The translations under genes and the position numbers were made by a program. The notes beneath the pieces were generated by a model that saw nothing but the letters and a program-made list of their open reading frames with translations, did no database searches and had not been told where the DNA came from. Below are positions 1 to 43,010 of a stretch of 43,010 nt of DNA, piece after piece (within the stretch, counting starts at the first letter, position 1; each line of letters opens with the position of its first letter). Source of the DNA: an uncultured bacterium (GTDB lineage: Bacteria; JAAXHH01); contig CAJXCW010000011.1 of the NCBI GenBank assembly GCA_913051705.1, forward strand, positions 1-43,010. The letters are read 5' to 3'.

Positions 1-613
1 TTCCGATCTCCAGGCCGTCATCGACTGCTTTCGTCACCATTTCGGTCCGTGTCACACCCGGCGAAACGCAATTCAGTCGGATGTTGTACTGGGCCCATTC
101 TGTAGCCAGCACCTCGTTGAGCTTTATGAGGCCCGCCTTCGCGGCGGTGTAGGCCGCACGCATCGGCCAGCCGCCCATACCGTTGATCGAAGCGATGTGG
201 ACGATGCTGCCGCAGCGTTGCGGTATCATTGACTCACGGACCACCGCCTGGGTCATCAGAAATGGGCCAGTCAACATCACATCGATCTGGAAGTGCCAGT
301 CTTCTTCGCGGATGTCCTCCGATTTACCGGGCACGAAAACACCGGCACTGTTAATAAGGATGTCGATGCGCCCATGCTCTTCCGCGATCTGCCTGGTCAG
401 GGCGGTACACGATTCCCCACTTGTGACGTCGAGTTGAATCGCCTGGGCGCGCAGGCCGTCGTCCCGTATTCTGCCGGCTACCTCTTCACCGCGTTCGGAA
501 ATGAGTTCACCTATTACAACCAGGGCGCCTTCCTTTGCGAACTTCTCAGCGATAGCCCGTCCAATGCCCTGGCCGGCGCCCGTCACGACAGCGACACGAT
601 TTCTAAGCTGCAA
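1..613 (-). CDS. SDR-family oxidoreductase, 3' end outside the window
   Basis: Classical short-chain dehydrogenase/reductase, NAD(P)-dependent and cytosolic. About 204 of the usual ~250 residues are present; the C-terminus lies beyond base 1. Reading the minus strand, the Rossmann motif TGAGQGIGRAIAEKF is near residue 10. The NSAG motif follows (ILINSAG), then the catalytic serine region (HIASINGMGG) and the active-site YTAAK, then NCVSPGVTRTEM. The start is taken as TTG at 613 because GAAAGGAG sits 7-8 bases upstream and no ATG or GTG fits the Rossmann start better. The substrate cannot be read from the sequence; annotations such as 3-oxoacyl-ACP reductase or gluconate 5-dehydrogenase would be guesses. 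No disruption is seen. A kinase fragment lies directly upstream on the same strand. Confidence 0.93.
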   Translation of the reverse strand, partial: MQLRNRVAVVTGAGQGIGRAIAEKFAKEGALVVIGELISERGEEVAGRIRDDGLRAQAIQLDVTSGESCTALTRQIAEEHGRIDILINSAGVFVPGKSEDIREEDWHFQIDVMLTGPFLMTQAVVRESMIPQRCGSIVHIASINGMGGWPMRAAYTAAKAGLIKLNEVLATEWAQYNIRLNCVSPGVTRTEMVTKAVDDGLEIG

Positions 614-635
614 GTTTGTGCTCCTTTCGCCACCC

Positions 636-818
636 TTATCGTGCCCGTAAACGACGAAGCCGTGCAGCCTCATTCCGGACGGCTTCGGGGAGCATCTTGA
701 GGCCTACTTCACGTTTTAGCCTGGTATCCTCGGCAAGGTACACTTCTCCCATACCACCTTTACCGAGAAGGCGGAGCATCTTGTATTGGCCTATGATTAT
801 GTGCTGGTCAAGTCCCAT
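636..818 (-). pseudogene. N-terminal fragment of a Ser/Thr protein kinase
   Basis: A 60-codon frame that matches the first two beta strands of a Hanks-type protein kinase: [20 protein letters not shown] (glycine-rich loop) followed by [19 protein letters not shown] with the ATP-binding lysine. After about residue 45 the similarity stops and the frame ends. The rest of the kinase (HRD, DFG and APE motifs, and any C-terminal sensor) is absent. I see no convincing ribosome-binding site. It lies 22 bases upstream of the SDR start, on the same strand. It is most likely a truncated relic and not a working gene. A second fragment of the same type lies at the other end of the window (42102-42311). 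Confidence 0.7.
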
Positions 819-1098
819 AAATCACGCATTTCGTCCGGATCAGATTATCCCCTCATGGATCACTATTCAATTCTGAAAACGTTTTGAAATTTGGAACATA
901 TATGGCGAGGAAGACCCTGTCCATACCGCCTCTGCTTGGGGATGGAGGATACGATGATGAGGTTATAACATCAGGTTAATGAATGAAAATAGATGATTGC
1001 CTGATCGAATTCCAGTCTTTTTACAATCACGCCCGGCATTATGTCATTATCCACCATATTTAGTTTACGATGTTTTCCCTGAAATCCCGACTATATAA

Positions 1099-1129
1099 CT
1101 GATGTTACTCAAAGATCGCGTAACATCAG
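1099..1129. repeat. 10-bp perfect inverted repeat (hairpin)
   Basis: CTGATGTTAC and GTAACATCAG flank an 11-base loop. On the plus strand the hairpin is followed by a mildly T-rich run (GTATTTTGTG), so a weak terminator or an operator are both possible. The half-site TAACATCAGG also occurs alone near 967. Confidence 0.45.
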
Positions 1130-1136
1130 GGTATTT

Positions 1137-1220
1137 TGTGCTTGGTACTTTGTTCTTTGATGGATTCGACTCATAAGCTGCCGCTATAATTTGAAGGCTT
1201 TTAACAAAGTACAAAGCACA
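1137..1220. repeat. Opposed AAAGTACAAAG-type repeat arms around a 40-base core
   Basis: The left arm (1137-1163) reads TGTGCTTGGTACTTTGTTC and onwards. The right arm (1203-1220) reads AACAAAGTACAAAGCACA. The two are imperfect reverse complements, so the whole can fold on itself. The same hexamer-based unit recurs near 14439, 17159, 31968, 32051 and 33228, always between genes. Confidence 0.5.
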
Positions 1221-1331
1221 TTTAAAGTTGATACCATCGGCAGAATACCATATTATAATGAGGGATGGATGGCCGGGATTTACGACATGGGATTATCCGA
1301 GAAGGATATCCGGGAGATCACATAAGAGACC

Positions 1332-1933
1332 TCATTTTAAATCCTCGATGAATTGACGCCAGAGATGCTCCGTTGAACCGCCCAATATCTCAACTGCGTC
1401 TCTAAAGGGTGTCCCTTGTGATATAGCTTTGAGAAAGCGCTGGTATGACTGGAGGTCCCGGTCGTGGAGATATTCGACAAACATGGCACTCTGGCGGTAA
1501 AACAGGTGGTGTTGTAATCCGAGCACGGCGGCCGTCTTCCGAAAAAGATAGGCGCCGGTGTCTTCTGGCGTGAATGTTTCTCCGGAGAGCATAGCACGTC
1601 GCGCCGTGGTTCGGTCTACGGGTTCGGCGCCGCCACCTTCCGATACAAATACGGACAGCCCCTCCTGAAACCAGACCGGAAGACCCGTCTGGTAGGCGAA
1701 CCCCCCATGGTTTGTATCATGTGAAGATGAGAAAGTTCATGGGGCAGAATGCCCTGATGCGTATCGGTCTCGAACGCTCTGGGCTCATAATAAATCCTCG
1801 GATCTACCTGGTGCGCGATAAAGGCATCGGTGGAGGCCAATAGCGCCATCCCTGCTCGGGTGGTATATAATCCTGCTGCAACAGCCAGAATCAGAAACAG
1901 GCCGATCCACAAGAATATCATACGGAGACGCAT
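1332..1933 (-). pseudogene. Membrane-anchored zinc peptidase (peptidase MA-like), one frameshift
   Basis: Two frames together give one protein of about 200 residues. Part one starts at ATG 1933 with a single N-terminal membrane helix (FLWIGLFLILAVAAGL) and reaches LPHELSHLHMIQTMGG, where HELSH is an HExxH zinc site. Part two, in another frame, continues GFAYQTGLPVWFQEGLSVFV. The glutamate of this W-F-x-E-G-L block is the typical third zinc ligand of MA-clan gluzincins. It then runs through MLSGETFTPEDTG to the stop at 1332. The join lies in a run of six C at 1701-1706 (plus strand); one extra C would restore the frame. It is therefore either a recent pseudogene or a homopolymer sequencing error. 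Its ATG overlaps the stop of the upstream MFS gene by one base, implying translational coupling. Confidence 0.7.
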
Positions 1934-3078
1934 TATTCGTCCTGTTCTTTGTCTAAGTTTTCGCCCCTGAGCGAGCCTAACATGCGCAGGGCGGGTGAGA
2001 TGACGGCCATCGTGGTCACCACGGCGATAGTGCCGATCCCGCCGCTTACCACGGAGAACACCGGTCCGAACCAGTGGGCGACCAGGCCGGATTCGAGGCC
2101 GCCGAGTTCGTTGGACGCTCCGATGAATACGCTGCTGACGGCGGAGACCCGGCCCCGCATCCGGTCGGGCGTCAACAGTTGCAGCAGGGTATGGCGGATG
2201 ACCATGCTGATGTTGTCCAGGGCGCCGGTTAGAAACAACATCAGCATGGATAGCCAGAACGATTCGGAAATCCCGAATACAATCGTCGCCAGTCCGAAAC
2301 CTGCCACAGCCAGGAGCATATTGCGTCCGGCTTTCGACATCGGCGTCAGGTGGGCCAGCAGGATCGCCATGCAAAACGACCCGACAGCCGGCGCTGCGTT
2401 AAGCCAGCCGAATCCCCGTGCGTCTACATGCAGGATGTCCTCAGCAAAAATCGGCAGCAGATAGACGGCGCCGCCGAGCAGGACCGCGAACAGATCCAGA
2501 GAAATGATGGTGAGCAGAATACGCTTTCGGCAGAGAAATTCAATGCCGGCCAGGACCGTGCGTAAAGAAGCCGTTTCCGTGTGTTTCTCCGGGACATGAT
2601 GAAAGGGAAGCCGTTGAAGCCAGATGATAAAGAGTAGAGAGCTGGTCGCACAGATGACATAGGCCGCCGGTATATTCCACAGGAGGATAAATCCTCCGAT
2701 CGCCGGGCCGGCCACCGAAGTGATCTGGAATAGGCTCATATTCCAGGTGACCGCGTTGGCAAATATCTCACGTGGTACAATCTGCGGCAACAGCGCCACG
2801 CGAGCAGGCCTTCCGAACATAACAAAGGCGGCATCGAGGAAGAGAAGAAGGTACATCACATCGGTCGGTCCCTCAAAATAGGAAAGCGCCGCCAACCCCA
2901 ACGACGTGACCGTCATGCCAACCATGCTCAAGGTGACCACGTGTAATCGGTTGTAGCGATCGGCGATAAAACCTGCCGGCAGTGCCAATAACATCGCAGG
3001 GATCGCCTTCGTGAGTCCTACCAGACCCAGTGATAAGGCTTCCCCTGTCCGCTGGTACATCTCCCACCCGATTGCCAC
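1933..3078 (-). CDS. MFS transporter
   Basis: Major facilitator superfamily permease of the inner membrane, of the MFS_3/enterobactin-exporter-like type. It has many hydrophobic helices, the inter-helix motif GFIADRYNRLHVV (motif A, G-x-x-x-D-R) near residue 36, and a second-half equivalent near LTPDRMRGRVSAV. The substrate is unknown. The only canonical start is GTG 3078, but the frame stays open upstream to 3204. Those residues (AYRKYVFGWLFAAIGTQIQG) are exactly the usual first transmembrane helix of this family. No ATG, GTG or TTG exists in that extension, although AGGAAAGG lies at 3193-3200 with ATC at 3183 at proper spacing. The real protein is thus probably about 35 residues longer. It is coupled to the downstream peptidase gene by a TAATG overlap. 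Confidence 0.88.
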   Translation of the reverse strand: MAIGWEMYQRTGEALSLGLVGLTKAIPAMLLALPAGFIADRYNRLHVVTLSMVGMTVTSLGLAALSYFEGPTDVMYLLLFLDAAFVMFGRPARVALLPQIVPREIFANAVTWNMSLFQITSVAGPAIGGFILLWNIPAAYVICATSSLLFIIWLQRLPFHHVPEKHTETASLRTVLAGIEFLCRKRILLTIISLDLFAVLLGGAVYLLPIFAEDILHVDARGFGWLNAAPAVGSFCMAILLAHLTPMSKAGRNMLLAVAGFGLATIVFGISESFWLSMLMLFLTGALDNISMVIRHTLLQLLTPDRMRGRVSAVSSVFIGASNELGGLESGLVAHWFGPVFSVVSGGIGTIAVVTTMAVISPALRMLGSLRGENLDKEQDE

Positions 3079-3244
3079 GCCCTGAATCTGGGTACCGATC
3101 GCGGCGAAAAGCCAGCCGAATACATACTTACGATAGGCATCGATCCGAAATGCTGCATAGGCATCATGTTTTTCTATAGAGATTCGATTCGTCCTTTCCT
3201 GGTTTTACTCACATGGACAAAAGTCACTCGCTGTTTCATTCCTC

Positions 3245-3258
3245 TTGATATTAATCAA
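3245..3258. promoter_or_regulatory. FNR/CRP-family box
   Basis: TTGATATTAATCAA is a perfect palindrome matching the FNR-type consensus TTGAT-N4-ATCAA. It sits in the divergent intergenic region between the MFS gene (minus) and the DUF6785 gene (plus), so a Crp/Fnr-family regulator could act on either. A TTATTA hexamer at 3268 is a possible -10 but lies too close for a standard class II FNR promoter. No regulator of this family is seen in the window. Confidence 0.4.
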
Positions 3259-3301
3259 AGGCAGGTGTTATTATCAAGGATCTTTGTTCATAGGCACGCC
3301 A

Positions 3302-3367
3302 ATCATAATTCATAATTGCTGATCCCAGCGAGCGCTACGCGGTTCATAATTCATAATTCATAATTCA
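3302..3367. repeat. AATTCATAATTC tandem repeat
   Basis: Several copies of the decamer TTCATAATTC occur in two blocks around a GC-rich core (GCTGATCCCAGCGAGCGCTA, then CGCGG). The second block runs to 10 bases before the start codon of the next gene. Confidence 0.65.
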
Positions 3368-3376
3368 AAAATCCAT

Positions 3377-5365
3377 ATGTCCCTTTCCCGTATTCAAATA
3401 AAATCTATCCGCCAAAGTCAGCAATCCTCTCCTTCCCCGCTTCCGGTATCGGCCGGACTGACGATCAGGGCAATATCCGTTGGGCTTATCCTGTCGGTGC
3501 TGCTGAATATCTGGGGGATTCATTCATCCTATGTCACCAATGCCTCTATCGTCAGCCTGGCGCACCTGCCAATTACTACGGTATTCCCCTTTGTGCTGGT
3601 CGTCTTTGGCTTGAATCCGTTAATCAAATGGATCTTGCCAGGTAAAGGATTCACCCGCCAGGAACTGATCATTGTTTTCTTTCTGGTGTTTACCGCCTCG
3701 GCCATCCCCGCATGGGCGTTCAGTTCCTACGCGCTGTCGGTCATCAGCGGCCCCAATTATTTTGTGAGTCCCGAGAACCGTTGGGCGGAACTCTTCTTAT
3801 CTTCGGTTCCCTCCTGGTTGATCGTGCCCAACACGGATAATGCCCTCACCCCATTTTTTGAGGGGCTGGGGTCTGGCGATACTGCTGTCTGGCAGGTATG
3901 GATTATTCCTCTATTCTGGTGGCTTACGTTTTACGCGGCTATTTTTATCGTTGGGGCCTCGTTGATGGTCATTTTACGCAAGCAATGGGTAGAGCACGAA
4001 CGTCTCTCTTTTCCGCTGGCTCAGGTGCCCTTGTTACTGATCGAAGGCACAGATGGTCCATCCCTCTGGCCCCCTATCGTCAGAAGTCCTCTTTTCTGGA
4101 TGGGATTCGGAATCACCTTTTTTATTCTGTTATGGAATATGATCGGCTATTTTGGCTATCTGCCCACGATACGTATCGGACCGACGCATGCCACAGGGCT
4201 GGTGCTTTTTGACAAGGCCCCCAACATCAGCATCCGATTTAACTATCTGGTCGCCGGTATTGCCTATTTTACCCGTATAGAAGTGTTGTTCAGCGTCTGG
4301 TTTTTCTATCTGTTACGGATTATCCAGGAAGGCATGATGAATAACATGGGCGTCGCCAATAGTTACATGGTCCTTCAATTTCAACATCTGGGCGGACTGC
4401 TCACCATGGTCGTTTTTACCCTGTGGATGGCGCGAAGACATTTGAAACAGGTGTTTTATCATGCGCTCGGTCGTCCAAGTGATCTGGATGAAAGCAGAGA
4501 ATTTTTTTCTTATCGTCTGGCCGTATTCGGCGTGGCAGGCGGTTATCTATATCTGGTCGCCTGGCTGTATGCCGCCGGTGGGTCGCTTGTCCTGATTATC
4601 GTCATGATCACCATGTCCCTGCTGATTTTTGTCGGGATCTCACGGGTCGTGGCTGAAACAGGTCTGGCCGCCTTCGACATTCCCTACGACGCCGCCAACC
4701 GTGTTACCGTGGTGGTGGTCGGTACGGACCATATCGACGCGCAAACGCTGACGACGATGACCTTATGCCATACCTTCGCACGTAACTGGCGGACGCTGGG
4801 CATGTGTTCTATGGCGCATGCGGCCAAAATGGGAGATGTCATGGGCGGCGGTGTGGGCAAGGGGGTGTTCGGCATGATTACACTGACGCTGGTCTTGAGT
4901 ACGGCGACCGCGTTTGTCTACACCATCTATCTGGGATATGACTTCGGCGCGTCTCAGTTTACGGGTACGGCTTTTAAAAGAGGGGCGCAAGAGGTCTGGG
5001 ATGAGCTGGCCGGCTGGATCAACAACGCCCATCCCTATAAATCAACCCATGTCATCTATAGCAGTTCCGGTATACTGGTGATGTTCTTTTTACTCATTGT
5101 TCACCACCGATTCACCTGGTGGCCGCTCCATCCGATTGGATTCGGCGTCGTGGCTACCCACAGCGTAAACATGGCCGTCGCCAACTTTTTTTTCGTGTGG
5201 CTGGTGAAGGTGGTTATTTTCAGAGTGGGCGGCGTGGCCCTCTATCGAACCGTGCAACCTCTTGTGATCGGTATGATCGTCGCCTATGCCACCGGCGTGT
5301 TTATTTCCTTCGTCGTAGACCTGATCTGGTTCCCCGCCAATGGGCATCAGATTCATTCATTTTAG
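3377..5365 (+). CDS. DUF6785/DUF6784-family integral membrane protein
   Basis: A 662-residue polytopic inner-membrane protein with about 14 hydrophobic helices. The N-terminal two-thirds resemble DUF6785: an opening helix with GLILSVLLNIWGIHSSYV, then LTPFFEGLG and WVEHERLSFPLAQVPLLL. The last third resembles the DUF6784 tail (NMAVANFFFVWLVKVVIFR, then VGGVALYR). The overall fold is reminiscent of oligopeptide-transporter-like permeases, so solute transport is a reasonable inference. No substrate is established. The ATG start has no clear Shine-Dalgarno site and follows an AT-rich repeat. The gene stands alone between the FNR-type box and the efflux operon. It is intact and full length for the family. 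Confidence 0.8.
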   Translation: MSLSRIQIKSIRQSQQSSPSPLPVSAGLTIRAISVGLILSVLLNIWGIHSSYVTNASIVSLAHLPITTVFPFVLVVFGLNPLIKWILPGKGFTRQELIIVFFLVFTASAIPAWAFSSYALSVISGPNYFVSPENRWAELFLSSVPSWLIVPNTDNALTPFFEGLGSGDTAVWQVWIIPLFWWLTFYAAIFIVGASLMVILRKQWVEHERLSFPLAQVPLLLIEGTDGPSLWPPIVRSPLFWMGFGITFFILLWNMIGYFGYLPTIRIGPTHATGLVLFDKAPNISIRFNYLVAGIAYFTRIEVLFSVWFFYLLRIIQEGMMNNMGVANSYMVLQFQHLGGLLTMVVFTLWMARRHLKQVFYHALGRPSDLDESREFFSYRLAVFGVAGGYLYLVAWLYAAGGSLVLIIVMITMSLLIFVGISRVVAETGLAAFDIPYDAANRVTVVVVGTDHIDAQTLTTMTLCHTFARNWRTLGMCSMAHAAKMGDVMGGGVGKGVFGMITLTLVLSTATAFVYTIYLGYDFGASQFTGTAFKRGAQEVWDELAGWINNAHPYKSTHVIYSSSGILVMFFLLIVHHRFTWWPLHPIGFGVVATHSVNMAVANFFFVWLVKVVIFRVGGVALYRTVQPLVIGMIVAYATGVFISFVVDLIWFPANGHQIHSF

Positions 5366-5392
5366 CACCCCTCTCTTTTTTTATAAAACCCG

Positions 5393-5421
5393 TTGACACC
5401 TCCAAAGAATTGTCTTATTAT
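5393..5421 (+). promoter_or_regulatory. Sigma-70 promoter of the RND efflux operon
   Basis: TTGACA (5393-5398), a 17-base spacer and TATTAT (5416-5421). The efflux operon begins 114 bases downstream. TTACT tetranucleotide repeats (about 5439-5457) lie in the leader. The stretch GTTGACACCTC recurs in the promoter at 27908. Confidence 0.7.
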
Positions 5422-5534
5422 GCGTGGCAAAGTTAGTGATTACTTACTTACTTACTGATGCTGTTTATCAGGGTGGGGAGCGGGTGGCTCGTGGCGGGTT
5501 GACTAAATAATCTCGTATCTAAGGAGCTCTTTTT

Positions 5535-6596
5535 ATGATAGGCCGGTTTTCGCGGCATTACATTTTACCAGTAGGTCTGATGGTGATGGTCACCTTGTCG
5601 GGTTGCGGTGAAAGCGGGAATGCTGCCGGTGAAGAGAAGGCGGTGCGGAAAAAACGTGCTGTCAATGTGATTGTCAGTCCGGTACAGATCCGGTCATTTA
5701 CCAATTATCTGAACCTGGTCGGTGAGGTCAAACCCCGGCGGCGGGTAGTGGTCAGTATCGAGGCGAACGGTATGATCGAACGGATTGCCATTAAAAAAGG
5801 GCAATGGGTAAAAAAGAACACGGTTCTTGCAGAAATTGAGGATGATTTATTACAGGCAGAATTCCGTGAGGCGCAAGCCTCCTTGAAAGCCAGCACACTC
5901 AATCTGAATAATCAGAAGAAACTGTTCGATCAAAAGGCGGCGGCTGAATCCGCCTATCTTGACACGCAGTATCTGTATGACATCGCCAAGGCGCGGTTGA
6001 CCCATGTACAGGCCCGATTAAACAAGACGATTATCCAGGCCCCCATATCGGGGGTGATTGACGATCGGTTTCTGGAAGAGGGAGAACTGGCCATCGCCGG
6101 TGTTGCCTTTGTAGAAATTGTTGAAATCGATCGGGTTAAAATTGTGGCCGGCGTCCCGGAACGATATCTGAGATATGTACAAAAAGGGACGGAAGCCGTC
6201 CTGAACTTTCCTGCCTATCCGGACACCATCCGGGTGGGGCGAGTGACCTATGTGGGGACCACCCTGGATCCGGACAACCGGACGGTCCCGATAGAGATTG
6301 AAATATCGAATTCGGATAACATATTGAAACCCGAGATGGCGACGACGATTCGTGTCGTGAAGGATTATATCTCCGAGACAATCGTTATTCCGCAAGATGC
6401 AGTCATCGATACAGATCAGGGTATGGTGGTATTCATTGTCGATGGAAATATGGCAAAAGCCATGCCGGTGACACTGGGATCAGTGTCTCAGGATCAGGTG
6501 GTGGTGACGGAGGGGCTGGATGTGGATATGCCTTTGATTACGGTGGGCCACCGGGATCTGGTTAATGGAGAGCTTGTCGAGGTTAAAGAAAAGTAG
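5535..6596 (+). CDS. RND efflux membrane fusion protein (periplasmic adaptor lipoprotein)
   Basis: HlyD/AcrA-type adaptor linking an inner-membrane RND pump to a TolC channel. The 353 residues begin with a lipoprotein signal (ILPVGLMVMVTLSGC; lipobox L-S-G-C at about residue 24). A first barrel-sandwich half follows (VVSIEANGMIERIAIKKGQW, ending in VKKNTVL), then a short alpha-helical hairpin (LLQAEFREAQASLKASTLNL onwards). The second lipoyl half (IIQAPISGVIDDRFLEEGEL) and beta-barrel domains (IVAGVPERYLRYVQKG) complete the fold. The start is ATG 5535 after AAGGAGC. It is the first gene of a four-gene operon; the RND gene starts 35 bases after its stop. Substrates cannot be predicted. Confidence 0.93.
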   Translation: MIGRFSRHYILPVGLMVMVTLSGCGESGNAAGEEKAVRKKRAVNVIVSPVQIRSFTNYLNLVGEVKPRRRVVVSIEANGMIERIAIKKGQWVKKNTVLAEIEDDLLQAEFREAQASLKASTLNLNNQKKLFDQKAAAESAYLDTQYLYDIAKARLTHVQARLNKTIIQAPISGVIDDRFLEEGELAIAGVAFVEIVEIDRVKIVAGVPERYLRYVQKGTEAVLNFPAYPDTIRVGRVTYVGTTLDPDNRTVPIEIEISNSDNILKPEMATTIRVVKDYISETIVIPQDAVIDTDQGMVVFIVDGNMAKAMPVTLGSVSQDQVVVTEGLDVDMPLITVGHRDLVNGELVEVKEK

Positions 6597-6631
6597 GAAA
6601 CACCTGTCGCTCTACAAAGGAGTTGGGGGTT

Positions 6632-9600
6632 ATGATCGTTTCGGATTTATCCATAAAGAATAAGACCAGTGTATTTGTCCTGACCGGTTTAATCATTCTA
6701 ATGGGGCTTACGGCGTATTTCTCCCTGCCGCGTGAGTCGGCGCCGTCAATTACCATTCCCATCATTATTGTGGCCACGCCCTACATCGGCGTATCGCCTG
6801 CCGATATGGAGAATCTGGTTACACAACCCATTGAAAAGCGCCTCAAGGAGCTATCGGACGTTAAAGAAATCACGTCAACTTCGAGTGAAGGCATCTCGAC
6901 GGTCGTGATCGAATTTGAAACCGATGTAAATATCGACAACGCGCTTCAAAAAGTGCGTGAGAAGGTTGATCTGGCCAGGACGGAAATTCCTCAAGATGCA
7001 GAGGAGTCCAGCATCAATGAGATTAATTTTGATAATGTTCCCATCATGGTGGTTAATGTATCCGGGTCCCATAATCTTGTGACGCTCAAAGATATTGCGG
7101 AAGACCTGGAAGATCGGATCGAATCTGTCTCCGGTGTACTGGATGTGACTCTGGTTGGTGGATTGGAGCGAGAGGTTCAGGTGGACGTCGATCCGAACCG
7201 GCTGACGTATTACAATCTGGGACTTGAAGATATCATAGAGACGATCCGGGAGGAGAATTTAAATATACCGGGCGGCTCGATAAAAACCAGTACACTTCGA
7301 TACGCCGTGCGTGTACCGGGAGAGTTTTCCAATACTCAGGAGATCGGTGATCTGGTGATAGAAGCCCGAAATAACCAGCCGATTTTCATTCGCGATGTAG
7401 CCACCGTCCGGTTTGGTTTCAAGGAGGCCACCACCTACGCCCGGTTCAACGGGCTGCCTTGCGTGTCCTTGAATGTACAGAAACGCACCGGTGAGAATTT
7501 GATTAAAATCGCGGATGCGGTGAACGCGTTGCTGGATGAAGAACGAAATAGACTCCCAGCTTCGGTAGAACTCACGGTGCTGGCAGACCAATCTAAAGAT
7601 GTCCGGCGGATGGTTAGTGATCTGGAGAATAATATCATAACGGGCTTGATCCTTGTCGTCATTGTTCTCTTCCTGTTCATGGGTATCCGCAATGCCATGT
7701 TCGTGGCTATAGCGATCCCGCTTTCCATGCTGCTGTCGTTCATCGTCCTCGAAGCGATGGGATACACACTGAATATGGTGGTGCTCTTCAGCCTTATTCT
7801 GGCGCTGGGTATGCTGGTGGACAATGCAATTGTCATCGTGGAGAACATCTATCGTCATTGTGAAGAAGGGTATAGCCTTGTCGAGGCGGCGATGAAGGGA
7901 GCTGGTGAGGTGGCGATTCCTGTGATTGCCTCTACGCTGACTACGTTATGCGCCTTCGCGCCCATGCTCTTCTGGCCCGGTATTATTGGTGAATTCATGG
8001 GGTATCTGCCGGCGACTCTCATCATCACACTGACGGCCTCCCTGTTTGTCGGACTGGTTATCAATCCCACGATCTGCTCTGTATTGATGACGGTAAACAA
8101 AAAGCATCAGGAGCAACAATGGCTTCAACGGTTTCGTTTTGCCTATCAGCATTTCCTCGGATGGGCGTTAGATCACCGGGGACGTATTCTGGGCACCACT
8201 TTCGGATTGCTTATAAGCATGTTTGTGCTGTACGGATATTTTGGTAAAGGGGTGGAATTTTTTCCGGAAACTGAACCCAATCAGGCCTTCATCGATGTCA
8301 ATGCCGCCATCGGCACCAGACTGGACATCTCGGATGATATCGTCCGGCAGGTCGAGGCCTCTCTGGCCGGCATACCGGGTATTAGCCTGTTTACAGCGAA
8401 TGTCGGTTCTTCACCTGATCCTTCGGATTTCAGCAGCAGCGGTGGGGGGACGCCGCATAAATCCCGTATCATTGTAGATTTTGTTGAACGGGCGGATCGA
8501 ACCCAGTCCTCATTTACTACCGTTGAGATGATCCGTGAGCGCACGGCCGGTCTGGTGGGGGCCCGGGTCGAACTCGTGACCCCATCTCAAGGACCACCAA
8601 CCGAACCGCCCGTTAAAATCGAAATCGTTGGCGACGACTTCACGGTGCTTGGCAGATTATCCAAAGAAATCACCCAGCGTATCCAGGATATACCCGGGCT
8701 TGTGGATCTGAAAGATGACTATGATTCAGGAAAACCGGAGTTGAAAGTAGAAATAAATCGGACTCAGGCTGCCCTCCTCGAACTGAATACGTCGTTAATC
8801 GCCCGGACCGTACGGACGGCGATTAACGGCACCGAAGCGTCCGAGTTCAGGGTAGGCGAGGACGAATACGACATTGTGGTCCGATTCGCCGAACAATCCC
8901 GAGGATCGTTTGCTGATCTGAATCGTTTGCATGTGATGCATGATGGAATATTGATTCCTCTGGCCAACCTGGCAACAATAAAAGTGGTCGGGGGCGTTGG
9001 ATCTATTAAACGCAAGGATCAGGAACGGGTGGTGTCGATTATCGGGAATGTTGAAGGTCGTTTGCCCAGTGAGGTGCTTAAAGAAATTCAGGGCACGATG
9101 AACGGGTATCAACTGCCGAGCGGTTATGTCGTGCGTTATGCCGGTGAAAATGTCGAGCAGGACGAATCGCAGGATTTCCTTACCAAGGCGTTTGTCATCG
9201 CCCTGTTGATGATCACCCTCGTCCTGGTCACTCAGTTCAATTCCATTACCATGCCCTTTATCATCGTGATGTCGGTCCTTCTTTCTCTGATCGGGGTCCT
9301 CCTGGGGTTAATGGTCACCGCGACGCCCTTCGGGATTATCATGACGGGGATAGGGGTGATCAGTCTGGCAGGGGTGGTTGTTAATAACGCGATTGTATTG
9401 ATTGACTACATCCGAAAACTGCGTGAACGGGGCCTCGGGCGCCGCGAGGCGATCATCCAGGGCGGCGTGACGCGTCTGCGGCCGGTGATCTTAACGGCGA
9501 TGACCACTATCCTCGGTTTGATTCCATTGGGTACCGGTTTCAGCGTCAATTTCGCCACATTAAGCTTTGAGATCGGTGGAGAGAGTTCGCAGTGGTGGGG

Positions 9601-9787
9601 GCCGATGGCCGTGGCTGTTATATTCGGGCTGGCCGTCGCCACCGTATTGACCTTGGTGGTATTGCCGGTGATGTATGATGTATTAACCGGTTTGACCGAA
9701 CGCGTCGGCGAGGAACAGACAGAAGCAGTCCGGGAAGAGTCGGAGGTACTTGTGCCGCCGGGGAGCGAGCCGGCTCCGGCAGGGTAA
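6632..9787 (+). CDS. RND-family efflux permease (AcrB/HAE1-like)
   Basis: Inner-membrane proton-driven pump of about 1051 residues, usual for the family. It has the N-terminal helix (TSVFVLTGLIILMGLTAYF) and the porter loop motif SPADMENLVTQPIE. Helix 4 carries the proton-relay motif GMLVDNAIVIVENIYRH, where D-N replaces the D-D of AcrB. The second repeat has a large periplasmic domain and helix 10 SLAGVVVNNAIVLIDYIRKL. The start ATG 6632 is preferred over the in-frame TTG at 6623 because AAAGGAG (6616-6622) is spaced nine bases from it. Most relatives export hydrophobic drugs, bile-like compounds or lipids; the actual substrate is unknown. It works with the adaptor upstream and the TolC protein downstream. 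Confidence 0.95.
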   Translation: MIVSDLSIKNKTSVFVLTGLIILMGLTAYFSLPRESAPSITIPIIIVATPYIGVSPADMENLVTQPIEKRLKELSDVKEITSTSSEGISTVVIEFETDVNIDNALQKVREKVDLARTEIPQDAEESSINEINFDNVPIMVVNVSGSHNLVTLKDIAEDLEDRIESVSGVLDVTLVGGLEREVQVDVDPNRLTYYNLGLEDIIETIREENLNIPGGSIKTSTLRYAVRVPGEFSNTQEIGDLVIEARNNQPIFIRDVATVRFGFKEATTYARFNGLPCVSLNVQKRTGENLIKIADAVNALLDEERNRLPASVELTVLADQSKDVRRMVSDLENNIITGLILVVIVLFLFMGIRNAMFVAIAIPLSMLLSFIVLEAMGYTLNMVVLFSLILALGMLVDNAIVIVENIYRHCEEGYSLVEAAMKGAGEVAIPVIASTLTTLCAFAPMLFWPGIIGEFMGYLPATLIITLTASLFVGLVINPTICSVLMTVNKKHQEQQWLQRFRFAYQHFLGWALDHRGRILGTTFGLLISMFVLYGYFGKGVEFFPETEPNQAFIDVNAAIGTRLDISDDIVRQVEASLAGIPGISLFTANVGSSPDPSDFSSSGGGTPHKSRIIVDFVERADRTQSSFTTVEMIRERTAGLVGARVELVTPSQGPPTEPPVKIEIVGDDFTVLGRLSKEITQRIQDIPGLVDLKDDYDSGKPELKVEINRTQAALLELNTSLIARTVRTAINGTEASEFRVGEDEYDIVVRFAEQSRGSFADLNRLHVMHDGILIPLANLATIKVVGGVGSIKRKDQERVVSIIGNVEGRLPSEVLKEIQGTMNGYQLPSGYVVRYAGENVEQDESQDFLTKAFVIALLMITLVLVTQFNSITMPFIIVMSVLLSLIGVLLGLMVTATPFGIIMTGIGVISLAGVVVNNAIVLIDYIRKLRERGLGRREAIIQGGVTRLRPVILTAMTTILGLIPLGTGFSVNFATLSFEIGGESSQWWGPMAVAVIFGLAVATVLTLVVLPVMYDVLTGLTERVGEEQTEAVREESEVLVPPGSEPAPAG

Positions 9788-9842
9788 AGTACAGAGTAGA
9801 AGAGTATAGAGTGAAGCGTGTTGCCGATATTCACTCTGTACT
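9788..9842. repeat. Inverted repeat between pump gene and TetR gene
   Basis: AGTACAGAGT (9788-9797) and ACTCTGTACT (9833-9842) are perfect reverse complements. A nested pair, AGAGTGAA (9807-9814) and TTCACTCT (9830-9837), gives an alternative hairpin. It begins right after the pump stop codon and ends about 20 bases before the TetR start, so it could be an operator or an attenuating hairpin. It also resembles the AAAGTACAAAG repeats elsewhere. Confidence 0.5.
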
Positions 9843-9864
9843 CATGAATTTGAGGAGACTACAC

Positions 9865-10521
9865 GTGGCAGCGGTGCGGATGTCCGGCGAAGACCGACGT
9901 GAGCAAATTATTCAGGTGGCTGCGAAATTATTCGCCAGACAGGGCTTTAAAGGGACGACAACCAAACAAATAGCCCAGATGGCCGATATTACAGATGCGC
10001 TTGTATTTAGGTATTTCGAGACGAAAGAAAATTTGTATGCGGCCATTATTGAAAACAAGATGCAAGAGCTGTCGGCATGGGATTTGTCCGATATTCAGAC
10101 CAGTATGGACCTGCGGGATGATACCGTGGTTTTTGAGTCTACAGCTTTAATTATGTTTAAGGAAATGCACCGGGATCCAACCTTGATGAGGCTTCTATTA
10201 TTTAGTGCGTTGGAAGACCGGGCGTTATCCGATATGTTTTTTACACATCAGATGATCGATCTGGTAAGAATGTTGGGGCAATACATACAGCGGCGCATGG
10301 ATGAGGACGCCTTTGATACGGCCGACCCGATGATTGCTGCGCGTGGATTTATCGGTATGATCAATCATCAGGTGCTGATGCGGGAATTGTTCCGGCATGA
10401 GGCGTACGTGCAATATGACGGACAGGATATAGCCTCTGCTTATACACGGCTTTTTTTGGAAGGCATAGGGAAGCGGCAAGTGGGCATAGAAAAATCAATC
10501 ACCTCTACTGAGGAAGAGTGA
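9865..10521 (+). CDS. TetR/AcrR-family transcriptional regulator
   Basis: Dimeric ligand-responsive repressor of 218 residues. The N-terminal helix-turn-helix reads REQIIQVAAKLFARQGFKGT and continues through TTKQIAQMADITDALVFRYF and ETKENLYAAII, the classic TetR signature. The C-terminal ligand/dimer domain shows no specific motif. GTG 9865 is chosen as start because GAGGAG lies seven bases upstream; the frame itself is open from 9811. It is encoded inside the efflux operon between pump and outer-membrane channel and very probably represses that operon. The inverted repeat just upstream and the promoter at 5393 are candidate control points. Confidence 0.92.
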   Translation: MAAVRMSGEDRREQIIQVAAKLFARQGFKGTTTKQIAQMADITDALVFRYFETKENLYAAIIENKMQELSAWDLSDIQTSMDLRDDTVVFESTALIMFKEMHRDPTLMRLLLFSALEDRALSDMFFTHQMIDLVRMLGQYIQRRMDEDAFDTADPMIAARGFIGMINHQVLMRELFRHEAYVQYDGQDIASAYTRLFLEGIGKRQVGIEKSITSTEEE

Positions 10522-10552
10522 ATTCTTGAAAAGAGGGATCGAGGGGGATTTC

Positions 10553-11899
10553 ATGAAACAGGGTGTATTAATTGGGCTGGCAGTGATCTACATGGTCAGC
10601 ATCACATCTCAGGTATCAGCTCAGAATTCTGATACGGTTCAACTGACGTTAGAGCGTACGGTACGGATGGCGCTTGAAAATAATGAGACCTATCTAATCG
10701 CTCAACTGGATACCGGTAAAGCAAAATCTCAGATAAAAGAAGCGATATCGGGGGCGTTGCCCCGGCTCAATCTGAACACCCTGGTTACAAGAAACTGGTC
10801 TTTACCGGAATTCAATTTCGGTGGGCAAACATTTAAGGCCGGAACAGATAATGTCTTGAATTTCGGCTTGGATTTTGAGCAGCCAATTTACAGCGGCGGA
10901 AAGTTACGCGCCGGCCTGAAGGCCGCGAGGCTTGTTGAGGATCTATCCCATGCCACCAGCGATCGAATTCGACAGAATGTCATCCTGAATGTACATCAGG
11001 CGTATTATGCCGTGCTTCTGGCAGACGAACTGCTGGGCGTGAGTCAGGCCTCGCATGATCGGGCGGTAGCCCAGTTGGTGCAGGTAAAGAAATTTCACGC
11101 CGCCGGCACGGTTTCCGACTACGATGTGCTTCGCGCCCGTGTTGAAGCCGCCACGGCAAAACCACCAGTGATTCAAGCCAGGAACCAGGTGATCGTCACA
11201 CAGGCGAATTTAAAAAGTCTGATCGGGATATCCCAGACTACCCCTGTGCAGGTCACCGGTGGTTTTGAGGTGGATGCTGCCGCTCTTACGACCAACCTGC
11301 CGGAAGCGATACAAACCGCGATCACACGGAGAGCAGACCTGCGTGCAGCGGAATATCAAATCGATTTTTCAGACCGAATAATCAGCGTGACTCGAAGTGA
11401 AGGCCGACCGGAAGTATCGCTAACGGCCGGGTACCGGATGCAGGCACAATTGAATGATGCGAAGGTATCTTCCCTGGTATTCAAAGATTTTGTTCGCAGT
11501 TGGGATACGTCGCTCAACATCAAAGTGCCTATTTTTGATGGCCGGCAGACCTCTGCCCGCGTGGGTCAGGCGGAAGCGGATTATGAACTGGCGGTATACA
11601 GCGAAAGTCAGCTTCGAAAACAGGTGGAGGTGGAGGTGACGCAGGCGTACGTGAACGTACAGGGTGCCCGGGAACGTATGTCGGCCGAAGCGGAAACAGT
11701 AGAACTGGCTGAGCGGGGACTGGCCATCGCCCAGGTGCAGTACGAAGGCGGCATGACCACCCAGTTGGAACTGATCGATGCCCAATTGACGGTCACCCAG
11801 GTGCAAACCAACTATGTTACGGCGCAGCATGATTACGCCGTTGCGGTGATTACTCTGCAGAGCGCCCAGGGGGTGTTGAATATAGCAGGGAGTGAGTGA
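10553..11899 (+). CDS. TolC-family outer-membrane efflux protein
   Basis: Outer-membrane channel of the tripartite pump, 448 residues, a normal length. The Sec signal peptide is MKQGVLIGLAVIYMVSITSQ, then VSA-Q. It is followed by the OEP domain pattern LTLERTVRMALENNETYLIA, the strand motif FGLDFEQPIYSGGKLRAGLK, and the second repeat with LNIKVPIFDGRQTSARVGQA. The C-terminal helices include QYEGGMTTQLELIDAQLTV. ATG 10553 is chosen because GAGGGGGA precedes it at good spacing; an in-frame TTG at 10526 lies upstream of the signal peptide and is unlikely. It is the last gene of the efflux operon, 31 bases after the TetR stop. Confidence 0.94.
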   Translation: MKQGVLIGLAVIYMVSITSQVSAQNSDTVQLTLERTVRMALENNETYLIAQLDTGKAKSQIKEAISGALPRLNLNTLVTRNWSLPEFNFGGQTFKAGTDNVLNFGLDFEQPIYSGGKLRAGLKAARLVEDLSHATSDRIRQNVILNVHQAYYAVLLADELLGVSQASHDRAVAQLVQVKKFHAAGTVSDYDVLRARVEAATAKPPVIQARNQVIVTQANLKSLIGISQTTPVQVTGGFEVDAAALTTNLPEAIQTAITRRADLRAAEYQIDFSDRIISVTRSEGRPEVSLTAGYRMQAQLNDAKVSSLVFKDFVRSWDTSLNIKVPIFDGRQTSARVGQAEADYELAVYSESQLRKQVEVEVTQAYVNVQGARERMSAEAETVELAERGLAIAQVQYEGGMTTQLELIDAQLTVTQVQTNYVTAQHDYAVAVITLQSAQGVLNIAGSE

Positions 11900-12030
11900 G
11901 GGGAGGGGGAGGTTCTTTGAAGACGTTTGAAGATTCTGTGTTGTTATCTTAATACATTTATATATAAATCACTATTCTAAATTACTTCTTTCCCTGATAT
12001 TTCATTCAATCATTCCTTAAAGAGGATGAT

Positions 12031-12439
12031 ATGAAGCGGTTATTTATGCTTGTTCTGGGGTTGTTTGTTGTCGCGACGGCAACGTAGGCGGAGTCCCTTT
12101 ACAAAGCAAATTTCGTTCCCGGTCCGGTCGATATTAAGACCATGGGGGCGATGACGAGCGGAACCATATTCTGCTCAGAGTAACGCCGGACGGTAAGATC
12201 GAGGAAGCCTCGTTGGAGAACGCCACGTACTCGAAGAAAGAGATCACCAATCCGATCTCCATGGATGCCAAATCACGCCGTGGCAAGCCGGCGCATAAAC
12301 CATCCGAATCGATTCGAGGCTTGAAGACCTAGCCGGTAATACGCTGAACTATTTATTCGATGTGGATATACAGCAAGAAGGGAATCTGTCGCCGGATCAG
12401 CCTCCGTATGTCCTGCTTCGGTTTGAGGTGAATCCTTAA
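12031..12439 (+). pseudogene. Decayed gene for a small secreted protein
   Basis: ATG 12031 follows AGAGGA and opens a signal peptide (MKRLFMLVLGLFVVATAT), but an amber TAG at codon 19 interrupts it at the cleavage site. The frame then reads AESLYKANFVPGPVDIKTMG and shifts within a run of five G near 12145. It continues as HILLRVTPDGKIEEASLENA and shifts again near 12325 into LAGNTLNYLFDVDIQQEGNL to the stop at 12437. At least three lesions are present, so it is very unlikely to be functional. I do not recognise the family; the intact protein would be about 135 residues and exported. Confidence 0.6.
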
Positions 12440-12472
12440 AACTGTTTTTTATTTCTCCGAAACAAGGTCTGT

Positions 12473-13219
12473 ATGAACATTTCCATTACCGGGGCTGCCG
12501 GTTCTATAGGACGAGCCATCACCGCGGCGCTGTCCGCGCGCCATACCATATCGCCGACGGATATCAGAATGGCGCCGGGCGCACGTATGATTGTTCGGGC
12601 AGATGTTCTGGATATAGAGGCTGTAGAAGAACTCTGTAAAGGCATGGATGCCGTCATCCATGTTGCCCGGGCGACCTGGGATGATCAGTTATCCGATGTC
12701 GAAAATGAACGGCATATTCTGGAAACGCGGCTTAAAGGTACCTATAATGTGCTGAAAGCCGCGAGCGAAGCAGGGGTGAAGCGGGTGGTCCAGGTGAGTG
12801 ATCTGTGTATTTTCTCCGGGTATGGTGAGGATTTTATCGTATCTGAAGACTTTCTTCCGTTGCCGGACACCTCCGTATATCAGCAGTCCGTATATCTGAG
12901 TGAACAAATCGCCTGTGAATTCGCCCAGCAATATCCAGGGATGATCCTGACGCTGCGTCTGGGCAAACTGGTTGATCAGGATAAGCTGGCTGCCGACAGT
13001 CCATTGGAAGATATCTGGCTGGATTATCGGGATGCGACCAGAGCGATTGAGCGGGCCGTTATGATTGATCAGTTTGACGGATCGTCGAAGTGGGGGTTGT
13101 ATAATCTGACCGCTGGTCTACCCAACGAGAGATATTCCTTGCTGAAAATTTCATCCGGTCATTTTGGTCTCAAACCCAAATTCAATTTTGAGGATTGGTG
13201 GCATGAGGAGACATCATGA
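12473..13219 (+). CDS. NAD-dependent epimerase/dehydratase-like protein without catalytic lysine
   Basis: Extended-SDR fold of 248 residues. The N-terminal Rossmann motif is ITGAAGSIGRAITAAL, followed by MDAVIHVARATWDDQL, KGTYNVLKAASEAGVKRVVQ and VSDLCIFSGYG. At the active site, where family members carry Y-x-x-x-K, this protein reads YQQSVYLSEQ, so the lysine is a valine. It may bind nucleotide without turning it over, or use altered chemistry. The C-terminus (GLKPKFNFEDWW) matches that of the next gene (GFEPKYNFENLY), marking the two as diverged duplicates. Its stop overlaps the next start as ATGA, so the pair is co-translated, perhaps as a heterodimer. Confidence 0.82.
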   Translation: MNISITGAAGSIGRAITAALSARHTISPTDIRMAPGARMIVRADVLDIEAVEELCKGMDAVIHVARATWDDQLSDVENERHILETRLKGTYNVLKAASEAGVKRVVQVSDLCIFSGYGEDFIVSEDFLPLPDTSVYQQSVYLSEQIACEFAQQYPGMILTLRLGKLVDQDKLAADSPLEDIWLDYRDATRAIERAVMIDQFDGSSKWGLYNLTAGLPNERYSLLKISSGHFGLKPKFNFEDWWHEETS

Positions 13220-13965
13220 ATGTTCTGGTTACCGGCGCAGGCGGCTATATAGGCCGCGTAGTCGCTCGGGATCTCATCACCTACAAACACAGGGTAAGAG
13301 CGGTCGATATGCGGCCCATGACGGATGAACTGCAGGACACACAAACTTTCGATCTGAACGATTATGAGACGTTGCATAAGACTGTCAAAGGTATGGACGG
13401 CATCGCCCATCTGGCCTGGCCCATGCATCCTTATGAGAATTATATGCCGGCAGAACATTCAGACTTAGGCGCGGGTGTCGGTATATTATATCATTTGCTT
13501 AAGACAGCTGTAGATTGCGGTGTAAAACGATTTGTATTCCAAAGTACCATCAACATCACCGCTTCGGATTGGGACAGATGGCGCCTTACAGAAGATGCAT
13601 TGCCCCGTCCCGGGTTGGGCGGGTATACGCTGGGTAAGACCCTGGCAGAAGAAGTATGCCGCGCCTTTGCCCGTGAGCATGACATCACGGTGGCCGTACT
13701 TCGTGTGGGCGGCGTGTATACGTTGGAAGAATCCGGTTATGAGTTTGCAGCGCCGGATCAGCATGGTATCCCTTCCTCCTGTGTTGAAAGACGTGATATC
13801 GCTCAGGCATACCACTTAGCCCTGACCAGAGACCTGCCCCGCAGATTCGAGATTTTCCACATCTTTCATACCCGTCCCGGCGATCGTTTTCCTACCAGTA
13901 AAGCCAGAGATATCCTCGGCTTTGAACCGAAATACAATTTCGAAAACCTCTATTTAAGAAGATGA
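13216..13965 (+). CDS. NAD-dependent epimerase/dehydratase family protein
   Basis: Extended-SDR enzyme of 249 residues acting on an unknown, probably sugar-nucleotide or sugar, substrate in the cytosol. The Rossmann motif is VTGAGGYIGRVVARDL. DGIAHLAWPMHPYENY and RFVFQSTINITASD supply the usual strand-4 and strand-5 landmarks, and the active site is an intact YTLGK (catalytic Tyr and Lys). ATG 13216 overlaps the preceding stop by four bases. It is the catalytically complete partner of the preceding paralogue. At about 250 residues it is shorter than UDP-sugar epimerases such as GalE (about 330), which argues against a GalE-type role. Confidence 0.87.
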   Translation: MNVLVTGAGGYIGRVVARDLITYKHRVRAVDMRPMTDELQDTQTFDLNDYETLHKTVKGMDGIAHLAWPMHPYENYMPAEHSDLGAGVGILYHLLKTAVDCGVKRFVFQSTINITASDWDRWRLTEDALPRPGLGGYTLGKTLAEEVCRAFAREHDITVAVLRVGGVYTLEESGYEFAAPDQHGIPSSCVERRDIAQAYHLALTRDLPRRFEIFHIFHTRPGDRFPTSKARDILGFEPKYNFENLYLRR

Positions 13966-14073
13966 TGGTGGTAGGAGGCGGTGGGCGGTCTCTGCCGTGG
14001 GTGAATCGATCCAGGGAATTAAAACCAGGGGATTTGCTCACTCGGAATATCCGGGTTTGAAGAGCGGCTCGAA

Positions 14074-14418
14074 ATGGCGTCTGGAGACGATCCGGTGCTG
14101 TCCAAACAGCCATTAAGATTTCCCGAACCGTGTCCAGGATTTCAAGCATATACTAAGGAAGACGTTCGTCAGATGATCAATTTCTTTGAGTTAAATCTTA
14201 CGATGGCCTGGCCGGTGGTTACCCAGGTGGATATTGTATTCATCCGAATTGTGCTGATCTATTTCGATAACAAAACGAAGAAAAGCATCCTGGCTAAAAT
14301 GCGGTGTATCCTGAAACCTGACGGCTATCTTTTTCTGGGTACGGCAGAAACGACTCTGAATATAGATGATTCCTATAAACGAACGCCCTATGGAAAAACG
14401 ACGTACTATCATTTTTGA
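14074..14418 (+). pseudogene. CheR-type methyltransferase C-terminal fragment
   Basis: A 114-codon frame that matches the C-terminal half of chemotaxis methyltransferase CheR: INFFELNLTMAWPVVTQVDI, then VFIRIVLIYFDNKTKKSILA (CheR normally reads F-C-R-N-V-L-I-Y-F-D), then CILKPDGYLFLGTAETTLN. The N-terminal helical domain and the SAM-binding glycine-rich loop are missing, and the conserved R-N pair has become R-I. I take it as a relic of a lost chemotaxis gene. No CheA, CheB or receptor gene is present in the window. Confidence 0.65.
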
Positions 14419-14479
14419 TGTTGCGTAAAAGTGTAATGTGCTTTGTGCTTTATCTCTCAATAGTGAGGCCGGGTTTGGC

Positions 14480-15814
14480 TTAATCCGCCGATTTCACTTG
14501 CCGGCGCATCCCCAGCGCCCACCAGCTCAAACCTGCAAGAGCCATGATCAACAGAAGCCAACCCGTTGCGCTCAGGAGCAAAGATAGGTCGAGTGTCGGC
14601 CATACCATGTCGTACTGGCTCAACACGGCAGCACGATCGGTCATCCAGTGCCAACCGGTATGGGCGACGAGCACCGATAAGATGATCGTCGCCATTCGTT
14701 CCCTGACGCCGAATCGGTACAACAGGGCCAGAGCGGGGATGAGCAGCAGTAGCACCAGGATTTGACCAAGTTCAACGCCCACATTGAAGGCCAGAAGCGA
14801 GGTGAGCAGGTGTGTGCCGCCGAACTGCAGCGTCTCGCGGAGGGCAAAGGAAAACCCGAACCCGTGGATGAGACCAAACCCGAAGGTAATCAGCCACCGT
14901 CGGTGCAGTTGGGCGCCGATGATATTCTCCAGGGCCATATATACGATGGAAGCGGCAATCAGGGTTTCGACCAGCGGCGGAAACCACAATGTATCGGGGG
15001 CCAGCTCGAAGGCCGACGCGATGAGGGTAATCGAATGGGCGACGGTAAACGCCGTAACGACGGCGATGAGCGCCCGGATCTGACGGAATGGGATGACGAG
15101 GCATAGCAGGAACAGTAGATGATCGAACCCGTCCAGGATATGCGTGAATCCCAACGCTGAAAACCTCAAGGCGGCTTGATACCAGTGGGGGTCGAGTGGC
15201 ACGGTCCCTGGACTACCCACGTACTCGTAAACACACTCATCTTTGCCCGGTGGCAGGAAGCGAAGGACGGTGACGACGCGAAGGCCCAACCTCTCGAGGC
15301 CGGGATCGATCATATAATCGGCCTGATCCGATTGAATCGGGATTTCGAACAGGACATCCAGCAGGGCCTGCTGCCAGAAGAGTTGCGTTCGATCCGGCAG
15401 GCGTGGTCCCATGATATGGGATAGCGCATCTTCATACCTTCTAAAGGATGGGTCTGAAGGGATGGAAGCCCTCACGGCGACGACATTCGGGTTCGGCAGT
15501 TGGACGCCGTCTTCGAAGAGTTTTATTTCATCGCCTATCCACAAAATCGCGGCATTACGCAATTCTGCATCTGCCTGGGCGAGATCAAGGTATCCCGGCC
15601 CCAGAAGTGGAAAGGACATGTCACGCATGGCATTAAGCGGGACGCGGACCAGCAGCTGCAGCCTTTGTCCTTCCGGCTTGACATACACCTGAATCGTGAT
15701 ATCGTTGGGAATATCATGGGCGAATACGCCAGTAGTTGAGCCGACCATCGTCAGACAAAACAACACGATTAATAACCCTGGCGTGCCTCCGCTGCGTATC
15801 ATTTCCAGCACCAC
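14480..15814 (-). CDS. HupE/UreJ-family membrane protein
   Basis: A 444-residue exported and membrane-embedded protein. The signal peptide (LLIVLFCLTMVGSTTGVFAH) leads a periplasmic beta-rich domain of about 190 residues. The C-terminal HupE/UreJ_2-type membrane domain holds its histidine signatures: FTHILDGFDHLLFLLCLVIP, FGLIHGFGFSFALRE and FNVGVELGQ. Relatives are often proposed to bind or move nickel or cobalt, by analogy with HupE and UreJ, but the role of the large-N-domain subgroup is not established. The start is GTG 15814, with AGGGG about seven bases upstream. The NHL lipoprotein gene lies upstream on the same strand; a 16-bp inverted repeat separates them. Confidence 0.82.
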   Translation of the reverse strand: MVLEMIRSGGTPGLLIVLFCLTMVGSTTGVFAHDIPNDITIQVYVKPEGQRLQLLVRVPLNAMRDMSFPLLGPGYLDLAQADAELRNAAILWIGDEIKLFEDGVQLPNPNVVAVRASIPSDPSFRRYEDALSHIMGPRLPDRTQLFWQQALLDVLFEIPIQSDQADYMIDPGLERLGLRVVTVLRFLPPGKDECVYEYVGSPGTVPLDPHWYQAALRFSALGFTHILDGFDHLLFLLCLVIPFRQIRALIAVVTAFTVAHSITLIASAFELAPDTLWFPPLVETLIAASIVYMALENIIGAQLHRRWLITFGFGLIHGFGFSFALRETLQFGGTHLLTSLLAFNVGVELGQILVLLLLIPALALLYRFGVRERMATIILSVLVAHTGWHWMTDRAAVLSQYDMVWPTLDLSLLLSATGWLLLIMALAGLSWWALGMRRQVKSAD

Positions 15815-15827
15815 ATTTTACCCCTAT

Positions 15828-15870
15828 AAGTACAAACCAGTTGACCTGGGTGGCCAACTGGTTTGTACTT
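15828..15870. repeat. 16-bp perfect inverted repeat
   Basis: AAGTACAAACCAGTTG (15828-15843) and CAACTGGTTTGTACTT (15855-15870) are exact reverse complements around an 11-base loop. It lies 14 bases upstream of the HupE-like start and 31 bases beyond the NHL-gene stop. No T-run follows on either strand, so a simple intrinsic terminator is unlikely. A large operator or an RNA switch for the HupE-like gene is possible. Confidence 0.7.
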
Positions 15871-15901
15871 GGGAATCTATTTCTGTAAAAACTCTATTGT
15901 T

Positions 15902-17128
15902 CTAATTCGTAGCCACCGGCCACACCACACCCTGATCTTTATCCTTCACCGGCCCCAGCCCTTTGTAGACGAACTTCTGCACGCGTTTGCCTTCGTAGGT
16001 CTCGGTCGTGTAGATGTTGCCTTTAGAATCGGTCGCAATGCTATGGACCGCGAAGAATTGACCGGGTTGACGGCCGCCGTCGCCGAAACTCGTTAGAATT
16101 TCCATCGTCTCGCGCAGGATGACATACACCTTCATATTCTTCCCGTCGGCCAGATAGAGAAATTTCTGTTCCGCATCTTTCGAGAAGGCGATATCCCAGG
16201 TTGATCCATCACCTAGGGTATTCTTCGCGATGACCTTTTCCATGACGTATGTGCCGTCTTTCTGGAATACCTGAATCCGGTTGTTCGGCCGATCACAGAC
16301 ATAGACAAAACCGTCGTTCGACGGTTCTGCGGCATGAACCGGGGTACGGAACTGCTTTACCAGCGGCTCATCCGGATTATATCGCCCGAGGTTGGCATCA
16401 TCGGGTTCATTACCGTATGCGCCCCAATACCGTTTGAATTCACCGGTTTCGATGTCGATCACAGCCACGCGCTTGTTCAGGTAGCCATCGGCGATGTAGG
16501 CTTCGTTGGCGGCTGCGTCGAATGATATCTTGGCGACCCGCCCGAAGTTCTCGGTATCCTTACTGTTGCCGACATAGCTCGGATTTTCCTCGTCGAAGCG
16601 GGGCGCGCGACGGGCGCCCGGCTTGCCGAATTGTTTCAGGAAGGTGCCGTCCTGGGCAAAAACCAGGATATGGGCGTCATTACCACCGTTACCGCCGATC
16701 CAGAGGTTATCCATCGGGTCAACCCCGATGCCGTGGTTTGAGGTGGGCCAGTCGTACCCATCACCCGGACCGCCCCACGAATGGAGGAGATTGCCTTCCT
16801 GATCATATTCTATAATATTCGGGGCCGGCAGACAGCATTCACCGGTGGGTGGATCCTGCGCAGCGCCCAGCTCCGTTCTTGCATTGCCGTTACCGCGATG
16901 GATGATCCAGATATGATCCTGCGAATCGACGCTCACCCCGATGGCCGAGCCCAGAACCCAGTGGTTCGGCAACGGTTTGGGCCACATCGGGTCTACTTCA
17001 AACATAGGCGCCATCACAGCCCCTTCGGGGATCTCATCGGTCGTACCCTGTGTTCCTGTGTTCTCGCCACATGCAGCCACGAATACAAACAACAGTGCTC
17101 CTGCGAAAACATGATGTTTCCATTTCAT
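15902..17128 (-). CDS. NHL-repeat six-bladed beta-propeller lipoprotein
   Basis: Exported lipoprotein of 408 residues. The signal is MKWKHHVFAGALLFVFVAAC with a C-G-E-N lipobox end. It is followed by NHL/SMP-30-like propeller blades: IGVSVDSQDHIWIIHRGNGN, HGIGVDPMDNLWIGGNGGND and IATDSKGNIYTTETYEGKRV. The arrangement resembles proteins annotated as peptidyl-alpha-hydroxyglycine alpha-amidating lyase-like. The catalytic identity is not secure, and a scaffold or binding role is equally likely. ATG 17128 is chosen since GGGGGAAG precedes it; the open frame upstream to 17173 runs through a repeat and lacks a signal. It is probably transcribed towards the HupE-like gene. Confidence 0.85.
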   Translation of the reverse strand: MKWKHHVFAGALLFVFVAACGENTGTQGTTDEIPEGAVMAPMFEVDPMWPKPLPNHWVLGSAIGVSVDSQDHIWIIHRGNGNARTELGAAQDPPTGECCLPAPNIIEYDQEGNLLHSWGGPGDGYDWPTSNHGIGVDPMDNLWIGGNGGNDAHILVFAQDGTFLKQFGKPGARRAPRFDEENPSYVGNSKDTENFGRVAKISFDAAANEAYIADGYLNKRVAVIDIETGEFKRYWGAYGNEPDDANLGRYNPDEPLVKQFRTPVHAAEPSNDGFVYVCDRPNNRIQVFQKDGTYVMEKVIAKNTLGDGSTWDIAFSKDAEQKFLYLADGKNMKVYVILRETMEILTSFGDGGRQPGQFFAVHSIATDSKGNIYTTETYEGKRVQKFVYKGLGPVKDKDQGVVWPVATN

Positions 17129-17158
17129 ATATCTTCCCCCTGTATGCGCCGCATACAG

Positions 17159-17173
17159 CAAAGCACAAAGCAC
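17159..17173. repeat. CAAAGCACAAAGCAC short tandem repeat
   Basis: Two units of the AAAGNACAAAG-type repeat upstream of the NHL lipoprotein gene. Similar copies lie at 14439-14452 and 33228-33240. Confidence 0.45.
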
Positions 17174-17205
17174 CCTGGTGTTGTGCTGGTTTGCGTACCA
17201 TCAAT

Positions 17206-17439
17206 TTAGTAGCGGAAGCTGTGGGTCGGTGACCCAATATCAGCGAAAGTAGTCGATTGCGCTGATGAGGTCAAGGATTTTATAAATTTGGACACATCGA
17301 TCAAGGCCAGGGATAGCCCTGATTCCAACTGTCTCAGTCTATCAAAACCGGACAGGACGCCCCGAACTTTGTATCCCAACCTCTTAAGAACATCATGGGT
17401 GGTCCTGGCTACTAATTCATTTTTTTCCTGGCCGGGCAT
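17206..17439 (-). pseudogene. Possible response-regulator receiver-domain relic
   Basis: A 77-codon frame whose middle part, ELVARTTHDVLKRLGYKVRG, then LRQLESGLSLALIDVS, has the spacing of the first helix, second strand and phospho-acceptor strand of a receiver domain (L-G-Y-x-V and L-x-L-I-D-V). The N-terminal acidic pair and everything after the aspartate strand are missing. It may be a relic of a hybrid sensor kinase or response regulator. The match is short, so this is a weak call. The rest of the 17129-17559 gap holds only a repeat. Confidence 0.3.
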
Positions 17440-17559
17440 GTTTTGCCGGGTATGTTATATCAGTTGTAAGGTTTTCTATGGCGGAATTCTGTAAATTTAT
17501 TACCTTATTCCCGATGATATGTCGTTACGCGTATTTTTAAAAACCAACCCTGTCCTATC

Positions 17560-17859
17560 ATGATGCTCGTTCACACCTCACGGACGATTCGGATCCTGCT
17601 TATCGCCGGCTACCTGATTGTGGCGGTCGCCACGATGTCGTGGCATGTGCACGACGGAGACCAATTTGCCGGATACGACGAGCATTGCATATCCTGCCAC
17701 TGGACCACTTATGCGCCTGTTGCCCTCGGCGTTCCCTGCCAGGCTTTCTGCCTCGGTACACCGGCCATGGTCATTCCGCTGTCCAGGGCCAACCCATCCA
17801 AGCACGCCGCATTTACAAAACGCCACGGTCGCTCTCCTCCGGCTGCACTCTCCGCCTGA
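17560..17859 (+). CDS. Small membrane protein with His/Cys motif, metal-cluster associated
   Basis: A 99-residue protein with one N-terminal hydrophobic helix (IRILLIAGYLIVAVATM). Directly after it comes a metal-ligand-like stretch: WHVHDGDQFAGYDEHCISCH, that is H-x-H and C-x-x-C-H. The remainder is Pro/Ala-rich and ends RHGRSPPAALSA. Comparable small proteins (some under DUF2946) precede bacterial metal-import genes. Here it opens a cluster with a porin, a ZnuA-like binding protein and a ZnuB-like permease, so a periplasmic-side metal-handling role is inferred. There is no good Shine-Dalgarno site upstream of ATG 17560; ATG 17563 is an alternative. Confidence 0.55.
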   Translation: MMLVHTSRTIRILLIAGYLIVAVATMSWHVHDGDQFAGYDEHCISCHWTTYAPVALGVPCQAFCLGTPAMVIPLSRANPSKHAAFTKRHGRSPPAALSA

Positions 17860-17981
17860 ATTCCTGTTCCGTGTGTTTTTCCCACATAAGGATCAGGATT
17901 AATAGAGTCCCTGCATGTTGACACCTTTGACTTTCGAGTCGCCGGATGAGCATTTTCTCATTACGGCAGGAGAGTATGGAT

Positions 17982-19265
17982 ATGGAACGAGTATGGAAAC
18001 CCGTTCGGGTTGCCGTTACCGTTATGATGATACTGGCCGGCCAGACGGCGGCACAGGCGCAGGCAGCCGACACCACGGCGACCGCGATACAGCTCGATGC
18101 GCGAATAGACAGCCTCGCCGTACAACTGCGGCAGGCGCAGGAGGCGATAGAGCAGCAGCAGGCGCTTATTGAAATTCTGATACAGACGCAGGCGCAACCC
18201 TCCCCTGCTCTGCCTCAGGGTATGCCGGCAGTCGGGCAGCTTGTTGCCCCTCAGCAGGCATCCAACCTGTTGAATCCAAATATCAGTCTGATCGGGGATA
18301 TCCGGGCACAGGCGGGACGGGATTTTGCGCCTGACACAAGGGCATTTACGCTGCACGAGGCGGAAATCGGCATTCAGGCGCCGATCGATCCGTTTGCCAG
18401 GGCGGATGCGTTTATCGCCATGAGTCCGGAGGAAGGCGTGGATCTGGAAGAGATGTATATTACATTCCAGACGCTGCCGCTGGGATTACTGGCCAAAATC
18501 GGTAAATTCCGATCGAATTTCGGAAAATTCAACAGGACCCACGGACCCGAAACACCGTTCAGCGATCGGCCGCTTGTCACGGAAAACTATTTCGGCGAAG
18601 AGGGTCTGGCTGGCGTCGGGGTTTCACTCAGCCTGTTGATCCCTAACCCCTGGGTATACCTGAACCTCGACGCCGAATTCACGGCTAACCCGGAAGAAAC
18701 GCCGGCGTTCGCGATATTCGATTCGACGGCAGGCGCGTTCCTCACCGGGGGGCGACGACGTGACCTGCTGTATCTCACCCGACTCGGTACATTTCTGGAC
18801 CTGAGCGAAAGCACGAATCTGACGCTGGGCGCCACGTACGCAACCGGGGTGCATGCCCCGGCCGGCGCATTGCGCACACACATTGAGGGCCTGGATCTGA
18901 CGCTCCGATGGCAACCGCTGAGGCGCGCGATCTATACCTCCATAGAATGGCAGACAGAGTTGCTCTTCAGTCAGCGTGAACAGCCGGGCGGCGGGCGTGT
19001 CAACAGCAGTGGCCTGTTTTCCTATATCGACTGGCAGATATTACGCCGCTGGCATATCGGCGCGCGGTATGATTTCACGCAATTTCCCGACACGAATGTA
19101 GCGGATGAGCAGGGTGTGCTCGGATTTCTTACATTTACGCCTTCGGAATTCAGTATGATTACCGTGCAGGGACGGGGTGTGCGTCGTACAGACGGGGCAT
19201 GGCACGGCGTTGGTATGATGAAGATCACCTTTAACATCGGATCGCACGGCGCGCACCCGTATTGA
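17982..19265 (+). CDS. Outer-membrane porin of metal-uptake cluster
   Basis: About 427 residues: a signal peptide (AVTVMMILAGQTAAQAQA), then a coiled-coil segment (LDARIDSLAVQLRQAQEAIE and a run of QQQ) that may contact peptidoglycan or form a trimer stalk. A beta-barrel-like domain with alternating hydrophobics follows (SLIGDIRAQAGRDFAPDTRA, GLLAKIGKFRSNFGKFNRTH) and ends in an aromatic-poor terminal strand. Similar porin-like proteins are found beside znuA-like genes in Bacteroidetes and Planctomycetes-type genomes. ATG 17982 is preferred because AGGAGA lies eight bases upstream; ATG 17976 is too close and 17946 has no site. It is probably the outer-membrane entry for the metal bound by the next gene product. 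Confidence 0.72.
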   Translation: MERVWKPVRVAVTVMMILAGQTAAQAQAADTTATAIQLDARIDSLAVQLRQAQEAIEQQQALIEILIQTQAQPSPALPQGMPAVGQLVAPQQASNLLNPNISLIGDIRAQAGRDFAPDTRAFTLHEAEIGIQAPIDPFARADAFIAMSPEEGVDLEEMYITFQTLPLGLLAKIGKFRSNFGKFNRTHGPETPFSDRPLVTENYFGEEGLAGVGVSLSLLIPNPWVYLNLDAEFTANPEETPAFAIFDSTAGAFLTGGRRRDLLYLTRLGTFLDLSESTNLTLGATYATGVHAPAGALRTHIEGLDLTLRWQPLRRAIYTSIEWQTELLFSQREQPGGGRVNSSGLFSYIDWQILRRWHIGARYDFTQFPDTNVADEQGVLGFLTFTPSEFSMITVQGRGVRRTDGAWHGVGMMKITFNIGSHGAHPY

Positions 19266-19328
19266 GTGCGGCGTGCGGCATGCGGCATGAAAGAGCAAAA
19301 ATGGTTTTATGTTAAAAAGGAGCAAACC

Positions 19329-20276
19329 ATGTGGATAAGAATCGCGATTCTACCGGGCGTTCTAGTGATGTTGATGGCTGGGATCATCTCGCCTGTCGCG
19401 GGTCGGGTGAATGTGGTCGCCACGACCGAGGATCTTGCGTCGCTGTCGCGGGAGGTGGGGGGGGATATGGTCAATGTGATGGCCATCGCCAGGGGGTATC
19501 AGGATCCGCATTTTGTAAATCCGAAACCGAGCTACCTGCTCAAGCTGCGGAAGGCGGATCTGCTTATCGCGGTGGGCCGGGAACTGGAGGTGGGATGGCT
19601 TCCGGCCCTTGTGCAGCAAAGCCGGAACAAAAAATTACGTGGTGGTGGCAACGGATACCTGGACGCTTCCATCGGTTGTAGTGTTCTACAGCAATCGACC
19701 ATGCGTGTCGACAGATCCATGGGAGATGTCCACCCATTCGGAAATCCCCACTACTGGCTGACGCCGAACAACGGTATAGTCATCGCAACAAACATTTCGA
19801 CGAGGCTCTCGGAAATCGATCCGGACCACGCCGATCATTACCGGACGCGTCTCGCGGACTTCGTCCGGCGTCTGAAAGAGGCGTCTGCCCGGTGGGATGC
19901 GCTGATAAGCCCTTATAGTGGCACAAGCGTGGTGACGTATCATAACTCCTGGCCCAATTTCGCGCAACGGTACGGGTTACATGTGTTCGGATATGTGGAA
20001 CCCAAACCGGGTGTGCCCCCTTCACCGGCGCATACGTTGAACCTGATTCAACAGATGAAATCCGAAGGGGTGAAAATAATAATCGTTGAACCGTATTTCA
20101 ACCTTAAAACGCCCGAGGCCATCGCCCGGGCTACGGGCGCCAGGGTGGTCGTTCTAATGCCTTCTGTCGGGGGCACAGAAGAGATCACGGACTATTTTTC
20201 TCTCTTCGACTATAACCTGAATCTGCTGGAGACGACATTCAAAGAAGTTGGCATATCGCCGAAAAAGGAGGAGTGA
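19329..20276 (+). CDS. Metal ABC transporter substrate-binding protein (ZnuA-like)
   Basis: Cluster A-I periplasmic metal-binding protein, 315 residues with a signal peptide (IRIAILPGVLVMLMAGIISP). The putative metal ligands are visible in order: His in GYQDPHFVNPKP, His in HPFGNPHYWLTP, His in VVTYHNSWPNFAQRYG and a late acidic residue in IIIVEPYFNLKTPE. This layout fits zinc or manganese. ATG 19329 has AAGGAG six bases upstream; the open frame from 19266 has no better site. The stop overlaps the permease ATG by one base (TGATG). There is no His-rich loop of the E. coli ZnuA type. Confidence 0.9.
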   Translation: MWIRIAILPGVLVMLMAGIISPVAGRVNVVATTEDLASLSREVGGDMVNVMAIARGYQDPHFVNPKPSYLLKLRKADLLIAVGRELEVGWLPALVQQSRNKKLRGGGNGYLDASIGCSVLQQSTMRVDRSMGDVHPFGNPHYWLTPNNGIVIATNISTRLSEIDPDHADHYRTRLADFVRRLKEASARWDALISPYSGTSVVTYHNSWPNFAQRYGLHVFGYVEPKPGVPPSPAHTLNLIQQMKSEGVKIIIVEPYFNLKTPEAIARATGARVVVLMPSVGGTEEITDYFSLFDYNLNLLETTFKEVGISPKKEE

Positions 20277-21136
20277 TGGACACCGATGTACTGGAATTAC
20301 TGGCGGCGCCTTTTGTCGCCAGCCTTGTTCTGTCGAGTATCCATACCTATCTGGGTATCCATGTTGTCGAGCGCGGGGTGATCTTCGTCGATCTCGCGCT
20401 TGCGCAGGTCGCAGCGCTGGGCACCACGTTCGGGTTCCTGATGGGTGCGTCCCTGCACGACGGCGGGGCCCACTGGTGGTCTCTGGGTTTTACGTTTGTA
20501 GGCGCCGCGATCTTTACCCTCACCCGCACGCGCCGGACCAGTATCCCGCAAGAAGCGCTTATAGGCATCGTGTATGCCGTCAGCGCCGCCCTGTCGATCG
20601 CGGTTGTGAGTCAGGCTCCCGAAGGCGCCGAGCATATCAAAGACATGCTCGTAGGCAGTATCCTGGTGGTTTCGTGGGAAGATATCCGGGATATTGCGAT
20701 ACTCTACGGCATCGTGGGGCTGTTCCACTGGATCTTCCGGAAATCCTTTCTCCTGCTCTCTTTCGATCCGGCACGCGCGTATGCCGAGGGCATGTCCGTT
20801 CGAAGGTGGGATTTTCTTTTTTATATCTCGTTCGGTCTGGTAGTCACTTATGCCGTGGCAATTGCGGGCGTGCTTCTCGTATTCACCTATCTTATCGTCC
20901 CATCTGTCTTTGCCATGATGTTTTCTAATCGTGTTGGTACACGGCTGATCCTTGGCTGGGGTATGAGCACGTTCGTTAGCGCCGCAGGCGTCCTGCTGTC
21001 GTTCCTGCTCGACCTGCCGACCGGTGCGACCATCATTTGCACGTTCGGGCTCACGCTACTTCTGGCCAGTTTCGTTTATCTGGCGATACGCCGTGGGGAT
21101 GATGAGCCCCTTCCTGAACGCCGCAGGCAGGTTTAA
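20276..21136 (+). CDS. Metal ABC transporter permease (ZnuB/MntB-like)
   Basis: ABC-3 family inner-membrane permease of 286 residues with about eight helices. It starts LLAAPFVASLVLSSIHTYLG and carries the family signatures VFVDLALAQ-type (here VERGVIFVDLALAQVAALGT) and the late helices GVLLVFTYLIVPSVFAMMFS. It forms the channel for the ion delivered by the upstream binding protein. ATG 20276 overlaps the preceding stop, with AAGGAGGAG just upstream. The cognate ATP-binding protein is not found before or after it in this window, so the transporter must borrow an ATPase encoded elsewhere. Confidence 0.92.
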   Translation: MDTDVLELLAAPFVASLVLSSIHTYLGIHVVERGVIFVDLALAQVAALGTTFGFLMGASLHDGGAHWWSLGFTFVGAAIFTLTRTRRTSIPQEALIGIVYAVSAALSIAVVSQAPEGAEHIKDMLVGSILVVSWEDIRDIAILYGIVGLFHWIFRKSFLLLSFDPARAYAEGMSVRRWDFLFYISFGLVVTYAVAIAGVLLVFTYLIVPSVFAMMFSNRVGTRLILGWGMSTFVSAAGVLLSFLLDLPTGATIICTFGLTLLLASFVYLAIRRGDDEPLPERRRQV

Positions 21137-21216
21137 CGGAGCAACTACGAAACGGCGATATGGTAAGGCGGGGCTACTCGATGATGCGCCGGCGGATGTC
21201 CGGCATTGGATATGAT

Positions 21217-22275
21217 ATGGTTTATAAAATCGGGATTGTAGGGACGGGCGGTATCGCCCATGCACATGGGAAGGCGGCTCAGGATATTGATGAGGTTGAA
21301 CTGACGGCGATTTGTGATGTTTCTCAGGAATCGTTGGATCGATATGGGGATCATTTTGGCGTGAAAAGACGCTATCAAGATCTTGAAACCATGTTGGTGA
21401 GGGAGGATCTGGACTTCGTGGTGATCTGCACCTGGGGGAATTCCCATGCGGAAATCAGCAATCGGATCGCAAATTCGCGGCGGCTCAAGGCGATATTATG
21501 CGAAAAACCTATTTGTTCAACAGCAGCCGAATGTGAAGAGATGATTACCGTAGCGAAGGACAACGGCATTCTGCTGGCTGAAGCGTTTAAATTCCGACAT
21601 CACCCGCGCCACCTCAAAGTCAAAGAGCTGATCGACTCGGGTCTTATAGGCGATGTAACCCTGATTCGCAGTACGTTCACTGGAGCCGGTAATCCGGTGC
21701 AGATGACTGCTGACCGAAACTGGCGGTTTAATAAGGAAAAAGGCGGCGGGGCGGTGTACGATCTGGGGTGTTATTGCATTCACCATGCCCGATTTATGAT
21801 CGGCGCAGAGCCTTTCCGTGTGTATGCCAGCGGTCATAAAGGCAAGTATAACGAGATCAATGAAGCCGTCGCCATCCAACTTGAGTTCCCCGATGAGATC
21901 AGTACTCAGATCGCCATCGCTTTTCGATATTTCGGGTCACAGGAGGCGGAAATATACGGTACCGATGGATATATCAGAACAGATCTTGCCTGGAATAACG
22001 AAAACCAGCCGGTGTCTCTCGAAGTCAAGTTGAAGAACGGCGACCGGCAAACCTATGATTTCGCCGCAGTAGATCAGTTCGCTTTACAGCTGCAACATAT
22101 GTGCGCCTGTCTGGAAACCGGTCAGGCACACCGTATCTCACCAGAGAACAGTCTGGGGCAGATGCAGGTCATCGATGCCGTCCATGCCTCTATCGCCAGC
22201 GGTAAGCCGGTGGAGCCTCAACGCTCTTCCACCTCCACGCCAAGCCCATCTGCCAATCGGTTGACGAAGGCATAA
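21217..22275 (+). CDS. Gfo/Idh/MocA-family oxidoreductase
   Basis: NAD(P)-dependent sugar-type dehydrogenase, 352 residues. The Rossmann motif is KIGIVGTGGIAHAHGKAA; the signature E-K-P occurs in AILCEKPICSTAAECEE. The C-terminal substrate domain has GGGAVYDLGCYCIHHARFMI with the usual D-x-x-x-H-like catalytic region. Family members oxidise or reduce cyclitols, hexoses or sugar phosphates; the substrate here is unknown. ATG 21217 is chosen because the Rossmann strand begins three residues later; the upstream frame to 21160 is Arg/Met-rich and unlike the family. The last 19 codons overlap the convergent AhpD-like gene by 58 bases, so the C-terminal tail after KPVEP may be an extension. Confidence 0.9.
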   Translation: MVYKIGIVGTGGIAHAHGKAAQDIDEVELTAICDVSQESLDRYGDHFGVKRRYQDLETMLVREDLDFVVICTWGNSHAEISNRIANSRRLKAILCEKPICSTAAECEEMITVAKDNGILLAEAFKFRHHPRHLKVKELIDSGLIGDVTLIRSTFTGAGNPVQMTADRNWRFNKEKGGGAVYDLGCYCIHHARFMIGAEPFRVYASGHKGKYNEINEAVAIQLEFPDEISTQIAIAFRYFGSQEAEIYGTDGYIRTDLAWNNENQPVSLEVKLKNGDRQTYDFAAVDQFALQLQHMCACLETGQAHRISPENSLGQMQVIDAVHASIASGKPVEPQRSSTSTPSPSANRLTKA

Positions 22276-22742
22276 TAGCCGGCAATCATGTTGATATGTA
22301 GTATATCACGATCCTCGAACCCAGCCGATCGCAGCGGCTTCATGTCCGATTCCGACATGTTCCACGGTTCCCGTGTCAGTTTAGCGGCATAATCGAGCAT
22401 CGCCCGGTCTGTCCCGTTTAACTCCGCTTTCGTGTAATCATCTTTCAATTGCTGTAACAATGCAGCATCTTTCGTCAGTCTAAGGAGCCCCTCCCCATGA
22501 TGCGTCATTCAGTATACGCAATGGTTTATCGAAGAGACCGCCACGGCAATCATCTCTCGTTGTGCCCGCGTTAAATGTGAACCGCGTCCATACATCAACT
22601 GTTTGTACATATCAATATGCCATGTATGTGATGCCGGATCGAGACTATGTATGATCTCTATATTATCTACCATCCCCGCATCATATAACGCTTTCAACTC
22701 GCCTTCTGCTTCATCTTCCGGGATCGTTTTTATCCAGGCCAT
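22218..22742 (-). CDS. AhpD-like peroxidase-related protein, probable selenoprotein (CxxU)
   Basis: Carboxymuconolactone-decarboxylase/AhpD-fold protein of the 'peroxidase-related enzyme' group; such proteins use a CxxC pair with a nearby His in thiol peroxidase chemistry. The full-length frame is 174 codons and carries one in-frame TGA at codon 78 (22509-22511). Around it the sequence reads INHCVY-(TGA)-MTHHGEGLL, where relatives have N-x-C-x-Y-C-x-x-H-H-G. The TGA therefore sits exactly on the second redox cysteine. Upstream is MAWIKTIPEDEAEGELKALY; downstream MLDYAAKLTREPW and FVNRLADGLGVEVEE match the family to its end. A strong AGGAGG precedes ATG 22742. A hairpin follows the TGA (22481-22497). 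Selenocysteine insertion is the best reading; the alternative is a single TGC-to-TGA nonsense mutation giving a 77-residue stub. Confidence 0.7.
22481..22497 (-). promoter_or_regulatory. Putative bacterial SECIS hairpin
   Basis: In the mRNA, GGAG pairs with CUCC around a GGG loop. Two G-U pairs and a U-A pair extend the stem to seven pairs. The loop begins 18 bases after the UGA. A further GCAUC/GAUGC pairing (22499-22503 with 22465-22469) could close a longer lower stem. From memory of the published bacterial SECIS model, a G at the start of the apical loop, a stem of at least four pairs and a UGA-to-loop distance of roughly 16-37 bases are all met. Confidence 0.5.
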
Positions 22743-23098
22743 TGTTCCTCCTGAGCTTAGGGACTGGTGTTTTGCTCTGCTGTGCGAACGAAGAGGAGTT
22801 CATCGTACGGCAGGGTCGCGTTCGCAAGGGTAACCCAGCAGTTGATAATACTGAATACTACACTGAAACACAAGTAAACAGTCATCATAAAATCAGACTG
22901 GAAATCGGAGCAGGCACCTTCTTTCTATGGCCTTGTCTCCAGGGGGAATTTTTTGCCTCTCAGGTTCTGGACGGCAAATTGTCCCCTGTTGATTTGTTAT
23001 TCATGAATCGGAATAAGATTAATTATTACAATAAGATAGAGTCATAGTGATGCTGCGAGGTGACCGGGTTATTATCAGCGTAACGATCGTCGTCTACG
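22743..23098. other. Intergenic region, no recognised gene
   Basis: About 350 bases. A plus-strand open frame (22742-23047) encodes FIVRQGRVRKGNPAVDNTEY and similar text that I cannot assign. An imperfect inverted repeat, CAGGGGGAATTT near 22940 against AAATTGTCCCCTG near 22976, is visible. The 3' part may be more of the decayed flagellin gene that follows. Confidence 0.4.
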
Positions 23099-23319
23099 TT
23101 GCAGACCATTGGTTCAAGCACTTCACGGTTATCTATTAAGGAGAATACGCTGGGTGTTGCGATCAACAACACCAAAGCGGCCTTAAGCAGGATACGAGAT
23201 GCGGATCTTGCCATGGAGCAATTGGAGTTGACGAAGGCCAAATACTCCAGCATACCGCGCTATCTTCACTGTCGCAGTCGAACTCGAATCCACAATCGCT
23301 CCTTTCACTCTTCAGATAG
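23099..23319 (+). pseudogene. Flagellin C-terminal fragment, frameshifted
   Basis: The frame reads ENTLGVAINNTKAALSRIRD and continues ADLAMEQLELTKAK, which matches the conserved C-terminal D0 helix of flagellin (S-R-I-R-D-A-D-x-A). It then shifts by one base at 23240-23242, where AAA replaces an expected AAAA. The other frame continues LQHTALSSLSQSNSNPQSLL and ends SLFR at TAG 23317, the typical flagellin end. The N-terminal domain is missing; another shift may lie near 23090. A strong terminator follows 37 bases later. This is a relic of a flagellin gene, unless the shift is a sequencing error in a longer, also broken, gene. Confidence 0.75.
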
Positions 23320-23354
23320 TTCAAGTTCATATTGAAAGAAATACGTGGAAATTC

Positions 23355-23390
23355 AATCCCCCCGGTCCGGCCAACCGGGGGGATTTTTTT
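23355..23390 (+). terminator. Rho-independent terminator after the flagellin relic
   Basis: ATCCCCCCGGT (23356-23366), a 7-base loop and ACCGGGGGGAT (23374-23384) form an 11-bp perfect stem, followed by six or more T. It is the original 3' end signal of the flagellin gene, retained although the gene is broken. Confidence 0.9.
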
Positions 23391-23391
23391 A

Positions 23392-23420
23392 TTGAAGATC
23401 ATGACTGAATATGGTATACT
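23392..23420 (+). promoter_or_regulatory. Sigma-70 promoter of the WecB-like gene
   Basis: TTGAAG (23392-23397), a 17-base spacer and TATACT (23415-23420), with TGG just before the -10 as an extended element. The gene start is 71 bases downstream. The promoter abuts the preceding terminator. Confidence 0.6.
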
Positions 23421-23490
23421 GAAAAGATGGACAGGCAGGGGCCACGCCGCAAGTTATCCTTACGGTGTTGATGCACTCGAGGTGATATAT

Positions 23491-24585
23491 ATGAAGATCA
23501 TGATCGTCGGGGGGACAAGACCGAATTTTGTTAAGATCTCCCCCATATTAAAACTGTTGCGCCGGCATCCGGAGCATTTTCATCCCCTCTTTGTACATAC
23601 CGGGCAACACTATGATACCCGGATGTCGCAATCTTTTCTCGATGACCTGGAGATCGGTAAGCCGGATATCGCTCTGGGGGTAGGATCAGGAACCCAGGCG
23701 GTGCAAACAGCACGGATTATGGAATCATTTGAGCCCGTCGTCCTGAAAGAGAAACCGGATGTCGTCCTGGTTGTTGGAGATGTCACCTCCACAATGGCCT
23801 GTACGCTGGTGTGTGCCAAGTTAATGATGCCCGTGGTCCATGTAGAAGCAGGGATACGGAGCTTCGACCGGCAGATGCCGGAGGAAGTAAACCGGATTGT
23901 TACCGATGCGCTGGCCGATCTCCTGCTAACGCCTGTGGCAGAGGCGCGGGAGAACCTGATTCGTGAAGGCATTCCAGATGAACGGATCCATTTTGTAGGA
24001 AATGTCATGATCGACACCCTGGTACAATGTCGAGAGCATATAAACAACTCCGCAATTATAGATGACCTTGGGCTTAATCCAAGAGAATATGCCTTATTGA
24101 CCTTGCATCGCCCCTCAAATGTCGATGAAGAAGAACCGCTTAGACATATTATGGATGCGCTTGGTGAGATCGGAAAGTCTGTGCGGATTGTTTTTTCCGT
24201 TCATCCCCGAACCCAAAAAATGCTGACCCAATTCGGTCTTTCCTCACAGGTAGAAGCGATCCCTGGTTTGATTAATTTAGAGCCACTCCCTTATTTCGAC
24301 TTCCTCCAGTTACAGCGTCAGGCTCGATTTGTTTTAACGGATTCCGGCGGTATACAGGAAGAAACCACGTTTTTGGGCATTCCCTGTTTAACGTTAAGGG
24401 AAAATACAGAACGTCCGATTACCATCACGCATGGTACGAGCAAGCTGGTCGGAACCAATACAAGTGTTATACTTCAAGAGACCAAGCGGATTTTAGATCA
24501 TCAATGGCATAGAGGACAGATTCCTGACTTGTGGGATGGTCACACCGCTGAACGTATCTTGGATGTTCTCAAGCAAAAGTTCTAA
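23491..24585 (+). CDS. wecB: UDP-N-acetylglucosamine 2-epimerase (non-hydrolysing)
   Basis: Converts UDP-GlcNAc to UDP-ManNAc for surface polysaccharide synthesis; cytosolic GT-B fold, 364 residues as usual. Visible signatures are MIVGGTRPNFVKISPILKLL, HTGQHYDTRMSQSFLDDLEI, VVGDVTSTMACTLVCAKL, HVEAGIRSFDRQMPEEVNR (the E-A-G-x-R substrate block), LTLHRPSNVDEEE, and the C-terminal FVLTDSGGIQEETTFLGIP with CLTLRENTERP. The start is ATG 23491 with GAGGTG six bases upstream; the open frame to 23332 covers the terminator and promoter. The gene is intact. The neighbouring convergent UDP-glucose dehydrogenase, a natural partner in acidic-sugar pathways, is a pseudogene. Confidence 0.95.
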   Translation: MKIMIVGGTRPNFVKISPILKLLRRHPEHFHPLFVHTGQHYDTRMSQSFLDDLEIGKPDIALGVGSGTQAVQTARIMESFEPVVLKEKPDVVLVVGDVTSTMACTLVCAKLMMPVVHVEAGIRSFDRQMPEEVNRIVTDALADLLLTPVAEARENLIREGIPDERIHFVGNVMIDTLVQCREHINNSAIIDDLGLNPREYALLTLHRPSNVDEEEPLRHIMDALGEIGKSVRIVFSVHPRTQKMLTQFGLSSQVEAIPGLINLEPLPYFDFLQLQRQARFVLTDSGGIQEETTFLGIPCLTLRENTERPITITHGTSKLVGTNTSVILQETKRILDHQWHRGQIPDLWDGHTAERILDVLKQKF

Positions 24586-25067
24586 ACACCCTCATAGAGT
24601 CTATCCGATCATTGGTCGTATTCTCTCCTCATTTCTCGTACGCCCTCTCAAGTGTATATAATCATATACGAAGGATGTATACAATTATATCACAATTATA
24701 ATACTTTGTGCCCCAATAGGTTACAGATCCTTTTCCTTTGCTGTGTATATTATATTATACAAAATCGAGTTATTTCCATGACTTTTGGGTTTTAATTTCT
24801 CATATTTTAAATTCTAAATGATTGTAAATAATAAATATAAGATGTTTTCCCTTGGGTTTATTTATTATGGCATAATCTTTGCTATTCAATTTGAAGTAGT
24901 ACGTAGTTATGCCCCCAAATGAGCCTCTAAAAGAAAATAAATCAACTATCTGGATCTTATCGGGCATTAAGATCCAGGAAAACCACGACCCCCTTAAGGA
25001 GGGCTTTCATGGAACTCGTTGATGACCGCACCTGGCATTGCCTTGGGCCGTTTATCCCACCCTGGTC
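24586..25067. other. AT-rich intergenic region between convergent genes
   Basis: About 480 bases with low GC content from 24650 to 24900 (many TATA/ATTATA runs) and no credible reading frame. It holds the hairpin at 24950-24977. An AAGGAGG followed by ATG at 25009 opens a 165-codon plus frame, but that frame is the complement of the UDP-glucose dehydrogenase relic and shows no family resemblance. Confidence 0.5.
24950..24977 (-). terminator. Hairpin with T-rich tail, 3' of the Ugd relic
   Basis: CTGGATCTTA and TAAGATCCAG flank an 8-base loop (24960-24967). Read on the minus strand the stem is followed by a T-rich stretch (TTGATTTATTTTCTTTT). This fits a terminator for the minus-strand UDP-glucose dehydrogenase gene ending at 25068. 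Confidence 0.55.
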
Positions 25068-26373
25068 TTATCGACCGATACTCTCATATGTAAATCCTGC
25101 CTCCCGTACCACGCGCGGGGTATATATATTTTTGGCATCGATCATGACGGGCTTGTTCATGCGGACCCTGATATCTTCCAGATCTAAATCCCGAAATTCA
25201 TTCCATTCCGTCAAGACGACGAGCACATCGCAATCGTCCGCTGTATCGTATGGCGATTTTGTGAAGACCGTTTCTTCCGGTAGAACCTTTCGGGCTTGCT
25301 CTTCAGCAACAGGATCATACACTTTAACACACGCCCCGTCATCAATTAACCGAGGGATGATATCCACCGACGGCGCTTCGCGCATATCGTCGGTATTTGG
25401 TTTAAAGGCCAGACCCAGAATACCGATCGTTTTATTTTTCACATCACCACCTGCGCACCGCTGGATTTTCTCGATGATACGTGCCCGTTGTTCTTTATTA
25501 ACTTGAACAGCCGCATCTACAATGCGTAAGGTATATCCTGCCTCTTCGGCTGTAGCCAGGAGGGCAAGGGTATCCTTAGGCAGGCATGATCCGCCGTATC
25601 CCGGGCCTGGGTGTAAAAAACTGGCGCCGATACGGGCATATCGGCGCCGATGCCCGTCGCTACATCCCCCTCGTCGACCCCTACCAGTTCACACAGATGC
25701 GCCATTTCATTAATGAACGAAATTTTGGTCGCCAGGAACGCATTGGCGGCATATTAAATCATTTCGGCCGTCTCCCGGGTCGTCATCAAGATAGGGGTGT
25801 CATCAAGGGATAAGGGGCGATAAATATCTCGCAAGATGGCTTGAGCCCTGCTGTCGTTCGCGCCGATAACAATCCGGTCGGGATTTAAAAAATCGTCAAT
25901 AGCGGTGCCTTCACGGAGAAATTCCGGGTTGGATGCTACCGTAAAATTGATCGAATGAGAGAGGTTTTGTTGTATGGTTTCGGTGATACGCACGCCTGTA
26001 CCTACCGGTACGGTGCTCTTTGTGACAATAACTTTGTATTCCGTAATGGCTTTACCGATGTCAGCCGCAACGGATAACACCGCTGATAAATCGGCACTGC
26101 CATCCTGGGAGAAAGCGGTACCTACAGCAATGAAAAGTACAAGCTAATGGTTAAGAGAACCTTGAAAATCGGTTGAAAATTCCAGGCGCCCTGCCTGCGT
26201 GTTACGACGGACCAGATCGGTTAATCCGATCTCATAGATAGGTAGTATGCCTTTCTTCAGATTATTTATCTTTGGTTGATCGTGTCTACACAGATGACGT
26301 GATTACCGAAATCCGCTAAACAGGTGCCAACGACTAATCCGACATATCCGGTACCTACAACACAGATGTTCAT
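25068..26373 (-). pseudogene. UDP-glucose 6-dehydrogenase, multiply broken
   Basis: The relic can be followed end to end. It begins at ATG 26373 ([20 protein letters not shown], the NAD-binding strand). A frameshift lies near 26285 (into [20 protein letters not shown]), a TAG near 26145 and a TAA near 25756 (in AEMI[16 protein letters not shown], where a Lys codon is expected). A second frameshift lies near 25645, where CCC stands for an expected CCCC. The catalytic block [16 protein letters not shown] is still readable, and the C-terminal domain from MKNKTIGILGLAFKPNTDDM ends normally at 25068. With two frameshifts and two unrelated stop codons, real decay is more likely than sequencing error. 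The intact enzyme would make UDP-glucuronate for capsule or lipid decoration. Confidence 0.9.
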
Positions 26374-26414
26374 GGGGTATAATCCATCTTGAAAGTTGTT
26401 AATCATAATGGCAC

Positions 26415-26458
26415 AAAGGCACAAATAGGAATCAATAAATAATCCTTAATGTGCCTTT
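26415..26458 (-). terminator. Hairpin after the E2 gene
   Basis: AAAGGCACA (26415-26423) pairs with TGTGCCTTT (26450-26458); inside, AGGA (26427-26430) pairs with TCCT (26443-26446). It lies between the E2 stop (26484, minus) and the Ugd start. The plus strand has TTTTT after it, so it may work in both directions. Confidence 0.5.
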
Positions 26459-26483
26459 TTGCCGTTATGGTGAGTCAAGGTGA

Positions 26484-27728
26484 CTACGGGCTGATCAATA
26501 ATTCCAGGGGTTCTTCGAGTATGGATTTGAAACGCGCTAAGAAGCGGGCGGCGAGGGCCCCGTCAACAAGTCGATGGTCAGAAGATAACGTCACCGACAT
26601 CATGGTCCGAATCACCACTTCATCCTCGACCACAACGGGTTGTTTCTTGATCTGCCCAACAGCCAGAATGGCTGCTTCCGGTGGATTGATAATAGCCGTA
26701 AACTGATCAACGCCGAACATGCCCAGATTGGAGATGGTAAAGGTGCCATACCCGTAATCTTCAGGGGTAAGGCCGCCCTCCTTGGCTTTTTTATTCAAAG
26801 ATTTTGTTATCTCTGCAATGCGGAATACAGAATGCACGTTCGCCGCAGGCACAACCGGTACGACCAGCCCCTCATCCAGGGCGACTGCAAATCCGACATG
26901 GGCATCGGCATATTGTTCAATGATATTTCCATCTAAAGAGGCATTAACCGCAGGCACATCATGCAACGCCATACCGGCTGCTTTAATCAACATGTCGTTG
27001 ATGGATATCCTCGGCAGATTACGGGCCTCACCATAGGATAAAAATTCTTTTCGCAACTCGGCAGCTCGCGTCATGTCTATGGTCATGGTAAGATAAAAAT
27101 GAGGGACCGTCGATGTGCTTTCGGTCAACCGTGTCGCCGCGATTTTGCGAATGCCGGTAAGCGGTGTGCGGCTTATAACCTGTTTCGAAGCACGGTCTGA
27201 AGGCAGCGCGGCGGCAGCTTCCTGTGATGTGGTTTCCACTTGGGATGCGGCGTAGGTCTCCACATCAGCAAATACGATACGGCCTCCGGGGCCTGTGCCC
27301 TCTATCTGATCGAGTGGAATACTGAGGCTGCCCGCTCGTTTCCGCGCTTTAGGTGAAGCTTTGATCCGATTCGGTTTGATAGCAACAGCATCAATGGAAG
27401 TGGAGTTTGATCCATTATGCCCCTTAGCCTCTACAACGGGCGCAGAGGTCCCGGCATCAACCGAGACGACATTATCCGGCAGGGCCTCATCCGGGTTACC
27501 GATGTACGCGATGACCTGTTGGATCGGTATCTCATCACCGGGGCCATGGAGGATTTTCAAAAGTGTCCCGGTGGTACGGGCTTCTACCTCTGCCAGGCTT
27601 TTATCCGTTTCTACCGTAAATAATACATCCCCCTCTGAAACAGATTCCCCCTCCTGTTTCATCCATTCTACTATGACCCCGGACTCCATGGTCATTCCCA
27701 ATACGGGCATAATGACGTCTACAGCCAT
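26484..27728 (-). CDS. Dihydrolipoamide acyltransferase (E2) of a 2-oxoacid dehydrogenase complex
   Basis: Core acyltransferase of a pyruvate-, branched-chain- or acetoin-dehydrogenase-type complex, 414 residues. Domains in order: an N-terminal lipoyl domain (VDVIMPVLGMTMESGVIVEW, lipoylated Lys in FTVETDKSLAEVEA); a linker; a peripheral-subunit-binding domain (IKASPKARKRAGSLSIPLDQ, then IEGTGPGGRI); and a catalytic domain from about residue 190 ending with SSDHRLVDGALAARFL, where His and Asp-Gly are catalytic. ATG 27728 is chosen because AGGAG lies seven bases upstream and the lipoyl domain starts directly; the frame is open to 27785. No E1 or E3 gene is adjacent, which is unusual for an operon-encoded complex. 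Confidence 0.93.
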   Translation of the reverse strand: MAVDVIMPVLGMTMESGVIVEWMKQEGESVSEGDVLFTVETDKSLAEVEARTTGTLLKILHGPGDEIPIQQVIAYIGNPDEALPDNVVSVDAGTSAPVVEAKGHNGSNSTSIDAVAIKPNRIKASPKARKRAGSLSIPLDQIEGTGPGGRIVFADVETYAASQVETTSQEAAAALPSDRASKQVISRTPLTGIRKIAATRLTESTSTVPHFYLTMTIDMTRAAELRKEFLSYGEARNLPRISINDMLIKAAGMALHDVPAVNASLDGNIIEQYADAHVGFAVALDEGLVVPVVPAANVHSVFRIAEITKSLNKKAKEGGLTPEDYGYGTFTISNLGMFGVDQFTAIINPPEAAILAVGQIKKQPVVVEDEVVIRTMMSVTLSSDHRLVDGALAARFLARFKSILEEPLELLISP

Positions 27729-27907
27729 GTTTTGCTCCTGATGGAACGCGTAATCGTTTGCATCCTGTGGATTGTTTTTCGACAAATAATATGGTTAATA
27801 ACAAGTCCGTAGATCATACACGGGCTCATAAGAATCGTCAAGTGTTTTCTGGGCTTGAACGGCGCGATAGTATGGCCTGTTTCTCCTTTTGGAATCGGCC
27901 TTTTCTG

Positions 27908-27937
27908 TTGACACCTCTAAGTAACAGATACTATTAT
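27908..27937 (+). promoter_or_regulatory. Sigma-70 promoter of small membrane-protein gene
   Basis: TTGACA (27908-27913) and TATTAT (27932-27937) are separated by 18 bases; TACTAT at 15 bases is an alternative -10. The flanks of the -35 (GTTGACACCTC) are identical to those of the efflux-operon promoter at 5393. Confidence 0.6.
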
Positions 27938-27994
27938 GGAACGTTACTTATCAAATTTATTTCATAACCATTTATAAGTTTAGGAGGCATTATT

Positions 27995-28285
27995 ATGGAG
28001 ATCAAAATCGATCGATACACAAAGTTCATCTTGACGCTCATCGCTATCGGATTGCTGGCTAATGTTTTCAAGAGCGATTCGCCTACCATATATAGCCCAT
28101 TGAATCCTCAGGTGGCTCATGCAGACAACATTGGGATGGGAAGCAAGTTGGCCAATAAGGGTCAGCGGTTCATTACCAGCAGCGTGGACGGAAAAACAGT
28201 TTATGTCTGGTTCCGCGAGGAAGATACGCAGTGGTATGATCGGGATAAGGTCCATTTTATCAGCGAGGAGCGGGTGGAAGATTAG
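27995..28285 (+). CDS. Small membrane-anchored protein of unknown function
   Basis: A 96-residue protein with AGGAGG seven bases before its ATG and a good promoter. It has a single N-terminal hydrophobic segment (FILTLIAIGLLANVF, about residues 11-25) that acts as an anchor or uncleaved signal. The remaining 65 residues are polar, probably exposed outside the cytoplasm, and end with a strand-like SSVDGKTVYVWFREEDTQWY and a charged tail. I do not recognise a family. Clear expression signals make it a real gene. It is monocistronic: a repeat follows and the next gene starts 179 bases later. Confidence 0.7.
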   Translation: MEIKIDRYTKFILTLIAIGLLANVFKSDSPTIYSPLNPQVAHADNIGMGSKLANKGQRFITSSVDGKTVYVWFREEDTQWYDRDKVHFISEERVED

Positions 28286-28304
28286 AGCAGCAGGTGGGCA
28301 GGAT

Positions 28305-28443
28305 GAATTTGGTGATTTGGTGGTTTGGTGATTGAAAAACCAAAACAAATAGGTGGTAGGCATTTCAATCAACAAACCCCGAAGGGCTCGCATCGTGTCC
28401 AGAAGACACATGCCATCAACAAATCAACAAATTGAGCAATTGG
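28305..28443. repeat. TTTGGTGA-type repeat element with opposed arms
   Basis: The left arm (28305-28334) is built of TTTGGTGAT units. The right arm (about 28412-28443) is built of ATCAACAAAT units, roughly the reverse complement. The core of about 75 bases contains another CAATCAACAAA at 28365. It resembles the element at 30037-30175. Confidence 0.55.
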
Positions 28444-28463
28444 GCTGGTGATTCGATAATTAT

Positions 28464-29051
28464 ATGATTACAGGACTTATATTAGCTGCCGGGCACTCGA
28501 CCCGAATGGGCACATTGAAACAAATGCTGCCGTTTGGAGAAGGGACCGTGCTTGAGCAGGTGGTTCGGGCGCTGACTGCGTCAACATTGCGTGATGTGAC
28601 GGTTGTGCTTGGATATCGTTCGGATGAAATTCAAATCCGGCTGACGTCATGGCCCGTGCATACGATCCTCAACCCTGATCTACATGGAGATATGTTGTCT
28701 TCGATACAATGTGGCATCAGGGCCACATGTGAGGATCAGGCTGTGATGATTGCGTTGGGGGATCAGCCGTTTATATCTGAGGTTATCATTAATCGGCTGA
28801 TTGTAGAATACGAGAAACAATCGTCTGGAATCGTGTTGCCTGTGTATAACGGCAAGCGCGGCCACCCCATGATTATTGGACCGGAATACCGTGAAGACCT
28901 GCTTAACCAGACCGAAGGGGGCCTGAAGGCTCTGCGTGATCGGTATGAAGACCACGTCAGAACCGTTCCGGTGGATACGGATGCTGTTTTGATCGATCTG
29001 GACTACCGCCACGAATATGAACAAGCGCTGAATCGCTTAAAGGGAACCTGA
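28464..29051 (+). CDS. MobA-like NTP transferase (molybdenum-cofactor nucleotidyltransferase type)
   Basis: NTP_transf_3 family, 195 residues, related to MocA/MobA. It starts with the nucleotide loop LILAAGHSTRMGTLKQMLPF. It has ALGDQPFISEVIINRLIVEY (metal-binding G-D-Q-P), NGKRGHPMIIGPEY (the G-x-R-G-H-P block typical of molybdopterin cytidylyltransferase) and GGLKALRDRY. The likely reaction is transfer of CMP or a related nucleotide to molybdopterin, or to another phosphorylated metabolite. The sulfite-oxidase-like enzymes 5 kb away normally use unmodified Mo-molybdopterin, so a direct link is not required. The 2-hydroxyacid dehydrogenase begins six bases after its stop, suggesting one transcript. 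Confidence 0.85.
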   Translation: MITGLILAAGHSTRMGTLKQMLPFGEGTVLEQVVRALTASTLRDVTVVLGYRSDEIQIRLTSWPVHTILNPDLHGDMLSSIQCGIRATCEDQAVMIALGDQPFISEVIINRLIVEYEKQSSGIVLPVYNGKRGHPMIIGPEYREDLLNQTEGGLKALRDRYEDHVRTVPVDTDAVLIDLDYRHEYEQALNRLKGT

Positions 29052-29057
29052 TTTTTC

Positions 29058-30035
29058 ATGAGCACTAATGTGTATGTTACCCGGCGTATACCGGATGAGT
29101 CGATAAGAATGCTGGAAGACGCCTGTGATGTGGTGGATGTCAACCCGCATGACCGGGCATTGACCCGTACTGAATTCCTGGAAGCTGTCCAGGGTCGCGA
29201 TGGTTTGCTATGTCTGCTGACAGAGACGGTGGATGATGAGGTGCTGGATGCCGCTGCCGGCGTAAAAGGCGTCGCCAACTATGCCGTCGGTTTCAATAAT
29301 ATCGATGTGGATGCGTGTACACGCCGGGGGATCCCTGTCTCTAACACGCCGGATGTCCTGACCGATACAACGGCCGATCTGGCCTGGGCGCTCATGTTCT
29401 CAGTGGCCCGACGCATCGTGGAAGGGGATCGCTATGTCCGGGATGGTAAATTCAAGGGTTGGGGACCATTGATGTTGCTGGGCGACGACCTGACCGGTAA
29501 GACTCTGGGCATTGTCGGCGGGGGTCGTATCGGTATGGCGACGGCAGCGCGGGCTGTAGGTTTTTCTATGCCGGTTCTCTATACAAGCCGTAATCGGCAT
29601 GAGGATATCGAGGCCATCGGCGCCCAATATCGTTCACTCGATGATTTGTTACAGGCCTCTGATTTCGTATCCATCCATGTACCGTTAATGTCGGAGACTA
29701 CCCATTTGATAGGTCCCCGTGAGCTGAATTTGATGAAGTCTACAGCATATCTGATCAATACGGCGCGTGGTCCGATCGTTGATGAAAAAGCACTGGTATC
29801 AGCCCTTCGTAATGGAATAATCGCTGGGGCAGGGCTCGATGTGTTCGAACGGGAGCCGGAACTTGAACCCGGTCTGGCAGACCTGGATAACGCAGTTATC
29901 GTTCCACATGTAGGCAGTGGTACTGTCGCCACACGGATTAAGATGGGAAACAAGGCGGCTATCAATCTGATTGCCATGGTGAAAGGTGAAGAGCCGCCTG
30001 ATTGTGTCAATCCGGAATGGAAACAGGGTAGATAA
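29058..30035 (+). CDS. D-isomer-specific 2-hydroxyacid dehydrogenase (glyoxylate/hydroxypyruvate reductase-like)
   Basis: NAD(P)H-dependent reductase of 325 residues interconverting 2-oxo and D-2-hydroxy acids; glyoxylate or hydroxypyruvate is the likely substrate. The N-terminal catalytic domain has ANYAVGFNNIDVDACTRRGI. The nucleotide domain carries GKTLGIVGGGRIGMATAARA and the catalytic triad is complete: Arg in NTARGPIVDE, Glu in GLDVFEREPE and His in IVPHVGSGT. NADPH preference is suggested by the S-R-N-R that follows the second strand (LYTSRNRHED). It is followed by a repeat element and then an FAH-family gene, together suggesting catabolism of small organic acids. Confidence 0.93.
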   Translation: MSTNVYVTRRIPDESIRMLEDACDVVDVNPHDRALTRTEFLEAVQGRDGLLCLLTETVDDEVLDAAAGVKGVANYAVGFNNIDVDACTRRGIPVSNTPDVLTDTTADLAWALMFSVARRIVEGDRYVRDGKFKGWGPLMLLGDDLTGKTLGIVGGGRIGMATAARAVGFSMPVLYTSRNRHEDIEAIGAQYRSLDDLLQASDFVSIHVPLMSETTHLIGPRELNLMKSTAYLINTARGPIVDEKALVSALRNGIIAGAGLDVFEREPELEPGLADLDNAVIVPHVGSGTVATRIKMGNKAAINLIAMVKGEEPPDCVNPEWKQGR

Positions 30036-30036
30036 A

Positions 30037-30175
30037 TGGTGATTTGGTGATTGGAAAAACTAAAATCAACAAAAAAGCACAGCGAACGAAGCGGAGCGTG
30101 ATCTAATAATGCCTCAAAGAGGCGCTCCTTACTTTCGATGACGCGTGGCGGCATCAATCAACAAATCAGACAATC
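30037..30175. repeat. TTGGTGATTTGGTGATTGG-type element with opposed arms
   Basis: The left arm is 30037-30054 and the right arm (ATCAATCAACAAATCAGACA) is 30153-30175. The ~100-base core includes GCGAACGAAGCGGAGCG and a small palindrome GCCTCAAAGAGGC near 30114. It starts two bases after the stop codon of the dehydrogenase gene. Confidence 0.55.
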
Positions 30176-30193
30176 TAATCCTTGGAGTCATAA

Positions 30194-31039
30194 ATGAGGT
30201 TGGTTTCATTTGGTGAAAAGGGGCATGAGCGGGTGGGAGTGGCTGTTGATGGGGATATTCTTGATCTGGTTACGGCGGATGTTTCTTTACCTGATAGTGT
30301 GGTTGGGATACTTGAGCAGGATGCCTTCGACGCGGTAGCCCGGGCGGTAGAGAGCGGCAGGGGAACGCGTATCTCAGAAGAGGGCGTGCGGTTGGGGGCG
30401 CCGATTACCAGGCCGTCCAAAATTGTATGTGTCGGTCTCAACTATCACGACCATGCAGCAGAGCAGAATGTGTCTTTGCCTGAGCACCCGTTGCTGTTTT
30501 CCAAGGCATCCTCTTCCGTTATCGGTCCCTATGATGAGGTGGTTTTGCCGGAGGCATGCAAACAGGTGGACTATGAAGTGGAGCTGGCATTGGTCATTGG
30601 TTGTCAGGCAACCCGCGTAACTGAAGCAGATGCGTATGACTATATTGCTGGATATACGGTCGCCAACGATGTCACCGGGCGCGATATTCAGTTCAGGCAG
30701 CGCCAGTGGCATCAAGGTAAAAGTTACGACACCTTCTGTCCTGTGGGGCCGTATCTGGTTACGAAGGACGAAATTCCTGATCCCAACACGCTGGATGTCA
30801 GACTGATGCTGAATGGAGAAACCATGCAAGACAGCAATACGGATAATTTGATCTTTAATGTGCCTACCATGATTTCTCGCATATCACATGCGATGACCTT
30901 GTTCCCCGGCGATATAATTTTAACCGGTACACCGGCGGGTGTCGGCATTTTTCGCGATCCCAAGATTTTGCTCAAGGCCGGTGATTATATGGAGACCTAT
31001 GTGGCAGGTATTGGTACGTTGAAGAACAACGTGAAATAA
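30194..31039 (+). CDS. Fumarylacetoacetate hydrolase-family protein
   Basis: FAH-superfamily metalloenzyme of 281 residues, cytosolic. Members cleave C-C bonds in acylpyruvates, decarboxylate oxaloacetate or hydrate 2-oxo-pentenoates, as in aromatic and sugar-acid breakdown. After an N-terminal domain, the signature KIVCVGLNYHDHAAEQ is followed by the divalent-metal acidic residues in VDYEVELALVIG (E-x-E). TVANDVTGRDIQFRQRQWHQ carries the last metal Asp and the lid. The end is GDIILTGTPAGVG. TTGGAG lies seven bases before ATG 30194. The precise substrate is not visible; 2-keto-3-deoxy sugar acid derivatives would fit the UxuA-like neighbour 8 kb away, but that is inference. Confidence 0.92.
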   Translation: MRLVSFGEKGHERVGVAVDGDILDLVTADVSLPDSVVGILEQDAFDAVARAVESGRGTRISEEGVRLGAPITRPSKIVCVGLNYHDHAAEQNVSLPEHPLLFSKASSSVIGPYDEVVLPEACKQVDYEVELALVIGCQATRVTEADAYDYIAGYTVANDVTGRDIQFRQRQWHQGKSYDTFCPVGPYLVTKDEIPDPNTLDVRLMLNGETMQDSNTDNLIFNVPTMISRISHAMTLFPGDIILTGTPAGVGIFRDPKILLKAGDYMETYVAGIGTLKNNVK

Positions 31040-31092
31040 TGGTTGGTTTTGCGTGTATCCCCTGCAAGCAGGAAAAGGGGCCGGAGATAGGC

Positions 31093-31959
31093 TCACTCAT
31101 CGGCCAGCTGGCGTAGATACTGACAATAGGCGTTGTCTTTTGAGTAGCCGGCGATTTCTAATATCTGCGCTTTGTCGATATAGCCTTTATGGTAGGCAAT
31201 CTCTTCGATGCAGGCGATCTTTAGGCCCTGTCGATGTTCGATGGTCTGGACAAAATTACTGGCTTCAAGAAGACTCTCATGGGTGCCCGTATCCAGCCAG
31301 GCGAAGCCTCGACCCAAGAGTTCTACCTTCAATTTCCCCTGCTTGAGATAGACATTATTTACATCCGTAATTTCGAGTTCGCCCCTGGCCGACGGCTTCA
31401 ATTCCCTGGTGATATCAACAACATGCTCATCATAGAAATACAACCCGGTTACCGCATAGTTGGATTTGGGATCTTTCGGTTTTTCCTCAATACCAAGGGC
31501 ACGATTTTCATCATCGAATTCCACCACGCCATATCTTCCGGGGTCCGTAACATAGTAGGCGAAGACAAGTCCGCCATCTGTGAGTCGACCAGCCCGTTCC
31601 ATCATTTCGGATAGCCCATGTCCGTGGAAAAAATTATCACCGAAAATCAGCGCGCAGGGTTCTCCATCAATAAAGTGTTCTCCGATTAAAAAAGCCTGAG
31701 CGACACCTTCCGGTTTCGGCTGAACGGCATACTCGATATGTAATCCTAGCCGGGAACCATCTTCAAATAAGGTTTTATATAAATCAATGTGTTCAGGAGA
31801 GGAGATGATTAAAATATCCCGGATATCCGCCAGCATGAGTGCCGAGAGCGGATAATAGATCATCGGCTTGTCAAAAACAGGAATAATCTGTTTCGAGATG
31901 GCAATGGTTTGAGGATACAACCTGGTCCCCAGGCCCCCTGCGAGAATAATGCCTTTCAT
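31093..31959 (-). CDS. rmlA: Glucose-1-phosphate thymidylyltransferase
   Basis: Makes dTDP-glucose from dTTP and glucose-1-phosphate, the first step of dTDP-rhamnose synthesis for surface polysaccharide. 288 residues, normal length. The motifs are complete: [20 protein letters not shown] (nucleotide loop), [32 protein letters not shown] (metal Asp), [20 protein letters not shown] and [20 protein letters not shown]. The C-terminal part is [20 protein letters not shown]. The Shine-Dalgarno AAAGGA seven bases before ATG 31959 is formed by the last unit of an intergenic repeat. rmlB, rmlC and rmlD are not in the window. Confidence 0.95.
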
Positions 31960-31967
31960 TCACTGGT

Positions 31968-32082
31968 CCTTTGTGTTTTGTCCTTTGTACTTTGTGACAT
32001 GAATATTATAATGATTCAGACACCATATAAATGTCTTGCATATGCCTTTTCAAAGTACAAAGCTAACAGTACAAAGTACAGG
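31968..32082. repeat. AAAGTACAAAG-type element with opposed arms between divergent genes
   Basis: The left arm (31968-31998) is made of TCCTTTGT / TACTTTGT units. The right arm (32051-32082) is made of CAAAGTACAAAG and ACAGTACAAAGTACAGG. They are reverse complements in type and enclose an AT-rich core of about 50 bases. The arms reach the Shine-Dalgarno regions of rmlA and of the gene at 32095. Confidence 0.6.
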
Positions 32083-32094
32083 TAAAATATCACC

Positions 32095-33141
32095 ATGCGA
32101 CGAATCCTCATCTTATCCGTTCTCCTATTTTATTTCCCCGCTTATGCCCAGACACCTCCGGCCTCGGCATTGTTTATCGCAGAGGCCGGGATACTCGATT
32201 TCGAGTTTGACGGCGCCTATATCATTGCCCTTGGCACAAATGCAGGGATTCAAAAGCTTAAATCCCCTGCGCCGTTGTTTGCTCTCTACGATGAAACCCG
32301 GCCGCTCGAAGACAATCTCATCGGTATGGCGAATGTAGATCGGGTTGAATCAAACCGGACCATCATTACCCCGTTTTTCAAAACCGGGTCCTCTCCCAGA
32401 ATTGGTGAGCGGATCCTTGTGGACTTGCCGATCCGGCTTCCCAATCCGTATTACCGGAGTATGACGCACCTGCTGGCTTCCAACGCCCTCACCATGATGG
32501 ATATCTCAGGCAATATCCTGCTTGATTTTGATTCCTTCGAGGATGATGGATTATATATAGAGTTTATTATCCTGTCTGTTTTCCAGGATGATCTGGTTAA
32601 AACGGCCCTCGAGATGCGTGGTCAGATGGATAATATAGAAATAAAGGGTGGGCGGTATAATGGAAAAAGATTGTTTGATACCATGACGGCGGTCACGCTG
32701 GATGACCTTGAGGATTTTATCGGTTTTATGAACGCCTATCCGGGAAACTATATGGGATACGGTCATGTTTTTTCCGAGATGTTTGCCCTGTGGGCCGTAA
32801 ATGGGGCACAGGCTGCCATGCCTGCCGGTGATGCAAACCCCTCCCTCGCATCGTTGGGGTTTACGCTCGTAGATGATCCTGATGCCGAATATCCGATGGT
32901 AGACCGCGTCAGCCAGGCTTACTACGGCCGGAAAGGGAATATCATCGTCCCCGGTAGCCATATTTTATTTATCGGTGAACAATCGATGCGTCAAAGGAAG
33001 GCGTCTGACCTGGGCGGTCTGCTTGAAGGAGAGAAGTACCAGCTTGTATCCTTGAGCGTCCAGACTCTTGATAAAAATATATTTGATATCGAAATGCCCC
33101 GTATGCCCCTGCCGGATAATCCGGGGTGGGAGGATCGATAG
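32095..33141 (+). CDS. Secreted protein of unknown function
   Basis: A 348-residue protein with a clear Sec signal peptide (MRRILILSVLLFYFPAYAQ). I do not recognise a family. The mature part has a repeated beta-like pattern near its N-terminus, LDFEFDGAYIIALGTNAGIQ, followed by ESNRTIITPFFKTGSSPRIG. This resembles small barrel domains of surface proteins ('can be read as a value at a variant of a start'), but that is not evidence of function. A middle alpha/beta region with LDDLEDFIGFMNAYPGNYMG follows, and a C-terminus rich in Met/Pro. It is divergent from rmlA and followed by the first molybdoenzyme gene 129 bases downstream. It is intact, with no internal stop. Confidence 0.6.
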   Translation: MRRILILSVLLFYFPAYAQTPPASALFIAEAGILDFEFDGAYIIALGTNAGIQKLKSPAPLFALYDETRPLEDNLIGMANVDRVESNRTIITPFFKTGSSPRIGERILVDLPIRLPNPYYRSMTHLLASNALTMMDISGNILLDFDSFEDDGLYIEFIILSVFQDDLVKTALEMRGQMDNIEIKGGRYNGKRLFDTMTAVTLDDLEDFIGFMNAYPGNYMGYGHVFSEMFALWAVNGAQAAMPAGDANPSLASLGFTLVDDPDAEYPMVDRVSQAYYGRKGNIIVPGSHILFIGEQSMRQRKASDLGGLLEGEKYQLVSLSVQTLDKNIFDIEMPRMPLPDNPGWEDR

Positions 33142-33269
33142 GTGGAAGGCATGATAATTACTTTACATCTCTGTTACATACAGTCATATTAATCAAGCTT
33201 GATGCCGTATTCCCCATATATCCAATTACAAAGCACAAAGTCCATCAAATAGCGTACTTGGAGGATGTT

Positions 33270-34451
33270 ATGTCTGGTTCTCGAAAAATATCCCGTAGAG
33301 ATATACTGATACATGGCGGCATCACGGCTGCCGGTCTGGCGATATTGCCTTCGCATGTGCTGGCCCAACTGGCCCGTCTCGGCCAGGATGAAACGCCGGT
33401 GGCCTGGAGTGATGACCTCAGCCGGCCCCTCAATCCAGATTTTCCACTCTTGCAATGGGATGAATTAGATTCTTGGATTACGCCGGCGAATCAAACTTTA
33501 AAAACGGACCACTATCCGGACCCCGAAATCGATATGTCCACCTACAAGCTTGAAATTACAGGGGCGGTGAGAAACAGCTTGTCGTATACGCTCGACGACA
33601 TCAAGGCGATGCCGAAGAAAGATATTGCATTCACCCTGGAATGCTCCGGGAATCGGGGTATCCGGGGGTTTCGAGGCGGTGTGTATAATGCCAAATGGAC
33701 CGGCACGCCCCTCGCTGACATTCTGCAGAAGGCCGGCATGTTGGACAGCGGGATAGAAGTCGTCTTCTTCGGGCATGACGAAGGCGAAGAAGTCATGAGG
33801 CCGTTACGAGGCAAAGAGGTTACGGTGAAGCAGAATTTCGCCCGCTCTCTGACGATAGACCAGTCTAAGGACCCGGATGTACTGATAGCCTATAACGTCA
33901 ACGACCAACCATTGCCGCCGGGCCATGGGTATCCGTTGCGGTTGATCGTTCCGGGATGGTACGGGATCTCTCAGGTCAAATGGCTCAAGCGCATAGAAGT
34001 GCGCACCTCTCGGTACATGGGCCGGTTTATTTCACGGGATTATGTCACCTTACGAGAAGAGATACATAATGGGGAAACAGTATGGAGACAGGTTTCCGTG
34101 GGTAAAGGCCGGATCAATTCCACCCCAGCCAGAGTGACCCGTGTTGGTCCCACGTATCGAATCTACGGCGCCGCCTGGGGTGTTCCCATTAAAGAGGTGC
34201 AGGTCCGTATTGACGACGGCGCCTGGCAGACGGCGGAGATCATCCAGGGCCGGGATGCGAAATACGCCTGGAAATTCTGGCGGCTGGATTGGGATCGCCC
34301 ATCCAGCGGTGAGCATACCATTACCTCCCGCGCTATATCGGCAAGCGGTACAGTGCAACCGGCGCCGGACGATCCTTTTCTGAAACGGAAACATACGTAC
34401 TGGGAGGCCAACGGACAGGTCACGAGGAAAATCCAGACGGTCTCCGGGTGA
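33270..34451 (+). CDS. Sulfite-oxidase-like molybdopterin oxidoreductase, copy 1
   Basis: Periplasmic molybdoenzyme of the sulfite oxidase/SoxC family, 393 residues. It has a twin-arginine signal (KISRRDILIHGG then ITAAGLAILPSHVLA-Q). The Mo-molybdopterin domain has the ligand cysteine in AFTLECSGNRGIRG and the cofactor contacts FFGHDEGEEVMRPL and AYNVNDQPLPPGHGYPLRLI. The C-terminal Mo-co dimerisation domain contains IYGAAWGVPIKEVQVRIDDG. No heme-binding domain is present, so electrons must pass to a separate carrier. GGAGG precedes ATG 33270. The frame upstream to 33126 overlaps the previous gene and lacks a signal, so it is rejected. A close paralogue follows 90 bases later. Confidence 0.93.
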   Translation: MSGSRKISRRDILIHGGITAAGLAILPSHVLAQLARLGQDETPVAWSDDLSRPLNPDFPLLQWDELDSWITPANQTLKTDHYPDPEIDMSTYKLEITGAVRNSLSYTLDDIKAMPKKDIAFTLECSGNRGIRGFRGGVYNAKWTGTPLADILQKAGMLDSGIEVVFFGHDEGEEVMRPLRGKEVTVKQNFARSLTIDQSKDPDVLIAYNVNDQPLPPGHGYPLRLIVPGWYGISQVKWLKRIEVRTSRYMGRFISRDYVTLREEIHNGETVWRQVSVGKGRINSTPARVTRVGPTYRIYGAAWGVPIKEVQVRIDDGAWQTAEIIQGRDAKYAWKFWRLDWDRPSSGEHTITSRAISASGTVQPAPDDPFLKRKHTYWEANGQVTRKIQTVSG

Positions 34452-34541
34452 AGAATGGCTATTAAAAAACCGCGGTCACCTTAAGCTTTAAACTTTCACC
34501 AAAAACGCCAATTACATCAACCATCACACCTGGAGGATGTT

Positions 34542-35723
34542 ATGTCTGATGCACGAAAAATATCCCGTAGAGATCTACTCATCCACGGTGGTATCACGGC
34601 TGCCGGTCTTGTGCTGTTGCCGTCGCATGTGCTGGCCCAACTGGCCCGTCTTGCACAGGATGAAACGGCGGTGGCCTGGACCGATGGCTTGGGGCCACCA
34701 GCAGATTCGGAACGAGTGAGGCTGGATTGGGACGGGTTGGATTCCTGGATTACACCGGTGGAGCAGTTTTTCGATGCAAGCCACTATCAGAAACCTGACA
34801 TTGATATGTCCACCTACAAGCTTGAAATCACGGGGGCGGTGAGAAAGGCCTTGTCGTTTACGCTGGACGATGTCAGGGCGATGCCGAAAAAGGACATCGA
34901 GTTTACCCTGGAATGCTCAGGAAACCGAGCAGGCGGCCCTCCAGGCGGCGCCATGTATAATGCCAAATGGACGGGCACCCCCCTGGCGCCGATCCTTGAG
35001 CGAGTTGGGATGTTAGATAGTGGGATCGAAGTGGTCTTCTTCGGTCATGATGAAGGCGAGGAAGTCATGAGACCGTTACGAGGCAAAGAGGTCACGGTAA
35101 CGCAGAATTTCGCCCGCTCGTTGACGATTGACCAGGCCATGGGACCGGATATTCTACTATGCTATAACGTCAACGACCAGCCGTTGCCGCCTGCCCATGG
35201 GTATCCGTTGCGAGTGATTATCCCGTGGTGGTATGGGATCTCTCAGGTCAAATGGCTCAAACGTATCGAAGTACGCACCTCCCGGTATATGGGCCGGTTC
35301 ATTTCACGGGATTACGTCACCTTACGAGAAGAGACGCATAACGGGGAAACGGTATGGCGCCAGACCTCGGTGGGTAAAGGGCGTATTAATTCCACGCCGG
35401 CAAGGGTGACCCGCGTCGGTCCCACGTACCGGATCTATGGCGCTGCCTGGGGTGTTCCGCTGAAGGAAGTGCAGGTCCGAATAGACGATGGCGCCTGGCA
35501 GACGGCGGAGATTATACAGGGTCAGGATGCGAAATACTCGTGGAAATTCTGGCGACTGGATTGGGACCGTCCGTCCAGCGGCGAGCATACCATCACCTCC
35601 CGCGCTATTTCAGCAAGCGGTACGGTGCAACCGACCCCGAATGATCCTTACCTGAAACGGAAACATACGTACTGGGAAAACAACGGGCAGGTCACAAGGA
35701 CAGTTCAGACGGTGTCGGGGTAA
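34542..35723 (+). CDS. Sulfite-oxidase-like molybdopterin oxidoreductase, copy 2
   Basis: Tandem duplicate of the preceding gene, also 393 residues, with the same Tat signal (KISRRDLLIHGG) and the same leader (CTGGAGGATGTTATGTCTG). The Mo-ligand block is EFTLECSGNRAGGPPGGAM, so the loop after the cysteine differs from copy 1 (RGIRGFRGG). Residues about 30-85 and the cofactor loop (IPWWYGISQV versus VPGWYGISQV) also diverge. From residue 235 to the end the two proteins are almost identical. This patchwork suggests either relaxed selection on one end, specialised substrate pockets on one shared scaffold, or gene conversion of the 3' half. The substrate is probably sulfite or a sulfoxide-like compound, but this is not decided by sequence. 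Confidence 0.93.
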   Translation: MSDARKISRRDLLIHGGITAAGLVLLPSHVLAQLARLAQDETAVAWTDGLGPPADSERVRLDWDGLDSWITPVEQFFDASHYQKPDIDMSTYKLEITGAVRKALSFTLDDVRAMPKKDIEFTLECSGNRAGGPPGGAMYNAKWTGTPLAPILERVGMLDSGIEVVFFGHDEGEEVMRPLRGKEVTVTQNFARSLTIDQAMGPDILLCYNVNDQPLPPAHGYPLRVIIPWWYGISQVKWLKRIEVRTSRYMGRFISRDYVTLREETHNGETVWRQTSVGKGRINSTPARVTRVGPTYRIYGAAWGVPLKEVQVRIDDGAWQTAEIIQGQDAKYSWKFWRLDWDRPSSGEHTITSRAISASGTVQPTPNDPYLKRKHTYWENNGQVTRTVQTVSG

Positions 35724-35734
35724 GAATGATGTAG

Positions 35735-35757
35735 TTGGTGATTTGGTGATTTGGTGA
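35735..35757. repeat. TTGGTGATTTGGTGATTTGGTGA tandem repeat, single arm
   Basis: Two and a half units of the TTGGTGATT repeat about 10 bases after the copy-2 stop. No opposed arm is visible here. A GTTCCGAGTTCCGAGTA doublet follows near 35770. Confidence 0.45.
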
Positions 35758-35824
35758 GATGTGAAGGCAGTTCCGAGTTCCGAGTAATAAGTAACCCTAT
35801 TTGCTAGTTAAAGTAAATTCTGTT

Positions 35825-35852
35825 CGTCATCCCGGCGAAAGCCGGGAACCAG
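35825..35852. repeat. REP-like palindrome with GAAA tetraloop
   Basis: GTCATCCCGGC-GAAA-GCCGGGAACC: CCCGGC (35831-35836) and GCCGGG (35841-35846) enclose GAAA. It has the form of the interspersed GTCATYCCCG-type repeats common in bacterial genomes. Confidence 0.65.
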
Positions 35853-35932
35853 CGTCTTTGGACAGCGGTTGCCTGGCCGCCTGAGTAATGTGAAAGACAC
35901 TGGAAAAAGATACATCAATCGACACACAGGCG

Positions 35933-37210
35933 GTGGGGGTTATTTTGCCCGAAAGTCGCTCTTTTTCTGATATTGTAAAAATCATCGGACCGGGTATCCT
36001 GTATGCGGCGGCGGCGGTGGGTATCTCGCATCTGGTGCAGGCCACGCGGGCCGGCGCGGTATACGGATTGTCCCTGACCGCGGTGATTATATTCGCCTGT
36101 ATGGTTAAATATCCGGGCATCCGGTTCGGTACCGATTATGCGGTCGCTACCGGTAATAATCTGATTATCAGTTATATCAAGCAGGGGCGGTTGGCGCTTG
36201 CTGTTTTCTTATTGAATGTGGTCTTCACGGTATTATTCGTCCCGGTAGCGATTGCGCTGGTGACGGCAGGATTGCTTAAAGGGATCGCCGGGATCGAGCT
36301 GAGTGATCTCGTCCTGACGGCGATTGTATTATTCAGTGCCGGTATTATTCTCATACGGGGCCAATATCGGTTTTTAGAGCGCATGACCAAGTTGCTGGTC
36401 GCCGTGTTTACAGTGCTGATTTTTATTGCAGTCATCGTAGTGACCGGGAAAGTGGATTGGGCGCCCGGTAATTTTCTTCCTCCACCGATCAACCCGCCTA
36501 CGCTGTTCTTCATCGTCATCATCACCGGGTTCATGCCTTCTCCCATGACCGCCGGGACCATCATTTCTTTATGGATCACGGCCAAAGCCCGGCAAACCGG
36601 CGTTCTACCTACCCATGCGGAAGCCAGGCTGGATTTTAATATAGGCTATTTCACCTCGTTTATCCTAGCCCTGTCTTTCATGCTGCTCGGCGCAGGGATC
36701 ATGTACGGGACAGGGGTCGAGTTCGCTGCGAGTTCCGGCGGTTTTGCCCGGCAGATAATCGCTATTTTTACACAGACGATCGGCGGCTGGTCTTTCTGGC
36801 TGATCGGCGGGGCTTCTATTGCTGTCATGTATTCGTCTGTCTTGACCGTACTGGATGGCAACGTGCGGTTCGTTCAGATTCTTCTGGGGCACTTTTTTCC
36901 GAATTTAGAGTCGTACGGCGTAGACGGCAAATCGAAACTGTATAACATCATCGTCGTGTGTATATGCATCGGCGCGGCCGTGGTACTCTCTTTCTTCATG
37001 CAGTCCTTCAGAGCCTTTATCGATCTGGTATCTGTGGTGGTGGCCATCACCGCGCCCCTGATGGCGATCCTCAACCACCGGGCGATGCGAAGTGATGAGA
37101 TCCCGGACGCCTCACGTCCAACACGCCTCATGGTGACCTGGAGTCTCCTTGGGATCACCATTATGTCGGTGGTCTCTCTTTGTTATTTATATTTTAGATT
37201 TGCTGCGTAA
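35933..37210 (+). CDS. Divergent Nramp-family transporter
   Basis: A 425-residue, 11-helix inner-membrane protein of the Nramp fold. It opens with GPGILYAAAAVGISHLVQAT, the position of canonical Nramp helix 1 (GPG...D-P-G-N). The metal-binding D-P-G-N is replaced by G-I-S-H, and in helix 6 the canonical M-P-H is replaced by FMPSPMTAG. Manganese or iron transport of the classic type is therefore doubtful; a different ion or solute is likely. The start is uncertain: GTG 35933, or TTG 35945 with GTGGGGG six bases before it. The amidohydrolase begins 24 bases after the stop, so the two may be co-transcribed with the following genes. Confidence 0.88.
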   Translation: MGVILPESRSFSDIVKIIGPGILYAAAAVGISHLVQATRAGAVYGLSLTAVIIFACMVKYPGIRFGTDYAVATGNNLIISYIKQGRLALAVFLLNVVFTVLFVPVAIALVTAGLLKGIAGIELSDLVLTAIVLFSAGIILIRGQYRFLERMTKLLVAVFTVLIFIAVIVVTGKVDWAPGNFLPPPINPPTLFFIVIITGFMPSPMTAGTIISLWITAKARQTGVLPTHAEARLDFNIGYFTSFILALSFMLLGAGIMYGTGVEFAASSGGFARQIIAIFTQTIGGWSFWLIGGASIAVMYSSVLTVLDGNVRFVQILLGHFFPNLESYGVDGKSKLYNIIVVCICIGAAVVLSFFMQSFRAFIDLVSVVVAITAPLMAILNHRAMRSDEIPDASRPTRLMVTWSLLGITIMSVVSLCYLYFRFAA

Positions 37211-37234
37211 TGGCACGTAGAAGGCCTGTTCATC

Positions 37235-38350
37235 ATGATTGTCGATTCGCATGCTTACTGTTTTCAGCCGGGGGATTCACCGGCCGGATTCGCTCGTGTT
37301 GAAGATCGGCTCATGTGGATTCAATCGGAGCAGGCGGCGCACCACCAGCCGGCCTGGCGGGTTCGTGATCGGGCGCCCGCATCTTCTGAAGGGCTTGGTC
37401 CGCAAGATCGTTCGGCGTGGTCTGTCCTGCCGGATGTAGATTTTCGTATCGATCACGAAAAAGGACGCGTGGTCTGGACGATCGATGGTGAAGAGTATAC
37501 CAAACAGTTCTATCCACCGAATCTGCGTAACCTCGAGTTCACACCCCACAGCCTGATTGCTGAGATGGATTATGCCGGGGTGGATAGGGCACTGCTCCAT
37601 ACCAATCCGATGCTGGGCAGAGATTGTGCGTTTTTAGCTGCCTGCGTGCAGGCTTATCCTGATCAACTTCGGTCCATGGCGCCGGTCGATGAATGGCGCA
37701 TTGTGCATGAGCCGGATGCCGTCATCGAGGAGATCACCACAGCCATCGGTACCCATAAGTTGCATGCAGTTAAATTCAACACCACACTCGCTTATCTTGA
37801 ATCGACCCATCCCTGGGATGACGGACCCTACCGGCCGTTCTGGGAGGCGGTAGCCGCATTGGATGTGCCTGTTTTCTTTACGCTCGGGGCCGGGCCGGAA
37901 CTCGGCTATCGGCCGGATCAACAACAAGGCTATCTGAATGAACTCCATGTCCTTATGCGGTGGATGGACCGATACGGGGAAACAGTATGCAGTATCACCC
38001 ACGGCTTTCCCTGGCGCGTGTTTTTCGATGGGGCCCACATGACCTTGCCGGATGCCATCTGGACACCGTTTGAGAATCCGAATCTGAGCCTGGAGGTCTG
38101 CTTTCCCGTCCGCCTGGGAGATCTTGTCGATTTCCCCTATAAGGAAATATGGCCAACGCTGGCCGAGATGGTAGAACATATAGGCGCCGACCGGCTGCTC
38201 TGGGGAACGGACATGCCGTTTCAAAACCGATTCTGCACCTACAGACAGTCGCGGGATTGGATTGAAAAATACGATCATGGGTTAAGTCAGGATGACCTGG
38301 CTATGATCATGGGCGGGACGGCGGGGCGGATACTTAAAATTGGTGATTGA
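37235..38350 (+). CDS. Amidohydrolase-family (amidohydrolase_2) TIM-barrel protein
   Basis: A 371-residue TIM barrel of the amidohydrolase superfamily. It starts MIVDSHAYCFQPGDSPAG. Usual members have D-x-H-x-H at this place, but here the second His of the pair is a Tyr (D-S-H-A-Y), so a classical binuclear site is unlikely. Further landmarks are HAVKFNTTLAYL, SITHGFPWRVFFDG (His), and near the end LLWGTDMPFQNRF with the catalytic Asp. The enzyme could be a mononuclear or metal-poor hydrolase or decarboxylase-type relative. It is preceded by the Nramp-like gene and followed 54 bases later by a UxuA-like gene. The three probably form a sugar-acid or xenobiotic-handling unit. Confidence 0.87.
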   Translation: MIVDSHAYCFQPGDSPAGFARVEDRLMWIQSEQAAHHQPAWRVRDRAPASSEGLGPQDRSAWSVLPDVDFRIDHEKGRVVWTIDGEEYTKQFYPPNLRNLEFTPHSLIAEMDYAGVDRALLHTNPMLGRDCAFLAACVQAYPDQLRSMAPVDEWRIVHEPDAVIEEITTAIGTHKLHAVKFNTTLAYLESTHPWDDGPYRPFWEAVAALDVPVFFTLGAGPELGYRPDQQQGYLNELHVLMRWMDRYGETVCSITHGFPWRVFFDGAHMTLPDAIWTPFENPNLSLEVCFPVRLGDLVDFPYKEIWPTLAEMVEHIGADRLLWGTDMPFQNRFCTYRQSRDWIEKYDHGLSQDDLAMIMGGTAGRILKIGD

Positions 38351-38394
38351 GTGAATGGTGATTGGGTCTTATTGCCCACCTGCCCACCTGCCCA
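38339..38394. repeat. TTGGTGATT repeat plus TGCCCACC direct repeats
   Basis: ATTGGTGATTGAGTGAATGG, then TGATTGGG, spans 38339-38366 and covers the last codons and TGA stop of the amidohydrolase gene. TGCCCACC units (38373-38391) follow directly before the AAGGAGG of the next gene. Confidence 0.55.
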
Positions 38395-38404
38395 AGGAGG
38401 CACT

Positions 38405-39388
38405 ATGCACGTCGGAACGCAGCAATTCAATACGTCGGATGAGGATCTTGAATATCTGGCCCGACACGGGGTGTTTAATAAGAATGAGAATTTTATCAGG
38501 TTTCACAGAGAATACGGCTGGGATGTAGAGGAACTGGTTCAGAAAAAGGCGAAGTGCGCTGAGTTCGGGATAACGATGGAGATGGTTGCCCTGCCCATAG
38601 CCCAGATGAATGTCAATGGCGGCGCGGTGCCCAATTATATGCGGGGAAATTATGAAGAAGGGGACAAGGAGATCGAACTGGTCTGCAATATGGTCAGGCA
38701 GGCAGCCGAGGCCGGGATTCCTGCAATTAAATATTATCTCTGCGCGATAGAGAATCAACGGACTGAGAGCACCCCGTCCGGCCGAGGCGGTTCTCAATAT
38801 AGCACCTGGAATCTGGAAGAAGCCAGAGATCAGGAGCCTCGATATGATATACCGGTTACCGCCGAAACCAACTGGGCGCGGATCACCTATTTCCTGGAAC
38901 GGGTCATCCCGGTAGCCACGGAGCATAATGTGCGCATGGCCTGCCATCCCTGTGACCCCTGGTTGCCACCCGGTTACCGAGGGGTTGACCGGGTCCTTGG
39001 CGGTTTCGAAGGGTTTAAACGGTTTATCGAGATCTGCCCGAGTCCCTATCACGGCGTTAATCTCTGCCTGGGCTGTATGGCCGAGAGTGTCGAAGACCCA
39101 TGCAACGAAGTGCCGGACATCATCCGATATTTCGGTTCGCGTAAAAAGATGTTTCTGTGTCATTTCCGCAACATCATCGGCAAGCGCAACAAGTTTCAGG
39201 AGGTATGGCCCGATGAAGGGGTTATGAATATGCACCGGAATATGCAAGCGCTCAAAGAAGTGGGGTACGACCACATGTGCGTGCCCGACCATGCGCCGGG
39301 GCATAAAGACCCGGAAAGCGGCCGGCAGGCGTTTGCGTATGAGTTCGGATATATCAAGGCGATGGTCCAGGCGGTGATGGATGAATAG
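38405..39388 (+). CDS. UxuA-like (mannonate dehydratase-family) TIM-barrel protein
   Basis: A 327-residue xylose-isomerase-like TIM barrel resembling mannonate dehydratase, which dehydrates D-mannonate to 2-keto-3-deoxygluconate in hexuronate breakdown. Visible features are GITMEMVALPIAQMNVNGGA, IKYYLCAIENQRTESTPSGR, the metal-binding MACHPCDPWLPPGYRGVDRV, then LCLGCMAESVED and MFLCHFRNIIGKRNKFQEVW, and the end MCVPDHAPGHK. It is shorter than E. coli UxuA (~394 residues), matching a bacterial subgroup whose real substrate is not certain. ATG 38405 has AAGGAGG four bases upstream; the frame to 38351 covers the repeat. The final step of this pathway (KDG kinase/aldolase) is not in the window. 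Confidence 0.85.
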   Translation: MHVGTQQFNTSDEDLEYLARHGVFNKNENFIRFHREYGWDVEELVQKKAKCAEFGITMEMVALPIAQMNVNGGAVPNYMRGNYEEGDKEIELVCNMVRQAAEAGIPAIKYYLCAIENQRTESTPSGRGGSQYSTWNLEEARDQEPRYDIPVTAETNWARITYFLERVIPVATEHNVRMACHPCDPWLPPGYRGVDRVLGGFEGFKRFIEICPSPYHGVNLCLGCMAESVEDPCNEVPDIIRYFGSRKKMFLCHFRNIIGKRNKFQEVWPDEGVMNMHRNMQALKEVGYDHMCVPDHAPGHKDPESGRQAFAYEFGYIKAMVQAVMDE

Positions 39389-39704
39389 GATTTAATTCTT
39401 CGAGATGTTTTTCCATTGCATATGAGATTGATACAGATGACTTTGCTGCAACTGAGCGGCGGTTGTCTCATCATGCCGAGGCTCAGATTTGGTTATGCCG
39501 GATCGGCCATCGAACGGCCTATTGAATCGGCAGCCATCCTTTACGGAGACCGTCGTGATCCAGTGCCGTGTCCGTATATATCTCAATAATTCCAGCGGGT
39601 AGTATTACGATTGTTCGTCAATAATGATCTTGAATTTTTGTCCATCTGCTATTACATCCCCTATCCTTTTCCTCTCTCCCGTCTCTCTATAATAGGGAGA
39701 TATC
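39389..39704. other. Intergenic region, nothing recognised
   Basis: 316 bases. A minus-strand frame (39392-39586) encodes RHWITTVSVKDGCRFNRPFD and similar text without a family match. CGGATCGGCCATCGAACGGC near 39500 is mildly palindromic. No promoter or RNA is convincing except AGGGAGA just before the next gene. Confidence 0.4.
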
Positions 39705-40251
39705 ATGCACGTATCATCAAACGGATATATGGACGACGATGAACTGGTGCTGGCTGCCCTTGTGGGCGATCTGTATGCGTTCGATGAACTGGTCCTGCGT
39801 TACAGGCCGGCGATGGTTGTCGTGCCGGACGTGGTGCAGGACGCGCTGCTGCTGGCGTACAAAGCGCTGCATCGATCAATTTAACCGCATGCTAACGCGG
39901 TTGATAGAACTCGATGTACCGTCGGACCGTTTTTTCACCCCGCTGGACGATGACGCTTCATTTGGGGATATCCGCATCGTCTGTGCCCATCTGATCGGAT
40001 ACATGGAACGTAGTTTGCCGTCCAACTGGTTCGAAGAAAAACAGCAGGATGAAAGTGATCACACCATGTTAAAAGCGTACGGTGAAAAATTGAGACAGCT
40101 TCTTCCGGATCTGGTGAAGTCCACGAAGCAGGTGGACACTGTCCATCTTCTACTGGCTCTGGCAAAAGCAAAAATAAGCGAGGCCCCGGAGTCGATCAAG
40201 AGCATAGGCCTTACGTATGAAAAGCTCAGGGAGGAAATCAGGAAGATATAG
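39705..40251 (+). pseudogene. ECF-type sigma-factor relic with Clp_N-like tail
   Basis: ATG 39705 (after AGGGAGA) opens a 59-codon frame reading LVLAALVGDLYAFDELVLRY, then RPAMVVVPDVVQDALLLAYK. These are the two ends of sigma region 2; about 13 residues between them are missing, and the core-binding helix is broken. The frame stops at TAA 39882. One base over, another frame carries on: FNRMLTRLIELDVPSDRFFT, MERSLPSNWFEEKQQDESD, and finally VHLLLALAKAKISEAPESIK, then SIGLTYEKLREEI. The last part resembles the second repeat of the Clp N-terminal domain (H-L-L-L-x-L and G-x-x-x-E-x-L-R-x-x-V). Sigma regions 3-4 with their helix-turn-helix are absent. It appears to be a fused, partly deleted relic. 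Confidence 0.6.
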
Positions 40252-40413
40252 GGATATAGCAGCCATTTGAGATAAACAACCCCTTGAAAATTGGCGGGAT
40301 ACTACACACTTCCTGACAAATGAAACGACCACTATCCGGAATAGGCTCAATCCGTGCATGGGAAACGAATGAAAAGAATCAAGCGAGCATTAAACTGAGA
40401 AGAAAACCTGACC

Positions 40414-40794
40414 ATGATTACCACTAACGGCCTGAACCATCTTGCATCGTCGGTAAAAGACCCGGAGCGATCGGCACCGTTTCACGCTGACCTGTTTAAA
40501 ATGGAGATCACGTCCAGTTCGCCCGATATCGCGTTTCTGAAAACCATCGGTTCCACAGATATGATCGCGCTCAAAAGGGCCGATATAGAGGTGGTGTCAA
40601 GCAGAGATACGATGCATTTCGGCTTTATCGTCGATCCGGAGCAGTTCGACGCAGCCTTGCGAACGATTGAAGAGAAGTCCGTCAAGAAAGTCTCCGAGCC
40701 AAGCGAACGGGGAATCGGGCGCTACATCTTTATCGAGGATCCGGACGGATATACGATAGAGATTTTCGAGTGTCTGTCTCCGCCTTATGCGTAA
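40414..40794 (+). CDS. VOC (glyoxalase/bleomycin-resistance) family protein
   Basis: A 126-residue VOC-superfamily protein, one chain of a dimeric or four-strand beta-alpha-beta-beta-beta fold; metal-dependent isomerases, dioxygenases and drug-binding proteins share it. TNGLNHLASSVKDPERSAPF provides the first strand with a metal-type His, TMHFGFIVD the third His position and DGYTIEIFE the final Glu. All three usual ligand positions can be seen, so a metal enzyme is possible, but the substrate is unknown. It is a single gene between the sigma-factor relic and the convergent hydrolase. No Shine-Dalgarno site of note precedes its ATG. Confidence 0.85.
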   Translation: MITTNGLNHLASSVKDPERSAPFHADLFKMEITSSSPDIAFLKTIGSTDMIALKRADIEVVSSRDTMHFGFIVDPEQFDAALRTIEEKSVKKVSEPSERGIGRYIFIEDPDGYTIEIFECLSPPYA

Positions 40795-41012
40795 GGTATC
40801 TGAATGTGGGGTATAGGTCCATGTTTGGCTGAAAAATATCGTAAGCCCATGGGCGGCTATCTGTGTGGCTGAATCTTCCGGCCGGTGGTACTTCCGCTGG
40901 TGCGTATCATCCATGAGCATGTGTATGTCCCTGATTAAATTTCCCAACCGGGCATCGCCTGGATGACTGGGCGTTGTGGGATGCAGCCCTTTAGGCGCCC
41001 TCCCCTGACAAA

Positions 41013-42077
41013 CTACACATACCTGATCAGGAATTGTTCCAGGGCATCAGCAAAGGGGCCCGTCAGGTTGTGTTCATGTACCTCAGCACGGAAGTCAATT
41101 TGGTCTTCGGCGTCGTAGAGACGGTAAATACGTCGGGTGAACGTTTCCACGTCATCGAATCCGCTGACCGGCCACCACTGGTCCGGCAAGTTGGCGCGTA
41201 CCAGAAGCGGGCGCGGCGCAATGGCGGCGTGGAGGTGTTCGATGTCACAGACATTGAGGATACCGAAGGGAAACGGGGAGGAATCCGCGTTGGCAAAATA
41301 GGAAGACATTTCGACCATATGAATCGCGAATGTGGTCGCCGAACAGATCGGTGCGGCGGCGCAGAACCCATCGTCCAGGGCAGCGGTGAGCCAGGTGTCC
41401 ATCCCGCCCTGGCACAGTCCGGCAACGGCCACACGGGCAGGATCGATATCGTCACGTGCGCGGAGGTATTGGCCGCACCGCATGGTTTCCGCTGCCCGCA
41501 TCGCGAGCTGGCTGATGCCGATCACATCGCCCATGCCCATGAACAACGTCATGCCCCGCCGGGCTTTATCCTCAAAATCAGAGGTTTCACCGAATGGCGC
41601 GTGGTCGGGGATGAGCACGACATATCCTTGCCGCGCCATCCTCACCGCGAAGGCCTGATAGGCCGGCTTCCATTTGTCTTCCGGCCATCCCGGATTCCAA
41701 ACCATGGCCGGCATCGGGTGATCCGGTGGTGTTTTCGGACGAAATACGAACGATGGAATCGCGTAGTCTTCGTCCACATACACATCCACCCGTTCCAGCA
41801 CAGTGTCCTCACCCACATCGAGGCAGGCACGCACGTGGCTGTCTTCAAGCGGCGGAAATTCGGGGATACCGATGACGCCCGGCAAGTCACCACGCATCCG
41901 TCTTCGAAACGTCTCCCATTCTTCCTTACTCGAAAAGTCCCGTGGCAGCGCAGCCGATTTGCGCATCACCTGCTTTTGGAGCCAGCGAATGGCGTTGGTC
42001 TTCTGCCCCAGTGGCTCGTCATTGAGATGACCGTTGGACTCAGACTTGTTTTGTAAAACGGTATTGATGGTGGACAT
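41013..42077 (-). CDS. Alpha/beta hydrolase with Cys nucleophile
   Basis: A 354-residue alpha/beta hydrolase resembling acetyl-xylan-esterase/dienelactone-hydrolase-type proteins. The early strands are YAIPSFVFRPKTPPDHPMPA and VVLIPDHAPFGET. The nucleophile elbow is VAGLCQGGMDTWL, so the usual G-x-S-x-G has cysteine, as in dienelactone hydrolase. The acid is probably in FDDVETF and the base is His in VHEHNLTGPFADALEQF near the C-terminus. A thiol nucleophile suggests action on lactones or activated esters. There is no signal peptide, so it is cytosolic. Directly upstream (42102-42311) lies a kinase fragment on the same strand. A 340-codon frame on the opposite strand within this gene is a shadow. 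Confidence 0.87.
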   Translation of the reverse strand: MSTINTVLQNKSESNGHLNDEPLGQKTNAIRWLQKQVMRKSAALPRDFSSKEEWETFRRRMRGDLPGVIGIPEFPPLEDSHVRACLDVGEDTVLERVDVYVDEDYAIPSFVFRPKTPPDHPMPAMVWNPGWPEDKWKPAYQAFAVRMARQGYVVLIPDHAPFGETSDFEDKARRGMTLFMGMGDVIGISQLAMRAAETMRCGQYLRARDDIDPARVAVAGLCQGGMDTWLTAALDDGFCAAAPICSATTFAIHMVEMSSYFANADSSPFPFGILNVCDIEHLHAAIAPRPLLVRANLPDQWWPVSGFDDVETFTRRIYRLYDAEDQIDFRAEVHEHNLTGPFADALEQFLIRYV

Positions 42078-42101
42078 ATAAGCCTCCGGTGGATGTATCG
42101 T

Positions 42102-42311
42102 TTAGATAACTTCGCGGCGGATGCGGCTCTGACCGTAGGCGTGAGCCGGCGCATCAGCGAGAGGGATAAAGGTGGCAAAGAACGTGTACAGATCCATGCC
42201 ATCTGATGGGATACGGTCTTTGAGCGACTCGCCTGGCACACGCTTACCCATGCCGCCGGAGCCGAGGGGTTTGATAATGGTATAGTGGCCTACATTTTGC
42301 CCTTCATTCAT
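42102..42311 (-). pseudogene. N-terminal fragment of a second Ser/Thr kinase
   Basis: The first 22 codons, MNEGQNVGHYTIIKPLGSGG, then MG, are the glycine-rich loop of a Hanks-type kinase. Then the text changes to KRVPGESLKDRIPSDGMDLY and on to RIRREVI, which has no kinase character, and the frame ends. An internal deletion or a fused tail explains this. The active-site lysine is absent, so it cannot be an active kinase. It is a sister of the fragment at 636-818. Confidence 0.6.
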
Positions 42312-42694
42312 GATTTTGAGATCATTTTTCTTAAGCTACAGAACTTGCTTTATAGCAGGGCAAGAAAGGTGTATTGACGCGCCAAACCCGGTACTACTTT
42401 CCAGCCGGTCCAGCTCAGTCCATAGCCCCACGCCTGCACCGGACACACCGGCACCATTACCCGGCAGCCGAACTTATACGCTGCTATTAGACTATCATAT
42501 AGGGGGTAATACGTAATTAAACCTATTGCCCGGCGGTAGGCAATAGGAATTTAGGGTGTGGGTAGTGGCGGGATATCTTGTCAATCCATCATGCCCGCGT
42601 GACAGAAAATCACCGCATCGGTATGTTTATAATAGCATATTCATCCAATGTAAATCTATAGATATAATTTTGGAGAACAAGAAGAGGCGCCCGG
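42312..42694. other. Intergenic region with one hairpin
   Basis: About 380 bases without a gene. It contains the hairpin at 42522-42547. A TATAAT at 42628 is a possible -10 for the nucleotidyltransferase gene, but no -35 sits at the right spacing. Confidence 0.45.
42522..42547. repeat. 9-bp perfect inverted repeat
   Basis: CCTATTGCC and GGCAATAGG flank an 8-base loop (42531-42538). It lies about 150 bases upstream of the nucleotidyltransferase gene. No T-run follows, so a terminator is doubtful. Confidence 0.5.
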
Positions 42695-43010
42695 ATGGAA
42701 GACAGAACGGTCCAGCAAGCCATAAAAGATATGGTTCATCGTATTGTCACACGATTCGATCCGGAGCGGGTCATCCTGTTCGGTTCACATGCCACGAGTA
42801 CGGCAGGGAAAGACAGTGATGTAGATCTGTTGATCGTGATGCCGTTTGAAGGATCGAGACTTCAAAAGCAACTTGAAGTGCGCATCCTGCTTCATGATGT
42901 GCCTGTTCCGAAGGATGTGGTGGTTACGGCGCCGGTCGAGTTCGCGTGGCGTAAGGATGTGGTCGGCACAATAGAATGGCCGGCAGCGCGGGAAGGGAAT
43001 ATCCTGTATG
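42695..43010 (+). CDS. MNT-type nucleotidyltransferase domain protein, 3' end outside the window
   Basis: About 105 residues of a minimal nucleotidyltransferase (NTP_transf_2). The active site is canonical: VILFGSHATSTAGKDSDVDL then LIVM, with G-S before and D-x-D after the loop. GAAGAGG is spaced seven bases from ATG 42695. Such proteins are typically encoded just before a HEPN-domain protein; the two can form a toxin-antitoxin pair in which MNT modifies and silences the HEPN nuclease. The next gene is beyond the window, so that partner is not seen. Transfer of AMP is known for the family but not shown for this one. The C-terminus runs to the right edge and may be incomplete. Confidence 0.85.
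   Translation, partial: MEDRTVQQAIKDMVHRIVTRFDPERVILFGSHATSTAGKDSDVDLLIVMPFEGSRLQKQLEVRILLHDVPVPKDVVVTAPVEFAWRKDVVGTIEWPAAREGNILY

Follow-up and report, generated by a model that had tools for sequence, protein, structure and literature searches.

A single in-frame TGA in an AhpD-like gene

The DNA analysed here (the window) is a stretch of 43,010 nucleotides from an assembly of 5.45 Mb in 405 contigs. Its minus strand carries an AhpD-like gene that runs from an ATG at 22742-22740 to a terminal TGA at 22220-22218, and the 174-codon frame between them holds exactly one internal TGA, codon 78 (22511-22509). The gene and its associated elements are listed below.

22747-22752, minus strand (CCTCCT on the plus strand): Shine-Dalgarno sequence AGGAGG, 4 nt 5′ of the ATG (from the sequence)
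22218-22742, minus strand: predicted AhpD-like "peroxidase-related" selenoprotein gene, 174 aa (from translation and profile matches)
22518-22520, minus strand: codon of Cys75, which opens the CxxU motif (from translation; invariant in homologues)
22509-22511, minus strand: in-frame TGA, predicted Sec78, second position of C75-V-Y-U78 (from translation and the homologue column)
22481-22497, minus strand: predicted bacterial SECIS hairpin TGGGGAG-GGG-CTCCTTA, with a 7-bp stem and the loop GGG at 22490-22488 (from folding, recoding and homologues)
Translation with TGA = U: MAWIKTIPEDEAEGELKALYDAGMVDNIEIIHSLDPASHTWHIDMYKQLMYGRGSHLTRAQREMIAVAVSSINHCVYUMTHHGEGLLRLTKDAALLQQLKDDYTKAELNGTDRAMLDYAAKLTREPWNMSESDMKPLRSAGFEDRDILHINMIAGYYAFVNRLADGLGVEVEER

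A first-pass annotation, made from the sequence of the window, had described a full-length frame with a single TGA at the second Cys of a C-x-x-C motif, preceded by a strong AGGAGG and followed by intact family sequence. The translation bears this out, giving CVYUMTHH within 174 residues on the minus strand, which that annotation had left unstated, and the AGGAGG is found where it was expected, just upstream of the ATG. In a profile search, the window protein matched TIGR01926 "peroxidase-related enzyme" at 143.4 bits, against a cut-off of 81.8, and the match spans positions 3-175 of the 178 in the profile.

Among other profiles, Pfam CMD was matched at 44.4 bits and the NCBIfam model for ahpD, TIGR00777, gave no match to the window protein. 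Two further families can be set aside: the score for NF041238 (AhpD_rel_CFYUT) is 51.3 bits, far under its cut-off of 175, and NF053654 (GroundWater_YciW) is matched by the paralogues only, again with scores far under the cut-off. The window protein is therefore a member of neither.

Other features of the window were recorded along the way. A convergent Gfo/Idh/MocA-type gene (21160-22275) overlaps the 3′ end of the AhpD-like gene by 58 bases. An MFS transporter gene (1340-3078, minus strand) consists of two overlapping frames and a TAG, an arrangement compatible with a frame-disrupted gene. Two long frames are separated by a second same-frame TGA (19263-19265), which was considered as a candidate and rejected: it is the ordinary stop of an unnamed gene, and the signal peptide of a ZnuA gene begins just after it.

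Homologues share the TGA and are under selection on both sides of it

We found full-length homologues with exactly one internal TGA in all 14 genomes of the family and in all 16 genomes of the phylum. All TIGR01926-type sequences of the phylum that were read have TGA at the codon aligned with position 78, and their first Cys is always intact, as TGC or TGT. Four TGA paralogues are present in the source genome, the window gene included (the other three, L027, L033 and L034, are on contigs C125, C335 and C32); two of its six CMD-family genes are without a TGA. The same column is TGC in six Cys homologues of other phyla, carried on plasmids of Tritonibacter, Aureibacter, Aminobacter, Deinococcus, Tsukamurella and Thermus, and TGT in the distant CMD-type protein of genome G011 (one sequence).

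The closest homologue of the window protein (69%) is found in genome G013, and the closest named relative, at 67% identity, belongs to a Candidatus Zixiibacteriota MAG (L012). In a maximum-likelihood tree, Sec and Cys forms interleave: well-supported branches require at least two changes, and the group that contains the window protein also takes in the Cys forms of Tritonibacter and others; since the tree has a small Cys sample and some long branches, we claim no direction for the Sec/Cys change. The alternation of Cys and TGA at this column, which the first-pass annotation had put forward as a check, is thus observed, with TGA in the close homologues and TGC in the Cys homologues. Within the lineage we found several Sec copies of TIGR01926 and no Cys copy, which makes it well suited to asking why Sec is retained.

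In pairwise comparisons of homologues, pN is much smaller than pS both 5′ and 3′ of the TGA. Between the window gene and its closest relative, pN and pS are 0.204 and 0.705 before the TGA and 0.193 and 0.854 after it; selection would not preserve a truncated gene in this way. Further disruptive mutations in the homologues, which had been named as a reason to doubt the gene, were looked for and none was found; purifying selection persists 3′ of the TGA.

A conserved hairpin follows the TGA

The first-pass annotation had also pointed to a hairpin with a G-rich loop beginning 18 bases past the TGA, and this structure was recovered. With 18 nt between the TGA and the loop and a folding energy of -9.2 to -10.0 kcal/mol, it satisfies all the constraints given for bacterial SECIS elements in a 2026 review, namely a loop of 3-9 nt with a G in one of its first two positions, a stem of 4-16 bp, a spacing of 16-37 nt from the UGA and an MFE of at most -7.5 kcal/mol (PMC13188914).

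When the same peptide was recoded with synonymous codons (3,000-4,000 recodings), the full 7-bp stem in this register appeared in 0.08-0.27% of cases, and 8.7% had a SECIS-like stem of 7 bp at some position within the permitted range (p about 0.09). Accordingly, the hairpin in a single sequence is weak evidence. Its recurrence in relatives makes the evidence for this putative SECIS strong: a hairpin is located at +18 or +19 in all lineages, with stem sequences that differ between the paralogous clades (TGGGGAG/CTCCTCA, ACGCAGA/TCTGCGT and ACGGAGA/TCTCCGT). One compensatory pair, a C-G to G-C change, separates the ACGCAGA/TCTGCGT and ACGGAGA/TCTCCGT clades; covariation was counted for two clades only because the hairpin is offset by one base between clades.

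Synonymous codons are also better kept within the hairpin than outside it. In the three Sec clades 83%, 93% and 100% of them are kept within the hairpin, against 39-43% elsewhere, whereas the Cys homologues show no such effect (35% kept at the hairpin site against 39% elsewhere); the pairs in this test are phylogenetically non-independent and its very small p values are not to be taken at face value.

The source genome encodes the Sec machinery and further probable selenoproteins

The sel genes, whose presence had been proposed as a check, were all found in the source genome. At C222:8435-8528 lies a tRNA-Sec whose anticodon is TCA (69.6 bits; gathering threshold 47); a second match above the cut-off was rejected as a tRNA-Ser. 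SelA was found at 506 bits. An N-terminal part of SelB (316 bits) reaches the end of contig C156 (L043) and a C-terminal piece lies at the end of contig C222 (L042), beside the tRNA-Sec; the two are probably parts of a single gene that was broken in assembly. SelD (284.7 bits) forms the C-terminus of a 735-residue protein (L058:304-2511) and has a CxxC in its SelD part. By inspection, the N-terminus of this protein looks like a pyridine-nucleotide disulfide oxidoreductase of the NADH-dehydrogenase type, that is, an Ndh-SelD fusion, and such fusions have been reported in Global Ocean Sampling data (PMC2398784). Across the family, a tRNA-Sec passes the cut-off in 12 of 13 genomes, the exception being G013, an assembly in 430 contigs.

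We also identified two genes with one TGA each among the 14 AhpC-TSA matches of the source genome. One of them (L081:1036-1578, contig C26) is of the AhpC/TSA family, with the TGA in SASWUPFCKK (UxxC) followed by a 7-bp hairpin, GCAGUUG-GGG-CAACUGC, and probably encodes a Sec peroxiredoxin-like protein. The other (L082:1031-1771, contig C72) is a thioredoxin-like AhpC-TSA gene with the TGA in WASWUACREQ followed by a strong hairpin, and is a probable selenoprotein gene as well. Together with the four TGA-containing CMD genes, this gives at least six probable selenoprotein genes in the organism. SelW/Rdx was looked for in the genome and not found.

On contig C45 (L083:933-2099), a Cys-type CMD gene has a thioredoxin-like AhpC-TSA gene immediately after it, possibly an AhpD/AhpC-type pair without Sec.

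Pseudogene, sequencing error and TGA reassignment

We considered whether the TGA could be a mutated or misread TGC, in which case the gene would be a pseudogene or a product of sequencing or assembly error and its protein truncated. The assembly is indeed fragmentary, and a frame disruption is possible in the MFS gene close to where the window begins, but 16 independent assemblies agree on TGA at this codon in each of their full-length homologues, as do all four paralogues of this genome; selection is purifying past the TGA, and the hairpin is conserved. Judging from these comparisons, we give a pseudogene or an error a negligible chance and consider both excluded for practical purposes. A frame that stays open through one TGA could also be expected if the host had reassigned TGA or read it with an ordinary tRNA, for example that of Trp. 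In the window, however, TGA terminates 10 of the 27 genes and tryptophan is encoded by TGG 154 times, so the code is not reassigned; TGA occurs only at the redox Cys column, with none seen at conserved Trp columns, and tRNA-Sec, SelA, SelB and SelD are all present. Reassignment is thus extremely improbable.

Collectively, the TGA column, the SECIS hairpin, the sel genes and the selection past the TGA support what the first-pass annotation had proposed, an AhpD-like selenoprotein with Sec at the second redox Cys. The sequence evidence that this TGA is read as selenocysteine is very strong, and Sec is predicted to be incorporated at codon 78.

Proposed chemistry of Sec78

An AlphaFold model of the protein, made from an alignment leaving out four plasmid-record sequences, has a pLDDT of 84 and the all-helical AhpD-like fold. 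Foldseek matched it at a TM of about 0.8 to 3c1l, 6k40, 2pfx, 2prr and 2oyo, and more weakly to the debrominase Bmp8 (6ohi/6ohj, TM 0.73) and to sestrin. Across 18 sequences of Sec and Cys homologues, the invariant columns include E63, C75, Y77, C/U78 and H82. In the window protein these residues map onto the proton relays described for P. aeruginosa PA0269 (Glu36, Cys48, Tyr50, Cys51 and His55) and M. tuberculosis AhpD (Glu118, Cys130, His132, Cys133 and His137) (PMC3141380), with the predicted Sec78 as the equivalent of AhpD Cys133.

We propose that codon 78, a UGA, would receive Sec-tRNA(Sec) from SelB bound to the downstream hairpin, giving the active-site motif Cys75-Val-Tyr-Sec78, with Glu63, Cys75, Tyr77, Sec78 and His82 as the putative proton-relay set. 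Sec78 would attack a peroxide or accept a disulfide, Cys75 would resolve Sec78 by forming a selenosulfide, and this would then be reduced again by a thiol donor. We regard it as almost certain that the gene is a TIGR01926 selenoprotein gene of the AhpD/CMD fold, with Sec78 predicted to be inserted via hairpin-bound SelB and with a peroxide or disulfide chemistry of Sec78 and Cys75 that we infer. From the family and the motif, the function is probably that of a selenol/thiol peroxidase or a disulfide adaptor with a Sec-Cys selenosulfide intermediate; the electron donor would be a thiol and the substrate a peroxide or a disulfide.

It is possible, although we think it rather unlikely, that the protein is a real selenoprotein and not a peroxidase, but instead a CMD-fold thiol/selenol reductase with a different substrate, such as a Bmp8-like reductive dehalogenase or a pure disulfide adaptor to a peroxiredoxin. 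The Foldseek matches to Bmp8 and sestrin are in line with this, the Bmp8 likeness being one of fold only, as are the Sec peroxiredoxin-like gene in the same genome and the weak peroxidase activity that is all P. aeruginosa AhpD displays (PMC3141380). On the other hand, it is peroxidase-related AhpD proteins that the window protein matches most closely, both by sequence and by fold, and all five relay residues are retained, which speaks for peroxidase-type chemistry of the selenoprotein.

A comparison of the gene neighbourhood across four relatives revealed no shared partner. In the window, a gene for the acyltransferase (E2) of a 2-oxoacid dehydrogenase is located on the same strand (26484-27785), about 3.7 kb from the AhpD-like gene. 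The E2 of 2-oxoacid dehydrogenase reduces AhpD in M. tuberculosis. As the neighbourhood is not conserved, the E2 neighbour as reductant is only a lead.

Significance and comparison with known selenoproteins

Standard annotation would split such a gene in two or label it a pseudogene. Our analysis adds a well-supported selenoprotein gene in a little-studied phylum, in which the nearest named record is that of Candidatus Zixiibacteriota. A wider hypothesis, which we hold to be improbable, is that this phylum has fixed the Sec form of TIGR01926, with several paralogues per genome and none of them Cys, perhaps for different peroxides or for reductive dehalogenation, and that these work with Sec peroxiredoxins in a largely selenol-based peroxide defence.

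The gene belongs to a selenoprotein family that is already catalogued, so that the kind itself is not novel and the knowledge of selenoproteins as a kind is unchanged by it. The first-pass annotation had noted that AhpD-like selenoprotein families are known from environmental surveys, and the literature agrees: AhpD-like CxxU selenoproteins were described in the Sargasso Sea, with 27 sequences (PMC1088965), and AhpD-like selenoproteins again in the Global Ocean Sampling data (PMC2398784). These proteins, AhpD-like 1 and 2, have CxxU in COG2128/pfam02627 proteins with widespread Cys homologues (PMC1088965, PMC2398784). The (seleno)proteins of NF041238 and NF053654 likewise resemble the window protein in having a related domain with Sec placed in a motif of this type.

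The Cys "peroxidase-related" proteins 3c1l, 2pfx, 6k40, 2oyo and 2prr are 30-40% identical to the window protein over most of the chain and have Cys where it has the predicted Sec. M. tuberculosis AhpD and P. aeruginosa PA0269 are remote overall, yet they have the relay residues Glu, Cys, (His/Tyr), Cys and His in the same spacing, and their second Cys is Sec here. The nearest counterpart is the "AhpD-like protein, TIGR01926, CxxU" of the 2026 catalogue (example MCB9421940.1; PMC13188914). Compared by its catalogue entry, it belongs to the same family over the cut-off and has the same motif and one Sec, as does the window protein, and the two differ only in lineage and paralogue number.
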